Notes under the pieces: generated by a model | Databases searched by the model: none | The model's input: only the letters and a program-made list of their open reading frames with translations | Told to the model about the DNA's origin: nothing | Shown here: piece after piece, positions 1 through 64,000 of the stretch | Position numbering within the stretch: the first letter of the stretch is position 1 | Layout of the letters: the number at the start of each line of letters is the position of its first letter | From: Chloroflexi bacterium CFX6 | Lineage (GTDB): Bacteria; Chloroflexota; Anaerolineae; Anaerolineales; Villigracilaceae | Reading direction: 5' to 3' | DNA: 64,000 bases | Assembly (NCBI GenBank): GCA_030263595.1 | Contig: SZPG01000031.1 | Location: forward strand, 1 to 64,000 | Program-made: the position numbers and the translations under genes

Positions 1-1
1 T

Positions 2-79
2 TGTATGCGTAAACTCTTGACCATTTTGAATGCCATCATCCGTGACCGTTCTCACTGGAATCCTGCTTTTGCCGCTTGA
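2..79 (+). mobile_element. IS110-family transposase, C-terminal end only
   Basis: The frame from base 2 reads 25 codons to a TGA at 77-79 and contains CMRKLLTILNAIIRDRSHW. A Cys-Met-Arg-Lys-Leu-Leu..Leu-Asn-Ala..Arg ending is typical of IS110/IS116/IS902 transposases (DEDD recombinases). The rest of the element lies left of the window. The bases just after the stop run straight into a truncated gene on the other strand, so this is probably the right end of an inserted element. Family assignment rests on a short tail. Confidence 0.7.
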
Positions 80-244
80 CATACAACACAGTTGCTCCGT
101 GCGCATGAGCCACGCCAGTTTGATGTGATAGAAGCCGTCGTTATCGGGCATGTCGGGCGTGACGAATTGGATGAACGCCATGCCCAGGAGGAACAGGAGG
201 AACAACCCGAGGGAGCGTTGAAGGAATTGCCGTCGCGTTTGCAT
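80..244 (-). pseudogene. N-terminus of a membrane protein (glycosyltransferase-like) cut by the IS110 insertion
   Basis: An ATG at 244-242 on the minus strand opens MQTRRQFLQRSLGLFLLFLL, a signal-anchor/first transmembrane helix, followed by PDMPDNDGFYHIKLAWLMRT. A DNDGxYHIK loop after the first helix is what I recall from large polytopic membrane glycosyltransferase-like proteins of Chloroflexota. After about codon 50 the frame runs into the complement of the transposase end and stays open to the window edge without family-like residues. I read it as a gene interrupted by the insertion; the exact junction (about 80-100) is inferred. Confidence 0.6.
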
Positions 245-263
245 GTGGGGAACCTTGATAAGC

Positions 264-300
264 GGAACATCTGGAGCCTGCTTCGGCGTCCAGATGTTCC
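264..300 (-). terminator. 12-bp perfect hairpin after the lipoprotein gene
   Basis: GGAACATCTGGA (264-275) and TCCAGATGTTCC (289-300) are perfect inverted repeats around a 13-base loop. It lies just after the minus-strand lipoprotein stop at 330. There is no good U-tract, so a terminator or a stabilising 3' hairpin are both possible. Confidence 0.5.
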
Positions 301-329
301 ATGGAATTCAATTTGCGGGCGCAGGGTTT

Positions 330-1034
330 CTAATCGTTGTCGTTCGAATTGTCGTCATTGCCGTTATCGTCGTCGTTCGAATTGCCGTTGGAATTGTCGT
401 CGTCGCCGTCATTCGAATTGTCGTTGGAGTTGTCGTCGTCATCGTCGTCGTCGTTCGAATTGCTATTCGAGTTGTCGTCGTCATCGTCGTCGTCGTTCGA
501 ATTGCCGTTCGAGTTGTCGTCGTCGCCGTTATCGTTCGAATTGCCGTTCGAGTTGTCGTTGTCATCGTCGCCGCCCAGCGACAGTTCGATTTCACGGATG
601 ACCAGCGCACCGTCCGCGTCCACGGTCACGTGGATCTTGACCTGGTCGCCCACGGAAACGATATCCTTGAATTCCGTGAAATCGGCGATGGTATACGTCA
701 CGCCGTTGATCGTGATCGTGGTATCGGTGACGGCTTCCACGACGCCGTGAAATTCCTGTTCCGCGCCGGTGTTGTCGTTGGCGTTATCGTTGGCGTTATC
801 GTTGACATTGGCATTGTCGTTGGCGGCGTTGTCGTTCGCGTTGACGTTGGCGTTGGCATTGTCGTCGTTGGAATTGGAATCGTTGCCGTTGCTTCCCGCA
901 TCCAGGACCTCATTGGAGTTGACCGCCGGGAGTTGTCCGGGACCGGCTGCCTGGGTCGGCGCGCCCGCGCACGCGCTCAGAAGATAGCCTCCGAGAAGCA
1001 ACGCGACCGCCATAAAGCGAAATGATCTCTGCAT
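330..1034 (-). CDS. Asp/Asn-repeat lipoprotein with a small central beta domain
   Basis: Start ATG at 1034 is chosen because GGAGG sits 7 bases upstream; an upstream in-frame start lacks this. The 234-residue product starts with a lipoprotein signal (lipobox LLSACAG), then an Asn/Asp/Ala low-complexity linker (NANDN-type). Next comes a central region of about 60 residues (EFHGVVEAVTDTTITINGVT), like the DUF5666/OB-like domains of surface proteins, and finally a long tail of DDDDNSNGNSN-type repeats. Predicted cell-surface, possibly metal-binding through its acidic tail. No partner gene is evident: upstream is the FHA regulator separated by a terminator. Function unknown. Confidence 0.8.
   Translation of the reverse strand: MQRSFRFMAVALLLGGYLLSACAGAPTQAAGPGQLPAVNSNEVLDAGSNGNDSNSNDDNANANVNANDNAANDNANVNDNANDNANDNTGAEQEFHGVVEAVTDTTITINGVTYTIADFTEFKDIVSVGDQVKIHVTVDADGALVIREIELSLGGDDDNDNSNGNSNDNGDDDNSNGNSNDDDDDDDNSNSNSNDDDDDDDNSNDNSNDGDDDNSNGNSNDDDNGNDDNSNDND
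337..565 (-). repeat. Microsatellite-like coding repeat for the Asp/Asn tail
   Basis: GTCGTC/ATCGTC triplets alternate with TTCGAATTGC(C/T) blocks, giving at least six imperfect repeats of about 30-45 bases encoding DDDD-NSNGNSN on the minus strand. Repeats of this kind can change copy number by slippage in steps of three bases. Confidence 0.8.
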
Positions 1035-1110
1035 TTTGAACCTCCGAAACTGAATTTGGTGTTGGTTTAACCGAACAGTCGTCGGAGGCGGAAAAAAGAT
1101 ACGGGCAGTC

Positions 1111-1138
1111 AAAAAACCTCCCGCAGTCACGCGGGAGG
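1111..1138 (-). terminator. Intrinsic terminator of the FHA gene (probably bidirectional)
   Basis: CCTCCCGC (1117-1124) pairs with GCGGGAGG (1131-1138). On the minus strand the stem is followed by six U; on the plus strand by a U-rich stretch (1141-1148). It separates the FHA gene from the lipoprotein gene. Confidence 0.85.
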
Positions 1139-1157
1139 CGTTCTTTTTCGGCGCGGG

Positions 1158-1811
1158 TCAGGCGGACGGGTTATCCAGCCGTATGCCATGTCCGCGCACC
1201 GTGTTGATGTATTGATGGGCCGGGTCGAGGGAGGCGATGCGTTCGCGCAGCCGGCGCACCAACGCGTCGAGCGCCTGGTCGGAGACGCCCGCGGCTTGCT
1301 CATCCCCCCACACCTCCGCCACAAGATCGGGACGACTGACTACCTCCCCGTTGTTCTTATACAACAACCACAGCAATTTGAACTGTTGCGCCGAAAGCGG
1401 AGGCACAAGTTGCTGGTGATTGACCCACACGCGCCTGGATTTCAAGTCCATCATCAACCGCCCGGAAGGGAGCGTCCCCTCCGCCAGCGGCGTGGTGGCG
1501 TCGGAAATGAGGAAAATGAATTGCTGCGCCAACGCAACGGACAGGAGGTCGCCGTCCTGCAAGACCACCGGGGTGTTCAGCGATGCGCCGTTGTGATGCG
1601 TGCCGTTCTTGCTCCCCAGGTCTTCGAGGATCACCCCCTCCGGGGTCGGCGTCAATCGGGCGTGATAGCGCGAGATCTGGCGGTCCGGGACGACCACGTC
1701 GCAGGTCGGCTCGCGACCCAATACGATGGTGCGATCCAACTGCCAGCGCTGACCCTTCAAGGGTCCTTCCTGCGCGATCAACAATGGATAATCTTCATGG
1801 GGCGATGTCAT
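1158..1811 (-). CDS. FHA domain - winged-helix (OmpR/PhoB-type) regulator
   Basis: The ATG at 1811 follows GAAGAG at a good distance; a TTG six codons upstream is possible. Residues about 10-100 form an FHA phosphothreonine-binding domain (GRE near 32, SRYHARL 47-53, GSKNGT 66-71). Residues about 115-215 form a winged-helix DNA-binding domain of the Trans_reg_C type (LSAQQFKLLWLLYKN, ending INTVRGHGIRLD). There is no receiver domain, so the input is probably a phosphothreonine signal. The gene is divergent from a Ser/Thr kinase at 1958, which makes that kinase the likely phosphorylation partner (inference). Confidence 0.9.
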   Translation of the reverse strand: MTSPHEDYPLLIAQEGPLKGQRWQLDRTIVLGREPTCDVVVPDRQISRYHARLTPTPEGVILEDLGSKNGTHHNGASLNTPVVLQDGDLLSVALAQQFIFLISDATTPLAEGTLPSGRLMMDLKSRRVWVNHQQLVPPLSAQQFKLLWLLYKNNGEVVSRPDLVAEVWGDEQAAGVSDQALDALVRRLRERIASLDPAHQYINTVRGHGIRLDNPSA

Positions 1812-1957
1812 GAATTTCTCTTCGATCAAATGATAACTTCGACAAGCGGAGCGTATATTATAATACTATAGCAGAAACGCGGGCTTTTTCGCAGGATCAC
1901 GCCGAAACTGCCAGCCCGCGAACCGACGATACAACCTTACAGCCACAAGGAGAAGAG
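1812..1957. promoter_or_regulatory. Divergent promoter region between FHA regulator and kinase
   Basis: An AT-rich block at 1851-1870 contains TATAAT (1859-1864) and TACTAT on the plus strand and the complements TATTATAAT/TATAGT on the minus strand, so both genes can be driven from here. AAGGAG (about 1947-1952) is the ribosome site of the kinase. Confidence 0.5.
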
Positions 1958-2962
1958 TTGCTCCCATCCCTCAAGAATGAGGAAATCCTGCGCGGGCGTT
2001 ACAAGATCCGCGAGCGCATCGGCCAGGGCGGCATGGGTTCGATCTATCTTGCCGACGACGTGCGCCTCAAGGGACGCCAGTGCGCCCTAAAGGAGGTCGA
2101 ATACGACCGCGCCCTCCCGGAAAAAACGAGAGAGGAAGCCCGCGAACAATTCCTGCGCGAGGCGACCATCCTGGCGCGCCTCGATCATCCCAACCTGCCG
2201 AAAGTCTCCGACTTTTTCTCGATCGGTCCGCGCGATTACCTCGTGATGGATTACGTCCCCGGGCAGGACCTCCGCTCCCTCCTGCTGGAAGCCCGCCGCA
2301 ACAAACGCTTCCTGCCCGAGAGTGAAGTGCTTTCCTGGGCGGAGCAGATCGCCAACGCACTCATCTTCCTGCACAGCCAGGAACCGCCCATCGTGCATCG
2401 CGACATCAAACCCAGCAACCTCAAACTCATGCCGCACGGCTTGATCAAACTTGTGGATTTCGGTCTCGTCAAGATCCTTGCGCCCGAGGAAGTGACCATC
2501 ACCATCATCCAGGGACAAGGCACCGCGCTCTATACGCCGCTCGAACAATACGGCGGGAGCGACGCGCATACGGACATCCGCTCGGATATTTATTCGTTCG
2601 GCGCGACGCTCTATCACCTGCTCACCAACACGCCCCCAGCCGACGCGCGCCGACGCTTCCTCTCGCCCGAAAACCTGCTCCCGTTACGAGAGATCAATCC
2701 CGCTCTTTCGCCTCGCACGGAAAAAGCCGTGTTGTGGGCAATGTCCATGCACCCGGACGAACGCCCTCACACGGTCAGGGATTTCAAACAGGCATTGCTC
2801 GGAAAACGTGAACCGTTGACCCTGCCCATTTCCGCCCGCGCCCGCATCAACGTGTCCTCCCGCTCCGTGATGGAATATCTCGCCAATCCCCCGGAAGCGG
2901 CGCTGGCATGGAGCGCGGCTGTGTTATTCCTGCTCAGCCTGCTCGCGACCCTGATCCGCTGA
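1958..2962 (+). CDS. Ser/Thr protein kinase with C-terminal membrane anchor
   Basis: TTG start at 1958, supported by AAGGAG just upstream. The 334-residue protein has a complete Hanks-type kinase: glycine loop GQGGMGS (22-28), Lys45 in CALKEVEY, catalytic HRDIKPSN (147-154), DFG (167-169). A hydrophobic stretch of about 20 residues at the extreme C-terminus (AALAWSAAVLFLLSLLATL) suggests tail anchoring with a cytoplasmic kinase. There is no PASTA domain. It faces the FHA regulator across a shared promoter, a common kinase/phosphothreonine-reader pairing. Its 3' end overlaps the convergent GH3 gene by 29 bases. Confidence 0.93.
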   Translation: MLPSLKNEEILRGRYKIRERIGQGGMGSIYLADDVRLKGRQCALKEVEYDRALPEKTREEAREQFLREATILARLDHPNLPKVSDFFSIGPRDYLVMDYVPGQDLRSLLLEARRNKRFLPESEVLSWAEQIANALIFLHSQEPPIVHRDIKPSNLKLMPHGLIKLVDFGLVKILAPEEVTITIIQGQGTALYTPLEQYGGSDAHTDIRSDIYSFGATLYHLLTNTPPADARRRFLSPENLLPLREINPALSPRTEKAVLWAMSMHPDERPHTVRDFKQALLGKREPLTLPISARARINVSSRSVMEYLANPPEAALAWSAAVLFLLSLLATLIR

Positions 2963-5762
2963 ACAACCGCCACCACATCCACGCCAGGATCAATCCCAAC
3001 GCCTCCCCTCCCAGCGTAAACAACAAAACCCCGACCGCCCCGCCGGACTCGGACGCGACCCAATCCAACGCGCGCGGAAATCCCAGGGCGAGATAGTTAT
3101 ACGCGCCGAACCCTCCGATCAACACGGATAACGCAAACCGCACGCCCCAGCGCGGCGCAATGACGCGGCTCATCGTCCAGTAGGCAAGCAACGCGCTGCC
3201 GAGGACGCCCACCAGGACGAGAAGCCAGACGCCCAGGCGGGGATACCCTTCCGGCGAAATAAAGTCGTTTTCAGGGATGACCGTCGGGGTGGGCGTGGGC
3301 GTCTCCGGCGTCTCGGTAGCCGACGGCACGACCACCGTCACAGCCACGCCCTCGCTCGTCGCGTCGAATTGCAGAACGTCCGAAACCAAAGCCGGTTCGC
3401 TGACCGCGCGGATTTCGACCTTGCCGGGTTTGTCAATGACGAAGGAGGCGCGCGCCATGCCGTCCTGTGTGGTGGTCTCGACCTGCTGCAATATGCTCCC
3501 GGACTCGTCCCGCGTGGACATGGTGAATCGCACCACCGTCCCATCGGGGACGACGTGCTGGTTTCGATCCAGTATGGGGCCGGCGCGCAGCGAGATCGAA
3601 GCGCCGATCTTATAAAAGGGGGTGGCGGTCGGTTCGGGCGTGAGCGTGCCGCCTCCCGCGGGCGTGGGAGTCTCCCCGCTCTGTTCCAATTGCAGGGGAA
3701 TGACCTGTTCGGGGTCCGGCGAGGTCTGCCGGATCAGGTCGTATTCCACCGCCGGGACGGAAACCGGGGAAGCGCCCTGAAGCGACACCTGCTGAAAGAG
3801 AATGCGCGCGGCTACGTCCACGAAAGCCGGTTGCTTGCTATAGACCGCGTAATATGCCGTGAGTTTGGATATGTCGGTGGCGTCCAGATAATACGGCGCT
3901 GTGAACGAGAACAGGATGACGTTTTTGTTGCGGATCAGGTTCGGGCGTTCGGAAAAGAACTTTCGGAGCAGGTTGATCTGTCCATCCCGAACGTCGGCAA
4001 GAGAAATGACCACCCACGAGGCGTTGCTCAAAGCCGATTCGATGTTCGTCTCGGTCGTGCCGTCCATCAATGCCCCCAATTCGTTCAGTGAAAACGAACT
4101 CACGCGGTTCCTGAGGACCTGACCGCTCCCATCGGGACCGTATAAACGCAACACCTCCCTTTGAAAGGAATCCGCGGCGAGGGCGTCGTATGTCTCGCAT
4201 ACGCTGCATTGCTTGTACCGCGAAACGTCCGTCAGGAACACGATGCGGTCGTTCATGGTCGGCGGCGCAGGCAGAAGCGTGTTCAACTCCTGCGGATCGG
4301 GGCTGATCAGCGTGGCGGCATTGCGCGCAATATCGAACGCCACCTCGCTCGATGAACCGATGTCGTTCAACCCCTCCGCGGCAGGAACCACGTCCTGAAC
4401 GTCGAGAACCGGGTACACGCGGAGTTTGTGCATGAGTATCCGCGTGACAGCTGCATCCACCAGGCGGGCGAAGATCGGGTCGTTGCGGTATTCCTGCGAA
4501 AACGCGCTCAGAATGCGCAGGGTGGCTGAATAGGTGTCGTCCAATTCATCCGCCTGAATGTTGCCCAGGTAGAGCAGGTCGTTTCCCGCCAGGAAAGCGT
4601 CGCGCGCGACCAGGCGCGGCGAAAAACTCTCCCCGCCCAGTGAATAGAATTCATGCACTGCCGCGCTTCCGAGATCGTCGCTGACGACCAGCCCGCCGTT
4701 GCCGCGCCAGGTCGCAAACTGCGGCAGGGCAAGAATGGCGGGCAGCGCCGAAGCGTCGAAACTGACCGGGCGCGTCGTCGCGCGGATGTTCCCTTGAAAT
4801 CCCTGATAACGGATATGCGAGACCAGCAATCCATCAACGACCTCCTGCGGGTGCGGGGAATTCGTCACCGCGAAGAAGGGGGATAACTCGACCTGCTTCA
4901 ATTGCTCGAGCGATTTGCGGACCGTGGCGACCTCGTCCTCCGGCGAACGATCCGAGCCGCCGCGCCCCGGAAAATGTTTGGCGACCACGATCATGCGCCC
5001 GCTGCTCCCCTCGTGCAAACCGGAGATATACGCCGCGCCCATCTCCCCCACCCAGAACGGGTCGCCGCCAAAGACGCGCGTCCCCAAGTCGCTGCGGGCG
5101 GAGGGGTTCGGCAACTCGACCACGTCCAATGAAGGACCCAGGTAAAAATTGAAGCCGATCGCGGACAACTCGCTCCCCAACACGGAGCCGACCTGCGCGG
5201 CGTTGCCGGTGTTCCACGTCGCGCCGATCGCCATTTCGTTCGGCAAGGGGGTCAATCCGCTCAGCATCTGATCGTTCGGAACGCCGTCCCCCTCCTGTGA
5301 AACGCCGACGAACAACGGCGCGTATGCCTTGCGCGGGTTCGTCTCCTCGAGCGAAGCCTCCCATTCGATGTTCTGTAAATCCGCGATCAGTTGATGCGCG
5401 GCGGCGACCGTCTCCGGCTCGGACACAAAATTATCGTTATCCGCCAGCAGGATCACGCCGCCGACGTGATGGTTTGCGATCAGGTCGCGGATGTGCGACG
5501 CGTCGCCGGTATCTGTGCCGCGAAAGGTGACAAGGAACAACTGCCCCACGCGCTCTTCCGGGGTCATGGAATTCAGCAATGTCCGCACCTGCGGAGGCGG
5601 CGCGGGAGTTTGGGCGCGCGCGCCAGTTCCGGGTGCGAGGAAAGAGGCGAGGATCGTCAACAGGATCAGCCCGCGCAGGAGACGTCCCATCCTCATGCCT
5701 TTTCCCGATCCCGGCATACGCTTCCTCCCCGACCCTTGAATTGTCCGCCGTTCCCGAAGCAT
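2934..5762 (-). CDS. Membrane-anchored glycoside hydrolase family 3 (NagZ-like) protein
   Basis: The ATG at 5762 has GAGGA seven bases before it; a GTG 11 codons upstream and ATGs further in are alternatives. A signal peptide (GLILLTILASFLAPG) precedes a GH3 N-domain with AKHFPGRGGSDRSPED and the nucleophile motif VVSDDLG. A Thr/Pro linker, an Ig-like domain (DGTVVRFTMSTRDESG), a second TPTPT linker and three to four C-terminal transmembrane helices follow. The family cleaves N-acetylglucosaminides from peptidoglycan fragments. The usual KHFPGHG...DSH loop lacks its histidines here, so activity may differ. It starts 10 bases after the phosphodiesterase gene, likely co-transcribed. Confidence 0.85.
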   Translation of the reverse strand: MLRERRTIQGSGRKRMPGSGKGMRMGRLLRGLILLTILASFLAPGTGARAQTPAPPPQVRTLLNSMTPEERVGQLFLVTFRGTDTGDASHIRDLIANHHVGGVILLADNDNFVSEPETVAAAHQLIADLQNIEWEASLEETNPRKAYAPLFVGVSQEGDGVPNDQMLSGLTPLPNEMAIGATWNTGNAAQVGSVLGSELSAIGFNFYLGPSLDVVELPNPSARSDLGTRVFGGDPFWVGEMGAAYISGLHEGSSGRMIVVAKHFPGRGGSDRSPEDEVATVRKSLEQLKQVELSPFFAVTNSPHPQEVVDGLLVSHIRYQGFQGNIRATTRPVSFDASALPAILALPQFATWRGNGGLVVSDDLGSAAVHEFYSLGGESFSPRLVARDAFLAGNDLLYLGNIQADELDDTYSATLRILSAFSQEYRNDPIFARLVDAAVTRILMHKLRVYPVLDVQDVVPAAEGLNDIGSSSEVAFDIARNAATLISPDPQELNTLLPAPPTMNDRIVFLTDVSRYKQCSVCETYDALAADSFQREVLRLYGPDGSGQVLRNRVSSFSLNELGALMDGTTETNIESALSNASWVVISLADVRDGQINLLRKFFSERPNLIRNKNVILFSFTAPYYLDATDISKLTAYYAVYSKQPAFVDVAARILFQQVSLQGASPVSVPAVEYDLIRQTSPDPEQVIPLQLEQSGETPTPAGGGTLTPEPTATPFYKIGASISLRAGPILDRNQHVVPDGTVVRFTMSTRDESGSILQQVETTTQDGMARASFVIDKPGKVEIRAVSEPALVSDVLQFDATSEGVAVTVVVPSATETPETPTPTPTVIPENDFISPEGYPRLGVWLLVLVGVLGSALLAYWTMSRVIAPRWGVRFALSVLIGGFGAYNYLALGFPRALDWVASESGGAVGVLLFTLGGEALGLILAWMWWRLFSGSGSRAG

Positions 5763-5772
5763 GATCTCATCC

Positions 5773-6525
5773 TCATCCTTTTTCCCCGCGCACACCGACA
5801 GCCAGTTGCGGGTCGTCGGTAAAGATCGCGTCCACGCCCCACTTGAACAGTCTCCGCATGTCCGCCGCGTCGTTCACGGTCCACACGTGGACGCGTTTTT
5901 TCAGGCGATGCACGAAATAGATCAGTTGCTGCGTCGCGTCCCTGAGGTGGGGATGCAACGCCTCGTGCTTTCCGAAGGCGAAACCGAACGAACGCGCCCA
6001 CGCGCCGAGCAGTCCGTTCAAAGCCAGCAAGCCGGTAGGGACTTCGGGCAGGTAACGGCGGGCGTTGGATAGGTTGGAGGGCAGGAAGGACGAGAACAAC
6101 ACGCGTTTCTGCATCCCGAATTTTTTTACCAGGATACAGGCCGATTCGACGAGGTGATCGCGCCGCGTGTTGTAATTGGTGAGTTCGACGTTGACGAACG
6201 TGCGCCTGCCCACCGCTTCGAAGACCTCCGCGAGGGTGGGGATCTTTTCCCCTTTGAATTTATCCGAAAAGAAACTCCCCGCATCCAGCGAACGGAGTTC
6301 GTCCAGGGTCATATCCTTTACGCGCCCGCGCGCGCCGGTGGTGCGCTCCACGGTCGCGTCGTGGATGACCACGACCTGCCCGTCCGCGCTGAGTTTCACG
6401 TCGAGCTCGACTCCGTCCGCGCCCTGCTCGACGGCGAGTTCGAACGCGGCAAGCGTGTTCTCCGGCGCATGAGCCGACGCGCCCCGGTGGGCAAAAACGA
6501 TGGGGTGGGATAATTCTTTGAACAT
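5773..6525 (-). CDS. Glycerophosphodiester phosphodiesterase (GDPD family)
   Basis: Hydrolyses glycerophosphodiesters to glycerol-3-phosphate and an alcohol. The signature is clear: VFAHRGASAHAPENT (metal and catalytic His-Arg with Glu-Asn-Thr), DGVELDVKLSADG, VVIHDATVERTTG, and the late WTVNDAADMRRLFKWGVDAIFTDDP. ATG at 6525 matches the family N-terminus; a TTG eight codons earlier is possible; neither has a strong ribosome site. No signal peptide, so cytoplasmic. First gene of a likely two-gene unit with the GH3 protein. Confidence 0.93.
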   Translation of the reverse strand: MFKELSHPIVFAHRGASAHAPENTLAAFELAVEQGADGVELDVKLSADGQVVVIHDATVERTTGARGRVKDMTLDELRSLDAGSFFSDKFKGEKIPTLAEVFEAVGRRTFVNVELTNYNTRRDHLVESACILVKKFGMQKRVLFSSFLPSNLSNARRYLPEVPTGLLALNGLLGAWARSFGFAFGKHEALHPHLRDATQQLIYFVHRLKKRVHVWTVNDAADMRRLFKWGVDAIFTDDPQLAVGVRGEKG

Positions 6526-6595
6526 GGCAGCAAATACCGTACGCTCCAATGCGAAGCGCGGCGCGCGATCCGTAATGCGGGTTTACACGATGGAA

Positions 6596-7927
6596 TTAGA
6601 TGTCCACGAAGTATGCTCTTGCGGCGCGGTCCAGCATATCGCGCGACATGGTCGGCGGGACGGAAAGGTAACTGGAAATGTCCAGGATCTGGTCGCACAG
6701 GTCGCGCGGATGCGAGGCGCGCAGTTTGCGGTTGCGTTTGATGTACCATTCCTGCAGGAGGTAGGCAAGTCCCTGGTCGCTGTATTCCACCTTCTTGTCG
6801 TTTGCCACGCGCTTGAAGATCTCTCGATATTCCTCGTAGGACGGGTCGCCGATCTCGATCTTGTGCCGCAGGCGGCGCAGGAAGGCTTCGTCCACCAGGT
6901 CTTTCGGCGGGAGGTTGGTCGAGAAGACGATCAAAACGTCGAAAGGCACTTCGACCTTTCGTCCGTTGTGAAGCGTGAGGAAGTCCACGCGGTTTTCGAG
7001 GGGGACGATCCAGCGGTTGAGCAGGTCGCGCGGGCGCACTTGCTGGCGTCCGAAGTCGTCAATCAAAAAGATGCCGCCGTTGGCTTTGACCTGGAAGGGG
7101 GCTTCGTAGAATTTGTGCACGTCGTCGTACACGAGATCCAGACCTTCGAGAGTCAACTCGCCTCCCGTCACGATGAACGGACGGCGGATCTTCACCCAGC
7201 GCGGGTCGCGGCGCGCGCTGGTGCGAAGGTTGCCGGTGCTCGGAAGCGACGCTCCGCCCTCGGTCTCCGGCGCAAGTTTATGGCTGACCTGATCGTAAAC
7301 CTTGATGACCTGCCCGTCGAGATACAAGGCATACGGGATGTACATCGTCTGCGTAAGGATGAGGTTGCCGAACGCGCGGGCGACGCTCGTCTTGCCGTTT
7401 CCCGGCGGGCCATACATGAAAATGGACGTGCCTGAATTCAACGCGGGACCCAACCGCTGGAACGTGGATTCGGAGATGACGAGTTGCGAAAGCACCTGGC
7501 GCATCGTCCGCGCGGTGACGGTCATGCGCCCCGTTTTCTGGCGGCGCATGGCTTCGTTGTACACCTCGAAAGGCACCGGCGCGGAACCGGCATACTGACT
7601 TCGTTCCAGCGCTTCCCGCGCCCTGGTGATCCCCGCCCCGGTGATCCCGTAGGTGTATGCGCCCTCGCCCAACCCTCCCTGCGACGATTTCACCTCGATC
7701 AACTTCTCGCGTTTCAGCGCTTCCAGGATCCCGTCCGTGACTCCGGCAAAAGGCAGGGCAATCGCCTCGGCGATCTTGAACCCGCTCAAATACCCCTGCG
7801 AATATAGAACCTTCAACGTCAGGTCCTGAAGCCAGAGAACGTTCAGGCCGGTATCATCCACCGAATAAATGGGCGGCGGCGTGAAACCGCTCAAGCCGCC
7901 GGTGGGTCGCATGAGATTGTTGGTCAT
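6596..7927 (-). CDS. AAA-type ATPase with N-terminal winged-helix-like region
   Basis: 443 residues; strong GGGAGG site before the ATG at 7927. Residues 30-115 look like a small helical/winged domain (LTLKVLYSQGYLSGFKIAE). The ATPase core has Walker A GPPGNGKTS (about 174-182), Walker B GGIFLIDDFG, sensor-1 VFSTNLPP and an RRLRHKIEI arginine-containing segment, as in MoxR/Cdc48-like AAA proteins. The substrate is not evident. Genes on either side are unrelated, and a TATAAT at 7976-7971 (minus strand) gives it its own promoter. Confidence 0.85.
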   Translation of the reverse strand: MTNNLMRPTGGLSGFTPPPIYSVDDTGLNVLWLQDLTLKVLYSQGYLSGFKIAEAIALPFAGVTDGILEALKREKLIEVKSSQGGLGEGAYTYGITGAGITRAREALERSQYAGSAPVPFEVYNEAMRRQKTGRMTVTARTMRQVLSQLVISESTFQRLGPALNSGTSIFMYGPPGNGKTSVARAFGNLILTQTMYIPYALYLDGQVIKVYDQVSHKLAPETEGGASLPSTGNLRTSARRDPRWVKIRRPFIVTGGELTLEGLDLVYDDVHKFYEAPFQVKANGGIFLIDDFGRQQVRPRDLLNRWIVPLENRVDFLTLHNGRKVEVPFDVLIVFSTNLPPKDLVDEAFLRRLRHKIEIGDPSYEEYREIFKRVANDKKVEYSDQGLAYLLQEWYIKRNRKLRASHPRDLCDQILDISSYLSVPPTMSRDMLDRAARAYFVDI

Positions 7928-8006
7928 AATACCTCCCGGAATGGAGCGAATCGAAATCGGAGATGATCGAATTATAGCACGCCCAACTTTGAATGACGTT
8001 ATCGTA

Positions 8007-8012
8007 TATAAT
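8007..8012 (+). promoter_or_regulatory. TATAAT box ten bases before the GT2 start
   Basis: TATAAT at 8007-8012 places the expected transcription start about three bases before the ATG at 8023, and no ribosome-binding site lies between. The transcript is probably nearly leaderless. A TTGAAT at 7989-7994 is too close (12 bases) to be its -35. Confidence 0.55.
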
Positions 8013-8022
8013 CTGCAACACT

Positions 8023-8706
8023 ATGAACCTGTCTGTCATCATCCCTGTCTACAACGAAGCCAAAAATATCGAAGAGATCATCAAACGCGTGCAAGCCAGA
8101 AAACTTGCAACAGAGATCATCATCGTGGACGACGGCTCGCAGGACGGCACCCGCGACATCCTGAAAAAACTGGACGGCAAAAGAAAAGTCCGCGTGATCC
8201 TGCACGAAAGAAACCAGGGCAAGGGCGCGGCGGTCGTCAGCGGAATGAAAGCCGCAAAAGGCGACGTCCTGCTCATTCAGGACGCCGACCTCGAATATGA
8301 CCCTCGCGACTACCCCGCCCTACTCCAGCCGATCGAAGAGGGGCTCGCGGACGTGGTCTACGGCTCGCGATTTCTGGGCGCGCCGCATCGGGTCGCCATG
8401 TTCTGGCATCAGGTGGCAAACCAAATGCTTACCCTGATGACCAACATCCTGTACGATTCGATCCTGACCGACATGGAAACGGGATATAAGGTCTTCCGCC
8501 GCAAAGTGATCGAAGGCATGACCATCCGCTCCAAACGGTTCAACTTCGAACCGGAATTCACCGCCAAGGTCCTCAAACGCAAGTACCGCATCTTCGAGGT
8601 GCCGATCTCCTTCAACCCGCGCGATTATTCCGAAGGCAAGAAGATCAAGTTGAAGGACGCGTTCGAAGCCGTGTGGGCGCTGTTGAGATACAGGTTTTTC
8701 GATTGA
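8023..8706 (+). CDS. Family 2 glycosyltransferase (polyprenyl-phosphate sugar transferase type)
   Basis: The ATG at 8023 gives MNLSVIIPVYNEAKNIEEI, the canonical GT2 start; an upstream in-frame ATG would add ten unlikely residues. Motifs: DDGSQDGTRD, GKGAAV, QDADLEYDP (DxD nucleotide-sugar/metal site), YGSRFLG, METGYKVFRR. The size (227 residues) and lack of membrane helices match DPM1/Ppm1-like enzymes that load a sugar onto polyprenyl phosphate at the membrane face. Its stop overlaps the TTG start of the next gene (TTGA). Confidence 0.9.
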   Translation: MNLSVIIPVYNEAKNIEEIIKRVQARKLATEIIIVDDGSQDGTRDILKKLDGKRKVRVILHERNQGKGAAVVSGMKAAKGDVLLIQDADLEYDPRDYPALLQPIEEGLADVVYGSRFLGAPHRVAMFWHQVANQMLTLMTNILYDSILTDMETGYKVFRRKVIEGMTIRSKRFNFEPEFTAKVLKRKYRIFEVPISFNPRDYSEGKKIKLKDAFEAVWALLRYRFFD

Positions 8707-9032
8707 CGACCGACTCTCACGAAGAGATCGAGAAGGAATTCGCGCAGGCGGAACGGGCGCGCGCAAGGGGCAACGAGGGACAGGCGCGCGTCTGCGCGCG
8801 GCGCGCGGCGGGAATCGCAATTCGGAAATACCTGGAACGAAGGGGCATCCGCCCTCGAACCACGAGCGCGTACGACCTGTTGAACCTGCTCAAGGACGAC
8901 CCGCTTCTTTCCCCCGACCTGAGGCTGATCGCCGACCATTTGACCTTGCGCGTCACCGAGGAATTCAAATTCCCCATGGATGCGGACCTCGTCGCCGAAG
9001 CGCGGATATTGTGCAGGGAATTGCTGCAATAA
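8703..9032 (+). CDS. Small alpha-helical protein, HEPN-like
   Basis: 109 residues, TTG start overlapping the glycosyltransferase stop (TTGA), indicating translational coupling. The chain is almost all helix-forming: EIEKEFAQAERARARGNEGQ, then ARRAAGIAIRKYLERRG and a second half with two to three helices. The layout resembles HEPN-type helical domains, but the RxxxxH ribonuclease motif is not visible. I do not recognise a named family; function unknown. Confidence 0.65.
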   Translation: MTTDSHEEIEKEFAQAERARARGNEGQARVCARRAAGIAIRKYLERRGIRPRTTSAYDLLNLLKDDPLLSPDLRLIADHLTLRVTEEFKFPMDADLVAEARILCRELLQ

Positions 9033-9072
9033 TCAAAGACCCCAAGGGAGTGTTTCGAGGATCGTCAGCCCT

Positions 9073-9098
9073 GCGTAGAAGACGTTCTCTAACGCCGC
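9073..9098 (-). repeat. Single copy of the repeat found in the 26.4-kb array
   Basis: Read on the minus strand this is CGTTAGAGAACGTC followed by CTACGCAGGG, the same core as the tandem array at 26360-26580. It shows that the unit is dispersed as well as tandem. Confidence 0.6.
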
Positions 9099-9193
9099 CA
9101 GATGCGCCAGGGAGCGCACCTTACGCAAAGTTATCCGGGTAGAAAGAAATTTCAAAACCCTTTCTAAAGGTCAGTAAATTATTAACTTCCCTC

Positions 9194-9280
9194 ATGTCGT
9201 TGCGAGTCTTCGAGAAGCAATCTCCTGTTGCCATAGATTTTCCTGCAAAGTGGGGATTGCTTCGGGACATTTCGTGGAAG
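9194..9280. repeat. GTCATTGCGAG / GAAGCAATC type inverted repeat
   Basis: TGTCGTTGCGAG, then GAAGCAATC and the inverted GATTGCTTC, ending GGGACAT. Related copies are at 35119-35229 and 38833-38904. This is a dispersed REP/MITE-like intergenic element. The whole 9033-9352 gap holds only this and the copy at 9073; I see no gene. Confidence 0.6.
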
Positions 9281-9352
9281 GTGAGGGAGCTTATTTTTTT
9301 ACGAACCCTAAAGGTCACTCGGTTCTTTGGAGTCTTGTCCTCCTACGAACCA

Positions 9353-9619
9353 TCACATGTTCCTTCTTCCCATCAAATGGAAGAAGGCGCGCGCAACAGT
9401 GATGACCAGCAGCAGGGCGGACATTACCCCTCCGAACACAAGGAACAGCCTTCGCCAGTCGAGCCGTGAAACGATCTCCTCACGCGCCGGGAAATGGAGG
9501 CGATCCCTGAGGCGTTGGACGAGGTCGCTCGAAGGCTGGATCGGTTTCAGCGTCCCCGCGAGACGCGTTTCGAGGGTGAGGATGTCGTCGGGAAGTTGGG
9601 TGGTCTTTCTTCTCGTCAT
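9353..9619 (-). CDS. Small single-pass membrane protein, third gene of the sigma factor operon
   Basis: 88 residues: a basic/helical cytoplasmic part (LETRLAGTLKPIQPSSDLVQ), then DWRRLFLVFGGV and a transmembrane helix near the C-terminus, ending RRNM. It starts six bases after the degV-like stop in an ECF sigma - DegV - membrane protein unit. A short cytoplasmic segment plus one helix next to an ECF sigma gene suggests a membrane-tethered modulator such as a reduced anti-sigma factor, but there is no zinc anti-sigma motif. Function inferred from position only. Confidence 0.7.
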   Translation of the reverse strand: MTRRKTTQLPDDILTLETRLAGTLKPIQPSSDLVQRLRDRLHFPAREEIVSRLDWRRLFLVFGGVMSALLLVITVARAFFHLMGRRNM

Positions 9620-9625
9620 TCTGTC

Positions 9626-10477
9626 TCACGGTTTCCATTCGGCCGGGTAGAGGATTACGCCCACGGTACCGGGTCCGAGGTTTGCGGCAATAGAAATGGA
9701 TAGTTCGCCGAGCATCGTCTCCCTGCAATTGAACTGCTGTTTCGCCTGTTCGAGCAGCGCCTCGCCGGATTTGGGATCGCGCGCGTGAACCGCCGCCAGG
9801 TAGATCGGCTTGTCGCCGTATTCCTCCTTCGCCATTTCGATCACGCGATCCAGGGAAGCCTTGCGCGTGCGCACCCGTTCCGCCATGCCCAAATCGCCGT
9901 TTCGTAAAACCGCAATGGGTTTGACGTTCAGCACGGAAGCCAGCGCGGCTTGCAATGTTTTTACGCGCCCGGACATTTTGGCGTATTCCAAAGTATCCAG
10001 CGTGAGGATGATGAGGATTTTGGACTTGACGTCCTCGACGTATCTGACGATTTCATCCACGCTTTTGCCGGCGCGTTCCATTTTGCGGGCTTCGCGGCAC
10101 ATCAAACCGATGCCGAGCGAGCCGACCGCGGAATCGATGGGGATGACGTTGAATTCGCCCTTCAGTTCCTCGGCGGCGGAAACGGCGGAGGCGTAGGTGC
10201 CGGAGAGTTTTGCCGTGATGTGGATGGAAAGGATCGTATCGCCCTTTTGAGCCACCCTGCGATAGAACTCGACGAACTGGTGCGGCGAAGGCTGGGATGT
10301 CTTGGGAACGCGCCGGCTTTCGTCCACCAGTTTGTAAAACCCCTCGTTGTCCAGTTCGACGCCCTGCAAATACGACTTTTCCCCGAACAGGATATTTACG
10401 GGAATCATGTCAATGCCATATTCCTTGTCCCATCCGGGCAGGAGGTCGGCGGCGCCATCGGTCACAATTCTGAGCAT
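9626..10477 (-). CDS. DegV-family fatty-acid-binding protein
   Basis: 283 residues starting MLRIVTDGAADLLPGW, followed by YGIDMIPVNILFGEKSYLQG and TSQPSPHQFVEFYRR, the two lobes' fatty-acid-binding signatures of DegV (COG1307). DegV/FakB proteins present fatty acids to the kinase FakA; no FakA gene lies in this window. The ATG at 10477 has GGAGA upstream and begins three bases after the sigma factor stop, so the two are coupled. Confidence 0.93.
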   Translation of the reverse strand: MLRIVTDGAADLLPGWDKEYGIDMIPVNILFGEKSYLQGVELDNEGFYKLVDESRRVPKTSQPSPHQFVEFYRRVAQKGDTILSIHITAKLSGTYASAVSAAEELKGEFNVIPIDSAVGSLGIGLMCREARKMERAGKSVDEIVRYVEDVKSKILIILTLDTLEYAKMSGRVKTLQAALASVLNVKPIAVLRNGDLGMAERVRTRKASLDRVIEMAKEEYGDKPIYLAAVHARDPKSGEALLEQAKQQFNCRETMLGELSISIAANLGPGTVGVILYPAEWKP

Positions 10478-10480
10478 GGC

Positions 10481-11053
10481 TCACTCTCCTTCGAGGTTGA
10501 TGTTTTGGTCTCCCAGATGATCGCGCAGGGCGAGAAGCGTCCTATGGTAAAGGCTTTTCACGGCGCCTTCGCTGCGTCCCATGATCTTCCCGATCTCCGC
10601 GTTCGAGAGGTTCTCGACGAATTTCAGGATGAGGAGGCTTTGTCGTTCCGGGGGCAGGCGCCGGATGAGTTTGAGAAGCGCCTCCTGTTCCTGCGAACGG
10701 ACAAGGTTCCTTTCGGGATGATCGCCCCGGGTCGGGAGGATAGGCAGATCGTCGAGTGGGATCTCCTGCCTGCGGCTGCGGTCGCGGTGCCAGTTTGCGA
10801 CCAGATTGTGGGCGATGCGATACAACCATGCGGAAAATGGCACGCCGCGATCCGTATAATTTTTAATGTGGTTCATCGCCCGCTGGAAGACGCGGGCGGT
10901 AAGGTCCTCCGCATCGTGAAGGTTGCCCGTCCGGTAATAAACGTAGTTGAAGATGCGGTCCACGTATCGCTCGTAGAGTTGACCGAAGGCGTCGCGGTCG
11001 CCCTGCGAAGCAAGCGATAGGATCTCCTCTTCCTTGAAGTCGGTCTCCTGCAC
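10481..11053 (-). CDS. ECF-type RNA polymerase sigma factor
   Basis: 190 residues with region 2 (DAFGQLYERYVDRIFNYVYYR, then HDAEDLTARVFQRA) and region 4 (LPPERQSLLILKFVENLSNA, EIGKIMGRSEGAVKSLYHRT). Directs RNA polymerase to alternative promoters. It heads a minus-strand operon with a DegV protein and a small membrane protein. No classical zinc anti-sigma factor is adjacent, so its control is not obvious. Confidence 0.95.
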   Translation of the reverse strand: MQETDFKEEEILSLASQGDRDAFGQLYERYVDRIFNYVYYRTGNLHDAEDLTARVFQRAMNHIKNYTDRGVPFSAWLYRIAHNLVANWHRDRSRRQEIPLDDLPILPTRGDHPERNLVRSQEQEALLKLIRRLPPERQSLLILKFVENLSNAEIGKIMGRSEGAVKSLYHRTLLALRDHLGDQNINLEGE

Positions 11054-11166
11054 TCGTCCATCCTACCGGCAGGTTAACACAAATAACCCCGCCGGATTTG
11101 AGAAGTTGCATTTGAGTATAACATGCGCGTTGCAAATCCTCTTCGGATGTCCAATTTGGCGATTCG

Positions 11167-11172
11167 GTATAA
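11167..11172 (+). promoter_or_regulatory. Possible -10 box of uvrA
   Basis: TATAAT at 11167-11172, 76 bases before the uvrA start; no convincing -35 and no recognisable SOS operator. The start itself has AGGAG close by. Confidence 0.35.
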
Positions 11173-11248
11173 TGGCAGTTTGGCGTTCGGCAAAATCCGT
11201 CAAAAATAAAACATTTGTGCTAAAATAGGCTTTCAGCACAGGAGTCTT

Positions 11249-14200
11249 ATGTCATCCAATTCGATCCGCGTTGTGGGCGCGCGCGTCCACAATTTGAAGA
11301 ACATCACCGTGGAGATCCCGCGCGATAAGTTCGTGGTCATTACGGGCTTGTCGGGGTCGGGCAAATCGTCGCTGGCGTTCGATACGATCTTCGCCGAGGG
11401 GCAGCGGCGCTACGTCGAGTCGCTTTCGGCGTACGCGCGGCAGTTCATCGGGCAGATGGACAAGCCCGACGTGGACTACATTGACGGGCTCTCCCCCGCC
11501 GTTTCGATTGACCAGAAGTCCACCAGCCACAACCCGCGTTCCACCGTCGGCACAGTGACCGAAATCTACGATTACATGCGTCTGCTCTTTGCCCGCGCAG
11601 GCATCCCCCACTGTCCCGTGTGCGGACGCGAAGTGACGCGCCAGTCGGCGCAGGAGATCGTGGATGCCATCGAGAAACTGCCCGATGGCACGCGCATCCT
11701 GATCCTCGCGCCGTTGGTGCGCGGACGCAAAGGTACGTATCAAGCCGTGTTCGAGGAGATCCGCAAGGCAGGCTTCACCCGCGCCCGCGTGGATGGAACC
11801 GTCCATTCGCTCGACGACGAGATCGAGCTCGACCGCTACAAACAGCACACTATCGAAGCCATCGTTGACCGACTCGTCATTGCGCATCACGAGGATAAGG
11901 AGGAAAAGAAAGCCGCGCGCACCCGCCTGACCGATTCGGTCGAAACCGCGCTCAAGTTTGGGGAGGGGTACATCACGGTGAGTCTTCAGCAGGATAGTCG
12001 TCAGTCTAATAGTCGTCAGTCGGATAGTCGTCAGTCGGATAGTCGTCAGTCTAATAGTCATCAGTCTAATAGTCGTCAGTCTGATAGTCGTCAATCTGCC
12101 GACTATCAAACCAAGGACTATCAGACCAAAGACGACCAGACTAAAGACTATCAGACCAAAGACTATCAGACCAAAGACTATCAGACTAAAGACTATCAGA
12201 CTAACGACTTACATTTTTCCGAGCATCTCGCCTGCCCCGAACACGGCTCGACCGTTCCGGAGATCGAGCCGCGCACCTTTTCCTTCAACACGCCGCAGGG
12301 CGCATGTCCCGATTGCCAGGGACTCGGCTCGAAACTGGAGATTGACCCGCACCGCATCATCCCGGACCGCGACCTGTCCCTCAACGAGGGAGCGATCGCC
12401 AGCATGGAGTGGAGCGGACCGAAAGAGGAAGGCGGCTATTACTGGCAAAGCCTGATGAACGCCGCAAAAGCGTACAAGATAGATTTGGACAAACCCGTCA
12501 AGGAACTGACAAAGGAACAATTGAACATCGTCCTGTACGGCACGGGGGAGAAACAGATCCAGATGACGTACCAGAGCGCAAACGGAAACGAATTCAAGTT
12601 TTCGCGCGCCTTCGAAGGCGTGATCACCAACCTCGAACGACGATACAAGGAAACCAACTCGGAATATATCCGCGAGAAGATTTCGGAGTTCATGTCCGAC
12701 CGACCGTGCCCGAGTTGCAAGGGCAAGCGGCTCAATCCCGCCGCGCTGGCTGTCACCGTGGACGGCGTGAACATCGTCGAAGCGAACTCGTGGCACGTGT
12801 TGAAAACGCTGGAATGGGTGAAGAAACTTTCGGGCAAGACATCCCCCCTGACAGCCAAGCAAAAGAAGATCGCGGAACGGGTGTTGAAGGAGATCCACGA
12901 GCGATTGAACTTCCTTGTCAACGTCGGCTTGGATTACCTGACTCTGAATCGTTCCGCTGTGACATTATCCGGCGGCGAGGCGCAGCGCATCCGACTTGCG
13001 ACGCAGGTTGGTTCGCGTTTGGTTGGCGTTCTCTACGTTTTGGACGAGCCTTCGATCGGTTTGCATCCGCGCGATAACACCCGGCTGCTCGAAACGCTCA
13101 AGGGTTTGCGCGATCTCGGCAACACCGTCCTGGTTGTGGAACATGACAGCGAAACCATCTTCGAAGCGGACTGGGTGATTGACCTGGGTCCCGCCGCCGG
13201 TGAGCACGGCGGACAGGTGATCGCGGAGGGAACTCCGAAACAGATTTTGGCGCACCCAAAGTCGTTGACAGGACAATATCTATCGGGGAGGAAGCAGGTC
13301 CCGGTCCCGAAGAAGAGGCGGGAGGGGAACGGGAAGAGCCTCAGGATCGTGGGCGCGTCCGCGAATAATCTCAAGAAGATTGACGTCAAAATCCCGCTTG
13401 GGAGGCTGGTCTGCATCACGGGCGTGAGCGGATCGGGCAAGTCCTCGCTGATGAGCGACGTTTTGTACAACGCGCTGGCGGCGGAGTTGATGGGCGCGCG
13501 CACGCAGGCGGGGGCGCACGAGCGCATCGAAGGCGTGGAGCATCTCGACAAGATCATCAACATTGACCAGTCGCCCATCGGGCGCACGCCGCGCTCGAAC
13601 CCCGGCACGTACACGGGTTTGTTCGACGAGATCAGAAAGTTGTTCGCCGAACTGCCCGAGAGCAAAGTGCGCGGATACAAGCCCGGGCGTTTCTCGTTCA
13701 ACGTACACGGCGGGCGCTGCGAAGCCTGCCAGGGACAGGGCGAACTGCGCATCGAAATGCAGTTCCTGCCGGACGTGTACGTGCCGTGCGACGTGTGCCA
13801 CGGCAGGCGCTTCAACCGCGAGACCCTGCAGGTTATGTTCCGCGATAAATACTCAATCGCCGATGTGCTGGATATGACGGTTGATCACGCGCTCGAAGAA
13901 TTCAAGAATTATCCGCCGATGCTGAACAAGTTGAAATTGCTGCAGGAGGTTGGGCTGGGGTACATCCGCGTCGGTCAGCCCGCGACGACTCTTTCGGGCG
14001 GCGAGGCGCAGCGCGTGAAGCTCTCGAAGGAACTCTCGCGCCGCGCAACCGGGCGAACCCTGTATGTTTTGGACGAACCGAGCGTCGGGCTGCACGCGGC
14101 GGACGTGCATAAATTGATCGAGGTGTTACAGAGGCTGGTGGATGCGGGCAACTCCGTCCTCATCATCGAACACAATCTCGACATCATCAAGGTTGCGGAC

Positions 14201-14341
14201 TGGATCATTGATCTCGGTCCCGAGGGCGGCGACATGGGCGGTCGGTTGATCGCCGAAGGCGCGCCCGAACAGGTGATGAAGGCGAAGGGGTCGTACACGG
14301 GGAAGTTCTTGAGGGAGCATTTGAGGGGGGAAGATAGGTAG
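11249..14341 (+). CDS. uvrA: UvrABC excinuclease subunit A with a repeat insertion
   Basis: DNA damage sensor of nucleotide excision repair. Two ABC ATPase halves are complete: Walker [10 protein letters not shown] and GVSGSGKSS, signatures [12 protein letters not shown] and [12 protein letters not shown], Walker [14 protein letters not shown] and [12 protein letters not shown]. The C-terminal zinc module is normal (CEACQG...CDVCHG). The first module reads CPEHG rather than CxxC, then CPDCQG. At 1030 residues it is about 70 longer than usual; the excess is a (DSRQSN/DYQTK)n stretch at residues about 249-320, just before the first zinc module. AGGAG precedes the ATG. Confidence 0.97.
11994..12209 (+). 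repeat. 15-bp repeats in two inverted blocks inside uvrA
   Basis: The first block (about 11994-12093) repeats GATAGTCGTCAGTC(T/G) units; the second (about 12107-12207) repeats AGACTATCAGACTAA-like units. GTCTGATAGTC in block one is the exact inverse of GACTATCAGAC in block two, so the whole region can fold as a large imperfect hairpin. The unit length of 15 keeps the reading frame. Confidence 0.9.
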
Positions 14342-14395
14342 ACAGGTAGACATGAAAGCGCCTGTATACTTGTGTACACGTACACTCACCAAAGG
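14338..14395. repeat. GTATAC/GTGTAC-rich leader repeat upstream of the reductase gene
   Basis: Contains GGTAGACAGGTAGACATG and then GTATACTTGTGTACACGTACAC directly before an AAAGGAGG ribosome site. The same motif family precedes the ArsA-like gene (19545-19630) and the SDR gene (21889-21920). Confidence 0.6.
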
Positions 14396-14404
14396 AGGCT
14401 GAAT

Positions 14405-15343
14405 ATGAAAATCATGGTCATGGGAACCGGAGGCGTAGGGGCATATTACGGCGGACTGCTGGCTCGACAAGGGAACGACGTGACGTTCATCGCGCGCGGC
14501 GCGCATCTGCAAGCCATCCGCGAAAAGGGTTTGCAGGTCAAAAGCATCTTCGGGGATTTCACTGTTTCGCCCGCGCAGGCAACCGATAACCCCGCTGAAG
14601 TCAGGGAAGTTGATCTCGTCCTGTTCTGCGTCAAAACCTATCACACAGATGAAGCGATCGAAGCCGTCCGCCCGGTGGTTGGTTCACAGACAACGGTATT
14701 GAGCCTGCAAAACGGAGTGGATGCCGTGGAGCGAATCGGGAAAGGCGTCGGGTTGGATCGCGTTCTGGGAGGCGCGACCTGGCTTTCGTCCGCGATCGAA
14801 GCGCCGGGGGTCGTCAAACAGGTATCCCAGTTCCGACGAATCGTCTTCGGCGAACTGGATGGGAGTCGTTCGGAGCGCGTCGAATCCATCTTTGCAGTGT
14901 TGAATAAAACAGGAATCACAGCGGAAGTTTCGGAGAACATCCTGAAAATTTTGTGGACGAAGTTCGTGTTCATTTCCGCGGCGAGCAGCCTGGGTTCGCT
15001 GACGCGCCTGCCGATGGGAGACTATCGTTCGATCCCCGAGACGCGGGCGCTGGTCGCCAGCCTGATGCGCGAGGTCGAGGCGCTGGCAAGGACGCAGGGG
15101 ATCGCGCTCGATGAGGACGTCGTCCAGAAATCGCTGGAGTTCATGGATAAATCCGCTCCGCACATCAAAGCCTCCATGCAACTGGACGTGGAGGGGGGAC
15201 GCCGGACCGAGTTGGAATCCATGATTGGCGTGATCGGGCGCAAGGGACGCGAACTCGGAATTCCCACCCCGGTGGCGGATTTCGTCTACGCTTCTTTACT
15301 GCCGATCGAATTGAAGGCGCGAAGCGGAACCTCGCCCGCCTGA
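14405..15343 (+). CDS. Ketopantoate reductase / ApbA-PanE family NADP oxidoreductase
   Basis: 312 residues with AGGAGG before the ATG. N-terminal Rossmann motif MGTGGVGAYYGG, LFCVKTYHTDEA with the conserved Lys, LQNGVDAVERI, then the helical C-domain with KFVFISAASSLGSLTRLPMG and SMQLDVEGGRRTELE. This is the 2-dehydropantoate 2-reductase fold (pantothenate synthesis). Many paralogues act on other 2-oxo acids and no panB/panC is nearby, so pantothenate function is likely but not proven. Confidence 0.88.
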   Translation: MKIMVMGTGGVGAYYGGLLARQGNDVTFIARGAHLQAIREKGLQVKSIFGDFTVSPAQATDNPAEVREVDLVLFCVKTYHTDEAIEAVRPVVGSQTTVLSLQNGVDAVERIGKGVGLDRVLGGATWLSSAIEAPGVVKQVSQFRRIVFGELDGSRSERVESIFAVLNKTGITAEVSENILKILWTKFVFISAASSLGSLTRLPMGDYRSIPETRALVASLMREVEALARTQGIALDEDVVQKSLEFMDKSAPHIKASMQLDVEGGRRTELESMIGVIGRKGRELGIPTPVADFVYASLLPIELKARSGTSPA

Positions 15344-15369
15344 GGTTTTTTGAAAGTTACAAATATCAG

Positions 15370-15398
15370 TTGACTTTTGTGACATAGATTCGTAAAAT
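15370..15398 (+). promoter_or_regulatory. Consensus sigma-70 promoter of the structured leader
   Basis: TTGACT (15370-15375), a 17-base spacer, TAAAAT (15393-15398). Expected transcription start about 15405, giving a leader of about 225 bases before the thioredoxin-like gene. Confidence 0.75.
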
Positions 15399-15440
15399 TA
15401 AACCAACATCTTTTATTTATGGACATAGACGAATATTAGG

Positions 15441-15560
15441 ATGGACCGCTGGCAAACCGTGTGACAATCTGACTTTTGTTCGAGGTCAAAATGCGACTTC
15501 CGTCGAACACATCACACATTCTGGTTTCTGTCGGAGCCGGGCGAATTGTGGTCACCCGGA
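15441..15560 (+). ncRNA. Structured 5' leader RNA, unidentified class
   Basis: Nested pairing is visible by eye: AAACC (15454-15458) with GGTTT (15523-15527); GTGTGA (15459-15464) with TCACAC (15512-15517); TGTTCGA (15477-15483) with TCGAACA (15503-15509), continued by AGGTC/GACTT. A second hairpin CCGGG/CCCGG follows (about 15537-15559). Together with its own promoter and a terminator before the ribosome site, this looks like a riboswitch or attenuator. It matches none of the classes I know. Confidence 0.65.
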
Positions 15561-15573
15561 ACTTGTCTTTGTG

Positions 15574-15617
15574 ACGCCATTGGGCAAAGGGGGATGCTCA
15601 CTGGCGTTTTTATTTTA
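15574..15617 (+). terminator. Intrinsic terminator ten bases before a ribosome site (attenuator)
   Basis: ACGCCA (15574-15579) pairs with TGGCGT (15602-15607), with inner GGGCA/TGCTC pairs, followed by TTTTTATTTT. The ribosome site AGGAG begins at about 15619, so the hairpin controls read-through into the gene at 15630. Confidence 0.8.
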
Positions 15618-15629
15618 CAGGAGCGAATG

Positions 15630-16112
15630 ATGAACAAGCCCTTCGACGCCGCTCAGGACAAGCCCTTCGATAATCCCTCTACGAGGGCTTCGCAGGACAA
15701 GCCCTTCGACGCCGCTCAGGACAAGCCCTTACTGGTCGAGATCATCGCCTACGCGCCCACCGCCTATTATCACTGCACCCATTGTGAAGTGGCGTGGCGG
15801 GAGATGGGCAAGTCGAACCGCGTGCAGGAGGAGCAGTTGGAAAGCAGCCTGCCCGAAGAGTTGAGGCGGGAGTATCAGGTCGTTTCGGATTGGGTAAGGG
15901 AAATGTTCCGGGCGCACTGCGACAACATCGTCCTCAAGGTGATCGACGCGGCGTCCGTGGAGGGGTTTTACAAATCGTTGAAGTACAACGCCCGCCACTA
16001 TCCGGCGGTCATTGTGAACGGCAGGTCCCGTTTTATTGGGAGCCAGATGCTGCCATCCGCCAGCGAGGAGATCGCCCGTCAGTTGGCGGTTCAATCAATG
16101 GGGGTTGGATGA
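15630..16112 (+). CDS. Thioredoxin-fold-like protein with an N-terminal repeat-derived segment
   Basis: GGAG lies six bases before the second of two tandem ATGs (15627 is the alternative). The first 33 codons are a translated dispersed repeat (KPFDAAQDKPFD units), after which the domain begins: LLVEIIAYAPTAYYHCTHCE with a CxxC pair, and later YPAVIVNGRSRFIGSQMLP, where the Pro after the beta strand resembles the cis-Pro region of glutaredoxin/thioredoxin-like folds. Likely a cytoplasmic redox or metal-handling protein. It sits just ahead of cstA and is controlled by a structured leader and attenuator. Confidence 0.7.
   Translation: MNKPFDAAQDKPFDNPSTRASQDKPFDAAQDKPLLVEIIAYAPTAYYHCTHCEVAWREMGKSNRVQEEQLESSLPEELRREYQVVSDWVREMFRAHCDNIVLKVIDAASVEGFYKSLKYNARHYPAVIVNGRSRFIGSQMLPSASEEIARQLAVQSMGVG
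15636..15727 (+). repeat. In-frame copies of the CGCTCAGGACAAGCCCTTCGA repeat
   Basis: Three copies of a CCCTTCGACGCCGCTCAGGA-type unit lie in frame at the start of the thioredoxin-like gene; a related CTTCGACTTCGCTCAGGGCA copy lies at about 55228. This is a dispersed intergenic repeat captured in coding sequence. Confidence 0.75.
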
Positions 16113-16263
16113 GGCGGAGAAGGCTCCCGGAGAGGAGGTGAATGGAAGGTAGATTTGCTCCATGGCGCGCCAGGGATGTGTCGAGAGGAGAAGTCATCTA
16201 CTGGCAGATACGTCCGTAAATCCGTAAGTTTTGCCTGACGCAACATTGAACGGAGGAACCTAT

Positions 16264-18183
16264 ATGAACACCTTGTGGATCGTTGTGATCGCAGCGATCG
16301 TCATTTATGCGGCATACAACTTCTATGCCAAACGCATCGACCGGGATGTCATCCAGGCGGATGCGAAGAAAGCCACCCCCGCCAAGATGTACATGGACGG
16401 CGTGGACTTCATGCCGACCAGCCGCAACGTGCTGTACGGTTATCACTTCAAGTCCATCGCCGCGGCGGGTCCCATTGTGGGTCCCATTACGGCGGCAAAC
16501 CTGTGGGGCTGGGCGCCCTCCCTGTTGTGGCTGCTCATCGGCGTTTCGTTCATCGGCTGGGTGAGCGACTACAGCGCCATCATGGTCGCCGTCCGCAACG
16601 ACGGCAACAGCCTGAGCGCCATCAGCCACAAGTTGATCGCGCCGCGCACCCGCACCATCCTGTTCACGTTCATCTTCTTCTACCTGCTGCTGGTGGCTGG
16701 CGCGTTCATGGGCATCATGTCCGCCCTGATGGCTGCCCGCCCCGACGTGCCGTTCGGCATCATCATGCTCGGCCTCATGGGTTTGTTGGCTGGTCAGATG
16801 CTCTACAAATGGAAGATGGACCTGATCCTGGTAACGGCGATCGTCGTGATCGTGACCGTGGCGGCGATGGTCTTCGGTCCCTTTGGCAGCACGATCAACC
16901 CCGAAACCAGAGCCGTTCAATGGGTCGGACCCATCAACGGCGCGGTCGTGGCTTTCAACAACGCGGTCAACAATCTAACCGGCGGCAATTCGGTGATGAC
17001 CGTCTACGACCCAACCAACGCCGACCCGCGCATTCCGGCGCCCGCGGCGGACGGCACGCGTCCCAGCACGGCGGTCTATGACGCCGGAACCGGCGCCATC
17101 AAGACGATGCCCGCCTACCTGTTCTGGGCGTTGTTCATCCTTGCCTTCTCTTATCTTGCCGCCACCCTGCCCATCTGGCGCTTCGCCCAGCCGGTCAACT
17201 ACATCGGCTTCTGGATCACCCTGTTGACGATCGGACTTAGCGCCCTTGGCGCGGTGTTGGCGCCGATCCTCGGCACAACCGCCGTGAACGCGGCCGGGGA
17301 AACCGTTAAAGTCGCGACATTCCAACTCAAGCCGCTCATTACGTGGGGCTTTGCCTACGATGCGACCAAAGCCTGGCAACCGCTTTGGCCCATGCTGTTC
17401 GTGACCATCGCCTGCGGTTCGATCTCCGGCTGGCACGCGCTGATCGGCTCCATCGGCACTGCCCGCCAGTTGGAATATGAGACCGACGGCTTGCCGGTCG
17501 GCGGCGGCGCAATGTTCACCGAGAATACCCTCGGCTTGCTCTCCCTGGTGGCGGTCTCCATTGTGGGAACGGGCGGCGGCGCGGGACGCTTCGCGGCGGG
17601 GGTCGGCACCCTGCTGACGGTACTCTTCGGTCCAGATTTCAGAACCTTCGGCACGGCGCTCGGATTCGGCGCGTTCATGGTCATCGTGCTGACGGTGACG
17701 CAGTTGATCTTCCGCGTGATGCGCGTGACGCTCTCGGAGTGGGTCGGCGACGCCGTCCCGGTCTTCAAGAACATGCACGTCTCGACCGTCACTTCGATGG
17801 TGTTGACCATGCTGTTGGTATTGACCGGCACGTGGGTATACCTATGGCAGTTGTTCGGCGCGGCGAATCAACTCATGGCGGCGCTTAGCCTGCTGATCGT
17901 CACGGTCTGGTTGAGGGAACAAAAGAAGAATCCTGCCTTCGCCCTATGGCCCACCCTGTTCATGTACTTCACCACGCTTGCCGCCACGCTCGTCACGGCG
18001 CGCAACCTGTTCGTGACCATCGTGCCGAGAGGCGGCGCCGCGGCAACCGGCGCATGGGCGATGATCGTCATTTCCGGTCTGTTATTCGTGACCGCCCTCT
18101 TCATCGGTTGGGACGGTTACAAGGCGTATCAGCGTTACGCCAGCGGCGGGAAGCCTCAGAAGGCGCCCGCGGCGACGGATTAG
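16264..18183 (+). CDS. cstA: Carbon starvation protein A (peptide/pyruvate transporter)
   Basis: 639 residues with GGAGG seven bases before the ATG. Multi-pass membrane protein with the CstA core: N-terminal helix, KRIDRDVIQADAKKATPA, DFMPTSRNVLYGYHFKSIAAAGPIVGP, then many helices and the GSISGWHALIGSIGTARQLE segment. CstA proteins take up peptides or pyruvate when carbon is scarce. A small redox-like protein precedes it in the same direction. A perfect hairpin at 18199-18227 ends it. Confidence 0.95.
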   Translation: MNTLWIVVIAAIVIYAAYNFYAKRIDRDVIQADAKKATPAKMYMDGVDFMPTSRNVLYGYHFKSIAAAGPIVGPITAANLWGWAPSLLWLLIGVSFIGWVSDYSAIMVAVRNDGNSLSAISHKLIAPRTRTILFTFIFFYLLLVAGAFMGIMSALMAARPDVPFGIIMLGLMGLLAGQMLYKWKMDLILVTAIVVIVTVAAMVFGPFGSTINPETRAVQWVGPINGAVVAFNNAVNNLTGGNSVMTVYDPTNADPRIPAPAADGTRPSTAVYDAGTGAIKTMPAYLFWALFILAFSYLAATLPIWRFAQPVNYIGFWITLLTIGLSALGAVLAPILGTTAVNAAGETVKVATFQLKPLITWGFAYDATKAWQPLWPMLFVTIACGSISGWHALIGSIGTARQLEYETDGLPVGGGAMFTENTLGLLSLVAVSIVGTGGGAGRFAAGVGTLLTVLFGPDFRTFGTALGFGAFMVIVLTVTQLIFRVMRVTLSEWVGDAVPVFKNMHVSTVTSMVLTMLLVLTGTWVYLWQLFGAANQLMAALSLLIVTVWLREQKKNPAFALWPTLFMYFTTLAATLVTARNLFVTIVPRGGAAATGAWAMIVISGLLFVTALFIGWDGYKAYQRYASGGKPQKAPAATD

Positions 18184-18198
18184 CCTTCACGGCGAAAA

Positions 18199-18227
18199 AG
18201 CAGGTCACGCTCGAAGCGTGACCTGCT
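18199..18227. terminator. 13-bp perfect hairpin between convergent genes
   Basis: AGCAGGTCACGCT (18199-18211), three-base loop, AGCGTGACCTGCT (18215-18227). The A-run on the left side gives a U-tract for the minus-strand gene, whose stop codon touches the stem. Confidence 0.85.
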
Positions 18228-18876
18228 AATTCCGTTCGCCGATGGCGCGTCCCAGGTTGCACAGGGATTGAAAGTAGGCTTTGGCATCCGTTTCTTTCGG
18301 GTCGGGGAACGGCAGGTGCACTTCCATGTTCGGGGAGGTCTTGCGCAAGCCGAGACGAACAAAGCGCGGCGAAAGCGCCTGCATGGGAGCGGAAAGTTGA
18401 TCCACGGTGGAGGCGGCGAGATTGATCAAGCCTTTGGGCGCCATCAGCCGCAGACCGTGATAATCGGTTCCCTCCCACCCGCGCCTGGTCGCTTTACCCA
18501 GGGCTTCGCGGCCGCTCCAGGTTTTTGGGTCCGCAAGTTCGAGGTCCAGAAGCGGAGGCGTGCTGAGGGCGGCGCGAAAGATCAGGACATCGTCGCGTCC
18601 CTGAAAAAACGCGATGATCGTCATCCAAAAAATGTCGCGCGGCTTGAGAACGAGCAGGGTGTCGAGTCGCTGAAAGGGACGCTTCGCCTTTGCAATGCCC
18701 ATCTCGGCGACGGAACTGCCCAGCCAGCGGAACGTGGTGCGTTGACCGATGAGCGGCAAGCCGTCCTGCATCCATTTCAGGAGTTTGTCGCCGCGCCGTA
18801 GGTTGTAGATCATACCGATGGCGAACCAGCCCATGAAGACGGCGACGGCAATGATGATGATCGTCTGTGAGTTCAT
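18226..18876 (-). CDS. Membrane-anchored protein of unknown function
   Basis: 216 residues from the ATG at 18876, supported by GAGGTG upstream; a longer frame to 19008 would run through the divergent promoter and is rejected. One N-terminal transmembrane helix (TIIIIAVAVFMGWFAIGMIY), then RRGDKLLKWMQDGLPLIGQR and a cytoplasmic domain with FQRLDTLLVLKPRDIFWMT and DYHGLRLMAPKGLINL. I do not recognise the family. It is divergent from the ArsA-like cluster and shares its promoter region. Confidence 0.7.
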   Translation of the reverse strand: MNSQTIIIIAVAVFMGWFAIGMIYNLRRGDKLLKWMQDGLPLIGQRTTFRWLGSSVAEMGIAKAKRPFQRLDTLLVLKPRDIFWMTIIAFFQGRDDVLIFRAALSTPPLLDLELADPKTWSGREALGKATRRGWEGTDYHGLRLMAPKGLINLAASTVDQLSAPMQALSPRFVRLGLRKTSPNMEVHLPFPDPKETDAKAYFQSLCNLGRAIGERN

Positions 18877-18915
18877 CGAACACCTCGGAGTTTTGCGAAT
18901 TGGCGTGAGTATAAT

Positions 18916-19209
18916 ATGAATGTTCCAGGTCAACCAGAAAAAAAATCGTTCCGGCAGGCGATCCGTGAATTCCTGTATGGCATGGCAGGGATGGAATTCA
19001 CCCATCACGCCATGGAGATGCGCGCCAGCCTGGAAAGTCTGTTCATGCTTGGAACGGTGGGAGATATGATCGGCGTGCCTGTCCTGCCGCCGTATTACAG
19101 CCTGCGTTTATTGCCTTATGTGGTCCCTCACATCGAAACGTGGAAACGACGCGTCCTGCGCGAGCGCGAGTTCAGCGACGAACACGATTATCATTTGGAC
19201 GGGTTGTAG
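18916..19209 (+). CDS. Small protein P1 of the ArsA-like cluster
   Basis: 97 residues. It shares with the proteins at 19273 and 21613 the pattern REFLYGMA...(L/M)F.L...GD..G.P.LPPYYS.RLLP.VVP.I..WKRR.LRER. The middle is moderately hydrophobic (SLFMLGTVGDMIGVPVLPPY) and could lie on or in the membrane. Family and function not recognised. A TATAAT directly abuts the ATG (18910-18915), too close for this start to be translated from that box, so another promoter or a later start is possible. Confidence 0.7.
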   Translation: MNVPGQPEKKSFRQAIREFLYGMAGMEFTHHAMEMRASLESLFMLGTVGDMIGVPVLPPYYSLRLLPYVVPHIETWKRRVLREREFSDEHDYHLDGL

Positions 19210-19272
19210 CAAATCAGACCCCAAAGGTTTTGGAAACCTTTAGGGTCTCACAACAACGAAAGGAACAACGAA

Positions 19273-19539
19273 ATGACCGAGGAAGAGAAGAAAAATTTCT
19301 GGCAGAATTTCAAGGAGATCATCTACGGCATGGCTTCGCACGACATGAGCCGCTATGCCCTGCGGACGCGCGCCAGTATGGAGCATCTCTTCATCCTGAT
19401 CACGATGGGAGATATGATCGGCATCCCGATCCTGCCGCCATATTACAGCCTGCGCCTGCTCCCGTACGTCGTGCCGCAAATCTCCACCTGGAAGCGGCGC
19501 CTGCTGCGCGAGAAGGACGTCTCCGACGCGATGTTTTAG
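19273..19539 (+). CDS. Small protein P2 of the ArsA-like cluster
   Basis: 88 residues with AAAGGA ahead of the ATG. Begins with charged MTEEEKKNFWQNFKEIIYGM, then the shared core (MEHLFILITMGDMIGIPILPPYYS, RLLPYVVPQISTWKRR, LLREKD). It is a clear paralogue of P1 and P3. It is followed by a GTGTAC-rich repeat and then the first ArsA-like ATPase gene in the same direction. Confidence 0.75.
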   Translation: MTEEEKKNFWQNFKEIIYGMASHDMSRYALRTRASMEHLFILITMGDMIGIPILPPYYSLRLLPYVVPQISTWKRRLLREKDVSDAMF

Positions 19540-19544
19540 ACCAG

Positions 19545-19632
19545 GTAGACGCGTAAACAGGTAAACACGTACACACGTGCTTACCTTGTTTCCATGTTTC
19601 CCTGTATACCTGTGTACTTGTGTACGTACCCC
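19545..19632. repeat. Long imperfect hairpin of GTAAAC/GTGTAC motifs before the ATPase gene
   Basis: Left arm GGTAGACGCGTAAACAGG and CACGTACACACG, right arm TGTTTCCATGTTTCCCTG and GTATACCTGTGTACTTGTG. It is the longest of three related copies (14338-14395, 21889-21920), each placed just before a ribosome site. Confidence 0.6.
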
Positions 19633-19643
19633 AAGGAGCCACA

Positions 19644-20618
19644 ATGACCCTCAAACGAATCTTCGAAGAACACCCTGAACGACGTTACATCATGTTCGGC
19701 GGCAAGGGCGGGTTGGGCAAGACCACCTTTTCCGCCGCGACCGCCTATTGGCTGGCTCAACAGGGTAAGAAAGTGCTGGTCTTTTCCGTTGATCCGCAAG
19801 CCAGTCTTTCCGACATTTTCCAGAAGGATATATTCGGCAAAGGTCCCGTAAAGATCATGGAAAACCTGTGGGCGCAGGAAATTGACGCCGACCAGCACAT
19901 CAAAGCCTACCAGGGGGAGATACGAAAGAAGATCCTCGACATGTACGGCTTCGACGAAGTCCCCGATGAGATCGAACAATACATCCAGGCTGCGTCCGCG
20001 GAACCGGCGATGGAGGAGAGCGCCATCTTCGACGCGGTGGTGGATATCGTGGTGGAGGGCAACTACGATTACTACATCTACGACCTTGTCCCGCTCGGTC
20101 ACGCGCTGTATTACCTGAGCATGGCGAAGGTCTACGACGAGTGGATCAACAAGATCACCAAACTGCGCGAGGAGATGCGCGAATACGAGGAAATGGTATC
20201 CAGGCTGAAGCGTGAGAAAGAGACGGAGGAGGACCAGATCCTGAAAGAGTTGCAGTACATTCGCGGACGCATCAACGCCTCGTCCAAGATCCTGACCGAC
20301 AAGGAGAAGACCGGCTTCTTCTTCGTGGTCATCCCCGAGGAAATGATCCTGATAGATACCGCCAAGGCGGCTGACCTGTTCGCCAAATTCGACGTGCCGA
20401 TCATGGGATACGTCGTCAACCGCGTCGTGCCGCGCGAACTGCTCACACAGAACATCCCGCCTTACCTCAAGAACCGAATCGAGATGCAGGACAAGTACCT
20501 GAAGCAAATTGACGAAACGTTCGGGAAGCAGGTCGCTGCGCACGTACCCGAATTGGAACGCGATGTGACGGGGTTGGATATGATCCGCAAACTTTCCGAG
20601 ATCATGTACGGTGTGTAG
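19644..20618 (+). CDS. ArsA/Get3-like ATPase, paralogue 1
   Basis: 324 residues with AAGGAG before the ATG. Deviant Walker A GGKGGLGKTT (19-28), switch I FSVDPQASLSD, and a switch II that reads YDLVPLGHALYYL instead of the family's DTAPTGH. A long charged insertion (EEMREYEEMVSRLKREKE) is probably coiled-coil. ArsA/Get3 ATPases use dimers to move oxyanions or escort membrane proteins; no arsenite pump and no Cys ligands are present, so a targeting or assembly role is more likely (inference). It lies ten bases before the second ATPase. Confidence 0.85.
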   Translation: MTLKRIFEEHPERRYIMFGGKGGLGKTTFSAATAYWLAQQGKKVLVFSVDPQASLSDIFQKDIFGKGPVKIMENLWAQEIDADQHIKAYQGEIRKKILDMYGFDEVPDEIEQYIQAASAEPAMEESAIFDAVVDIVVEGNYDYYIYDLVPLGHALYYLSMAKVYDEWINKITKLREEMREYEEMVSRLKREKETEEDQILKELQYIRGRINASSKILTDKEKTGFFFVVIPEEMILIDTAKAADLFAKFDVPIMGYVVNRVVPRELLTQNIPPYLKNRIEMQDKYLKQIDETFGKQVAAHVPELERDVTGLDMIRKLSEIMYGV

Positions 20619-20627
20619 GAGGATGCC

Positions 20628-21611
20628 ATGACAAACCAAATCGAAACCTCCATGCGAAAATACGTTGCCGACCATCAGCGCCTGCGCTACATTTTTTTTG
20701 GCGGCAAGGGCGGCGTCGGCAAGACCGTGATGGCAGGCGCGACCGCCATCTGGCTGGCAAAGCAGGGAAAGCGCGTGATGCTCGCCTCCACAAATCCCGT
20801 GCACAGCCTGAGCGGATTGTTAAGTCAGAACGTGTTCGGCAAGCCGACCCAGGTGGAGGGTGTGCCAAACCTGTGGGCATACGAGATTGACACGAAGGAA
20901 ACCATCGAACGCTCCAAGCAGGAGATACGCGACAAGATCCAGTGGTTCCTGAAATTCGCCGATATTTCCACCAAGGCGGAGGACTTCGTCGAATCGGCGA
21001 CGATGAACCCGGCTTTCGAGGAATCGGCGATGTTCGAAAACATGGTGGATTTGATGTTGAAGAACGATTACGACGTGTACGTCTTCGACACCGCGCCGAC
21101 CGCCAACGCCCGCCGCCTGCTGGGAATGTCCAAGGTGTATTCGCTGTGGGTCAACAAGATGCTGAAGAGCCGCCAGGAGGCGCGCACCTTGCGCGAACTG
21201 CTTTCCTTCACCAAGAAAAAGGAGGCCGACCCATTGATGGATTACCTCGTCTCGTTCCGCGACCGGATGGGACAGGCGCAAAAATTGCTCACCAACGATG
21301 AGCTGACCGCGTTCTTTTTCGTGACACTGGCGGAGGCTCTGCCCATCGCGGTCATCACGCGCTTCATCGGCTGGTTCCACGATTTCGGAATCCCCGTCGG
21401 CGGCGTGATCGTCAACATGCTGATTGACCAGGCACAGGTGAGCGACAAGTCTCCGGACTTTGTGAAAAATCGTGTGGCGATGCAGGATCGCTACATGGAC
21501 GATGTCTGGCAGAAATTCGAAGGCATGGTGCGGTCCACGTTGCCGCTCTATGAAACGGAAGTGCGCGGGACGGATTCCCTCACGCGAATGGGAGATGCGC
21601 TGTTCGTTTGA
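20628..21611 (+). CDS. ArsA/Get3-like ATPase, paralogue 2
   Basis: 327 residues; GGAGG precedes the ATG. Walker A GGKGGVGKT (25-33), switch I STNPVHSLS with Asn where the family has Asp, switch II FDTAPTANARRLL with Ala-Asn in place of Gly-His. The deviations complement those of paralogue 1, which suggests a heterodimer with non-equivalent sites (inference). The C-terminal half contains a hydrophobic segment (LAEALPIAVITRFIGWFHDFGIP) where Get3 carries its client groove. The stop is followed within two bases by P3. Confidence 0.85.
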   Translation: MTNQIETSMRKYVADHQRLRYIFFGGKGGVGKTVMAGATAIWLAKQGKRVMLASTNPVHSLSGLLSQNVFGKPTQVEGVPNLWAYEIDTKETIERSKQEIRDKIQWFLKFADISTKAEDFVESATMNPAFEESAMFENMVDLMLKNDYDVYVFDTAPTANARRLLGMSKVYSLWVNKMLKSRQEARTLRELLSFTKKKEADPLMDYLVSFRDRMGQAQKLLTNDELTAFFFVTLAEALPIAVITRFIGWFHDFGIPVGGVIVNMLIDQAQVSDKSPDFVKNRVAMQDRYMDDVWQKFEGMVRSTLPLYETEVRGTDSLTRMGDALFV

Positions 21612-21612
21612 G

Positions 21613-21888
21613 ATGTACTTCCACATGACAACCGTCTTCTCACGTTTCCTCAATACCTCACGCGAAATCCTTTACGGACTCGCGATCCATGACCAGGTGC
21701 GGACGCTGGCAAAACAGCGCGGCGGATTGGAGCATCTCTTCGTGCTGATCAGTTTCGGCGACCTGCTCGGCGTGCCGGTCCTGCCGCCATATTACAGCAT
21801 GAGGCTGCTGCCGTTCGTCGTTCCGCTCATCAACAACTGGAAACGCCGTATGCTGCGGGAGCGTGATCTGATGGATGCCATTTTTTAG
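21613..21888 (+). CDS. Small protein P3 of the ArsA-like cluster
   Basis: 91 residues from the ATG at 21613, which follows the ATPase stop at once; an ATG four codons later is an alternative. It carries the shared core (GLEHLFVLISFGDLLGVPVL, PPYYSMRLLPFVVPLINNWK, MLRERD). Tight linkage to the ATPase pair argues that the small proteins are partners or clients of the ATPases. Confidence 0.75.
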   Translation: MYFHMTTVFSRFLNTSREILYGLAIHDQVRTLAKQRGGLEHLFVLISFGDLLGVPVLPPYYSMRLLPFVVPLINNWKRRMLRERDLMDAIF

Positions 21889-21920
21889 TATACTTGTGTA
21901 CTTGCCCACTTGTGTATTTA
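21889..21920. repeat. Third GTATAC/GTGTAC leader repeat
   Basis: GTATACTTGTGTACTTG and CCACTTGTGTATTTACCC directly before the AGGAGG of the SDR gene; same family as at 14338 and 19545. Confidence 0.55.
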
Positions 21921-21935
21921 CCCAAGGAGGAACAC

Positions 21936-22763
21936 ATGGATTTAGGACTTAGAGATAAAGTTGCCCTCGTAACCGCCGCGTCGAAAGGACTGGGCAGGGC
22001 AACCGCGCGTGAATTCGCACGCGAAGGCGCAAAGGTGGCAATCTGCGCGCGCAGTGAACTGGTCGAGACCGCAGCGAAGGAAATCGCGCGCAGTGAACTG
22101 GTCGAGACCGCAGCGAAGGAAATCTCGAAGGAAACGGGAGCAGACGTCCTGGCGGTGCGAGGCGACCTCACGCAGGCCGATGATATCGAAAACGTCGTCG
22201 CGAAGACGCTCAAGGAGTTCGGGCGCATTGACATCCTGTTCAACAATGCGGGCGGTCCCAAACCCGGCAACTTCCTCTCGCTCAACGAGAAGGATTGGGA
22301 AGTCGCCGCAAACCTGACTCTGATGAGCGCGGTCCGGCTGTGCTATGCCGTCGTTCCGAAGATGGTGGAGCAGGGCGAGGGCAGCATCGTCACCTCACAG
22401 TCGTATCTGATCAAACAACCATTGGACAACCTGATCCTCTCGAACGCCCTGCGGCTGGCTGTGATCGGATTCATCAAATCGCTGGCGAACGAACTGGGAC
22501 CGAAGGGCATCCGCGTCAACTCGATCAACCCCGCCTGGACGTGGACGGAGCGCGTCGAACAACTGATGGCTGACCGCGCCGCCCGAGCCGGAACCACTCC
22601 TGAGGAGGAAGCCGCCAAAATTTCCAGCGAGATCCCGTTGAGGCGCATGGGCACAGTGGAGGAGTTTGCCCGCGTCGCGGTCTGGCTGGCTTCGCCCGCC
22701 GCCTCGTTCATTCACGGTCATGCTCTGATGTTCGACGGAGGGTTGGTGCAGATGCCGTTGTAA
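21936..22763 (+). CDS. SDR-family oxidoreductase (FabG-like) with an internal duplication
   Basis: 275 residues; AGGAGG before the ATG. Rossmann motif TAASKGLGRA and NNAGG are present. The usual YxxxK catalytic pair is absent: the region reads TSQSYLIKQPLDNLILSNAL, as in the atypical beta-ketoacyl-ACP-reductase-like SDR subgroup. Thirteen residues (ARSELVETAAKEI) occur twice in tandem after beta-2, caused by an exact 39-bp duplication, lengthening a helix. Substrate unknown. It follows the ArsA-like cluster but is preceded by its own repeat/leader. Confidence 0.88.
   Translation: MDLGLRDKVALVTAASKGLGRATAREFAREGAKVAICARSELVETAAKEIARSELVETAAKEISKETGADVLAVRGDLTQADDIENVVAKTLKEFGRIDILFNNAGGPKPGNFLSLNEKDWEVAANLTLMSAVRLCYAVVPKMVEQGEGSIVTSQSYLIKQPLDNLILSNALRLAVIGFIKSLANELGPKGIRVNSINPAWTWTERVEQLMADRAARAGTTPEEEAAKISSEIPLRRMGTVEEFARVAVWLASPAASFIHGHALMFDGGLVQMPL
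22047..22124 (+). repeat. Exact 39-bp tandem duplication inside the SDR gene
   Basis: Bases 22047-22085 and 22086-22124 are identical (13 codons, starting GCGCGCAGTGAACTGGTC). Perfect identity points to a recent event. Confidence 0.95.
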
Positions 22764-22785
22764 TCCAATGCCGCAAAACGTTCAT

Positions 22786-22821
22786 AAACGTCTCGGAACC
22801 AAACAAGGTTTCGAGACGTTT
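22786..22821 (+). terminator. Strong hairpin after the SDR gene
   Basis: AAACGTCTCGGAACC (22786-22800) pairs with GGTTTCGAGACGTTT (22807-22821) around a six-base loop; a short T-rich end follows. Transcription of the SDR gene probably ends here. Confidence 0.8.
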
Positions 22822-22862
22822 CATCATGGTACACTTCGCCCATTCCCCACCTGGAGCATCAC

Positions 22863-23042
22863 ATGACCGAACCTGCCTGCCTGAACTGTAACCGCACCGA
22901 TGAGCAAATCCCGCTTTTGAACCTCACCTTCAAGGGCGAAGCGAAATATATTTGCGCGCAGTGCTTCCCTACTTTGATTCACAAGATCCATTTGCTGGCT
23001 GATAAACTCCCCGGCGTGGAGATTCTCCCGCCCGCCGCTTAA
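22863..23042 (+). CDS. Small zinc-ribbon protein (59 residues)
   Basis: ATG at 22863 with GGAG ten bases upstream, stop TAA at 23040. Sequence has two CxxC pairs, CLNCNR and CAQC, spaced about 23 residues apart, a zinc-ribbon arrangement, then a helical tail IHKIHLLADKLPGVE. It lies 13 bases before the flippase gene and is probably co-transcribed with it. Function unknown; such ribbons often mediate nucleic acid or protein contacts. Confidence 0.75.
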   Translation: MTEPACLNCNRTDEQIPLLNLTFKGEAKYICAQCFPTLIHKIHLLADKLPGVEILPPAA

Positions 23043-23055
23043 CGATCCAAGTCTC

Positions 23056-24558
23056 ATGAGCAAATTATCCTTCCTGGCGCGCACTTCCCTCCTGATCGCG
23101 TTCTTTTTCTTCATCGATAAAATGGTCTTTGCCTTCCTGCGCGAAGGCATCATCTCCCGAATCTACAGGGATGAGGTGGGATTGCTCGACGTGTTCAACT
23201 CTGCGAACAACGTCCCGGATGTGTTGTTCGCGCTGATCTCAGGCGGCGCGCTGGCGATGGCGTTCATCCCGTTGCTGCGGGATTACCTCTCCACAAAAGG
23301 ACAGGACGCCGCGTGGGGTTTGTTCTCGCGTGTCGCCAATCTCGCATTCCTCGTGACCGGTCTCGTGGCGATCCCCATAGCCATCTTTGCGCAGCAAATC
23401 GTGGATACCGTCATCGTGCCCGGTTTCTCCGAAGAACAGAGAGCGCTGGTCGCCGAACTGATGCGCCTCAATCTCATCAGCACGATCATCTTCTCGATCA
23501 GCGGTCTGGTGATGGCAAGCCTGCAAGCCAACCAGCACTTCCTCCTGCCGGCGATCGCGCCGACAATGTATAACGTCGGTCAAATTTTTGGCGCGCTCGT
23601 CTTTGTGCCTCGATTCGGAATTCACGGGCTGGTGTATGGCGTCATACTCGGCGCGGCTTTGCATCTGCTTGTTCAAGTCCCCGCTTTATTCAAATACGGA
23701 TTTAAATGGACGCCTTCGCTCGATCTGCGCGACACCGGTCTGATCCAGGCGCTTAAATTGCTCGGTCCGCGCCTGCTGACCATGGGCGGCATTCAGGCAA
23801 TCGTCATTTTGCGAGACAGGTTCGCATCCTTCCTGGGACAGGAGGGCGCGGTGACCGCATTGGCAAGGGGCTGGCAGATCATGCAAATACCTGAGACATT
23901 GCTTGGGACGGCGATCGCCACCGCCATGCTCCCCACCCTTGCAGAATTCGCCTCACGCCAGGATTGGAGCGGATTCCGTTTAACCATCGAAAAAGCCCTC
24001 CGGATCTTGATCGCGTTAACCATCCCCGTTGCGGCTGTGATGGCGGCGGGCATCCACCCGCTTGTGCGCGCCGTCTTCGGGTTCGACGAAGCCACATCCA
24101 CACTCATCACATGGACGACGCGCGCCTACCTGCTCACTTTGACCGGGTATTCCATCCAGGAGATCGCAGCGCGTTCGTTCTATGCCCGCCAGGAACCGAT
24201 GTACCCGTTGTATGCGGTCATCATCCGGCTTGCCATCTTCATCGGGATCGGGCTCCTCGGGATCACATTTTTCAAACACATCGGCGCGCCGGTCATCGCC
24301 TTCGCGGAGATCGCGCTGCTCGTCGAAGCCATCATCCTTTTCACCTGGCTCAGCAACCGCATGCACGAACCGATCCGCGTGTGGGGCGCGGTCGGCAAAG
24401 GGATGGTCGCCGCGCTGCTCGGAGGCGCGACAGCCTACGGGTTGGCAGTGATCGTCCCCGGGTCCGCAGTGATGACCGCGCTTCTGGGCATGTCCGTCGG
24501 CGGACTCATTGCCCTGCCCATCATCTGGTCTGAAATTAGATTGCTCTTAAAACTGTAA
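23056..24558 (+). CDS. murJ: MurJ/MviN-family lipid II flippase
   Basis: 500 residues with about 14 transmembrane helices. N-terminal part shows the MviN pattern (FLREGIISRIYRDEVGLLDV, FNSANNVPDVLFALISGGAL, FIPLLRDY) and the middle GRVFGxxEA-equivalent segments. The family flips lipid-linked peptidoglycan precursors or related polyprenyl lipids across the membrane. Chloroflexota often encode several members, so a role in another lipid-linked polymer is possible. No clear ribosome site precedes the ATG. Confidence 0.88.
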   Translation: MSKLSFLARTSLLIAFFFFIDKMVFAFLREGIISRIYRDEVGLLDVFNSANNVPDVLFALISGGALAMAFIPLLRDYLSTKGQDAAWGLFSRVANLAFLVTGLVAIPIAIFAQQIVDTVIVPGFSEEQRALVAELMRLNLISTIIFSISGLVMASLQANQHFLLPAIAPTMYNVGQIFGALVFVPRFGIHGLVYGVILGAALHLLVQVPALFKYGFKWTPSLDLRDTGLIQALKLLGPRLLTMGGIQAIVILRDRFASFLGQEGAVTALARGWQIMQIPETLLGTAIATAMLPTLAEFASRQDWSGFRLTIEKALRILIALTIPVAAVMAAGIHPLVRAVFGFDEATSTLITWTTRAYLLTLTGYSIQEIAARSFYARQEPMYPLYAVIIRLAIFIGIGLLGITFFKHIGAPVIAFAEIALLVEAIILFTWLSNRMHEPIRVWGAVGKGMVAALLGGATAYGLAVIVPGSAVMTALLGMSVGGLIALPIIWSEIRLLLKL

Positions 24559-24571
24559 AAATAAGGACTGA

Positions 24572-24577
24572 TATAAT
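24572..24577 (+). promoter_or_regulatory. TATAAT box seven bases before an ATG (leaderless gene)
   Basis: TATAAT at 24572-24577 with the ATG at 24585 puts the expected +1 on or next to the A of the start codon; there is no ribosome site. Confidence 0.65.
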
Positions 24578-24584
24578 ACCTCCC

Positions 24585-25652
24585 ATGATTCAAGACAATA
24601 ACGGCTCTGAAAGCACACAACCCAACGCGCCCATCGTAAAACGCAAACGCGGACGCGTCTTCATCATCAACGCGCTCGGCTTGATCGTCCTGCTAGCCCT
24701 GGGAGTATTCGGGGGCTATCAATCGGGGCTGGCGATCCGCAAGGATACACAGTCTTCCAGGCTGACGCAGCAACTCGGCGAACAATATCAATACGCTCTG
24801 GTGGACATCGAGTTCAGACGTTATGAAAATGCGAAACAACGGCTGGAATTCATTCTCGAAAAGGACCCCTCCTTTCCCGGCGCGCAGGATAAATTGACCG
24901 AAGTACTCGTGCAGATCAACCTTCAGGCAAATTACGTCCCGCCCACCGCGACGCCTTCCTTGACGCCCACGCCGGATTTCAGCGGCGCGCAGGACGCCTT
25001 CTCGCGCGCGCAACAATTCATCGCCGCGCAGGATTGGACCGGCGCATTGGGCGCGCTCGACCAGTTGCGTAAACTCGACCCGAACTACAACACCTCGCAG
25101 GTGGACGGCATGTATTACTTCGCCCTGCGCAATCACGGATACGACCTGATCACGAAGCAGGGTAACCTCGAGGGCGGCATCTATTATTTGACCCTGGCGG
25201 AACGCTTCGGGCCCCTGGACGTCAACGCCAACGGCGTGCGCGAGGGCGCGCGATACTACCTGTTGGGCGCGTCCTTCTGGGAACTGAACTGGGAACAGAC
25301 CGTCTCCTACTTCTCGCAGGTGTACAGCGGATGGCCCGGCTTGTGGGACGGCACGATGACCTCCTCGGATCGTTTCCGCTTCGCCTCCATGCGCTACGGC
25401 GACGAACTTTTCGGGGGACAAAGATACTGCGACGCGGTCGCCCAGTATGAGAACGCGCAACGCGTCGGGCAATTGGACCAACTCGCAAGCCAGAATTACG
25501 AACAGGCATTTGTCGGCTGTTATCCGCCGACCGCCACGCCCGACCCCTCCCTGTTGTTCACACCGACGCCCACACTGGAAGCGCCAACCGTGGAAACCCC
25601 GGCCGCGCCTCCGACGGATACGACTCCTCCAACAGATACCGGTGGAGGATAA
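24585..25652 (+). CDS. Single-pass membrane protein with TPR-like repeats
   Basis: 355 residues: short basic cytoplasmic tail (KRKRGRVF), one transmembrane helix (FIINALGLIVLLALGVFGGY), then an outer domain with TPR-like helical pairs (ALVDIEFRRYENAKQRLEFI, DAFSRAQQFIAAQDWTGALG) separated by a TPSLTPTPD linker, and a Thr/Pro-rich C-terminus. Likely a scaffold at the cell surface. Its stop overlaps the next start (TAATG), so both are co-translated. Preceded by a leaderless-type promoter. Confidence 0.8.
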   Translation: MIQDNNGSESTQPNAPIVKRKRGRVFIINALGLIVLLALGVFGGYQSGLAIRKDTQSSRLTQQLGEQYQYALVDIEFRRYENAKQRLEFILEKDPSFPGAQDKLTEVLVQINLQANYVPPTATPSLTPTPDFSGAQDAFSRAQQFIAAQDWTGALGALDQLRKLDPNYNTSQVDGMYYFALRNHGYDLITKQGNLEGGIYYLTLAERFGPLDVNANGVREGARYYLLGASFWELNWEQTVSYFSQVYSGWPGLWDGTMTSSDRFRFASMRYGDELFGGQRYCDAVAQYENAQRVGQLDQLASQNYEQAFVGCYPPTATPDPSLLFTPTPTLEAPTVETPAAPPTDTTPPTDTGGG

Positions 25653-26161
25653 TGCTGGCTGATCCTCCCGCCTGGGCGCTCGCGCTAACCTACTGGCTTC
25701 ACCTGCTCGCCACCGTCGCGTGGATCGGCAGCATCGCCGCGACCTCCATCCTCTTCCTGCCCGCCGCGAAGAACGCGCTCCAACCCGTTGACCACCTGGC
25801 GCTCATCGAAGCCATGCAAAAACGGCTCGAACCCATCGCGTGGTTCTGCATGAGCCTCCTGCTGATCACGGGCTTGTTCCAGATGAGCGTCAACCCGCAT
25901 TACGACGGATTCATCTCCGTCAGCACGCAATGGTCGCTGGCGCTCCTCATCAAGCACATCCTCGGCATATTCATGGTCGTCGCCAGCGCCATCCAGACCT
26001 GGGAGGTCATCCCCGCCATTCGCAGAACGTTGATGAACAAAAAGAAAGCGGACGAGAAAAAGATCCTCCAACTGCAAGATCGCGAGACGAGGCTCCTCCG
26101 CATCAACTTCGGACTTTCGATTTTGATCTTGCTTGCGACAGCATTCGCCCGCGCCTCCTAA
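25652..26161 (+). CDS. CopD-like four-helix membrane protein
   Basis: 169 residues, start overlapping the previous stop, GGAGG upstream. Four hydrophobic helices with WLHLLATVAWIGSIAAT, WFCMSLLLITGLFQM, LIKHILGIFMVVASA and a final LRINFGLSILILLATAF. Histidines in helices 1 and 3 (WLH, KHI) and the length match CopD/UPF0093-like membrane proteins, some of which bind copper or heme. Specific function not determined. Confidence 0.7.
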   Translation: MLADPPAWALALTYWLHLLATVAWIGSIAATSILFLPAAKNALQPVDHLALIEAMQKRLEPIAWFCMSLLLITGLFQMSVNPHYDGFISVSTQWSLALLIKHILGIFMVVASAIQTWEVIPAIRRTLMNKKKADEKKILQLQDRETRLLRINFGLSILILLATAFARAS

Positions 26162-26248
26162 ACGCGTAATGGACGCTCTCCAGCGTCCTAACGCGTAATG
26201 GACGCTCTCTAGCGTCGCAACGCGTAATGGACGCTCTCTAGCGTCCCA
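26160..26248. repeat. Tandem hairpin array A, three 30-bp units
   Basis: Three copies of CGCGTAATGGACGCTCTCTAGCGTC; each contains the palindrome GGACGCT-CTCT-AGCGTCC. Lies just after the CopD-like gene. Confidence 0.9.
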
Positions 26249-26251
26249 TTA

Positions 26252-26291
26252 AAGAAACAGCCGTCTCTTTCCTACGGGACGGCTGTTTCTT
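26252..26291 (+). terminator. 14-bp perfect hairpin between arrays
   Basis: AAGAAACAGCCGTC (26252-26265) and GACGGCTGTTTCTT (26278-26291), 12-base loop. T-rich right arm; on either strand it can terminate transcription between the convergent CopD-like and rimO genes. Confidence 0.8.
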
Positions 26292-26349
26292 GTACCGCGA
26301 GATTTATCTCGTTTTTGCCTCGTCTTCGATTTTTGCATACTGCTGTGCA

Positions 26350-26590
26350 GCAGCGGACGTTAGAGAACGTCCGCTACGCAGGGTTTGATAGTTAGAGAAC
26401 GTCGCTACGCAGGGTTTGTTACATAGTTAGAGAACGTCGCTATGCAGGGTTTGTTACATAGTTAGAGAACGTCGCTACGCAGGGTTTGTTACATAGTTAG
26501 AGAACGTCCGCTACGCAGGGTTTGTTACGCAGGATTTGTTTCGCGTGCTTTGTTACACGGAGTTTGTTACGCAGGGTTGGTTGGCGGTCG
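26350..26590. repeat. Tandem hairpin array B, about 35-bp units
   Basis: Five copies of TTAGAGAACGTC(C)GCTACG followed by CAGGGTTTGTTACATAG, decaying into GTTTGTTACGCAGG units. The first copy forms AGCGGACGTT-AGAG-AACGTCCGCT, a perfect ten-base stem. No unique spacers, so not CRISPR. The rest of 26292-26349 holds nothing I can identify. Confidence 0.9.
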
Positions 26591-26593
26591 AGT

Positions 26594-27979
26594 TTACAAC
26601 CTGATCAACTCCGGCGCGGGGACTCCGGTCAAATCATACGCCATCGCCCCCGTAATGCGGACCGGAACGATATCTCCGATCCTCGCCTCGCCCTCGATGA
26701 ACACCAGCCCGTCAATCTCCGGCGCGTCGCGATAGGATCGCCCGATGGCGATTCCCTTATCCCGCCCTTCGATCAAAACGTCCAACGTCCTGCCCACGTA
26801 CGATTGATTGACCTGCAACGAAATGCCCTGCTGCAGTTCCATCAACTGATCGTAACGCGCCTGCTTTACCTCGGCCGGGATCGGGTCGCCAAGCGGCTCG
26901 CTCGTCGTCCCCGGCTCGAACGAAAACTGGAACGCCCCCACGCGGTCGAAGCGGATCTCCTGCACGAAATCAATCAACGCCTGAAATTCCTCGTCCGTCT
27001 CGCCGGGATAACCGACGATGAACGTGGTGCGGATCGCCAGATCATCCATCTTCGCGCGCATCCTGTCGAGCGTCTTATGCACCCAGTCAATATTCGACGG
27101 CCGCCTCATGCGATACAACGTCTTCGGATGCGCGTGTTGAAGCGGCATATCGAGATACGGCAGAACCCGTTTGCTCGAAGCCATCACGTCAATAAGGCGA
27201 TCCGTCACGTAGCCGGGATAAGCGTACATGACGCGGATCCAGTCCAATCCGCCCCCACCCCCTCGCCCAATGGGAGAGGCGTCCTCTTCCGCAACTTTTA
27301 CAAGTTGTTCCAGCAAAACCGCCAACCCGTCCTTCATCCCCAGATCGTGACCGTAATCCGTCGTATCCTGCGCGATGAGGATCAACTCGCGCACGCCCAT
27401 ATCCCGCAACCGGCGCGCCTCCTCCAAAATGTACTCGAGCGGACGCGAAACAGCCGTCCCTTTGATGAGCGGGATCGCGCAGAACGCGCACGGACGGCGG
27501 CAGCCGTCCGCGATCTTGAGATACGCGCTCGCTCCCGCAACCGAGACGCGCAGCGCATCCTGTTCGTCCCTTCCAACGGTCTTCGCTTCGTCGGGCAGGT
27601 GATACAACGGCTCGGGATGCGGAACCTTGCGTAATTCGCGCACCACCTGGACGATGTCCATCCAGCGGCGCGTGCCGAGAACCCCGTCAATGCCGGGGAC
27701 CTTTTGCGCCACTTCCGAACCGTAGCGCTGGGTCAGGCATCCCGCCGCGATCAGAATCTGGTTTTGTCTCTTTCCCTCCGCCAGTTCGCGCAACACGCTG
27801 ATGGATTCTTCCTTCGCGGGTCCGATGAAGCCGCAGGTGTTCACGATCAACACGCTGGCGCGCGCGGGGTCGTTCACCGCGCGATAACCGTCGCGGAGGA
27901 GCAGTTGCGCCATCGAGTCCGAGTCGACGGTGTTCTTGGCGCAACCCAATGAAACGAGATGAAAGGTGTTTTTGGTCAC
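26594..27979 (-). CDS. rimO: Ribosomal protein S12 methylthiotransferase
   Basis: Radical SAM enzyme that methylthiolates Asp of S12. Start GTG at 27979 is chosen because the chain from here (VTKNTFHLVSLGCAKNTVDSD) is the family N-terminus; the longer frame is a translated repeat array. Domains: UPF0004 (LGCAKNTVDSD, VNTCGFIGPAKEE), radical SAM CRRPCAFC (CxxxCxxC), and C-terminal TRAM (NQSYVGRTLDVLIEGRDKG). An extra glycine-rich stretch (SPIGRGGGGG) before LDWIRVMYAYPG is a translated repeat. Arrays of hairpins flank it on both sides. Confidence 0.95.
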   Translation of the reverse strand: MTKNTFHLVSLGCAKNTVDSDSMAQLLLRDGYRAVNDPARASVLIVNTCGFIGPAKEESISVLRELAEGKRQNQILIAAGCLTQRYGSEVAQKVPGIDGVLGTRRWMDIVQVVRELRKVPHPEPLYHLPDEAKTVGRDEQDALRVSVAGASAYLKIADGCRRPCAFCAIPLIKGTAVSRPLEYILEEARRLRDMGVRELILIAQDTTDYGHDLGMKDGLAVLLEQLVKVAEEDASPIGRGGGGGLDWIRVMYAYPGYVTDRLIDVMASSKRVLPYLDMPLQHAHPKTLYRMRRPSNIDWVHKTLDRMRAKMDDLAIRTTFIVGYPGETDEEFQALIDFVQEIRFDRVGAFQFSFEPGTTSEPLGDPIPAEVKQARYDQLMELQQGISLQVNQSYVGRTLDVLIEGRDKGIAIGRSYRDAPEIDGLVFIEGEARIGDIVPVRITGAMAYDLTGVPAPELIRL

Positions 27980-28002
27980 TGATGAATCTTTCCTTCTTGT
28001 AA

Positions 28003-28190
28003 ACGGGCAACATGAATGTCGCGGTATGGTGTGTTTACGGTGCAGGCGACGTGAATGTCGCGTTACAGTAAGTTTACAGCGCGGGCGACATGAATGTCGC
28101 GGTGCGGTGTGTTTACGGTGCAGGCGACATGAATGTCGCGTTACAGTAGGCGACACGAACGTCGCGGTGCGGTGTGTTTACGGTGTAGGC
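28003..28190. repeat. Array of GCGACAT-GA-ATGTCGC palindromes
   Basis: Five copies of (G)CGACATGAATGTCGC or a variant (GACGTGAATGTCGC, GACACGAACGTCGC), spaced by GGTGCGGTGTGTTTACGG-like or GTTACAGTAAG spacers, total unit about 35-45 bases. It lies between rimO and the RodZ-like gene and touches the latter's 3' end. Confidence 0.9.
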
Positions 28191-29827
28191 GTCCTCGATG
28201 GGGTCGGCGTGTTCGTCGGCGAGGGGGTGGGCGAGGATGGAAGGGTGTTGGTCGGCGTTGCGGTAGCCAGCGGCGTCGGCGTGACGACCTCCTCCGCGCG
28301 GTAGATGTTATGAACGATCTGACCGAACGTCCCCATCAAGCCGAGATCGCGCCCATTGTAGGCAATGCGGATCGCGGCGCCGCTTCCCGCCAGGACCTCG
28401 ACCTGGTCCTCCGCCTCGAACAGGTACGCGTTCCCCGGTATGACCCTGCCCTCGAACGCCACTTCCCCATCCGCGATCACGCGCACGTACGTCCGCTCGA
28501 GCGCGACCAGGTTGACCTGCACGCTGACATTGACGTTCAAGGTGGGGACGATGATGGTCGGCGTCGCCTCTTCTTCGAATGATTCAACAGGCAGTAACGT
28601 GGCGGTCGCCGTGAACAGGGACGGGTCCGGCGATGCCAGCAGGACGTCCGAAATGGACGGCGCGGTCGGCTGGATCTCTTCGAGGCTTTGCAGGGTCAGC
28701 ACACGGTTGATGCCCCAGATGATGAATCCCACCAACAGGATCGCAATGCCGATGCCGAAGATCATATCGCCTACGATGAAGTTTTGCAGGACGGGTATGT
28801 TGGCAAGGATCGGTCCCCCCCGTTTGCGCGCGGGACGCTGCGGGTTCTTCTCACGATGCCGCGCCTGCAACGCGTCGGCAAAACGGAGCAGGATGGCGTC
28901 CACGTCCATGTCGAGGAAGGAGGCGTAGTTCGACAACATGCCGCGCGTCTGGACGGTGGAGGGCAGGCTCTTCATGTCGCCGCGTTCGAGCGCCTCGAGG
29001 TAATGCGCCTTGACGCGCGTGTTGCGTTCCACTTCCTCGAGATGCAGGCTCAGGGTTTCGCGGCGTTCCCGCAGTTTGGCGCCGATCTCTTTGAATATTT
29101 CATCCGAACGCTGAGGCTGTTCAACCCCCGACGCTTCCGGTTGCGCGGCGTCCGTTTCAGATTGCGAGGGCTCAGGCGGCGCGGCGGCTTCGGACGACTC
29201 AGCAATCGCATCGTCCTTCGTCCCGGCTTTCCGGTTGATGACCGCATCCAGCCGGTTCAGCCACGTTTGCCAGAGGGTGTCGCCGGCGTCGGGCTGGGAA
29301 GGTTCTTCCGGCTGGGATTCGACGATCTCCGCCGCGAGAGGTTCGGGTTGCGGAACGGGCTCCGCGATCTCTTCCGGCGTAGGCTCGATGACGGGAGACG
29401 GTTCCGCTTCGGCTTTTTTGCGTCCGCGGCGTTTGGGTTTGGCGGGAGTCGGCTCGGGCTGGGATTCGGTCTCTCGGACGGAATCAACCGTCGGCGGGGA
29501 AGGAGGCGTTTCGTCGGGCGCGGTTACAGCCTCTTGAGGAGATTCGATCGCGGGCTGGTCGGCGAGGTCCGCAGGTCCGATGATCTCCCCGGCGGTTTGC
29601 TGCGATGAGCGCATCTCTTCGAGCAGTCGGTCAATGTCCAGCCCAAGATATTCGGCGTAGTTGCGAAGGTAACCGCGCGCCTGCACGGGCGAAGGCATGA
29701 CGGAGAGATCGTCGTCCTCCAGCGCGCGCAAATAGTTGACGCGAATGCGCGTGGCTTCGAAGATTCGATCGAGCGTGAGTTGTTTTTCTTCGCGCGCGGC
29801 TTTGAGTCGTTGACCGATGGTTTGCAT
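28178..29827 (-). CDS. RodZ-like membrane protein with two helix-turn-helix domains
   Basis: 549 residues from the ATG at 29827. Two separate HTH_25-type domains: residues about 3-75 (IGQRLKAAREEKQLTLDRIF) and about 245-320 (IGAKLRERRETLSLHLEEVE), joined by a Pro/Glu-rich linker. A single transmembrane helix (MIFGIGIAILLVGFIIWGIN), then an outer domain of the DUF4115 type (VQVNLVALERTYVRVIADGE...RVIPGNAYLFEAEDQVEV) and a Thr/Pro tail. RodZ links MreB to the cell envelope; doubling of the cytoplasmic HTH domain is unusual compared with E. coli RodZ. Follows rplI on the same strand. Confidence 0.88.
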   Translation of the reverse strand: MQTIGQRLKAAREEKQLTLDRIFEATRIRVNYLRALEDDDLSVMPSPVQARGYLRNYAEYLGLDIDRLLEEMRSSQQTAGEIIGPADLADQPAIESPQEAVTAPDETPPSPPTVDSVRETESQPEPTPAKPKRRGRKKAEAEPSPVIEPTPEEIAEPVPQPEPLAAEIVESQPEEPSQPDAGDTLWQTWLNRLDAVINRKAGTKDDAIAESSEAAAPPEPSQSETDAAQPEASGVEQPQRSDEIFKEIGAKLRERRETLSLHLEEVERNTRVKAHYLEALERGDMKSLPSTVQTRGMLSNYASFLDMDVDAILLRFADALQARHREKNPQRPARKRGGPILANIPVLQNFIVGDMIFGIGIAILLVGFIIWGINRVLTLQSLEEIQPTAPSISDVLLASPDPSLFTATATLLPVESFEEEATPTIIVPTLNVNVSVQVNLVALERTYVRVIADGEVAFEGRVIPGNAYLFEAEDQVEVLAGSGAAIRIAYNGRDLGLMGTFGQIVHNIYRAEEVVTPTPLATATPTNTLPSSPTPSPTNTPTPSRTPTP

Positions 29828-29840
29828 CACGTAAAACGAA

Positions 29841-29879
29841 ACATCACCAGCCCCTCGAATGGGAACGGACTGGTGATGT
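29841..29879 (-). terminator. Hairpin after rplI
   Basis: ACATCACCAG (29841-29850) and CTGGTGATGT (29870-29879), ten perfect pairs. Located between the rplI stop and the RodZ-like start on the minus strand; weak U-tract. Confidence 0.6.
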
Positions 29880-29899
29880 CATGGTCGGAGGGGCGTGGA

Positions 29900-30445
29900 T
29901 CAGGCTTCGGCTGTTTCCGTCGATTCCGCTACTGCCGCTTCGGTCGGCGCTTCTTCGACGGGTTCTTCGAAGGCTTCGGCTTCGTCGGCTTCGACTGTTT
30001 CGCCTTCGCGGTGGACGATGACCTTTACTTCGGGGACCAGGTCCATCGTGAGACGGACGTGGGCGGTGTATTCGCCGAGGTTGCGAATGGGCTGCATGTC
30101 AATCTGATGTTTTTTGACTTCGAAGCGGGTCTTTTCGGACAAGGCGGTCGCCACGTCCTGTGTGGTGATGGAGCCGTAGAGTTTGCCGGTTTCGCCCGCC
30201 CTCGCGGCAAACGTCAACACAACGTCTTTGACCTGGTCTGCCAAGCCCTTGAGTTCCGAGTTGAGTTCTGCGCGGCGGATCTCAGCCTGCTGGCGGATCT
30301 TCTCCACCTGTTTGAGCGCGCCTGCGGTGGCAAGCACCGCCAATCCCTGCGGGATGAGGTAGTTGCGCCCGTAGCCGTCGGCGACCTTTTTGATGTCGCC
30401 CGCGCGCCCCAGTTTGTAAACGTCCCTGACAAGCATTACTTTCAT
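29900..30445 (-). CDS. rplI: 50S ribosomal protein L9 with acidic C-terminal extension
   Basis: Starts MKVMLVRDVYKLGRAGDIKK with DGYGRNYLIPQGLA, the L9 N-terminal rRNA-binding domain, followed by the connecting helix and C-domain (GKLYGSITTQDVATAL, KKHQIDM). Usual length is near 150; this is 181, the excess being a Glu/Ala-rich tail (EEPVEEAPTEAAVAE). AGGG precedes the ATG. Confidence 0.97.
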   Translation of the reverse strand: MKVMLVRDVYKLGRAGDIKKVADGYGRNYLIPQGLAVLATAGALKQVEKIRQQAEIRRAELNSELKGLADQVKDVVLTFAARAGETGKLYGSITTQDVATALSEKTRFEVKKHQIDMQPIRNLGEYTAHVRLTMDLVPEVKVIVHREGETVEADEAEAFEEPVEEAPTEAAVAESTETAEA

Positions 30446-30569
30446 GGTTCAAGCCCTTTCTGGCAAAGATTTTCTCGAGCGAAGGGTACAACGCTCGGCG
30501 GCGAATTTTACCACGATTCAGTTGGTCAAAAGTCGAAGGTCAAAGGTCGGTGACTTTCGACCTGCGACT

Positions 30570-31091
30570 TTAGACGGGCGACGATTTTTCCAGCAAATCC
30601 ATGTACGCGCCCTCGAGCAGATCGCTCCGTTCCACCCCGAGGCTGGTCATCAGACCCTCGGCAATTTCCTGTCCCTCGTCATCCCCCTGCCCCTCCCGCA
30701 GGACAACCTCCAGTTCCATGAACTGCCCCAGTCCCTGCACGTCGTCCAGGTGCACGCGCGTCTGCCCGACGAGATAGAGGTAACGCGTCTTCTTCACGAC
30801 GCCGCGAAGCCCATAAGCCAGCTCGAGCACACGTTTGAGGCTTTCGGGGTCGGACGTGTAACTGATGTGATAGTCCGAACGCTTCGGTCCTTCCCGGTCG
30901 GGGCGCGTGTAATAGATCAACTGTCCGCGGTCGGGCGCGAGGAGGCGTAGTTTCAAACGTCCCTGAGGAACGTTGAAGAAAACATCTTCCTGCGGGATGA
31001 CCTCCACAGGCGTATCGCTGAGTTTTTCGGCGCGCGCTTTGATTCCGTCGAAGTCGCGCGCGCGGGCTTTGATCTCGATATTGGCTGGCAT
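30570..31091 (-). CDS. CYTH-domain protein (class IV adenylate cyclase/thiamine triphosphatase fold)
   Basis: 173 residues. Opens with the EIKARARDF signature (ExExK-type at the N-terminus), then GRLKLRLL, LIYYTRPD, KKTRYLYLVGQTRVHLDDVQ, FMELEVVL, which together form the triphosphate tunnel. CYTH enzymes act on triphosphates such as ATP or thiamine triphosphate; the specific substrate cannot be assigned here. Upstream neighbour (31096) ends four bases away on the same strand. Confidence 0.88.
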   Translation of the reverse strand: MPANIEIKARARDFDGIKARAEKLSDTPVEVIPQEDVFFNVPQGRLKLRLLAPDRGQLIYYTRPDREGPKRSDYHISYTSDPESLKRVLELAYGLRGVVKKTRYLYLVGQTRVHLDDVQGLGQFMELEVVLREGQGDDEGQEIAEGLMTSLGVERSDLLEGAYMDLLEKSSPV

Positions 31092-31095
31092 GAGG

Positions 31096-31572
31096 CTATT
31101 GTACCGGTTTAAGCGAAATCACGGGAACGGATTCGGCGACGCGCCTGCAGGTCTCGCGCGTGGGGGACAACCGTTCGCCCAACATGACGAGCGTCAACTC
31201 ACGAAATGCAATCGGATGTTTTTGGGCATACTCCCACAAGACGCGCTCCGCCTCCTCTTTGGAGGTTTGGCTTGCCTCCGCTCCGAATTTCCTGTTCCCC
31301 ACCTGAACCTCGACCCCCGGATTCTTCAGGATGTTCAGATACCAGTCCGATCTTTCGCGCCACGCCGCGGCGGCGTAATATGTCCCCGTCGCTTCGTCGT
31401 TGCTCACAACCTCGACGACGGTCCGGCGCGGCAATCCGCTTTTGCGTCCCGTATGTGTGAGCATAAGAAAACGACCGCCAAGTAAAAAGCCGAGATTCAT
31501 CCGGTAAAGGATGATCGGCAAACGAAACAAGGCGCGTAAAAATCCGGTGGGTTTGTTTTCAGTCAGGGTCAT
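31096..31572 (-). CDS. F420-dependent (deazaflavin) nitroreductase-family protein
   Basis: 158 residues, no signal. Core pattern LTHTGRKSGLPRRTVVEVV, AAAWRERSDWYLNILKNPGV and VQVGNRKFGAEA is that of the Ddn/DUF385 split-barrel family, which in actinobacteria and Chloroflexota uses coenzyme F420. Substrate unknown. Runs directly into the CYTH gene, suggesting a shared transcript. Confidence 0.85.
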   Translation of the reverse strand: MTLTENKPTGFLRALFRLPIILYRMNLGFLLGGRFLMLTHTGRKSGLPRRTVVEVVSNDEATGTYYAAAAWRERSDWYLNILKNPGVEVQVGNRKFGAEASQTSKEEAERVLWEYAQKHPIAFRELTLVMLGERLSPTRETCRRVAESVPVISLKPVQ

Positions 31573-31615
31573 AATGCAGGCGTGTTTGGATTCGCGTCCA
31601 CAAAGAATTCATCCA

Positions 31616-32506
31616 TCAGGGCATGGGCTTGAGGGGCCAGGGAGCGAATCGGACCGCCCCGCGCCCGGCGCTCTTCAATTGCTCGAACACCCGATCCGTA
31701 TGTTCGTCGAGCGGCACGTTCTGGATCAGGAACAACTCGCCGGTGGAAGTGACAGCTGTGATGGTCGAAGCGACGTAATTCAGATCGCCGAATGAGGGAT
31801 GGGTATAGGAAAAATAATCCACGTTCGCCTCCCGATCCTGCTCCGTCGAAGAGACCATCTTCCAGAAACGATCGAAGAACGGATACTCGATGGGATTGCG
31901 AAACGCCTTCATCAGATATTTGAAATACGGATGGGCGCGATAACGAAGGCTGTTCACCCGGAAGGCGTGCATCGAATTCAGGGCATATTGATCCCAGTTG
32001 TCGGCGACGCGGTTTCGCCCGATGAGATCGCGCCCGAAGTTGATGCGCGCAGTGTTGTATCCGCCCGGGGTCTGCGCGGCGTCCTCGAACATGGCGGGCG
32101 GAATGTCGTAAAACGCCAGCATCATCCGATTCGCGGCGATCACGTCGCCAAACACGTCGCCCAAAAAAGCAGGCAGGCGGATATCCCCCGTCAAACCAAC
32201 CATCCGCTCCAGCACCTTCCTGACGTCGAACACATCCGTCCTGACGTTGGCGGACGCCTGGCGCACGATCTGTTTTCTATCCAGTCCGCTTGCCGCCAGG
32301 AAGAACTCGCGCCGCTCCAGCGTGGTCAATTGGAGCGCGTTCGCGAGTTTGAAAAGGAGTTCCGGCTCGAAGTGCTTTTTGACCCCGCGCTCGATCTGGC
32401 TGATCACAGCCTCGTCAACGTCTGCGATCTCGGCAAACTGGAATTGAGTCCACCCCATATCCTGTCGCAATGCGGATAAGAGTTGTCCAAATTCCTTGCG
32501 ATTCAT
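31616..32506 (-). CDS. XRE-type transcription regulator with MmyB-like ligand domain
   Basis: 296 residues from the ATG at 32506. Helix-turn-helix at residues 5-65 (LLSALRQDMGWTQFQFAEIA, ISQIERG), then the MmyB-like PAS-related domain (FGDVIAANRMMLAFYDIPP, FFDRFWKMVSS, DLNYVASTITAVTSTGELFL), which binds fatty-acid-like ligands in characterised relatives. A TATAAC box ten bases before the start suggests a nearly leaderless transcript. Possible target is its own neighbourhood; the oxidoreductase gene follows. Confidence 0.85.
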   Translation of the reverse strand: MNRKEFGQLLSALRQDMGWTQFQFAEIADVDEAVISQIERGVKKHFEPELLFKLANALQLTTLERREFFLAASGLDRKQIVRQASANVRTDVFDVRKVLERMVGLTGDIRLPAFLGDVFGDVIAANRMMLAFYDIPPAMFEDAAQTPGGYNTARINFGRDLIGRNRVADNWDQYALNSMHAFRVNSLRYRAHPYFKYLMKAFRNPIEYPFFDRFWKMVSSTEQDREANVDYFSYTHPSFGDLNYVASTITAVTSTGELFLIQNVPLDEHTDRVFEQLKSAGRGAVRFAPWPLKPMP

Positions 32507-32686
32507 CCTGACGCTGGTTATACCACGAAGTCGAAAAAATTCTTGAGCCAGCCCCAAAATTGATTGCTGGACATTCGCCCCAAAGTCTCGAATAATGGAA
32601 ACGTAATTTTGACCCGACAGAATGGGGGAGGCGGCTCTGCCGGTTCAAATCGGGGGATCGGCATAAGGGGGAACAAGTAAGAATAA

Positions 32687-32720
32687 AGAGACTCCGGTCG
32701 AGCCGGAGTCTCTCTTTTTC
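32687..32720 (-). terminator. 11-bp hairpin terminator after the CoA-binding gene
   Basis: AGAGACTCCGG (32687-32697), loop TCGAG, CCGGAGTCTCT (32703-32713); U-rich tracts on both sides, so it can work in both directions. The rest of 32507-32804 carries only the regulator's promoter. Confidence 0.85.
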
Positions 32721-32804
32721 AACGTCAATTCGGGATAAATGGCGTTTACTCACAACTCGCGCGTAGAGCGTACGCGTAGCGTCCAATGCGCCCCCATACC
32801 CGCG

Positions 32805-33296
32805 TCAATTCACGTTCAGGAAGCCGAACAAACGCCACAACCCCCGCATCATCGCGTGACCGAAATCCGGCTTCAGGAACTGATTCGGACACGACCCCGG
32901 AATGACCGTAATGCCGTTGGCTTTGCACAACTCCACCGCCTCCTGCGAGACGCTGGTCATGCCGGGCGTCAAGCCCGGTTTGGCGCCCATCATGCAGTGC
33001 ATCCAGACGCGCCTAATGCCCAGGTCAACGCACTGCTGGACGATCAGGTCGGTCACTTTGGGATTCGCAAGGATGAAGACTGCATCCGGTTTTTCGGGGA
33101 TGGATTTCAGGTCGGGGTAACACGGCGCGCCGTCGTAGGTGGAGATGCGCGGATTGACCGCGTAGACCTGATAACCGTTCTCCTTGAATTTGTTGTAAGC
33201 CAGGTTGCAGCCCGTTTCGCGTTTATCCGATACGCCCACCACGGCGATTTTCTTCTGCGCCAGGAAATCCTGCGCCATTGTGTCCATTTTTGCCAT
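32805..33296 (-). CDS. CoA-binding domain protein (YccU-like)
   Basis: 163 residues; GGAG before the ATG. Rossmann-type CoA_binding_2 domain: KKIAVVGVSDKRETGCNLAY, YQVYAVNPRI, DAVFILANPKVTDLIVQQCV, RRVWMHCMMG, NGITVIPGSCPNQFL. Probably cytoplasmic and binds CoA or a nucleotide. Reaction unknown for this family. Stands alone between two terminator/promoter regions. Confidence 0.88.
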   Translation of the reverse strand: MAKMDTMAQDFLAQKKIAVVGVSDKRETGCNLAYNKFKENGYQVYAVNPRISTYDGAPCYPDLKSIPEKPDAVFILANPKVTDLIVQQCVDLGIRRVWMHCMMGAKPGLTPGMTSVSQEAVELCKANGITVIPGSCPNQFLKPDFGHAMMRGLWRLFGFLNVN

Positions 33297-33441
33297 GAGA
33301 ATTCTCCTTCCAGATTGATCGTTGATTCTATGCGCGGAGTGAAAACGAGTCCAATAATGTTTGGACTGAAATATGGGTTACAAATATCCCTTCCCGGTCG
33401 AAATCGCGAATCAGATATACTTGGCTTCATCCGCAAAAAAT

Positions 33442-34074
33442 ATGAAAATTCAAGACGCATACGACGATTGGTCGGATTCTTACGACTCGGACGAAAACCT
33501 GACCCGCGACCTCGACGCGCAGGCAGTTCGAGAGCTCCTCGCGGATCAATGGTTCGACGCGATTCTCGAGACCGGCAGCGGGACGGGCAAAAACACATCG
33601 TTCCTCGCGCAAATCGGAACGAAGGTGGATGCGCTGGATTTTTCTCAGGGGATGATCGAGAAAGCCCGGATCAAAGTGAAGTCGGCGAATGTCCGCTTCT
33701 CGCTGGCAGACCTGACGAAGCGCTGGGACTGCCGGGAGGAGTCTTATGATCTCATCGTCTGTTGTCTTGTGCTGGAACATATCGAAGACCTGTCCCACAT
33801 CTTCTCCGAAACCGCGCGGACGTTGAAACCCGGCGGCAGGTTTCTGGTCAGCGAACTGCATCCTTTCAGGCAATACGAAGGGAGGAAGGCAGGGTACTAC
33901 AGGGATCAGCAAACCATCGAGGTGGACGCGTTCTTGCATCACATTTCGGATTTCACGAACGTCGCGTCAGCCAGCGGTCTGAAACTGGTCAAGTTCAATG
34001 AATACTGGCACGCGAAGGACGCGGGCAAACCGCCGCGCTTGGTCTCGTTTCTTTTTGAAAAACCAGGTACCTGA
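33442..34074 (+). CDS. Class I SAM-dependent methyltransferase
   Basis: 210 residues. ATG at 33442 chosen because the chain from there (MKIQDAYDDWSDSYDSDEN) matches the usual start of type-11 methyltransferases; an upstream start would add 23 residues. Motif I is ILETGSGTGKNTSFLA, acidic residue LDFSQGM, later YDLIVCCLVLEHIED and LKPGGRFLVSELHP. Small-molecule substrate unknown. A TATACT about 22 bases upstream may be its -10. Confidence 0.85.
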   Translation: MKIQDAYDDWSDSYDSDENLTRDLDAQAVRELLADQWFDAILETGSGTGKNTSFLAQIGTKVDALDFSQGMIEKARIKVKSANVRFSLADLTKRWDCREESYDLIVCCLVLEHIEDLSHIFSETARTLKPGGRFLVSELHPFRQYEGRKAGYYRDQQTIEVDAFLHHISDFTNVASASGLKLVKFNEYWHAKDAGKPPRLVSFLFEKPGT

Positions 34075-34091
34075 CAATTCGGCATTTACAC

Positions 34092-34175
34092 CCCATCTAT
34101 CACCTTGACAGGACCCGACCCAACCCGCCCAGAGACGAGAGATCCACTTTCTCATCGCCAAGCATTACGCTTCCA
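34092..34175 (-). repeat. Decayed coding repeat, copy A (VMLGDEKVDLSSL)
   Basis: On the minus strand this reads VMLGDEKVDLSSLGGLG, a degenerate relative of sequences at 34290-34370, 35233-35336, 36300-36372 and 36475-36520. The unit appears to be the 3' end of a lost gene. Region 34075-34509 contains no intact gene. Confidence 0.55.
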
Positions 34176-34179
34176 CAAA

Positions 34180-34274
34180 AGACCTGACAGGTTTCCGCAG
34201 AATCGTGATCGTCGGACTCCATTCCCATTCAAGAAGTCCGATCATCACACGCCACGATAAAACCTGTCAGGTCT
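34180..34274. repeat. 95-bp hairpin element (MITE-like), copy 1
   Basis: Terminal inverted repeats AGACCTGACAGGTTT (34180-34194) and AAACCTGTCAGGTCT (34260-34274); inner arms GTGATCGTCGGACT and AGTCCGATCATCAC also pair. Copy 2 at 36377-36471 differs at one visible base. Confidence 0.9.
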
Positions 34275-34289
34275 GACTCTTTATTAACT

Positions 34290-34372
34290 CCGCCCACTCC
34301 CTCGGTAGGGACGAGATTCATTTTCCCATCCCCAAGCATTACGCGCTGGATGACCCTGCCCAACTCTTAAAG
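34290..34372 (-). repeat. Decayed coding repeat, copy B (SSLPREWAELIKSQT)
   Basis: Minus-strand reading gives ISSLPREWAELIKSQT followed by a stop inside the hairpin element. It follows the DUF4926-type gene downstream, in the same relation as the other copies to their modules. Confidence 0.55.
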
Positions 34373-34509
34373 TCCCTTCGGCGCATTGGAATCACTCGCC
34401 AATCTTTGCGCTTCCTTGAAATACTCCTCCGCTTCGGGACGCTTCTCGCGCGCGGATTGGATTACAAAAAGCGGCGGAGTGCGCCCGCCGCCCAAGTGTT
34501 ATGAGCATT

Positions 34510-34740
34510 CTATGCTGTCGCATACATGCGGACATGTAATATTTCCTGGCCCTGCATTGGACGAATATCCGATTGTTCCAGCGTCACAACCGCGATGGTT
34601 TTCCCTTCGCCAGTGACAAATTCCACTTCATACGCCTTGCCGCCCGTATAGCAATGGACAACCGTCCCCACATCACCGCGGGTGAGTTTGCTGTCTTGAA
34701 GGTCGTGCGCCAAAACCACAGTATCGAGTTCGTTAAACAT
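34510..34740 (-). CDS. DUF4926-type small protein
   Basis: 76 residues, GGAG before the ATG. The core FNELDTVVLAHDLQDSKLTR and GDVGTVVHCYTGGKAYEVEF form the SH3-like DUF4926 domain. It lies 15 bases after a DUF6883-like gene; such pairs occur repeatedly together and are suspected toxin-antitoxin or immunity pairs (inference). Confidence 0.8.
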   Translation of the reverse strand: MFNELDTVVLAHDLQDSKLTRGDVGTVVHCYTGGKAYEVEFVTGEGKTIAVVTLEQSDIRPMQGQEILHVRMYATA

Positions 34741-34755
34741 TTTCTTGCTCCTATA

Positions 34756-35091
34756 CTAATCCAGCGGATAAGCCGTAACCAATTTTGGAATATCATCGCC
34801 AGTTTCAATGATCCAAACCGTGCGCAGGCGAATCATATCTCGACCTGGCGTTGGCAACAGCCCATCCACCACGTACTTTTTGCCATAAATTGTTTCGGCG
34901 GTTTCCACCGCCGCTTCCGTTTGGGCAATATCAATAAGTCCTTTCTCAAATAGGCTGATGTTCGTTTCGTTGAAGCCAAGGGATCGAAAAAACTTTGCTT
35001 TGGATTTTCCAACGGCATGAGTCTCTGAAAGCAGATGATCGGCGATCTTGCTGACGGACACGAAAGCGCGAAGTTTGTTGGGGAGTTCCAT
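34756..35091 (-). CDS. DUF6883-like protein, partner of the DUF4926 gene
   Basis: 111 residues from the ATG at 35091 (MELPNKLRAFVSVSKIADHL). Conserved parts: HAVGKSKAKFFRSLGF, YGKKYVVDGLLPTPGRDMIR and LRTVWIIETG. The fold is also seen in C-terminal domains of polymorphic toxins, which supports a toxin-like role (inference from family recall). TATAAT at 35107-35102 on the minus strand lies ten bases before the start, so the mRNA is almost leaderless. A longer frame to 35199 reads through a repeat and is rejected. Confidence 0.75.
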   Translation of the reverse strand: MELPNKLRAFVSVSKIADHLLSETHAVGKSKAKFFRSLGFNETNISLFEKGLIDIAQTEAAVETAETIYGKKYVVDGLLPTPGRDMIRLRTVWIIETGDDIPKLVTAYPLD

Positions 35092-35118
35092 GCTTTTAGA
35101 AATTATACCTTTGAATGT

Positions 35119-35229
35119 CATTGCGAGCGTACTTCCCTGGCACCGCCCGTCAGGGCAGGTGTGCGAAGCAATCCCCTCGAAATAGGAGACTGCTTCCACG
35201 GGGGAACGCCGTCACGCAATGACATCTTC
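35119..35229. repeat. GTCATTGCGAG...CGCAATGAC element
   Basis: Outer ends GTCATTGCGAG and CACGCAATGAC are inverted; inner GAAGCAATC(C) and GACTGCTTC pair. Same family as 9194-9280 and 38833-38904. Confidence 0.8.
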
Positions 35230-35232
35230 ATC

Positions 35233-35336
35233 CTTCCGCCTTCATCCTTTCAATCATCTCCCTCCACTCCCTCGGCAGGGACGAGAGATCCACGTTCTCA
35301 TCACCAGGCATCGCGCGCGGGAGGACCCTGCCTAAC
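35233..35336 (-). repeat. Decayed coding repeat, copy C, the longest reading
   Basis: Minus-strand translation: KLGRVLPRAMPGDENVDLSS then LPREWREMIERMKAEG and a stop. It lies directly downstream of the PIN-like toxin gene. The source protein family is not recognised. Confidence 0.6.
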
Positions 35337-35729
35337 TTATGGAATATAAATTCGCCCGACCCCCAGATAGTTCTCGATGTTCAAAACAATTTCCACGATT
35401 CTTTCCGCACACCTTTCACGGTAGGCGCGTTCTTTCATATGACCGAGCGCACCAATCGTAAGCACAGGCAATGACGTTGAAACATTTTCTTCTCGGATTG
35501 TTTGTTCCAAGGAATCTTTCCCTTCATCATTGCGATTCGCGGTAAGTAAGATCAGCCGATTCTCCTGGGCAAAACGCCACACGCCGCGGTCAGGAGTGTC
35601 CACTGGCAGACCCACATCCGCAAAAGTCATTACTGGAATATCAATTAACTTTAGCCAGCCTTCGTTTTTCATGATGGACCAAAGCAATATCCCCTGCTTT
35701 TTCATGTGATGATCCAGCAGGATTTTCAT
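35337..35729 (-). CDS. PIN-like (DUF5615-type) toxin candidate
   Basis: 130 residues. MKILLDHHMKKQG at the N-terminus and RLILLTANRNDEGKDSLEQT follow the DUF5615/PIN-like pattern, where early Asp and a later Asp/Asn pair form a nuclease-like site. Its ATG overlaps the stop of the upstream DUF433-type gene (ATGA), typical of antitoxin-toxin operons. Exact catalytic residues cannot be confirmed by eye. Confidence 0.75.
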   Translation of the reverse strand: MKILLDHHMKKQGILLWSIMKNEGWLKLIDIPVMTFADVGLPVDTPDRGVWRFAQENRLILLTANRNDEGKDSLEQTIREENVSTSLPVLTIGALGHMKERAYRERCAERIVEIVLNIENYLGVGRIYIP

Positions 35730-36220
35730 GCCTTATGTTCCGCGCGATATTGCGCCTGCAATTCCCTTAATCTTGCAATGGTCGCTTCGCGCTGTTCATA
35801 AGTTGCCGACATCAACTTCCGACTTCTTTCATCCCAATACTTTCTATTTTCCTCGGCGATGTCAAGAATTCGCTGATATTCCTTCTCAAAATCCTCTTTG
35901 TTCAGGTGGATATAATCGAGAATATCCAGCATTTCTTCGTCGGTTAACTCATACATATCGCGGATGTTTTTCAGGGAATCTTTCCCCTGCAATGCGTCCA
36001 TGATTAAATACACGGTGAGGCGGGTTCCATTGACCGTCAGCCCGTTTTCCGTGCGTATCACGGTGCGATTTTCACGCGGGATGGGGCCATCCGTGTTCAT
36101 CAATGCCTGAATGAGTTTATCCGAACGCAATGCCGCCAGTTCTTTTTGCAGACGCCGCGACTCTTCCTCAAGCATGGCAATTCGCTGGTCCAGTTGTTCG
36201 GGGGATAAGCTTTGCTCCAT
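35726..36220 (-). CDS. DUF433-type antitoxin candidate
   Basis: 164 residues from the ATG at 36220. N-terminal coiled-coil (RIAMLEEESRRLQKELAALR), then the DUF433 helix-turn-helix region (NGLTVNGTRLTVYLIMDALQ, NIRDMYELTDEEMLDILDYI) and a helical tail. DUF433 proteins pair with DUF5615/PIN-like toxins; the four-base overlap with the next gene supports this. A GTG three codons earlier is an alternative start. Confidence 0.8.
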   Translation of the reverse strand: MEQSLSPEQLDQRIAMLEEESRRLQKELAALRSDKLIQALMNTDGPIPRENRTVIRTENGLTVNGTRLTVYLIMDALQGKDSLKNIRDMYELTDEEMLDILDYIHLNKEDFEKEYQRILDIAEENRKYWDERSRKLMSATYEQREATIARLRELQAQYRAEHKA

Positions 36221-36299
36221 ATCACACACTCACTTTCGGGGGCATTCCTCTGTGTCTCCCAAAATTATACTTCACTCAAAACTTATCCTCCTAGCTTCT

Positions 36300-36376
36300 T
36301 TTCCACCGCCTCCCCCACTCCCTCGGCAGGGACGAGAGATCCGCGTTCCCATCCCCAAGCATCACGCTTCCACAAA
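36300..36376 (-). repeat. Decayed coding repeat, copy D
   Basis: Minus-strand reading VMLGDGNADLSSLPREW, followed downstream by the DUF433/PIN-like module on one side and by the second hairpin element on the other. Confidence 0.55.
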
Positions 36377-36471
36377 AGACCTGACAGGTTTCCGCAGAAT
36401 CGTGATCGTCGGACTCCATTCCCATTCAAGAAGTCCGATCATCGCACGCCACGATAAAACCTGTCAGGTCT
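36377..36471. repeat. 95-bp hairpin element (MITE-like), copy 2
   Basis: AGACCTGACAGGTTT (36377-36391) and AAACCTGTCAGGTCT (36457-36471) with the same inner sequence as copy 1 except ATCATCGCAC for ATCATCACAC. Flanking bases (CCCAAGCAT.ACGCTTCCACA) are also shared, so the duplication is larger than the element. Confidence 0.9.
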
Positions 36472-36480
36472 GACTCTTTA

Positions 36481-36666
36481 TTAACTCCGCCCACTCCCTC
36501 GGCAGGGACGGAAAATCACCGTCGAACCGTGATCTGGAATGACGATTATTTTGCCCGACTTGTCGCGAAAGGTGTTGTGGCTTCCCACGCGGCGAATCCA
36601 TTTGAAACCCTTCGCTTCCGCCACTTTTGCAAGGGTTGCATAAGGAACGAGTTTTAGTTTGCTCAC
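36481..36666 (-). CDS. hicA: HicA-type toxin, C-terminus replaced by repeat sequence
   Basis: 61 residues from a GTG that overlaps the hicB stop (GTGA). VSKLKLVPYATLAKVAEAKG, FKWIRRVGSHNTFRD and IVIPDHGS are the HicA double-stranded RNA-binding-like ribonuclease core, with the catalytic His in GSH. After PDHGS the expected ending (a short helix, RxxLRxIxRxxG) is missing and the frame runs into repeat copy E (36475-36520). Probably damaged but possibly still folded. HicA cleaves mRNA when free of HicB. Confidence 0.8.
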   Translation of the reverse strand: MSKLKLVPYATLAKVAEAKGFKWIRRVGSHNTFRDKSGKIIVIPDHGSTVIFRPCRGSGRS

Positions 36667-36887
36667 ACCGCAATCCCAATGCGGAAAGCGCCGACAAATT
36701 CGGGGGATTTCCCAATTTTGCCTGCCGTTTTCAAATAAACAGTGATTGCTTCGCGCAGGTTGACTTCCAATGTGGGCAGGTCGGGCGCCTGGGTGTAACA
36801 ACCAGGCAGTTCTGTCACCTCGCCGATCAGCCAGCCAGATTCGGGATCTCGCTCGACAATCGCAGTAAAAGTTTTTTGAGTTGCCAT
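36663..36887 (-). CDS. hicB: HicB-type antitoxin
   Basis: 74 residues; GGAG before the ATG at 36887. TFTAIVERDPESGWLIGEVT, ELPGCYTQAPDLPTLEVNLR, EAITVYLK is the HicB RNase-H-like fold. No C-terminal DNA-binding domain. Placed upstream of hicA with a four-base overlap. ATTATA on the plus strand at 36918-36923 (TATAAT on the minus) is its likely -10. Confidence 0.9.
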   Translation of the reverse strand: MATQKTFTAIVERDPESGWLIGEVTELPGCYTQAPDLPTLEVNLREAITVYLKTAGKIGKSPEFVGAFRIGIAV

Positions 36888-37097
36888 GTGCTTATCTCCG
36901 ATTTTTGCGATGACGCGATTATAGCACGACGGCATTCATCATTCATCCTTCATCCCTCATCCTTTCGATCGCCTCCACAGCCTCGCCAGCGCGAAAAGGC
37001 AACCCCTTAATCAAAAGTTTCCCGATCTTTGCAACCAGTGTTTTTGTACGATAAGTTTGCTGCAGGGTGCACCTCGCGTCCTTATCTTACACCGTTT

Positions 37098-38801
37098 CTA
37101 AAACCCCTCCGCCACGTACTCGCCCCACACCTCGCGGAGCGTATTGCAAATCTCCCCCAGCGTAACATCGTTCTCCACACACTCGATGAACAGAGGCATC
37201 AAATTCTCCGACCCTCCCGCGGCGGATTTCAACTTTCCAAGCAACCCCTCCGCCAGTCGCCGGTCTCTACTCTCTCTCAACTGCTTCAGCCTCTCACGCG
37301 CCGCCGCTTCAATGGCGGGATCAACCTTCAAACGTTCCAGCGTCATTTCCTCTTCCACCTGAAATTGATTAACTCCCACCACCACCTGCTCCCCGCGTTC
37401 GACGGCTTGTTGCGCGGCGTAGGCGGCGTCCTGGATCTCGTTCTGCATGAATCCCTTTTCAATGGACTGTAACGCCCCGCCCATCTCGTCAATTTTGGCG
37501 ATGTATTCCTGAGCGCCTTTCTCGATCTCGTCTGTGAGATATTCGATGAGATACGACCCCGCCAATGGATCCACCGAATCCGCGACGCCTGACTCATACG
37601 CGATGATCTGCTGTGTGCGGAGCGCGACGCGCACAGATTTTTCCGTGGGGAGCCACAACGCCTCGTCCATCGAATTCGTGTGTAGGGATTGTGTCCCGCC
37701 CAACACTGCCGAAAGAGCCTGCAACGTCACACGCACCACGTTGTTTTCCGGTTGCTGCGCGGTGAGGGTCGAACCAGCCGTTTGCGTGTGGAATCGCAAT
37801 TGCCACGACGCCGGCTTCTGCGCTTTGAATCGTTCGCGCATGATCTTCGCCCACAATCTGCGCGCGGCGCGGAACTTCGCCACCTCCTCCAAAAAGTTGT
37901 TGTGTGAGTTGAAGAAGAAAGAGAGTTGCCCTGCAAATTCGTCCACGTTCAAGCCTGCTTTCAACGCGGCTTCCACATACGCAATCCCGTTCGCGAGCGT
38001 GAAGGCGACTTCCTGCACGGCGGTCGAGCCCGCTTCACGGATGTGATACCCCGAAATGGAAATCGTGTTCCAATTCGGAACTTCCTTCGCGCAAAACGAG
38101 AAGACGTCGGTGATGAGGCGCATGGAAGGCGCGGGCGGGAAGATATACGTGCCGCGCGCCACGTACTCCTTGAGAATGTCGTTCTGGATCGTGCCGCGCA
38201 GTTTCTTTACCTCCGCGCCCTGCTTCTTTGCCACCGCGATATACATCGCCAGCAAAATGCCCGCAGGCGCGTTGATCGTCATCGAGGTCGAAACCTTATC
38301 GAGCGGGATTTCCCTGAAGAGCGTTTCCATGTCATGCACGGAAGAAATCGAAACGCCGACCTTGCCCACCTCCCCCCGCGCCATGGGATCGTCCGCATCG
38401 TACCCAATTTGAGTTGGGAGGTCGAACGCGACGCTCAGCCCCGTCTGACCGTTCTGCAGGAGATAACGATAACGCGCGTTGGTCTCTTCGGCGGTGGCGA
38501 AACCCGCGTACTGGCGCATCGTCCAAAAGCGCGAACGATACATCGTCGGCTGGACGCCGCGCGTGAATGGATATTCGCCAGGGAAACCAAGTTTGTTTAA
38601 AAAGGATTTTTCCGTAGGGGCGAGGTCCTCTCGCCCAACTTCGGAGGCACCCGCAAATGCATCGCCGTCCGCAGGCAGCGCCACGCGCGGGACCTCGATG
38701 CCTGCGGATGTCTCGAATCGCTCCTTCCTCTCCTTGAACTTTTCCAGCGACCTCTTGAGCGTGGTCTCTTTCCAACGGTTGTATTGGTCTTGTAGGGACA
38801 T
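37098..38801 (-). CDS. Methylmalonyl-CoA mutase, catalytic (large) chain
   Basis: 567 residues, the size of stand-alone catalytic chains that lack the B12-binding domain, which must be encoded elsewhere. TIM-barrel signature: [91 protein letters not shown]. Converts methylmalonyl-CoA and succinyl-CoA in propionate metabolism; related acyl-CoA mutases share this chain. Near the N-terminus (residues about 52-66) lies an extra [15 protein letters not shown] encoded by a palindromic repeat. Confidence 0.93.
38618..38636. repeat. Palindrome GGGCGAG-GTCCT-CTCGCCC inside the mutase gene
   Basis: Seven-base arms (38618-38624 and 38630-38636) in frame near the 5' end of the mutase gene; looks like a dispersed intergenic palindrome captured in coding sequence. 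Confidence 0.75.
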
Positions 38802-38832
38802 GTCTTCACCTATATCTCTTCAGCGGGGGTCT

Positions 38833-38904
38833 TTGCGAAGCAAATTTCCTCATAGCAAAAGTGGAGATTGCTTCGACGGGAGAACACCGTCTCGCAATGA
38901 CATG
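38833..38904. repeat. GAAGCAA...TTGCTTC...CGCAATGACA element
   Basis: GCGAAGCAAATTTCC, GGAGATTGCTTC and TCTCGCAATGACAT: third copy of the family at 9194 and 35119. The rest of the 38802-39030 gap has no recognisable gene. Confidence 0.75.
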
Positions 38905-39030
38905 GGGCAAGTATAAAGCCAAACACAAACAGGGAATTGGACAGAAACAGGAAGATTTCGAGACAAAAGTCACATGCCTTCCGCCAACGAAGATGCTACA
39001 CTGTCCGTATATAAAGACAGGAGAATCAGC

Positions 39031-39432
39031 ATGGCGAGCAAAACACTTCTTTATATCGGCGCGGGGATACTTTTCCTGATCGGCTTGTGCCTGTTCGGAT
39101 ACGGCGTATTGAACGTGATCGGTTCGACCTCCGCCCAGGGCAGTTCCAACTGGTTGACCTTCGGACTCGGCTTCGGCTGTGTGGGCGTGTTGTTCCTCGC
39201 GGGGGGCGCGGGGTTGATCTATGCCGCGCAGCGCGGGACGAAGACCGAGGTCGTCCAGCAGGTGACGATGAAGGTGGACCTGCCCGGCGAAACAAAGATC
39301 GAGCAGATGAAATGCCGTTCCTGCGGGGGCGCGTTGAAAGCGGAAAACGTCAAAATGATCGCCGGCGCGCCGACCGTCGAATGTCCGTATTGCGGGACGA
39401 CGTATCAGTTGACCGAAGAACCGAAATGGTGA
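39031..39432 (+). CDS. Two-helix membrane protein with C-terminal zinc ribbon
   Basis: 133 residues; AGGAG upstream of the ATG. Two transmembrane helices (LLYIGAGILFLIGLCLFGYG and a second near residues 38-58), a linker, then a cytoplasmic zinc ribbon with CRSCGG and CPYCG. Lies upstream of the Cys-Ala tail protein in the same direction with a 46-base gap and may belong to the same unit. Family not recognised. Confidence 0.75.
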   Translation: MASKTLLYIGAGILFLIGLCLFGYGVLNVIGSTSAQGSSNWLTFGLGFGCVGVLFLAGGAGLIYAAQRGTKTEVVQQVTMKVDLPGETKIEQMKCRSCGGALKAENVKMIAGAPTVECPYCGTTYQLTEEPKW

Positions 39433-39478
39433 TTCGATTTTCGATTGGCGATTTGCGATTGACGATTGGAGGGTCGTT

Positions 39479-41131
39479 ATGAAGAAAAAACTTCTGACGA
39501 TTGCATTGACAGTTATCCTCGCGCTCAGCGTTACAACGACCGTCTTTGCGCAGGATTATTACTTCAGCCTCGATAGAATGGTCGTGCACGTCTATTGGAA
39601 TGCGGACGGCACGAGTTCGCTGGATTACCTGCTCACCTTCACCAACCAGCCGGGCGGTCATCCCATCGAATTCGTGGACGTGGGGATGCCGAACGGGAAT
39701 TTCGATTTCAACAGCATCCAAGCCAGCATCAATGGGAATCCGCTTTCCATTTCGAGGGACTTTCAAGGCACGGGCGACGGCTTTGCCGTGGAAATGGGTC
39801 GGTACACGATTCCGCCCGGGGAAACGGGAACAGTCCGCGTCGTCGTCGGACGCGTGTCGGGAGTCCTGTATAAAGACGAGGATGACGCGGAGTACGCCAG
39901 CGCGGTCTTCTCTCCACTGTTTTTTCAGCGGGACGTAATTACCGGGAACACCGACATCACCGTCGTCTATCACCTGCCGCCCGACGTGCAGCCCGACGAA
40001 CCGCGCTGGCATTCCTCGCCCTCGGGTTTCCCCACCGAACCGCAAACGGGATTCGATTCGTCGGGTCGCATCACGTACACGTGGATCAACCCCAACGCGA
40101 ACGGATATACGCGATACGAGTTCGGCGCGTCGTTCCCGAAGAGTTACGTCCCCGCCGACAGTATCGTAACCGTGCAACTGCCGTCTTTCTCGATTTCACC
40201 AGATGCGATCTTCAACCTGCTGTGCGTCGGTTTCTTCGCTTTCATGTTTTTGGGCATCCCCGTTCTTTCAGCCATTGCAGGCAACCGCCGCAAATTACAG
40301 TACATGCCGCCGAAGATCTCCATCGAGGGACACGGCATCAAGCGCGGGCTGACGGCGGTCGAGGCTGCGATCCTCATGGAACAACCGCTCGACAAGGTGA
40401 TGACGATGATCCTGTTTGGCGCGGTCAAGAAGGGCGCAGCGCAGGTCATTAAACGGGACCCGCTTCAAATCCAGGTCATCGAGCCGCTCCCCGAAGGTCT
40501 GCATGAGTATGAAAAGGATTTCCTCCAGGCGTTCCGCGCGGGATCGAATGCAAAGACCCGCCGCAAGGATTTGCAGGACATGACCGTGAAACTCGTCCGT
40601 TCGGTGTCCGAGAAGATGAAAGGCTTCAGCCGCCGCGAGACCGTGGACTATTACAAGGCGATCATGGAAAAGGCGTGGGCGCAGGTGGAAGCCGCGGACA
40701 CGCCGGAAGTCAAAAGCAAGATGTTCGACGACGCGCTGGAATGGACGATGCTCGACAAGGATTACGACGACCGCACGCGCCGCGTCTTCACCGGACCTGT
40801 ATTTGTTCCCGTTTGGTGGCATCGCTTCGACCCGGGCTGGGGCGGCGGAGCCAGAACCGCAGCCGCGCCATCCATGCCATCCGGTAGAGGTTCCACGGCG
40901 TTACCCGGCGCGGACTTCGCCGCGTCGGTGGTGGGAGGCGTGCAGACCTTCTCGCAAAAAGTCATCGGCAACGTGGGCGATTTCACCAGCCGCGTAACCA
41001 ATGTGACCAATCCGCCGCCAAAACCCAGCGGCACAACGGGAGGTCGCAGCGGCGGAGGCGGCGGGCGTTCCTGCGCCTGTGCCTGCGCGTGCGCGGGCTG
41101 CGCCTGCGCCTGCGCGGGGGGAGGAAGGTAG
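39479..41131 (+). CDS. DUF2207-like membrane protein ending in a Cys-Ala repeat
   Basis: 550 residues. Signal peptide MKKKLLTIALTVILALSVTT, a large extracytoplasmic beta domain (res 25-235), one transmembrane helix (LLCVGFFAFMFLGIPVLSAI), a cytoplasmic domain with RGLTAVEAAILMEQPLDKVM, and a glycine-rich end. The last 20 residues are SCACACACAGCACACAGGGR, seven Cys alternating with Ala. Overall layout resembles DUF2207/YciQ-like proteins. The Cys-Ala tail looks like a site for modification or metal/thioether linkage; two RiPP-type radical SAM genes lie downstream. Function not established. Confidence 0.85.
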   Translation: MKKKLLTIALTVILALSVTTTVFAQDYYFSLDRMVVHVYWNADGTSSLDYLLTFTNQPGGHPIEFVDVGMPNGNFDFNSIQASINGNPLSISRDFQGTGDGFAVEMGRYTIPPGETGTVRVVVGRVSGVLYKDEDDAEYASAVFSPLFFQRDVITGNTDITVVYHLPPDVQPDEPRWHSSPSGFPTEPQTGFDSSGRITYTWINPNANGYTRYEFGASFPKSYVPADSIVTVQLPSFSISPDAIFNLLCVGFFAFMFLGIPVLSAIAGNRRKLQYMPPKISIEGHGIKRGLTAVEAAILMEQPLDKVMTMILFGAVKKGAAQVIKRDPLQIQVIEPLPEGLHEYEKDFLQAFRAGSNAKTRRKDLQDMTVKLVRSVSEKMKGFSRRETVDYYKAIMEKAWAQVEAADTPEVKSKMFDDALEWTMLDKDYDDRTRRVFTGPVFVPVWWHRFDPGWGGGARTAAAPSMPSGRGSTALPGADFAASVVGGVQTFSQKVIGNVGDFTSRVTNVTNPPPKPSGTTGGRSGGGGGRSCACACACAGCACACAGGGR

Positions 41132-41135
41132 CGGA

Positions 41136-41157
41136 GTCCAACGTCTCCCGACGTTGG
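41136..41157. repeat. REP palindrome CCAACGT-CTCCCG-ACGTTGG
   Basis: Stem CCAACGT/ACGTTGG lies between the Cys-Ala protein and the RAYT gene. Its core GTCTCC.GAC is shared with the two palindromes downstream of the RAYT gene. Confidence 0.8.
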
Positions 41158-41181
41158 AAACTTGAATGAGAGAATAACTTT

Positions 41182-41715
41182 ATGAGCAACGATATTTTCA
41201 AACGCGCGCCGCATAACCCGCCGCACTTATTCATACCCAACACGCTTTACATGTTGACGGCATCCACCTATCAGAAGGAACCTCTCATCTCATCCCCAAA
41301 ACGAAAACGGGAATGGATTGAAGCGTTTCTGAATGCAGCCGAAATTTACAAGTGGTATGTCATCGCATGGGTTATCCTGCACAATCACTATCATGCCATT
41401 GTCCAATCCCCGGAGGATGTAGAAACGTTGTCCAAATTTGTGGGCAGTTACCACAAATTCACGGCGCGCAAATGGAATGATGAGGACAGTTCAAGCGGCA
41501 GAAAAGTATGGTGGAACTATTGGGATACCTGTATTCGCTCCGAAAACGAGTATTACAATCGTTTGCGATATATATTCTGGAACCCGGTTAAGCACGGATT
41601 GGTCGAAGCACCGGAAGACTATCCATTTAGCAATTACAAGGAATTCCTGATGAAATGGCAAGTGGACTTCGATTTTACAAATTTAGATGAGGTGGATGAT
41701 GTCCCTGAGTTTTAA
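41182..41715 (+). CDS. REP-associated tyrosine transposase (RAYT)
   Basis: 177 residues. Y1_Tnp/IS200-like fold: FIPNTLYMLTASTY, VIAWVILHNHYHAIVQSPED with the HxH (HUH) metal motif in HNHYH, and a catalytic-Tyr helix in NEYYNRLRYIFWNPVKHGLV. RAYTs are domesticated single-strand transposases that cut REP palindromes; matching palindromes flank this gene on both sides. A stand-alone gene without IS ends. Confidence 0.9.
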   Translation: MSNDIFKRAPHNPPHLFIPNTLYMLTASTYQKEPLISSPKRKREWIEAFLNAAEIYKWYVIAWVILHNHYHAIVQSPEDVETLSKFVGSYHKFTARKWNDEDSSSGRKVWWNYWDTCIRSENEYYNRLRYIFWNPVKHGLVEAPEDYPFSNYKEFLMKWQVDFDFTNLDEVDDVPEF

Positions 41716-41738
41716 TTCGCTGAAAACCGGAGTGCAAA

Positions 41739-41806
41739 GTCTCCTGACTTTGCCATTTCAAAAGACACTCCAAAGTCGGGAGACTTTGGACTCCAGACCG
41801 GGTCTC
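41739..41806. repeat. Two REP palindromes downstream of the RAYT gene
   Basis: GCAAAGTCTCCTGACTTTGC (41740-41759) and CCAAAGTCGGGAGACTTTGG (about 41781-41800), in opposite orientation, both in frame inside the N-terminal part of the next reading frame. A paired inverted arrangement is typical of REP/BIME units. Confidence 0.85.
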
Positions 41807-41990
41807 TACCACTACACCCGCGAGAACGGACACGAGAAATCGCGCATCCACCTGCGGCTCGACCCGGACGGCAACGGCACTTTGATCGTCAACGCCAACA
41901 GCATCATGCACTTGAACCCGACCGCCGCGTTCATGGCGTGGATGATTTTGGAGGGGAGAAGCGATGCGGAAATTACGAAGGCTGTCTCTA

Positions 41991-42047
41991 GAAAGTGGAA
42001 AGTGGAAAGTGGACAACTGGCGGACGATCTTTCTACTTTCCACTTTC
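41991..42047. repeat. Inverted repeat GAAAGTGGAAAGT...ACTTTCCACTTTC in the radical SAM gene
   Basis: 13-base perfect arms (41991-42003 and 42035-42047), translated as RKWKVESG...STFHF. The same CTTTCCACTTTCC vocabulary fills the gap at 55200-55318 and appears at 61388. Confidence 0.85.
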
Positions 42048-43131
42048 AACTCGAAGAACTTCTCCGTCCCGACGGCGCGTGCGCGATCCACGATCTCGAA
42101 TTGGAAATGAACATGCCGTTCAGCGCGCGTCCCTCCGCTCCATATCGCATGGATCTGGCGATCACGTATCGCTGCAACAACGACTGCGCGCACTGCTACA
42201 ACGCCCGCGAGCGGAACTTCCCCGAACTCGATACGGAGGGATGGTTCAAGGTTTTGGATCAACTCTGGGCGCTGGGCGTTCCGCACATCGTCTTCACCGG
42301 CGGCGAAGCGACGCTGAGAAACGATTTGCCCAAACTGATCCGCCACGCTGAATCCAACGGGCAGATCACCGGACTCAACACGAACGCGCGCCGCCTTGCG
42401 GATGAACGGTACGTGCAGCAACTGGTGGATGCCGGGCTCGATCACGTGCAGATCACGGTTGAATCGTGCGACGAGCAAATCCACGACCAGATGATGCGGG
42501 CGAAAGGCGCGTTCAAGCAGACCATTCAGGGATTGAAGAACGCCCTGCAAGCCAAACTCTACGTGATGACCAACACGACGATGCTGCGCACGAACCTGCA
42601 TACAATTCCCGATACGCTGGATTTTCTCGCCGATGTTGGCGTTCCGACCATCGGATTGAATGCGCTTATCTATTCGGGTCAGGGTCTCACGGTTGGGACA
42701 GGACTCAAGGAGAATGAACTGCAACCCATTCTCGACATCGCCACGCGCAAAACGAACGAGCGCGGACAAAGACTGATCTGGTACACGCCCACGCTGCACC
42801 GCGGCGCTGTACAGCATGTGCATCGAATCGAACGGGAACGTCCTGCCGTGCCAGTCGTATTACCATCCGCTCGGCAACTTCCTCACCGACTCGTGGGATT
42901 CGATCTGGAATCACGAACTATCCGTGCAATTGCGCGAGCGGCGAAACCTGCCCGCCAAATGCGAGGGCTGTCCCGTCGTTACCGAATGCGGAGGCGGCTG
43001 CCCGCTCACGTTCGAGACTCATCGAAAACAATATGGCGTCAATCTGCCTATCGTCAGTTAGCGCCTTGTCATTGAAGTTCTGGTTTTTAGCCGCATTGTG
43101 CGCAAACATCATGTACAAGAATTTCCATTAA

Positions 43132-43230
43132 CCACGAAGACACCGAGGCGCGGAGATTTGAAATATTTTTTCTCCGTGTCTCGGTGGTTCAAAACCCAAC
43201 GGGTCTCGACAGGCTCGACCCAATTGGTTC
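43132..43230. repeat. Intergenic inverted repeats before the second radical SAM gene
   Basis: ACCACGAAGACACCGAGG pairs imperfectly with CTCCGTGTCTCGGTGGT, and GGGTCTCGACAGGCTCGACCC is a second palindrome. Common dispersed intergenic repeat types. Confidence 0.6.
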
Positions 43231-43255
43231 CGGCTTACTCAAGTCAGGAGGCTCC

Positions 43256-44410
43256 ATGAAAATCGTCAATCGTCTTGCCGAGCGTTTCACCAAAGTCACC
43301 CCTCTGCCCGAAGGACTGCATCACATACAAGCCGCGCCGGAGGGCGAAAAACCTTTCCGCATCCATCTCCGATTACGCAAGGACGGCTCGGGCGTGATGA
43401 TCGTCAACGCGGCGACCGTGTTGAATCTCAACCCCACCGCCGCCGAATATGCCTATCACTTCATCAAAGGCACCGACCCCGAGGAAGCCGCAAAACAGAT
43501 CGCGGCGCGCTACCGCGTCAGCAAAGGGATGGCGCTGGAGGATTACCGCGACTTCACGGAGAGAATCCAGACCCTTATCTCCACGCCCGATTTGGATCCC
43601 GTCTCGTTTCTGGACCTCGAGCGGGTCCCGCCGCATTCAGCCGACCTCACCGCCCCGCTGCGCCTCGACTGCGCGCTGACCTACAAACTGCCGCGCGGCA
43701 CCAAAGCCGAATACGCCCCGGTCAAGCGCGTGGACCGCGAACTTAGCGCCGAAGAATGGCAGACCATCCTCGACAAAGCCTGGCGCGCCGGCATCCCGCA
43801 CGTCACGTTTACGGGAGGCGAACCCACGCTCCGCAACGACCTTCCCGAATTGATCGCGCACGCCGAAAAGATCGGTCAGGTCTGCGGCTTGCTTACGGAC
43901 GGGTTGAAACTCGCCGATAAAAAATATCTCGATACGCTGCTGCAAACCGGGCTCGATCACCTGCTCTTCCTGCTCCAACCTGAAAGCAAAAAATCATGGG
44001 ATGCGCTCGAAGTCATCATGCCCGAGGACATCTTTGTCACAGTGCATATCACGATCAACAAGAAGAACGCGAAGAAACTCGACGCCATCCTCGAAAGGCT
44101 CGCCGCTCTGGAAGTGAAGAGCATCTCCGCCAGCGCGGCCGATCCTTCATTGAAAAACGAACTCCAGGCATTGGCAAACAAAGCCGCGCATCTGAATCTG
44201 ACGCTGACATTCGATTTGCCCGTCCCCTATTCCGAACAAAATCCCGTCGCGCTGGAAACGGAGGAGGATGAAGTCCCCTCCGGCGCGGGCAAAGCCTGGC
44301 TGTACGTCGAACCCGACGGCGACGCGCTCCCCGCGCAGGGCATGGCTGACCAGGTGTTGGGCAATTTCCTAAGGGACGAGTGGGAAAAGATTTATTCCCG
44401 TTATGCGTAA
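43256..44410 (+). CDS. Radical SAM-like pseudoenzyme with PqqD-like domain
   Basis: 384 residues; AGGAGG before the ATG. N-terminal PqqD-like region (IHLRLRKDGSGVMIVNAATV, LNLNPTAAEYAYHFI) parallels the upstream gene, and the SAM barrel keeps VTFTGGEPTLRNDLPELIAH. However, the iron-sulfur motif is lost: the site reads CALTYKLPRGTKAEYAP with no CxxxCxxC, and the SPASM cysteines are gone (YVEPDGDALPAQG). So it should not bind the [4Fe-4S] cluster. Probably a partner or peptide-binding subunit of the active paralogue (inference). Confidence 0.85.
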   Translation: MKIVNRLAERFTKVTPLPEGLHHIQAAPEGEKPFRIHLRLRKDGSGVMIVNAATVLNLNPTAAEYAYHFIKGTDPEEAAKQIAARYRVSKGMALEDYRDFTERIQTLISTPDLDPVSFLDLERVPPHSADLTAPLRLDCALTYKLPRGTKAEYAPVKRVDRELSAEEWQTILDKAWRAGIPHVTFTGGEPTLRNDLPELIAHAEKIGQVCGLLTDGLKLADKKYLDTLLQTGLDHLLFLLQPESKKSWDALEVIMPEDIFVTVHITINKKNAKKLDAILERLAALEVKSISASAADPSLKNELQALANKAAHLNLTLTFDLPVPYSEQNPVALETEEDEVPSGAGKAWLYVEPDGDALPAQGMADQVLGNFLRDEWEKIYSRYA

Positions 44411-44448
44411 CAGGCGTTCCCTAACGCCGAGTTGCGCTATGCAGGCTT

Positions 44449-45137
44449 ATGGACTGGCACGCACGGTATCTGCAACAGGCAGCCTGGACGCGCGACTTGC
44501 GCGCCTACCTGAGGCGGGATGTGGGACGGGAGCCATCCTGCGCGACCTGCACACCTCTGCCTCGCGTCACGGTCTGGACCTCGATCCTGCCGCGCTCACC
44601 CATTGCCGACTCCACGCCCCAGCCGCGACCCTGACGCGCGGCAACGGGCTTACCCTCCCCTACCCCGATCAAACCTTCGACATCGTGTATTGTCATTTCT
44701 TTTTGCTGTGGGTCAGCGATCCATTGCAAGCGGTTCGCGAAATGAAACGCGTCACGCGACCGAATGGACATGTCCTTGCGCTGGCGGAACCCGATTACTT
44801 TTCTCGCGTTGACAAACCCGACGAATTGAAAATCCTCGGCGAATGGCAAAGGGAGTCGTTGCAAAGGCAGGGAGCGGATCCCGGCTTCGGGTCGCGTCTC
44901 GCGGGGACGTTTTTTCAGGCGGGGATCAACCTCCTCGAAGCGGGAACAATTCAAGGCGCAGGAAATGAGGCGTCTGCCCATGAGCGGGAAATGGAATGGG
45001 CAGTGTTGAAAGCCGATCTGGCGGGATTCGTCCCGGAGGATGAAATCCAAAAAATGAAATTGCTGGATGAACAAGCCTGGGAACGCGGCGAACGCATTTT
45101 GCACGTGCCGACGTATTTTGCGTGGGGGCGGGTGTAG
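44449..45137 (+). pseudogene. SAM-dependent methyltransferase with internal deletion and frameshift
   Basis: One frame starts MDWHARYLQQAAWTRDLRAY at 44449, a typical methyltransferase N-terminus, but is lost after about codon 21. The next frame resumes at EAGCGTGAILRDL (motif I, 44510 on) and continues through FDIVYCHFFLLWVSDPLQAV and TRPNGHVLALAEPDYF to the stop at 45137. The segment that should lead into motif I is missing. Either a real deletion or an assembly error. Third gene of the radical SAM locus. Confidence 0.75.
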
Positions 45138-45153
45138 CGTTCGTGCTACACTT
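45134..45153 (+). terminator. Hairpin GTGTAGC-GTTCGT-GCTACAC
   Basis: Seven perfect pairs overlapping the methyltransferase stop; no T-run. Could be a weak terminator or a leader hairpin of the next gene. Confidence 0.4.
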
Positions 45154-45158
45154 GAGGC

Positions 45159-46166
45159 ATGGAAATTTGTTATTTGCTTGCGTTTCCCGATTCAGGCGAG
45201 GAAACACATCAGCCTGCCGAGCAAATCAAGGGGTTGAAGGACGCGCCCTACTTCCAGCCGATTGACATCGAACTCAAGTCGCTCGGCGAGGAGACTCTGG
45301 TCGTCGAGGGCGTTGCAGTTGCGGTCACGCGCCAGAGATACGATGGGGTCGTGCAGATGATCGAGTGTCATTACGATCTGCGCGATCCGTTCGCGGCATC
45401 TGCGTTGTCGGACAGGACGAAGATCGAATCGGCATTGCAGAGCCGCTACATTCCAGAAACCCATCGTCAAAGCGGGTTGTTCGAGGAATACACGATCCTG
45501 CTGGTAAACGACGCCCGCCCAACTCCCGATAAATGGATCGAAAAACACGCGCCCGCACTCGCCAGATTCATCCGTTCACAGCGTGAGGTGCTGGGCAAGG
45601 AGGAGATCAGCGACATCCTCGTATCGCGCACGCGCTACTCCACGCAGGACCTGACGCTGGTGGATTGGGAGGGCGCGGTCATCGTTGCGCCCAACAACGA
45701 TTTTCAATCGGACATCGTGTTGTTGAAGATCGGCAACTATCAACTATTGCGCTACCGCATGTTGGATAAATCCATCGAAAACCTGCTCGACAGGATCAAC
45801 GAAAGGTTCTTCCAAAACAGGCGCCGGCCGCGTGCTACACACGGACTCGTGCGCCAGATCGCGGAACACAAACTGGAATTGATGCTCGACTTCGAACGCG
45901 CCGAACAGAATCTGCTTCTCATCGGCGACTGGTACACCGCCAAGTTGTACGAGTCCATTCACAACGAACTCTATCTCAACGACTGGAAGGAGAGCGTGCG
46001 AAACAAACTCGACAACCTCGAAAACATCGTCGCCACCATTCGGGAGAACTTCGTGCTTTCCTTCGAGAACCTGATGGATCGCCTGCAATTGATCGGCTGG
46101 GTGCTTTTGCTCGTCGGGTACCTTTATCTTTACGCGCTCGATGCAGGCTGGGTCGGTTTTCCATGA
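45159..46166 (+). CDS. Tail-anchored protein, RMD1/DUF155-like layout, unknown function
   Basis: 335 residues; TGAGG ahead of the ATG. Mixed alpha/beta N-terminal half (MEICYLLAFPDSGEE, EEYTILLVNDARP), a strand-rich centre (DLTLVDWEGAVIVAPNND), then long helices (EHKLELMLDFERAEQNLLLI, KLDNLENIVATIREN) leading to one C-terminal transmembrane helix (LIGWVLLLVGYLYLYAL). Long helices before a terminal membrane anchor resemble RMD1/YagE proteins, but conserved motifs of that family are not clear. Confidence 0.65.
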   Translation: MEICYLLAFPDSGEETHQPAEQIKGLKDAPYFQPIDIELKSLGEETLVVEGVAVAVTRQRYDGVVQMIECHYDLRDPFAASALSDRTKIESALQSRYIPETHRQSGLFEEYTILLVNDARPTPDKWIEKHAPALARFIRSQREVLGKEEISDILVSRTRYSTQDLTLVDWEGAVIVAPNNDFQSDIVLLKIGNYQLLRYRMLDKSIENLLDRINERFFQNRRRPRATHGLVRQIAEHKLELMLDFERAEQNLLLIGDWYTAKLYESIHNELYLNDWKESVRNKLDNLENIVATIRENFVLSFENLMDRLQLIGWVLLLVGYLYLYALDAGWVGFP

Positions 46167-46255
46167 CCGATTCAATAAATTTGCGCATTGACGTTCGGTA
46201 GTTGGCGGAGTAAATCTGGCATCTCCCATCACTCGAAGGAGTTTGGAATTAACAA

Positions 46256-46287
46256 CCCAATTTATGGAAAAATGCCATAAAATTGGG
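46256..46287 (+). promoter_or_regulatory. Palindrome CCCAATTTATGG...CCATAAAATTGGG upstream of the STAND gene
   Basis: Arms 46256-46267 and 46275-46287 pair with one bulged base; 30 bases before the ATG. AT-rich and placed where an operator or promoter is expected; TAAAAT inside could serve as a -10. Confidence 0.5.
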
Positions 46288-46316
46288 AGCAACATTCCCT
46301 AAACGTCGGAGGCAAC

Positions 46317-49247
46317 ATGTCTGTTAACTGGCTTCAATTATCTGATTTTCACATTGGCAAGGATTTGAACGCCCAGAGGCAAATATGCGAAGAGATCATC
46401 AAACATGCCGAAAAACGCATTGCGTCACAAAACCTGCCCCTGGATTTTCTTTTCATAACCGGAGATTTGGCGAATAGAGGACAGGCGGATGAATACCGAA
46501 TTTTTTACGATGAGTTTCTTATTAATTTACTTTCAGCCATCAACCTGGATTTGAACAGGGTGCTGATTATTCCCGGAAATCACGACGTTAATATCAATAC
46601 AGCCAAATCTGTTAAACGATATGGGGTTTTTGACGAAATCAAAACATTTTTCGACGCCACCGAAGAAGGGCTTCAGGAAAGAAAATTCCTTTTTGGTAGA
46701 TTTGATGCCTACATAAACCATGATGAAGTATCGCCAAAAATTGACGGAGTTCACTGGGTATGTTCGAAGGATGGCATCACAACCAGGGTGTTCGATAATG
46801 TGAATGGTCACAGGGTGGGAATCATAGGCATGAACACTGCCTGGCTGTGTGAAGGGGATAAACCCGACAGGGAAAATCTTACACCGGGCGTAAATCTTGT
46901 CCGTAAAGCCGTAAAATCAATCGAGAATTGCGATATTCGTATCGCCTTGGGTCATCACCCATTCAGTTGGCTGGTGGACGACGACGAATCCACCGAGGAC
47001 AGTAAGGTAATCAGGAATCTGTTCGGCAGGAACGAGGTAATCTATTTACATGGTCACATCCACAAAGGCGAAAATAATTTCGAGTACGGGGCTGGCTATC
47101 CATTTCTAAGCATTGGCACAGAGGCATGTTTTGCGGCCAGAAAAGATAGAATTTGGCCCAACGGATTCTGCTGGGGACGACTGGACCCCACAGTCAATGA
47201 AGTTATGATCGAGCCTGTGCAGTGGAAGGATGTCGAGAATGATTTTGTTTTCAACAGCATGGCTTACGATTCGAAATTTTTGCCGGCGGATAAAAAGTGT
47301 TTTGTTTTTCCAATTCCCAAACCTGTAACCACAACAATTGAACCATCCAAGATTTCCAGTCCCCCGGCTGGCTGGCGAAGAATAGACAAACGATTTCTGA
47401 TCGAAAAAAAGAGCGCCTATCGCGCTTCAGATCTCGCCGACTTTTTTGATGGCGGTCTCCCGGATTGGGGGAAAGCCCAGAGTGATGATATCCCAAAAAG
47501 ATGGATTGTCCAAAAATTGCTGGATGATTTGAGAATAGCGGGTGAGCAAAAAAACGATGTCTGCTTCAGGGTTTTATTGGGCGCAGGTGGCGAGGGCAAG
47601 ACCACCGCTCTGATGCAGACGGTCGTGGAGTTGGTCGAAAATTCCAAAGATTGGAACATCCTGTGGCAGGAAGTTGTGTTCCCCAAAAAAGAAGGGGATG
47701 ACGAAGATCCAAACTGGAATGGAGAATATTTTGAAAATCTTCCTGAAATCCAGGGAAATTGGCTGATTGTCACAGACTCCGCGGATTCGATAGTTAATGG
47801 GCTAAGAAACACCCTGGAGGTCCTGCAAAATGATGGGAGGACCGACGTTCATTTTCTGGTCTCATGCAGGACGTCTGACTGGATGTCTGCGGATGCCAAT
47901 TTGCTGCCCTGGGATCTGCTCACAGATGATTATGAGGCCATCTATCTGAATCTAAAGCCGGAGGAGGCAAAAGACATACTCAAAGCATGGAAAAGACATG
48001 GGGGTTGGAAAAATCTTGAGGGTTTGTCCGAAGGTGATGCCATTCAAAAATTTCGGGAGGCTGCCATTTCAGAATCCGGGCGAAACGATCAAGCGAAATA
48101 CGACGAAGGCACTTTGCTCGGCGCAATGTTAACCCTCCGGTATGGGAAAAAATTACGTGGACATGTTCTTCAATTCATGCAAAAACTGAATAATATACAG
48201 GTTTCGGATGACAGAACCTTGTTGGATGTCTACGCCCTTATTGCGGTGCTGCATGCAGATGGTTTTAAGTACTTGTCGAAAACAGTACTGGCAAAGACGA
48301 TTGGGTATAAGATTGGGCAACTCTACCCAAAGGTGTTGAGCAAGTTGGCTGACGAGGCGGCGATCTTTACCCCTGCTTTTGCTGGTCCATACCAGGAATT
48401 AATTCTCACGCGTCACAAATCCGTGGCGGAGACCGTCACAGAAATCCTGATCAAAGAGTTTAGGTACGACATAACTGAGGCGGTATACGTACCATTGGTG
48501 CAGGCCGTGGACAGACTTTATTTGGAGGAAAAAATAAAAGTACCCAATGTAAGGGATTGGAATCTGCTCCCCAAATATTTTTTCGAAAGGAAAAAAATTG
48601 ACCTGGCTGTTCGTTTGATCGAGGCAAAACAGGAAATTCAACCGGAAAATCCGTATTTTGTAACTCAATTGGCAAACTTGTATCGAAACGCGGAGATGCA
48701 CGAGGAAAGTTCCGACGTATTTCGCGACGCTCCAGAGTATATAGAACGTGATCGCGCTTATTATCAGGAGTGGGGGACCTGTGAGGGAATAGCCGGAAAC
48801 CGATTATTGAGCGCCTGGTTAGTCGGTATATCCATAGCCAATTTTTGGGAAAGGCGATCGAAAAACTATGAGATCGGCGATCTCAATGATTATAGGTTGA
48901 AAACAGCGCTCAACTCCCTGTCCATCAACTTCAGGGAGTTGAGCAATACGGGTAACTCTGACTCGCAAACTTTTCTGAATGCCAGCGGCGCTAGCGCTTA
49001 TCTGGGTTTGATGGTTAAAGAGTTGGATGAAGAGACAAAGGCGTCGTTGGGACAAAATTGGAAATACTACAAATCAAAAGCGGGGTCGTCGGTCGAAGAT
49101 ATGGACAACATGAACGCCTTGAAGATCGTTGAGAACAGCATTCGCCTTGCGTGGAAAAGAACCGATAAATCAAACCTGCCGCAATGGTTGATACCGGCGG
49201 ATGAATTGAGCTTTAGAGGATTGGAAGATTACTTCAAGAACGTCTGA
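46317..49247 (+). CDS. Metallophosphoesterase - STAND-like NTPase - helical repeat protein (candidate defence gene)
   Basis: 976 residues; GGAGG before the ATG. Residues 1-300 form a calcineurin-like phosphoesterase with all motifs: LSDFHIG, FITGDLANRG, IIPGNHDVN, LGHHPFSW, YLHGHIHKG. Residues about 360-620 form a P-loop NTPase (Walker A LLGAGGEGKTTA, Walker B NWLIVTDSAD, then HFLVSCRTSDW as in STAND NTPases). The C-terminal 350 residues are helical, TPR-like. The coding sequence is visibly richer in A/T than both neighbours, suggesting transfer. The enzyme-NTPase-sensor order matches anti-phage STAND proteins (Avs type) with a different effector. Confidence 0.85.
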   Translation: MSVNWLQLSDFHIGKDLNAQRQICEEIIKHAEKRIASQNLPLDFLFITGDLANRGQADEYRIFYDEFLINLLSAINLDLNRVLIIPGNHDVNINTAKSVKRYGVFDEIKTFFDATEEGLQERKFLFGRFDAYINHDEVSPKIDGVHWVCSKDGITTRVFDNVNGHRVGIIGMNTAWLCEGDKPDRENLTPGVNLVRKAVKSIENCDIRIALGHHPFSWLVDDDESTEDSKVIRNLFGRNEVIYLHGHIHKGENNFEYGAGYPFLSIGTEACFAARKDRIWPNGFCWGRLDPTVNEVMIEPVQWKDVENDFVFNSMAYDSKFLPADKKCFVFPIPKPVTTTIEPSKISSPPAGWRRIDKRFLIEKKSAYRASDLADFFDGGLPDWGKAQSDDIPKRWIVQKLLDDLRIAGEQKNDVCFRVLLGAGGEGKTTALMQTVVELVENSKDWNILWQEVVFPKKEGDDEDPNWNGEYFENLPEIQGNWLIVTDSADSIVNGLRNTLEVLQNDGRTDVHFLVSCRTSDWMSADANLLPWDLLTDDYEAIYLNLKPEEAKDILKAWKRHGGWKNLEGLSEGDAIQKFREAAISESGRNDQAKYDEGTLLGAMLTLRYGKKLRGHVLQFMQKLNNIQVSDDRTLLDVYALIAVLHADGFKYLSKTVLAKTIGYKIGQLYPKVLSKLADEAAIFTPAFAGPYQELILTRHKSVAETVTEILIKEFRYDITEAVYVPLVQAVDRLYLEEKIKVPNVRDWNLLPKYFFERKKIDLAVRLIEAKQEIQPENPYFVTQLANLYRNAEMHEESSDVFRDAPEYIERDRAYYQEWGTCEGIAGNRLLSAWLVGISIANFWERRSKNYEIGDLNDYRLKTALNSLSINFRELSNTGNSDSQTFLNASGASAYLGLMVKELDEETKASLGQNWKYYKSKAGSSVEDMDNMNALKIVENSIRLAWKRTDKSNLPQWLIPADELSFRGLEDYFKNV

Positions 49248-49256
49248 GTCTTTAGT

Positions 49257-49814
49257 ATGGACTTGCAAATGACCCGTCCCATCTCCGAATCCTATTGGGT
49301 CGAGCCGGGCAAATTCCTTGCGGGCGAATACCCCGGGCTCTACACGCCCGAGTCCACGCGCCAGCGCATTGACGCCCTGCTCGAGGCGGGATTCGACACC
49401 TTCATAGATCTGACCCGGCAGGACGAAACAGTCGCGTATGTCCGCATCCTTTTGGATCAGGCGAAGGCTTACGATGTGAAAGTGGATCATCACCGCTTCC
49501 CCATCGGCGACTTCGGACTGCCCACGCCCGAAACCATGCGAGTCATCCTCGATACGATTGACAACGCCCTGAAAAACGGAAGGAGGATCTACCTCCACTG
49601 CTGGGGCGGGATCGGGCGCACAGGGACGACCGTCGGTTGTTATCTCGTGAGGCGCGGGATGAGCGGCGAGGAGGCTTTGCGTCAACTGGCGGAATGGTGG
49701 CAGACCGTTCCGAAGAGTCACATCCACAGGCGCTCGCCCGAAACATACGAACAGGCGCAGTTCATCCGCGAATGGGCGCAACACGAACAAAACCGCAAAT
49801 CGCAGGCTGAATGA
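49257..49814 (+). CDS. Dual-specificity/tyrosine phosphatase-like protein
   Basis: 185 residues; ATG at 49257 or 49269, neither with a good ribosome site. P-loop HCWGGIGRTGT has the CxxxxxR signature, preceded by YLH and by FIDLTRQDE, and VDHHRFPIGDFGLPT supplies the general-acid Asp loop. Removes phosphate from protein Tyr/Ser or a small phosphoester. Codon use returns to the GC-rich background here, unlike the gene before it. Confidence 0.88.
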   Translation: MDLQMTRPISESYWVEPGKFLAGEYPGLYTPESTRQRIDALLEAGFDTFIDLTRQDETVAYVRILLDQAKAYDVKVDHHRFPIGDFGLPTPETMRVILDTIDNALKNGRRIYLHCWGGIGRTGTTVGCYLVRRGMSGEEALRQLAEWWQTVPKSHIHRRSPETYEQAQFIREWAQHEQNRKSQAE

Positions 49815-49869
49815 CCGGCAAACGTGTTAAGTAAAACCAAGGTCGGATAAATGGAATCGAAAAAAGCAG

Positions 49870-49875
49870 TATAAT
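49870..49875 (+). promoter_or_regulatory. -10 box of lepB
   Basis: TATAAT at 49870-49875, 21 bases before the TTG start; GGAG between them can serve as the ribosome site. Confidence 0.5.
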
Positions 49876-49896
49876 TTTTCCCGGAGTATTTACAAA

Positions 49897-50496
49897 TTGG
49901 AAACCACACAACCCGATATTCAAACCCATACCGAAACCCAATCGGAAACCCAGCCGCAACCGACAGAAAACTGGAAACGCATCGCGCTCGACATCCTCGA
50001 GACGGTCGTCCTTGCCGTGGTATTGTATTTCGGCATCAACGCCGTCTCCGCCCGCGTGCGCGTGGACGGCATGAGCATGAATCCCACGCTGCAACACGGC
50101 GAATACGTGCTGGTCAGCCGACTCGCATACCTCACCGGCGAACCCCAGCGCGGCGACATCATCGTCTTCAGTTTTCCCGGCGACGAAAGCCAGGACCTGA
50201 TCAAACGCGTCATCGGACTGCCCGGCGAAACCATCGCCATACGAAACGGCGAGGTGCTGGTCAACGGCGAACGCTTGCAGGAACCCTACATCGCCCAATC
50301 GCCCGTTTACAACGGCGAATGGACGGTCGGCGAAGGACAACTCTTCGTGCTGGGCGACAACCGCAACGACTCGAAGGACTCGCATCAGTGGGGCTTGCTC
50401 CCCATGGAAAATGTCATCGGCAAGGCTTTGTTGATCTACTGGCCCCCGCCCGATTGGAAACTCATCAACCACACCGAGGAGGAATTCGCCCCGTGA
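49897..50496 (+). CDS. lepB: Signal peptidase I
   Basis: 199 residues with TTG start. One N-terminal transmembrane helix (DILETVVLAVVLYFGIN), then box B VDGMSMNPTL with the nucleophile Ser, box D DLIKRVIGLPGETI with the catalytic Lys, and box E GDNRNDSKDSHQWGLLP. Cleaves signal peptides of exported proteins at the outer membrane face. Followed 16 bases later by a zinc-finger gene in the same direction. Confidence 0.95.
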   Translation: METTQPDIQTHTETQSETQPQPTENWKRIALDILETVVLAVVLYFGINAVSARVRVDGMSMNPTLQHGEYVLVSRLAYLTGEPQRGDIIVFSFPGDESQDLIKRVIGLPGETIAIRNGEVLVNGERLQEPYIAQSPVYNGEWTVGEGQLFVLGDNRNDSKDSHQWGLLPMENVIGKALLIYWPPPDWKLINHTEEEFAP

Positions 50497-50512
50497 AACA
50501 GGACGCCGTCAG

Positions 50513-50818
50513 ATGAACGATCCCCAACCCCACTTCGCAAACGACTCCATACCCTGCAACGAATGTCCTGCCGGCGTCATGCGCAGGCATTCCATCGCCT
50601 ACTTCACCTGGCTGGGCGAGGAACTCATCACCGTTCCGAACTTTCCCGCCTGGGTATGCGACATGTGCGGAAAGCGCGAATACGACGGACGCGCCATCTC
50701 CATGCTCGTCACGCTCCTGAACCCCGAGGCGGGAAAACCCACCCGCCGCGTCAAACGCGCCCCCCAGCCTGCCTCGCGTAAACGAAGCGTTTCCCACCCC
50801 CCTTCCGCCAGCGGATGA
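50513..50818 (+). CDS. YgiT-type zinc-finger protein
   Basis: 101 residues. CNECPAG and CDMCGKREY form the CxxC...CxxC zinc finger of MqsA/YgiT-like N-terminal domains, without the HTH domain that a true MqsA antitoxin carries; the tail is basic (KPTRRVKRAPQPASRKR). No MqsR-like toxin neighbours it. Overlap-free link to lepB upstream and to the next gene 18 bases downstream suggests one transcript. Confidence 0.75.
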   Translation: MNDPQPHFANDSIPCNECPAGVMRRHSIAYFTWLGEELITVPNFPAWVCDMCGKREYDGRAISMLVTLLNPEAGKPTRRVKRAPQPASRKRSVSHPPSASG

Positions 50819-50836
50819 TTCCAGGCGCAGGACATC

Positions 50837-51379
50837 ATGGACACCTCCCAGCGCACGTACCGCTTCCTGCCCGCCGACGTCTACACGGCCGGTTATCGCG
50901 TCGTTGGAAAGATCATGGTCTCCGCGAACGGCATCATGGGCATCCTCAACGACTCGACGAAATCGCACGTGGAGATCCACGACGCCAGGCTTGCGCGCAT
51001 TCACATGCCCACCAAACTGGTGGATCACTTCGAGGTCGTCCGTCTCGTCAAGGCGCAGATCAACGTGGCATGCGCGATGCGCCGCGAAGACCTCGGTCCC
51101 ACAGGCATTGTGCGCGGCGGCTATTCGAACGTGACGGAGATCCAGACGCGCCTTGCGACCAACGTATTCGAGATCGAGGGCAAATTGCAGGTGGCGGGAC
51201 GCTTCGATTTCGTCACCCTCATCTCCGACAAGACCCGCAACTTCATCCCCATGTTCGACGCCACGCTGACAGCCATCCTGCTCCCCAACCTCAAGGTCGA
51301 AAGCCCGGGCATCCTCTTCAACCGCGAAAAGATAGACCTGCTCGCCTTCCTCAACCAGCGTGCCAAGGAGGAGAAATAA
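50837..51379 (+). CDS. Conserved protein of unknown function
   Basis: 180 residues, no signal peptide or membrane helix. Predicted mostly beta with two similar-looking halves: DVYTAGYRVVGKIMVSANGI and EIEGKLQVAGRFDFVTLISD, each followed by a strand-rich stretch (SHVEIHDARLARIHMPTK; RNFIPMFDATLTAILLPN). Could be a two-lobed beta barrel. Family not recognised. Last gene before the tRNA. Confidence 0.7.
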   Translation: MDTSQRTYRFLPADVYTAGYRVVGKIMVSANGIMGILNDSTKSHVEIHDARLARIHMPTKLVDHFEVVRLVKAQINVACAMRREDLGPTGIVRGGYSNVTEIQTRLATNVFEIEGKLQVAGRFDFVTLISDKTRNFIPMFDATLTAILLPNLKVESPGILFNREKIDLLAFLNQRAKEEK

Positions 51380-51456
51380 CGCGCAATTGCTTGACCGCTG
51401 CGCGGGTGAATGATAAAATCCGCCCGCTTAACGCTTCGACTACGTTCAGCGCGATC

Positions 51457-51529
51457 GCCCCCATCGTCTAGTGGACCAGGACGCAGCCCTTTCAAGGCTA
51501 AAACCGGAGTTCGAATCTCCGTGGGGGCA
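51457..51529 (+). tRNA. tRNA-Glu (anticodon TTC)
   Basis: Acceptor GCCCCCA pairs with TGGGGGC, discriminator A at 51529. D-arm GTCTAGTGGACCAGGAC, anticodon loop CTTTCAA with TTC at 51491-51493, T-loop GGAGTTCGAATCTCC. CCA is not encoded. Confidence 0.96.
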
Positions 51530-51538
51530 TCTCCTTTG

Positions 51539-51558
51539 GACACTCCTTGAGGAGTGTC
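51539..51558 (+). terminator. Terminator of the tRNA gene
   Basis: GACACTCC-TTGA-GGAGTGTC followed by TTTCGATTT. Confidence 0.85.
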
Positions 51559-51596
51559 TTTCGATTTAAATCCTCACTTCGCCGGGAAGGGAACGA

Positions 51597-52604
51597 TCAC
51601 CTCGCCGCCCTCGCCCTCATCACGTACCTGTTCACCCCGCCAAAGCGATATTTGTATTCCTCGTCGCCGCGCATGAAATCGAATTCGTAACGCCCGTTCT
51701 CGCAACACCACTGAATGGTGTGACCGAGCAGCACCCAGCCGGGGGAAAGTTCCATGAAATCGCGGCTGACGCCGGAGTTGTAACCCCACAGTTTGTTCCC
51801 GTAATCGAAGTTGAGCGATCCTGCGACTTTGACGCCGTCCACCTCGAGGAAGCCCAGCCAGAGATAGCCGTATTCGTGCGCGGCGCGCAGGGAACGCGAC
51901 ATCTGGTCCCGCATTGCGTCGCGCAGGAACAGGGCTTTGTTGGGATCCTGCACCATCAGATGGAAGAAGGATTCCAATTCGGGTTCGATGTCCGCATTCC
52001 CGTCAACGACGTAGAAACGGACGCGTCCGCTTTCGGCGGCGCGGCGCATCTTGCGGCGGATCTCGTGGCGTTGTTTCTTGTCAATGCCCGCGAGATAGTC
52101 CTCGAATGAACCGTTCAGGGGAATGCGCGGCGTTGGGCGATACACCTCCTCCCTGTAGGACCAGCCGCGTTTTTCGGATTCGGCTTTGAGGGCGGGGAGG
52201 ATGGGAGAGGCGTCGGGGAGGTTGAACCAATCGAGGGCGGACCAGGTATCGGCGGGGAGGGAGGCGAGGAAATCCAGCAATTCACAGAGGAAGCGCGACA
52301 GGTCCGTCTCGCGCACGATCAAGTCCAGGTAGTCTGAGATCTCGATGGAGCCGATCAACAGCAGCGCCCGCGCGCCGTCGTATTCCGCAATGAAGAGCGG
52401 AGCGATGCCGATGAGTTGATCCTGTTCACTGGCGGAGACGAGCAGCAATTCGGCGTCCTCCCATTCGCCGCCGCCGAGCGTCCGCCACCATTCAACGAGA
52501 TATTCGTAGCGGGAGAAGGGCGTGTCGGCGATGCTTTGTTCGACGAGCGCGTTCCACGCGGTTTGATCTATTTCGGAAAAACTTTTGTGCAGTTTGAAAT
52601 TCAT
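51597..52604 (-). CDS. GNAT/FemAB-like acyltransferase (BioF2-like)
   Basis: 335 residues. Acetyltransferase-type C-terminal half typical of CelD/BioF2 proteins: KKQRHEIRRKMRRAAESG, FFHLMVQDPNKALFL, LGFLEVDGVKVAGSLNFDYG, LWGYNSGVSRDFMELSPGWV, FDFMRGDEEYKYRFG. Members transfer acyl or aminoacyl groups, often in polysaccharide or cell wall assembly. It converges on the tRNA gene and has no same-strand partner. Confidence 0.85.
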   Translation of the reverse strand: MNFKLHKSFSEIDQTAWNALVEQSIADTPFSRYEYLVEWWRTLGGGEWEDAELLLVSASEQDQLIGIAPLFIAEYDGARALLLIGSIEISDYLDLIVRETDLSRFLCELLDFLASLPADTWSALDWFNLPDASPILPALKAESEKRGWSYREEVYRPTPRIPLNGSFEDYLAGIDKKQRHEIRRKMRRAAESGRVRFYVVDGNADIEPELESFFHLMVQDPNKALFLRDAMRDQMSRSLRAAHEYGYLWLGFLEVDGVKVAGSLNFDYGNKLWGYNSGVSRDFMELSPGWVLLGHTIQWCCENGRYEFDFMRGDEEYKYRFGGVNRYVMRARAAR

Positions 52605-52697
52605 ATTCGTATCGCGATGACGTGAAAATCGAAAGGTCTCGAGGTCTACTTCTGCCTTTGCCTTTCCACCTGTATCCTTGTATTCAGATTTTACCAG

Positions 52698-52703
52698 TAT
52701 AAT
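52698..52703 (+). promoter_or_regulatory. -10 box before the PP2C-like gene
   Basis: TATAAT at 52698-52703; GTG start at 52733, no ribosome site between. Confidence 0.45.
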
Positions 52704-52732
52704 GATAACCGTCTTTTCGATTCTCTTACACC

Positions 52733-55195
52733 GTGGCTACATTCGACCTGAACGTCCTCCCCATTCATAGGCACAACGGACAGGAGTTCGCAGACCTGCC
52801 CGGTTTGTCGGCGGCCGCGCCTCCGCGCCGCGCCGCGCGCGGGCGCGACAAGGACAGCCTCGTGCTGTATTTCATGCCGACGGGCAATGCGGTTTTCACC
52901 GGGGAGGAGATCGGGCAACTCGCCGCCAACGCGGTCAACGCGTTCTTTCAGACTCCGGGTTCGCTGACCTTTGCCATGCGCAAGACTGCGGAATACGTCA
53001 ATGCCGCCCTGCTCGAACGCAACCTTTCCACCACCGGGCGCGGGCAATATGCGCTCGGCACGCTCGCCCTGGCGGCTGTGCGGGAGAATCTCTGCACGCT
53101 CTCGCTCAGCGGACCGTCGCACGCGGTGTGGGTCAGTGATGGAGCCCAGCGGCACATTTACGACCCGGCGCTTTCGGGCAAGGGCTTGGGGGCGGGTCAA
53201 AGTTTTCAAACCTACCTCACGCAGGTCGAATTCCAGGCGAACGACCTGATCGCGCTGTGCGGCAGATTCCCGAAGGATTGGGAAGCCGACCTGCTGAACT
53301 CGCGTCCGCCTGCCACGCTGGACGCCTGTTACCGCAAACTGACCTTCACCAAAGGCGATTTGAACGCCGCGCTCATCCAGCCTCAAAGCGGACGCGGCGT
53401 CATCACGGTTTTGCGTCCCGACGTAAGCGCCTCGCGTCCTCCCCACCCTCAGCCTGCTCCCGCCTCCCCGGAACCGATCCTCACCGAATCCTTCGAGGAG
53501 CCCGCAATCCCCAACTCTCCAATCCTCGAACCTCGCCCTTCCGACCAACAGGAAATTTCCCCTTCTCCCATTACAGAAGACGAACTCGACGCGCTGGCGG
53601 ATTTCGGCGCGCACTACGTTCAACCTTCCGCGTATGCGATCCCTCCGCAGCCGGAAAGCATCCATCCGCCCCCCGCGTCCACGCCCGCGTCTGACGGATC
53701 GCGCAGTTTCCCGCCCTCCATTCCGAGACTCAAGCCAGCCGAGCCAAAGGCGGAGAGCGAAGATTTGGGCGTCGAAACGAACGAGTATTTTCCGGCAAAA
53801 GAAGACGACGCATCCGAACTTTCGAAACCGCTCAAGCCCACCGCGCACGCGGAAGCCGCGCGTCAGATGGCAAAGGTCATGGTCGGCGGGATCAAGACCG
53901 GGCGGCGCGTGAACGAACGTCTCGGAAACTTCCTGCGAAATTTCATCCCGAAACTCCTGCCCGGCTCGGATTCGAATCAACCGCTCATCGTCCCAACGTA
54001 CGTCATGGCGACCATGGCGATCATCGTACCGGTTTTGGTTGCCGTGGTCTCATGGGTGGTTTACAGCAAATACGGGTTGAGCGAAACGTATTTCGAACTG
54101 TATCAAAAGGCGCTCGTGGCGAACGGACAGGCATCCAGCGAAACGGAACCGACCCGTCAGCGCGACGCCTATCAGAGAGTGCTGGATTACGTGGATCAGG
54201 CGGAACAATATCGCGAGACGGACGAGACAAAACTATTGCGAAGCGAAGCGCAGGCGAAATGGGACAACCTGATGGGCGTTATCCGCCTCGAATTCATCCC
54301 CGCCTTTACGAATGGGCTGGGCGGCAACACACAGATCAGCCGCATGGCGGCGAGCGAAAGCGACCTCTACATGCTCGACGCCGAACGCGGCAACATCCTG
54401 CATGCGACCTTCACCGGAAGAAGCCTCGAACTCGACGGCGCGTTCAACTGTCAGCCCGGAACGTACGGAGGGTATCAGGTCGGCACCATCGTGGACATCC
54501 TCGCCCTGCCCAAGGTCAACGCGGTCGGCGCGTCCGTCCTCGGCGTTGACACAAGCGGCAACCTGCTGTATTGCTCGCCGGGACAGGTTCCCCAGGTCTT
54601 CCCCTTGCCGCCTCTTCCCAACACCAATTGGGGACGCATCGCCTCCTTCGCGCTGGACAGCGACACACTGTACATTCTGGATTCCGAAGCGCGCGCCGTG
54701 TGGGTTTATCGCGGCAAGGACAGCGCCTTCCTCGACCCGCCATACTTCTTCTTCGGCAACCAGATCCCGGACATCGAAAACGCGATTGACCTTGCCGTAA
54801 GCGGCGACGACCTCTACCTGCTCCACGCCGACGGGCGTCTCTCCACCTGCGCCTACAGCCGCATCCCCGAAGTGCCAACGCGTTGCGTGGACCCCGCGCC
54901 GCGCATTGACAACTTCCCCGCCCACCGCGACATGGACATCTTCGCGCAGGCGCACCTCACACAAATGGCGCTCACCACCCCGCCCAACCCCGTCGTCCTC
55001 CTGTTGGATTCTCAAAATCGGAGCGTCTTTCGCCTCACGCCTCGCTCGCTCGAATTGCAAAACCAGGTCACTGGCTTCGCCGGAAAAGCCAGCCCGTTCC
55101 AGCAAGGTCCCATCGGCGCGATGGCGATCAGCCCTAATTACATTTTATATCTTGCGATCGGCAACCAGGTCTACTTCGCCACAAACCTTCCCTAA
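52733..55195 (+). CDS. PP2C-like (degenerate) - transmembrane - beta-propeller-like protein
   Basis: 820 residues, GTG start. Residues about 20-225 resemble a PP2C-type phosphatase fold (AMRKTAEYVNAALLERN, ALGTLALAAVRENLCTLSLS, SHAVWVSDG), but the DGxG and DD metal motifs are not visible, so it is probably inactive. A long Pro/Ser/Glu linker follows, then one transmembrane helix (VMATMAIIVPVLVAVVSWVV) and an outer domain with repeated strands (YMLDAERGNILHATFTGRS, LYILDSEARAVWVYRG, LYLLHADGRLSTC) like a six-to-seven-blade propeller. Likely a sensor of envelope state. Confidence 0.75.
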   Translation: MATFDLNVLPIHRHNGQEFADLPGLSAAAPPRRAARGRDKDSLVLYFMPTGNAVFTGEEIGQLAANAVNAFFQTPGSLTFAMRKTAEYVNAALLERNLSTTGRGQYALGTLALAAVRENLCTLSLSGPSHAVWVSDGAQRHIYDPALSGKGLGAGQSFQTYLTQVEFQANDLIALCGRFPKDWEADLLNSRPPATLDACYRKLTFTKGDLNAALIQPQSGRGVITVLRPDVSASRPPHPQPAPASPEPILTESFEEPAIPNSPILEPRPSDQQEISPSPITEDELDALADFGAHYVQPSAYAIPPQPESIHPPPASTPASDGSRSFPPSIPRLKPAEPKAESEDLGVETNEYFPAKEDDASELSKPLKPTAHAEAARQMAKVMVGGIKTGRRVNERLGNFLRNFIPKLLPGSDSNQPLIVPTYVMATMAIIVPVLVAVVSWVVYSKYGLSETYFELYQKALVANGQASSETEPTRQRDAYQRVLDYVDQAEQYRETDETKLLRSEAQAKWDNLMGVIRLEFIPAFTNGLGGNTQISRMAASESDLYMLDAERGNILHATFTGRSLELDGAFNCQPGTYGGYQVGTIVDILALPKVNAVGASVLGVDTSGNLLYCSPGQVPQVFPLPPLPNTNWGRIASFALDSDTLYILDSEARAVWVYRGKDSAFLDPPYFFFGNQIPDIENAIDLAVSGDDLYLLHADGRLSTCAYSRIPEVPTRCVDPAPRIDNFPAHRDMDIFAQAHLTQMALTTPPNPVVLLLDSQNRSVFRLTPRSLELQNQVTGFAGKASPFQQGPIGAMAISPNYILYLAIGNQVYFATNLP

Positions 55196-55199
55196 ACGC

Positions 55200-55318
55200 T
55201 ACTTTTTCACTTCCCACTTCTCACTTTCCACCCTTCGACTTCGCTCAGGGCAAGCTTTCCACTTTTCACTTCCCACTTTCTACTTTCCACTTTCCACTTT
55301 CCACCCTCACCGCCAAAG
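55200..55318. repeat. Low-complexity CTTTCCACTTTCC repeat gap
   Basis: Repeats of CACTTTCCAC/CACTTCCCAC interrupted by one CCCTTCGACTTCGCTCAGGG unit; the same vocabulary is found in frame at 41991-42047 and 61388. Non-coding. Confidence 0.85.
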
Positions 55319-55321
55319 GAT

Positions 55322-56314
55322 ATGAATCTTTTCCATCTCCTCAAGAGACAGTCTCCGCCTCCTCCCACACCGACGCCTGTCCCTGACGATCCCGCCGAAC
55401 CTCCGCTGACGACCGTCCTCAAAACGCTCGTCATCGTCTACGACCCGCTGGTGGATCGCGCCTCCGGGAAAAAACTTTCAGAAGCCATGCAGTGGAACAG
55501 GGTCGAAGACCTCGCCAGGGGATTCATGTCCGACATCCTGCTCGTCAGCGGGGGACTCGCGCGATATCGAATCGTCGAACGCCTCGACGCGGACGACTTC
55601 CCCGCCAAAGTGGACGGTCACAAATACGACGCGCAAACCTACCTCAACGTCGCGCGCCGCGTTTCCCCTCCCTACATGCCGCAGGAGGCGGACTATCACG
55701 CCATTCTCGAACAATTCCACATCCTGGAACGCGTGGCGAAAGGGGAAATAGACGAAGTGTGGATCTTCAACTTCCCGCACGCGGGTTTCTACGAATCCAT
55801 CATGGGCGGACCCGGCGCGTTCTGGTGCAACGCCCCTCCATTGAAAAACACCGAAGCGGCGGGACGGCGGTTCGTCGTCATGGGATTTTCCTATGAACGC
55901 GGCGTCGGCGAAATGCTCGAAAACATGGGACACCGCGCCGAATCCATCCTGGGGAAAACCTTCGCCGCGCTGCCGGAAGACCAAAACCTTTGGAAGCGCT
56001 TCATCCGTTACGAAAAGACGCATCCGGGCAAAGCCGCCTGCGGAACTGTCCATTTTGCGCCCAACAGCCTCCGCGATTACGATTGGAACAACCCGGCGCC
56101 GGTCCTGAGCGAATGCGACGACTGGCTATATAACTTCCCGGAATTCAAAGGCGCAACACGCGCGGTCACATCGGCGGAATGGGGAAACGGGGATACCCGC
56201 GAACATCACAAATGGTGGTTCAGGCATATCCCAAAATCAGCAGGCAGAAAAAACGGCATCCACAATAACTGGTGGCAGTACATCATGGACCCGGACAACG
56301 TCCAAAGCGAATGA
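55322..56314 (+). CDS. Protein of unknown function, probably cytoplasmic
   Basis: 330 residues; AAAGGAT before the ATG. Short Pro-rich N-terminal segment, then a domain with TTVLKTLVIVYDPLVDRASG, DILLVSGGLARYRIVERLDA, GEIDEVWIFNFPHAGFYESI, RFVVMGFSYERGVGEMLENM and many Trp/His near the end (HHKWWFRHIP, NNWWQYIMDP). The phrase order suggests a surface or hydrolase-like protein, but I recognise no family. Codon use matches neighbours. Confidence 0.7.
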   Translation: MNLFHLLKRQSPPPPTPTPVPDDPAEPPLTTVLKTLVIVYDPLVDRASGKKLSEAMQWNRVEDLARGFMSDILLVSGGLARYRIVERLDADDFPAKVDGHKYDAQTYLNVARRVSPPYMPQEADYHAILEQFHILERVAKGEIDEVWIFNFPHAGFYESIMGGPGAFWCNAPPLKNTEAAGRRFVVMGFSYERGVGEMLENMGHRAESILGKTFAALPEDQNLWKRFIRYEKTHPGKAACGTVHFAPNSLRDYDWNNPAPVLSECDDWLYNFPEFKGATRAVTSAEWGNGDTREHHKWWFRHIPKSAGRKNGIHNNWWQYIMDPDNVQSE

Positions 56315-56395
56315 CGCGGGCGGTTCGTTTGAGAGTCTCCCGCTTGTCATAGACCTGTCATTTAAGTTTTTCGACCATGACATACAATTGATCAG

Positions 56396-58864
56396 ATGTT
56401 CCTTCAGAAGATTCTCGCTCCTCCGGGCAGGAGAGCCCGCTACGCCGTCGTCATCGCCGCCTTCGCGGCGTATATATGGGTCTTTGCCCGCTTCCATCAC
56501 GAATATGGGACGGCGCTCACTTCGCTTGCCATCTTCCCGGTCATTATCGGCAGTTGGTATTTCGGGGTAAGCGGGGGAATTGTGACTGCGCTATTGTCCA
56601 TAGGGACGGATTTCGCATACCTCCTCTTGGATGGTCATCCGTTGAGTGAATTAATCGAAGGCACGGGTTACGTCATCGGCAACAGCATCCTGGTCTTCGT
56701 GGCGCTCATCGTCGGACGCCTGGCGACCATCCTGCGCGAACGCAACGACGCCCTCCTCAGGCTGGAGAGGCTCGAAGAGGAGCGGCGCGACTATACCGAG
56801 TTGCTGGAATCGCTCAATGAAACCACGAGGATCGCATTGGAGGCGCGCGACCTGACGTCCGCCCTCGAAATCCTTTTGGAACGCACCTCGCAACTCTTCA
56901 AGGCGGACGATGGTTACCTCGTCCTGTGGGATGAAGCCGAGCAAAGACCCATCCCTTTCCTGGCATACGGCTCGATGAAGGACGTCTTTCCCCGGATGCA
57001 GATCGAAGTCGGGGAATCGTTCCTTTCCATCCACGTTCTTGAATTGGGACGCCCTCTTGCGATCCCGGACGTGAAAAACTATGAACATGCCAATCCCCGC
57101 CTGGCGGTTCGCTTCCCCGCCCGTTCCGCTCTCGGCCTGCCCCTGGTCAGCCGGGATCGCAAATTGGGGATCCTGTTCCTGGGATACAGGCAACCGCGCG
57201 CCTTCGATCAAACCGAAATCGTCCACGCCGATATCGTAGCCCGGCAGATCGCTCTCATCCTTACGAAGATCCAACTCCTGGAGCAAGCCCAAAAGCAGGT
57301 CAAGGAATTGACCATTCTGCACGAAGTGGCGACCATAGCCACACAGGCGGGAACTCTGGACGAACTGATCGAACGCGTCACAGACGTCATCGGCAGGAAC
57401 CTGTTCCCCGACAATTTCGGCATCATGCTGATGCATAATGAAAGAAACATGCTGAAGCCTCATCCATCCTATCGCTTCGTCAACAGGGCGAAAGGATCAC
57501 TGCCAAACGTGCCGATCGGCGAAGGAGTCAGCGGGCAGGTCGCCCAGACCGGCGTCCCCATCCGCGTGGGGAACATCCGGGAACTCGACAATTATCTCGA
57601 CATTGACCCGGAGACCGTCTCCGAACTGTGCGTGCCAATCAGGATCAAGGAGCAAATTCTCGGCGTGATCAACACGGAAAGTTCAAAGCCGAACGCCTTC
57701 ACCGCGGACGACGAGATTCTCCTGGAGACCCTCGCCGGTCAACTCGCCACCGCCATCGAGCAGTTGCGCGCGGAGGAAGCGGAAAGGAAGTGGCTGGAAC
57801 AACTGGCGCGCTCCAACGACCTGATCTATTCCCTCGCCCACATTACCACCCACATCGAAAAGGCGCTCGACACGGATGGGATCGTCCAAACCCTGGGGGA
57901 GGAATTGCTCAAGATCGGTCTCGTCTGCGCCGCCGCATTCTACAACGAAAAAAAGAGCGGGTTTACGTTCGCCTACACGTCCATGCCACCGCAAACGCTC
58001 GAACAATTCGAAAACGGCATCGGCTTTTCATTCATCAACTATTCGTTTTCGTTCGACCTGCTTAGGGCGGCGATAGAGGCCGACAATCTCTACCAGCCGG
58101 CGGTCGTGGACGATCCGCAGAACGAGATGCGGATCTTTTTCCCGCAGGAACGCGGCGGCATGGATCTCGCGAACGTCCTCGAGGAGGTCGGCATCGGCGA
58201 TGGAACGGAACTCATGCGCCTGCCGCTGATGTTCGAGGAACAATTGCTCGGAATATTATGGGTTTGGGGAAAAGCCATCACAAAAGCGGACCTGCCGGTC
58301 ATGTCCATCTTCGCAAAACAGATCGGCATCTCGCTCGAACGGGCGCGCCTGTTCGCGGAGGTGCAAAGCCTGGCGTTGACCGATCCATTGACCGGTTTGA
58401 GAAACCGCCGCAGCCTGTTCGATCTGGGAAAGATCGAGTTCTCCAGGGCGCATCGCATGAAACGCCCCTTCTGCTGCATGATGCTCGACCTCGATCACTT
58501 CAAAAAGGTCAATGACAATTTCGGGCACCAGGCGGGGGATGCGGTATTGCGGGAATTCGCGAGATGCTGCCAGAAATCGGTCCGGGAGATGGACCTGTTG
58601 GGACGATACGGCGGCGAGGAATTGCTCGTCTTCCTCCCCGAAACGGATTTGAAGACAGCCGTGCAGGTGGCGGAGCGTTTACGCAAAACCATCGCGGACC
58701 ATCCGATCAGAGTCAACTTTCAGGAATTGACTCTCACGGTCAGCATCGGCGTCGCGCAACTGGACGAAAACACCCTCGAACTGGAGACGCTCATCGCCCG
58801 CGCCGACCAGGCAATGTACATCGCAAAATACAGGGGGAGGAATCGCGTGGCGGTGAGTAAATAA
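56396..58864 (+). CDS. Membrane-bound GAF-GAF-GAF-GGDEF diguanylate cyclase
   Basis: 822 residues. Three to four N-terminal helices (KdpD/DUF4118-like: AIFPVIIGSWYFGVSGGIVT), a short coiled-coil, three GAF-type domains (about 160-290, 305-470, 490-650), then a GGDEF domain: LTDPLTGLRNRRSLFDLG, LDLDHFKKVNDNFGH, RYGGEELLVFLPE. GGEEL is an accepted active-site form and REMD five residues before it is a product-inhibition I-site. Makes cyclic-di-GMP. Converges with the SpoIIE-type phosphatase gene, four bases apart. Confidence 0.93.
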   Translation: MFLQKILAPPGRRARYAVVIAAFAAYIWVFARFHHEYGTALTSLAIFPVIIGSWYFGVSGGIVTALLSIGTDFAYLLLDGHPLSELIEGTGYVIGNSILVFVALIVGRLATILRERNDALLRLERLEEERRDYTELLESLNETTRIALEARDLTSALEILLERTSQLFKADDGYLVLWDEAEQRPIPFLAYGSMKDVFPRMQIEVGESFLSIHVLELGRPLAIPDVKNYEHANPRLAVRFPARSALGLPLVSRDRKLGILFLGYRQPRAFDQTEIVHADIVARQIALILTKIQLLEQAQKQVKELTILHEVATIATQAGTLDELIERVTDVIGRNLFPDNFGIMLMHNERNMLKPHPSYRFVNRAKGSLPNVPIGEGVSGQVAQTGVPIRVGNIRELDNYLDIDPETVSELCVPIRIKEQILGVINTESSKPNAFTADDEILLETLAGQLATAIEQLRAEEAERKWLEQLARSNDLIYSLAHITTHIEKALDTDGIVQTLGEELLKIGLVCAAAFYNEKKSGFTFAYTSMPPQTLEQFENGIGFSFINYSFSFDLLRAAIEADNLYQPAVVDDPQNEMRIFFPQERGGMDLANVLEEVGIGDGTELMRLPLMFEEQLLGILWVWGKAITKADLPVMSIFAKQIGISLERARLFAEVQSLALTDPLTGLRNRRSLFDLGKIEFSRAHRMKRPFCCMMLDLDHFKKVNDNFGHQAGDAVLREFARCCQKSVREMDLLGRYGGEELLVFLPETDLKTAVQVAERLRKTIADHPIRVNFQELTLTVSIGVAQLDENTLELETLIARADQAMYIAKYRGRNRVAVSK

Positions 58865-58868
58865 AAAT

Positions 58869-59888
58869 TCATCCCGATACTTTCAAGGCGATCATCGTAA
58901 CGTCGTCCGCCAGCGGTTTGTTTTCTCCGAACGCGCTCATGCTCTGGCGAACCGCCTGGAGCGTGTCCGAGGCTTTCAACCCCGCGTTCTGCCGGAAGAC
59001 TTCAGCCAGGCTATCCATCCCAAATTCCCTGTTGCCCGAATTCAATATTTCAGTGACGCCGTCCGTGTAGAGCAGGAGCGAATCCCCTTTCGAAAACACG
59101 AGCGATTCCGTCCTCGGATGAAAGTCCTCGACCAGGCCGACTGCCGGCGCGGTCGGTCTGAGCCAGATCACCTCGCCGCTTTCCCTGCGATGGAGGACGG
59201 GCGGATTATGTCCCGCGTTGACGTAGGCAAAAGAAAGGTTCGCCGGGTCGAAGCGCGCCAGAAACACCGTCACAAAGGTCGTGAAGTGTATGTTATGGAT
59301 GTAGAAGCGGTTGATCCGCTCGAGGATTTCGGCGGGCGAATCGGAATCGGGCGCGATCGTCCGCAGGGCGGTTTGCAGACTGCTCATCAACATTCCCGCC
59401 GAGACGCCATGTCCGCTCACGTCCGCGATAACCAGCCCGTGCGCGCCGTCGCGGTACCGAAAGAAATCGAAGTAATCGCCGCCGATGATCTCGGAGGGAC
59501 GGCTGAACGCCGCCAATTCCACCCCCCGGATGTTGGGAACACGCTGAGGCAGCAGGGCGCGCTGAACGATCTGCGAGAGTTCCAGTTCGGCTTCCAGCCG
59601 CCGCCGCTCCGCCTCGGAGTAATGGTCCAGGCACACGCTGGCGGTATAGTCCATCTCGAGAAGGCTGGAGTCGACGTAACCGCGGCAGACCACGCAAACT
59701 CCCAGGGTCTTCTCTTCGATCTTCTCCAGGCTGGCTTCGATCACGTGCAGGTGTTCCTGAACGCAACCTTCGTCCTCGCACAGGCAGATTTCCTTCTTTT
59801 CGGCGGGCGCGGCTTCCAGAAACTCCGCGATCTCCCTTTGCTTTGCCTTCAAAGCCTCCTGAACCTGCGGGTAAATGTCAGTTGCCAT
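58869..59888 (-). CDS. DksA-type zinc finger fused to SpoIIE/RsbU phosphatase
   Basis: 339 residues; GGAGG before the ATG. The N-terminal part has HVIEASLEKIEEKTLGVCVV with CVVC and a later Cys-x-x-His (CLDH), the DksA/TraR finger layout, plus a Cys pair in ICLCEDEGC. Residues from about 100 are a PP2C-like SpoIIE domain: IGGDYFDFFRY, GLVIADVSGHGVSAGM, YVNAGHNPPVLHR, LLLYTDGVTEILN, DDVTMIALK. RsbU-type phosphatases dephosphorylate anti-anti-sigma factors. The zinc finger fusion is unusual; no RsbV/W genes are nearby. Confidence 0.9.
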   Translation of the reverse strand: MATDIYPQVQEALKAKQREIAEFLEAAPAEKKEICLCEDEGCVQEHLHVIEASLEKIEEKTLGVCVVCRGYVDSSLLEMDYTASVCLDHYSEAERRRLEAELELSQIVQRALLPQRVPNIRGVELAAFSRPSEIIGGDYFDFFRYRDGAHGLVIADVSGHGVSAGMLMSSLQTALRTIAPDSDSPAEILERINRFYIHNIHFTTFVTVFLARFDPANLSFAYVNAGHNPPVLHRRESGEVIWLRPTAPAVGLVEDFHPRTESLVFSKGDSLLLYTDGVTEILNSGNREFGMDSLAEVFRQNAGLKASDTLQAVRQSMSAFGENKPLADDVTMIALKVSG

Positions 59889-59955
59889 TTCGTGCCTCCG
59901 ATGGGTGCGGGTGAAAAATTAGAACATTTGTTAGATACAACAATGTCGCCATTTC

Positions 59956-60714
59956 TTACACAGGCGTCCAAACCTGATACAACCCCAACCGGCCGTTCTC
60001 CCCGTCCGAATAAAACGTCTCGGACACGCGGAAACCGCTCCTTTCCGCCAATTCGGATAATTCCTCCTCGCTGAAGTGATGCACGTAACGCAGACCTCTT
60101 CCCCCGCTCCGCCAATCGAGCAGATAATCGCCCGCCTCCACCTCCGACCCGGAAACTGATACAGCCTCCCAGGGCTGGATCCTCGCCTTGAGTTTCTCGC
60201 TATTCAGGAACTGCCAGTTCGAATGGATGAACCTGCCCTCGGGCTTGAGCAGTTGACGAACCGCGTGGAGAAGATTCAGGCGAAGTTCGGTCGAGGGAAT
60301 GTGATGCAAAACGGCGAAGGCAGCGATCAGTGACCAGTGACCAGTGAGCAGTGACCAATGATCTAATTGATGACCGATAACTGATGACTGATCACTGATA
60401 ACTGAAAACCGGGTCAGATCGAGTTCGACAAACCTGGCAGAAAAATGCCCCGGCTGGGATTCCGCCTCTCGGAGCAGAGGCAGGCTGAAGTCCACGCCCA
60501 GATACGAGCCGCGGTGACCGCGCTTTGCCAGTTCGCGCGCCAGTTCCCCGTTGCCGCATCCCAGATCCAATATATCCTCATCCCCTTTCAGCATTTCGAG
60601 GACGCGCCTCACGCCGGGCTGAATCCGATTCCGCGTGGCGGAGAACGAATCGCCAAAACGGGTGTAGAACTCGCGGTTGAGCTCGAGGAGGCGCGCGGCG
60701 GTGGCTGAATCCAT
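59956..60714 (-). CDS. SAM-dependent methyltransferase with translated repeat
   Basis: 252 residues. Motif I DILDLGCGNGELARELAKRG, LGVDFSLPLL, AAFAVLHHIPS, LKPEGRFIHSNWQFL and a C-terminal YLLDWRSGGRGLRYVHHFSE resemble Trm9/ABH8-type tRNA methyltransferases, but the substrate cannot be fixed. Between LTRF and IAAFAVLHH lies an extra stretch (SVISDQSSVIGHQLDHWSLL) encoded by GACCAGTGA/ACTGATGA repeats. TATAAT six bases before the ATG marks a leaderless transcript; divergent from Elp3. Confidence 0.85.
   Translation of the reverse strand: MDSATAARLLELNREFYTRFGDSFSATRNRIQPGVRRVLEMLKGDEDILDLGCGNGELARELAKRGHRGSYLGVDFSLPLLREAESQPGHFSARFVELDLTRFSVISDQSSVIGHQLDHWSLLTGHWSLIAAFAVLHHIPSTELRLNLLHAVRQLLKPEGRFIHSNWQFLNSEKLKARIQPWEAVSVSGSEVEAGDYLLDWRSGGRGLRYVHHFSEEELSELAERSGFRVSETFYSDGENGRLGLYQVWTPV
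60325..60408. repeat. CAGTGACCAGTGA / CTGATGACTGATC repeats in the methyltransferase gene
   Basis: Left block: GATCAGTGACCAGTGACCAG; right block: CGATAACTGATGACTGATCA. Units are related in inverted fashion (GATCAGTGA versus ACTGATC), and the frame is kept. Confidence 0.85.
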
Positions 60715-60749
60715 GCCGTCATTATAACGGGTATAATCCTGCCACTACC
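60715..60749. promoter_or_regulatory. Divergent leaderless promoter, methyltransferase and Elp3
   Basis: Minus-strand TATAAT (60726-60721) ends six bases before the methyltransferase ATG; plus-strand TATAAT (60732-60737) ends 12 bases before the Elp3 ATG. Both genes share a 35-base intergenic space with no ribosome sites. Confidence 0.65.
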
Positions 60750-62489
60750 ATGATGCACATCGAACGGCGAGAACTCTGGAGAGAAACCCATCTCCTTACC
60801 CCCGATAAAAAGGACCTGGCGCGCGCCGCGCTGGAGGAGATCCGGCGCGGGCGCGACGTGACGAAAACCCTGCGAGGTCATCCGCTCGAGGGAGGCGGGT
60901 ATCTCAACAAATCCATGCTGGTTTCGATCTACAACGAGATGGTCGCGTCGGGAGAGATGGAGGAGGACCCGCGCCTGCTCGAACGCATCCGCATGAAGCC
61001 GATGCGCACCCTCTCCGGCGTGACAACCGTCACGGTTCTGACCAAGCCGTATCCGTGTCCCGGCAAATGTATCTTCTGCCCCACCGACGTGCGGATGCCC
61101 AAATCGTACCTGCCCGACGAACCCGGCGCGATGCGCGCCGTCGAACATCAATTCGACCCCTACGCGCAGGTGCGCGCCCGCATCGAGCAGTTGGAATCCT
61201 TGGGACACCCGACGGACAAGATCGAATTGCTCATCCTCGGTGGGACGTGGTCGTCGTACAGGAGGGATTACCAGGAATGGTTCGTGGCAAGATGTTTTGA
61301 CGCGATGAATGGACCTAACCCCCCGCCCCCCTTCCCTCCCAGGGAAGAGGGAGAAAGGGGGTTGGGTAAAGGCGAAATTCAAATCGAGAAAGTGGGAAGT
61401 GGAAAGTTACAGGCGGCTCATTTCGTCAACGAGACTGCTCCTCACCGCAACGTGGGACTGGTCATCGAGACGCGACCCGACGAGATCAACCCGGACGAGA
61501 TCCGCTGGCTTCGTCGCCTCGGCGTGACCAAGGTGCAGATGGGCGCCCAAAGTCTCGACGACCGCATCCTCGAGATCAACAAACGCGGGCACGACGTGGA
61601 ATGTACGCGCAAGGCTGCCGCCCTGCTGCGCGCGGCGGGATTCAAGATCGTCCTGCACTGGATGCCGAACCTCCTCGGCGCGACGCCCGAATCGGACCGC
61701 GAAGACTTTGCGCGTTTGTGGGACGACTTTTCTCCCGACGAGATCAAAATCTACCCCAATCAATTGCTCGCCAACGCGGAACTCTACGAATACTGGCAGC
61801 GCGGCGAATTCAAACCCTACGCCACGCAGGAACTCATCCACCTCATCGCGGACATCAAACCGACCATCCCGCGTTATTGCCGCGTGAACCGCGTCATCCG
61901 TGACATCCCATCCACAAACGTTGTAGAGGGAAATCGCAGGACGAGTCTCCGCCAGGATGTGCACGAGGAGATGAAGCGACGCGGTACGCGTTGCGAATGC
62001 GTGCGCTGCCGCGAGGTGAAAAGCAAGGCAGTGAATCCCGAATCGTCGAGACTGGACGACCTGGTGTATCGGGCGGGCGCGGCGGAGGAACACTTCATTT
62101 CGTTCGTCACGCCGGAGGACAAACTGGCTGGCTTTGTGAGGTTATCGTTGCCCGGTCGGGACTCTCCGCAAACCGGGTTGAGCGATTTGCATGAAGCGGC
62201 GTTGATCCGCGAACTGCACGTGTATGGGCAGTCGCTTCCCGTCGGCTCGGAAAAGGAGGGCGCGGCGCAACACGCCGGGCTTGGAACGCGCCTGCTCGAA
62301 GAGGCGGAACGGGTCGCAAAGGCGAACGGCTTCGAGCGCATGGCGGTCATCTCGGCGGTCGGCACGCGCGGATATTATCTCGGGCGCGGGTTCGAGCGGG
62401 GGGAACTCTATCTTGTGAAAAAGATCGGATGGCAGGATCAACCCTGGGTTGGGAAAGAAGCGGTTCTTCATCCGAATACAACGAATTAG
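60750..62489 (+). CDS. Elp3-family tRNA uridine acetyltransferase with repeat insertion
   Basis: 579 residues. Radical SAM part: LTKPYPCPGKCIFCP (CxxxCxxC), EPGAMRAVEHQFDPYAQV, LGGTWSSYRRDYQEWFV, VIETRPDEINPDEI, LGVTKVQMGAQSLDD. C-terminal GNAT domain: RELHVYGQSLPVG, HAGLGTRLLEEAERVA, GYYLGRGFERGELYLVKKI. Modifies wobble uridine (cm5U-type) in tRNA. Residues about 187-222 are extra and repeat-encoded (PNPPPPFPPREEGERGLGKG onward), lying between FDAMNG and HFVNETAPHR. Confidence 0.93.
   Translation: MMHIERRELWRETHLLTPDKKDLARAALEEIRRGRDVTKTLRGHPLEGGGYLNKSMLVSIYNEMVASGEMEEDPRLLERIRMKPMRTLSGVTTVTVLTKPYPCPGKCIFCPTDVRMPKSYLPDEPGAMRAVEHQFDPYAQVRARIEQLESLGHPTDKIELLILGGTWSSYRRDYQEWFVARCFDAMNGPNPPPPFPPREEGERGLGKGEIQIEKVGSGKLQAAHFVNETAPHRNVGLVIETRPDEINPDEIRWLRRLGVTKVQMGAQSLDDRILEINKRGHDVECTRKAAALLRAAGFKIVLHWMPNLLGATPESDREDFARLWDDFSPDEIKIYPNQLLANAELYEYWQRGEFKPYATQELIHLIADIKPTIPRYCRVNRVIRDIPSTNVVEGNRRTSLRQDVHEEMKRRGTRCECVRCREVKSKAVNPESSRLDDLVYRAGAAEEHFISFVTPEDKLAGFVRLSLPGRDSPQTGLSDLHEAALIRELHVYGQSLPVGSEKEGAAQHAGLGTRLLEEAERVAKANGFERMAVISAVGTRGYYLGRGFERGELYLVKKIGWQDQPWVGKEAVLHPNTTN
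61316..61410. repeat. Palindromic insertion inside the Elp3 gene
   Basis: CTAACCCCCC...GGGGGTTGGG outer and CTTCCCT-CCC-AGGGAAG inner pairs, followed by AGTGGGAAGTGGAAAGT, the same words as at 41991 and 55200. The frame is kept. Confidence 0.85.
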
Positions 62490-62555
62490 AGTTGCGTTAG
62501 ACATCCACCTGCGCGCTTGACTCGCGCTATTCACGGTGATAACAATTATCAGATT

Positions 62556-63440
62556 ATGGATTACAAGGACTATTACAAGATCCTGGGTGTGGACCGCAAA
62601 GCCAGCGAGGAAGATATCCGCAAGGCGTATCGCAACCTCGCCAAGCAATACCATCCAGATTACAACCCCGAAAACAAGGGAGCCGAGGAACGCTTCAAGG
62701 AAATCAACGAGGCGTATGAAGTCCTGAGCGATCCCAAAAAACGCGCGCATTACGACCGGCTGGGCTCCGATTACTCGCAATGGCAAAGGCGCGGCGCGCC
62801 GGGCAATTTCAACTGGGAACAATACGGCGGCTTCCCCGGCGGCGCGCGCGTCAACATAGACGACCTGAACGATCTGTTCGGCGGAGGCGGCTTCTCCGAT
62901 TTCTTCCAGTCAATTTTCGGCACGCGAGGCAGAGCCTCCTCGCGCTCCCAGCCGCAGGGTTACCAGCAGGAAATGGACATCACCCTCGAAGAGGCATATA
63001 AGGGAACGACCCGCCTGATCGAAAGCGGCGGCAAACAAAAACGGGTGCGTATCCCGGCGGGCGTCCGCGCGGGATCGAAGGTGCGCGTGGCGGGCGCGGG
63101 TCCGAACGGGCTCGACCTCTACCTGATCCTCAACCTCACCGAGGACGAGCGCTTCGAACGGCACGGGGACGACCTGCACACCGCCGCCACCGTGAGCGTG
63201 TTCACCGCCATCCTCGGCGGCGAAGCGGACGTGGAAACCCTCGACGGCCGGATCAAACTCAACATCCCCGCCGGCACGCAGCCCGGACAGGTCTTCCGCC
63301 TGGCGGGACGCGGCATGCCGCACTTGCGCGACCCAAAGAACAAGGGCGATCTCTTCGTCAAGATCAAGGTGCAAATCCCCAAATATCTGTCCTCGAAGCA
63401 AAGAGAACTTTTGGAAGAAGCCTCAAAAATCAAGTTTTAG
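62556..63440 (+). CDS. DnaJ-family co-chaperone, CbpA type
   Basis: 294 residues from the ATG at 62556 ([20 protein letters not shown]). J domain with HPD ([10 protein letters not shown], 30-34), a Gly/Phe-rich linker ([17 protein letters not shown]), then two DnaJ C-terminal beta domains ([56 protein letters not shown]). The four-cysteine zinc repeats of DnaJ are absent, so it is CbpA-like. Stimulates DnaK. The HtrA-type protease follows 12 bases later in the same direction. Confidence 0.93.
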
Positions 63441-63452
63441 GAGTTCAACATA

Positions 63453-64000
63453 ATGAAACGGATCATACCCGCAGCATTGATCCTGACCTTCGCAATGCTG
63501 GCGTGCCAGTTGACGGAAATCCCGTCTCTTTCCCCGCCGGAATCTGGTCCGGCAATCCAGACCGTTCCCTCCCCGCAGCCTGTCCCCGCCAACCCGATCC
63601 CGCTCGACGGATCGCTCAGTTCGTTATATCAGCGGGTGATCCCCGGCGTCGTCTCCATCCGCACGGATGCGGGACAAGGCTCCGGCTTTGTGTACGACGA
63701 CCAGGGTCACATCGTCACGAATCAGCACGTCGTCGAAGGCGCAAGTACGGTGGAGGTCGCCTTCTCTTCGGGATCTAAGGCGTACGGCACGGTCATCGGC
63801 TCGGACAACGACGCGGACATCGCCGTCGTTAAAGTGGACGCGCCGGCCGGGGAATTTCATCCCCTGCCCCTCGGCGACTCGAAAACGCTCCAGGTCGGTC
63901 AGACCGTGGTAGCCATCGGCAACCCGTTCGGCTTGAGCGGCACGATGACGCTGGGCATCGTCTCCGGGCTGGGACGCACGCAGCCCGCATCGCAGGCGGC
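63453..64000 (+). CDS. HtrA/DegP-type serine protease, lipoprotein, 5' part
   Basis: AGGAG lies nine bases before the ATG. A lipoprotein signal (MKRIIPAALILTFAMLACQ) precedes a Pro/Ser linker, then the trypsin-like domain: VIPGVVSIRTDAGQGSGFVY, IVTNQHVVEG with the catalytic His, NDADIAVVKVD with the catalytic Asp, and VVAIGNPFGLSGTMTLGIVS. The catalytic Ser and any PDZ domain fall beyond the window. Protein quality control at the outer membrane face; cut by the window end. Confidence 0.93.
   Translation, partial: MKRIIPAALILTFAMLACQLTEIPSLSPPESGPAIQTVPSPQPVPANPIPLDGSLSSLYQRVIPGVVSIRTDAGQGSGFVYDDQGHIVTNQHVVEGASTVEVAFSSGSKAYGTVIGSDNDADIAVVKVDAPAGEFHPLPLGDSKTLQVGQTVVAIGNPFGLSGTMTLGIVSGLGRTQPASQA

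Follow-up and report, generated by a model that had tools for sequence, protein, structure and literature searches.

According to the available portions of one report, the TIGR04222 (near_uncomplex) proteins are large membrane proteins with low-complexity C-terminal tails, often containing Cys, that are encoded beside MNIO enzymes and have been proposed as likely MNIO substrates (PMC12452194). In the same portions, these tails are described as varied, rich in Ser and Gly with scattered Cys, and predicted to lie in the periplasm, and the MNIO gene is missing from a third of the TIGR04222 genomes (PMC12452194). As far as these portions go, this is the closest idea in print to the system described here, in which a membrane protein with a Cys-Ala (CA) tail is encoded next to a radical SAM enzyme. 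The CA-tail system differs in that the enzyme is a radical SAM protein instead of an MNIO, and in that the tail is strict, predicted to be cytosolic and accompanied by one enzyme. Relatives of the tail protein match known family models weakly and singly; TIGR04222 is matched by 5 of 47 members with a best E of 3.2e-4, and the protein of locus L029 scores 16.1 bits against a cut-off of 43. No MNIO (DUF692) was found among the nine neighbouring proteins of the window that were scanned or among the representatives of the neighbour clusters.

DUF2207 proteins occur widely, with no function assigned to them as yet. Their large N-terminal part lies outside, a transmembrane segment follows, and the C-terminal part, which is also large, lies inside and includes a Gly/Ser-rich stretch; a member from Streptococcus mutans affects stress tolerance and biofilm, as described in the accessible part of PMC10457818. 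The modelled layout of the CA-tail protein resembles this, with an outer domain, a transmembrane helix and an inner Gly/Ser-rich part. Searches with the tail-protein profile find DUF2207 proteins at low strength, in part through the signal and transmembrane segments, and the DUF2207 models (PF09972 and PF20990) match none of the 47 CA-tail members at E <= 0.01 or over the gathering cut-off. By descent, the DUF2207 proteins look nearest.

The sactipeptide maturases SkfB, CteB and RumMC2 combine an RRE with radical SAM and SPASM domains, an arrangement shared by the enzyme encoded beside the tail gene (RSAM1). The substrates of sactipeptide maturases are short peptides, whereas the candidate substrate in the CA-tail system is a membrane protein of 550 aa. 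The radical SAM enzyme of the ACGX system (TIGR04340), which is named for a Cys-bearing repeat, is also a radical SAM/SPASM protein like RSAM1; in the window, the SPASM fragment alone matches this model, with 18.7 bits against a cut-off of 400. For RumMC2, an RRE-SPASM sactisynthase, the accessible part of the source describes the joining of Cys to Ala and even to Gly, with a loss of 2 Da per link, and the removal of the leader from RumC (PMC8188230). The best reading of the CA-tail system is that it works like a sactipeptide maturase system. No paper on a CA-tail protein was found in searches of open-licence literature, and the strings CACACAGGGR and CHSACHSAC were not found in the literature among the matches listed, where other string matches look like nucleotide sequence.

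The tail protein and its conserved end

The window, the whole stretch of DNA that was analysed, comprises 64,000 nucleotides of contig SZPG01000031.1 of Chloroflexi bacterium CFX6. The original prediction that its forward-strand ORF 39479-41131 ends in a Cys-Ala tail was confirmed: the ORF has an ATG start and encodes 550 aa, with seven Cys in the C-terminus SCACACACAGCACACAGGGR. The remark that the protein is unlike the usual small RiPP precursors also stands; of the sactipeptide and ranthipeptide features, the Cys-bearing C-terminal core is present and the short leader-plus-core precursor is not. The window's tail protein matches no model in Pfam or NCBIfam and, by sequence, no solved structure at E <= 1. 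In relatives with a complete body, the frame measures about 540-715 aa from stop to stop.

An AlphaFold2 model (47 sequences as input, mean pLDDT 86, pTM 0.54) predicts an N-terminal helix compatible with a signal sequence, followed by an outer beta domain at residues 25-222 (39551..40144, forward strand, as are all features below) and a long helix, read as a transmembrane segment, at residues 241-272 (40199..40294). A winged-helix-like element, as the model's secondary structure suggests, opens the putative cytosolic part at residues 293-333 (40355..40477); this part is helical to about residue 455, and residues 521-550 are disordered. The conserved tail SCACACACAGCACACAGGGR occupies residues 531-550 (41069..41128) with low pLDDT and is preceded by a Gly/Ser linker. 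Since the basic residues RRK lie close to the end of the long helix, the C-terminal half and the tail are taken to be cytosolic under the positive-inside rule, which would put the tail within reach of a radical SAM enzyme. The outer domain resembles residues 227-442 of the Ost1/ribophorin I chain 6ezn_A (VIA-align Z 17.0, rmsd 2.8 over 183 residues) and also the N-terminal domain of M1 aminopeptidases; the fold matches listed come from residues 25-222 alone and hardly probe the cytosolic part. The model is best read as a DUF2207-like single-pass membrane protein with its beta domain outside.

The canonical tail, a (CA)n run that may include a single Gly and is followed by GGGR, is present at 88 of the 92 loci scored, the window included; L029 and L030, which have no tblastn match, are not part of the 92. 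The other four comprise two broken frames (L028 and L062), an N run (L054) and an irregular Cys tail (L088). In terms of Cys counts on either side of the Gly, the canonical types are 4+3 (58 loci), 5+3 (9), 3+4 (8), six Cys without Gly (7), 2+4 (4) and 3+3 (2); these are counts of loci and not of independent lineages, with some loci being one genome reached twice. The pairs L006/L033 and L007/L038 have equal tails and identities, indicating that genomes overlap between the two locus sets. All seven Gly-free tails are archaeal, and the archaeal loci with other tail types are L091 (5+3) and L088. The latter (L088:7785-9650) is a Methanocella-labelled relative with the tail SCACVSCACACVSCACACACAGGGGGCT and an adjoining enzyme. 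In a survey restricted to alternating Cys runs at the ends of ORFs of at least 60 codons over 1.51 Mb, such runs were found in the canonical tails and in L088 alone.

The tail is far better conserved than the rest of the protein. Among 47 aligned proteins, which like the 37 aligned enzymes are a chosen subset, mean identity over the 698 pairs with bodies less than 35% identical is 91% for the tail, against 29% for the body and 27% for the linker, and GGGR is the C-terminus in 46 of the 47. Between the 55 different DNA sequences that encode the 4+3 tail, the median number of differing bases is 11 of 57; 15640 of the 16366 pairwise differences fall at codon position 3 and the remaining 726 at codon position 1. 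Strong selection acts on the tail at the level of the protein.

In a search of 400 genomes of the phylum that used no tail seed, the tail protein was found in 32 at E <= 1e-3 and in 28 at E <= 1e-100. The frame is unbroken in 27 of these 28 genomes, the window's own among them, and all of these frames end in the tail. Two tail-protein matches at E about 1e-4 (G015 and G147) were dropped, as their regions (L144 and L145) contain no profile match. A contig scan confirmed at least 64 loci from at least 592 stretches, with the body needed for confirmation and stretches with a seed but no body left uncounted; one of its six seeds was the tail CACACACA, so its loci favour tails and are incomplete. 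Among the matches listed, bacterial carriers are labelled Chloroflexota, Zixiibacteriota, Coatesbacteria, Aminicenantes, Acidobacteriota, Armatimonadetes and Pirellulales, and archaeal carriers Methanomassiliicoccales, Thermoplasmatota, Heimdallarchaeota and Sigynarchaeota, with further labels besides; most of these records are metagenome-assembled, so that the organism label of an individual contig could be mistaken. Cultured carriers include the records named Ornatilinea apprima P3M-1 (L056) and Leptolinea sp. HRD-7 (L051). The presence of the tail in many genomes rules out an assembly oddity as its source.

Radical SAM enzymes and the gene cassette

Two radical SAM-type genes lie downstream on the forward strand. 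RSAM1 (41687..43061) encodes a PqqD-like RRE, a radical SAM domain and a SPASM domain, the last of which (42816-43061) is read here in a different frame from the front part. Its scores are 28.3 bits for PF05402 (cut-off 23.4), 96.6 for PF04055 and 40.4 for SPASM in the other frame. A further match listing, used for RSAM1 and for the ZR protein below, keeps the higher-scoring of overlapping hits. The front part scores 115.9 bits against TIGR02109 (PqqE), under the equivalog cut-off of 381.35 and a lower bound because of the frameshift. RSAM2 (43184..44410) is a PqqD-like, radical SAM-like pseudoenzyme that lacks CX3CX2C; its PqqD-like score of 21.7 bits is below the cut-off of 23.4.

In 37 aligned enzymes, CX3CX2C and six SPASM cysteines are invariant. 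Compared with solved structures, the enzyme profile matches SkfB best (E 4.6e-32) and PqqE next (6.2e-28). A model of the enzyme of locus L031 (pTM 0.86) has RRE-like strands and helices, and in Foldseek it ranks SkfB first (23% identity), followed by SuiB and PqqE; it also matches an anaerobic sulfatase maturase, the epimerase EpeE and, at rank 9, 5why, which we take to be the CteB structure. Neither SuiB nor PqqE is known to make thioethers. As the likeness to SkfB is modest, with SuiB and PqqE close behind, it does not fix the choice of reaction. In a tree of the RSAM family, from which the window's broken RSAM1 and frames below 330 aa were left out, the pseudoenzymes without CX3CX2C form two clades, with the starred branches compatible with one origin. 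The pseudoenzyme is missing in many lineages, archaeal loci included.

The window's own RSAM1 is damaged. Set against L031, the gene shows a gap of about 47 bases near 42793 (42780-42816), together with a shift of frame; matches to L031 end at residue 337 and restart at residue 351 in another frame. Either the function was recently lost or the assembly is wrong at this point; the tail is intact. Between the tail gene and RSAM1 lies an element (41133..41794) with a REP-associated tyrosine transposase ORF (41182-41715, forward strand), framed by inverted repeats of 26 nt each (41133-41158 and 41769-41794). This element is not part of the tail/enzyme system; in relatives such as L031, the gap between tail gene and enzyme gene is about 40 bases, and the true start of RSAM1 is probably after the repeat that ends at 41794. 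The original prediction of same-strand PqqD/radical SAM/SPASM and pseudoenzyme genes downstream thus stands in that both are present, with the amendments that the SPASM enzyme is frameshifted and that a transposase gene intervenes.

Two further genes recur around the tail gene. Upstream, ZR (38974..39432, forward strand) encodes a small membrane protein whose C-terminus has the zinc-ribbon-like pattern CX2C/CX2C and whose family matches are weak; downstream, MT (44403..45137, forward strand) encodes a class I SAM-dependent methyltransferase. Across 65 loci among the matches listed (64 contig-scan loci and the window slice, counting ORFs of at least 80 aa and clusters in at least five loci), the tail protein is found in 65, radical SAM proteins, pseudoenzymes included, in 59, and MT and ZR in 44 each. 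The usual gene order is ZR-tail-RSAM1-(RSAM2)-MT. At loci with 3+4 or 2+4 tails, the order, where visible, is ZR-RSAM1-pseudoenzyme-tail-MT; the 12 such loci comprise nine with RSAM1-pseudoenzyme-tail, one with pseudoenzyme-tail and two with no enzyme in the locus. L055 and L047 have 4+3 tails, yet the active enzymes of their genomes belong to the 3+4/2+4 clade, so tail format and enzyme clade do not always agree. A protein with a hydrophobic C-terminus (45159..46166, forward strand) is encoded at 10 of the 65 listed loci, and all 10 are Chloroflexota, the window included. No protease or exporter was found inside the cassette at the 65 listed loci. Around it, an S26 signal peptidase cluster (c9) occurs at 7 and an ABC-transporter ATPase cluster (c5) at 12 of the 65, c9 in Chloroflexota loci only and c5 at varying positions away from the cassette.

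The linkage between tail and enzyme was the point on which the original prediction could fail, had the tail been equally common without radical SAM genes. This is not the case: the strong enzyme and the strong tail protein occur in the same 28 of 400 phylum genomes, the window's included, at a threshold (E <= 1e-100 for both searches) that was fixed after the match tables were seen. Looser cut-offs add G136 and G382 in both searches (CHSA type, see below), G096 in the enzyme search only (a pseudoenzyme) and the weak G015 and G147 in the tail-protein search only. Within the window's family, the genomes listed comprise 18 with tail protein and enzyme, six with neither and one, G096, with a pseudoenzyme remnant. 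No tail gene or active enzyme was found in G096, whose contig 35 (L146) carries a damaged pseudoenzyme and methyltransferase pieces, seemingly a decaying cassette.

An enzyme with intact CX3CX2C is encoded at 55 of the 64 loci among the matches listed, at 54 of them on the strand of the tail gene. Of the eight genomes searched for the nine enzyme-less loci, six have the enzyme on another contig at E < 1e-170; in G405 and G407 it lies deep inside long contigs, whereas at L065, L072 and L082, which are cut by contig ends, tail and enzyme may still be linked. The L053 contig stops within the enzyme gene. No enzyme at that strength was found in G406, where the contig of L044 stops just past the tail gene, or in G404, where L069 has the tail protein and the methyltransferase. 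G404 is possibly a single counter-example or an incomplete genome. Over 34 loci, the pairwise distances among tail-protein bodies correlate with those among the enzymes, with a Mantel r of 0.895 that none of 999 shuffles equalled; this is mostly through shared descent, and shared ancestry inflates the co-occurrence counts as well.

The pairing is also informative outside the CA-tail family. Ten DUF2207- or TIGR04222-like membrane proteins from the same phylum have Cys-free ends, mostly Gly-rich runs, and no RRE-bearing enzyme of the RSAM1 type was found in their flanks (up to about 6 kb per side, shortened by contig ends for L167 and L173). These controls are from 10 genomes out of 17 match rows, of which two are CHSA and one is a second G088 protein, with the short or broken matches of G073, G107, G049 and G004 set aside. 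Near the control L170, a generic radical SAM gene without an RRE part lies about 4.5 kb away (model positions 133-440). Both DUF2207 models are passed by all four of the Cys-free proteins scanned. Three relatives with (CHSA)n tails (L141:8093-9847, L142:4792-6642 and L143:4052-5824) each have their own divergent PqqD-radical SAM gene adjoining; long branches in the RSAM-family tree make the placement of the CHSA enzymes unsure. G011 carries both the CA-tail and the CHSA system, and its CHSA protein passes PF09972 (the DUF2207 N-terminal model) with 25.4 against 24.4 bits. Together, the controls without enzyme and the CHSA proteins with their own enzyme indicate that Cys tail and enzyme come together in one membrane-protein superfamily. 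ZR-like genes, weakly matched, also occur in the neighbourhood of two of the Cys-free controls and of two CHSA loci; their presence near controls suggests that ZR is tied to the membrane protein and not to the enzyme.

Proposed modification of the tail and alternative explanations

Taken as a whole, the explanation that we lean towards is that the tail is modified in place by the neighbouring PqqD-radical SAM-SPASM enzyme and then retained. That the tail is the enzyme's substrate is very likely, judging from the gene pairing and the tail sequence. The flexible Gly/Ser linker would present (CA)n-G-(CA)m-GGGR at the cytosolic end of the protein, where the enzyme's RRE might bind the cytosolic part or the linker while the enzyme acts along the Cys/Ala run. 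In this reaction, sactionine-type thioethers would connect Cys sulphur to Ala backbone carbons, each link lowering the mass by 2 Da. Links to Ala are the leading candidate because the enzyme is closest to SkfB and because RumMC2 can use Ala and Gly as partners of Cys; thioether chemistry has about an even chance of being correct. The single Gly could act as a turn, so that in the folded-back tail each Cys would lie opposite an Ala or Gly. With the turn at position g, position i would pair with 2g-i, and a Gly-free even run would give the same result; this Cys-Ala/Gly pairing follows in every canonical tail type from the syntax alone and is arithmetic, not a model. The hairpin register is doubtful.

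Regarding the fate of the tail, the original prediction spoke of the modified region of a membrane precursor. The pairing with the enzyme agrees with the modified region, while the word precursor is doubtful, as the cassette appears to encode no protease or exporter. The tail may thus stay on the protein, and its retention is considered likely. A retained tail would form a rigid or metal-binding cytosolic element with which ZR and MT act. In its widest and quite tentative form, the proposal is of a bacterial and archaeal system that builds a Gly-turn Cys-Ala thioether ladder on a retained cytosolic tail, with the CHSA proteins as a sister system, both having arisen out of the DUF2207 superfamily by gain of a Cys tail and an own enzyme. 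If true, radical SAM peptide chemistry would extend beyond small peptides to a standing modification of membrane proteins in bacteria and archaea, and the near-invariant short tail would offer a clean, testable substrate.

Several alternatives were weighed against this explanation. The tail could be the substrate of another reaction, such as formylglycine-type Cys oxidation, epimerisation of Ala or Cys, the formation of beta-carbon thioethers (radical-made lanthionine) or a C-C link. SPASM enzymes catalyse many such reactions; the fold matches of the enzyme model extend to PqqE, SuiB, EpeE and the anaerobic sulfatase maturase, and a methyltransferase recurs in the cassette. The strict Cys/Ala alternation, though, would better fit a rule in which Cys is partnered with Ala, and the best match in both sequence and fold is a sactisynthase; another reaction is the less probable outcome. 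An unmodified metal-thiolate site (Cu, Zn, Cd or Fe-S), with the radical SAM gene serving another substrate or product, would account for six to eight closely spaced cysteines and for the adjoining gene of a zinc-ribbon-like protein. It also has a parallel in MNIO-made bufferins, which chelate copper and are discussed together with TIGR04222 proteins in the available part of PMC12452194. Such a site is improbable, since tail and enzyme are retained, and disappear, as a pair, a different type of enzyme accompanies the CHSA tails, and apart from L088 no further ORF end with an alternating Cys run was found among ORFs of at least 60 codons in 1.51 Mb.

A classical secreted RiPP, in which the tail would be cleaved from a large protein that serves only as its carrier and would leave the cell as a peptide, is less probable still. 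Large protein-like leaders do exist, to go by a title in the reference list of PMC12710340, and the S26 signal peptidase and ABC ATPase clusters are found near some of the listed loci (7 and 12 of 65). The Chloroflexota-only occurrence of the former and the varying position of the latter are, however, what common genes would give; the tail is predicted to be cytosolic, and its near-invariance from bacteria to archaea would be unlike a secreted toxin or signal. Codon-repeat slippage that produced a tail with no dedicated function would fit a two-codon repeat, but the DNA of 4+3 tails varies nearly always at position 3 and GGGR closes all but one of the aligned proteins, so that this origin has next to no probability. 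The silent-site variation rules out chance or slippage as the origin of the tail.

Paralogs that consist of the cytosolic part only, without the Cys tail, are encoded beside an active enzyme at L138:7660-8661 and L055:10932-11960. In the window, the cassette is followed by a gene for a large protein (46317-49247) that has LQLSDFHIGK and GNHD in its first part and also contains GAGGEGKTT. The former motifs are presumably metallophosphoesterase-like and the latter a P-loop, and the protein could, from its sequence, be a defence or signalling NTPase.
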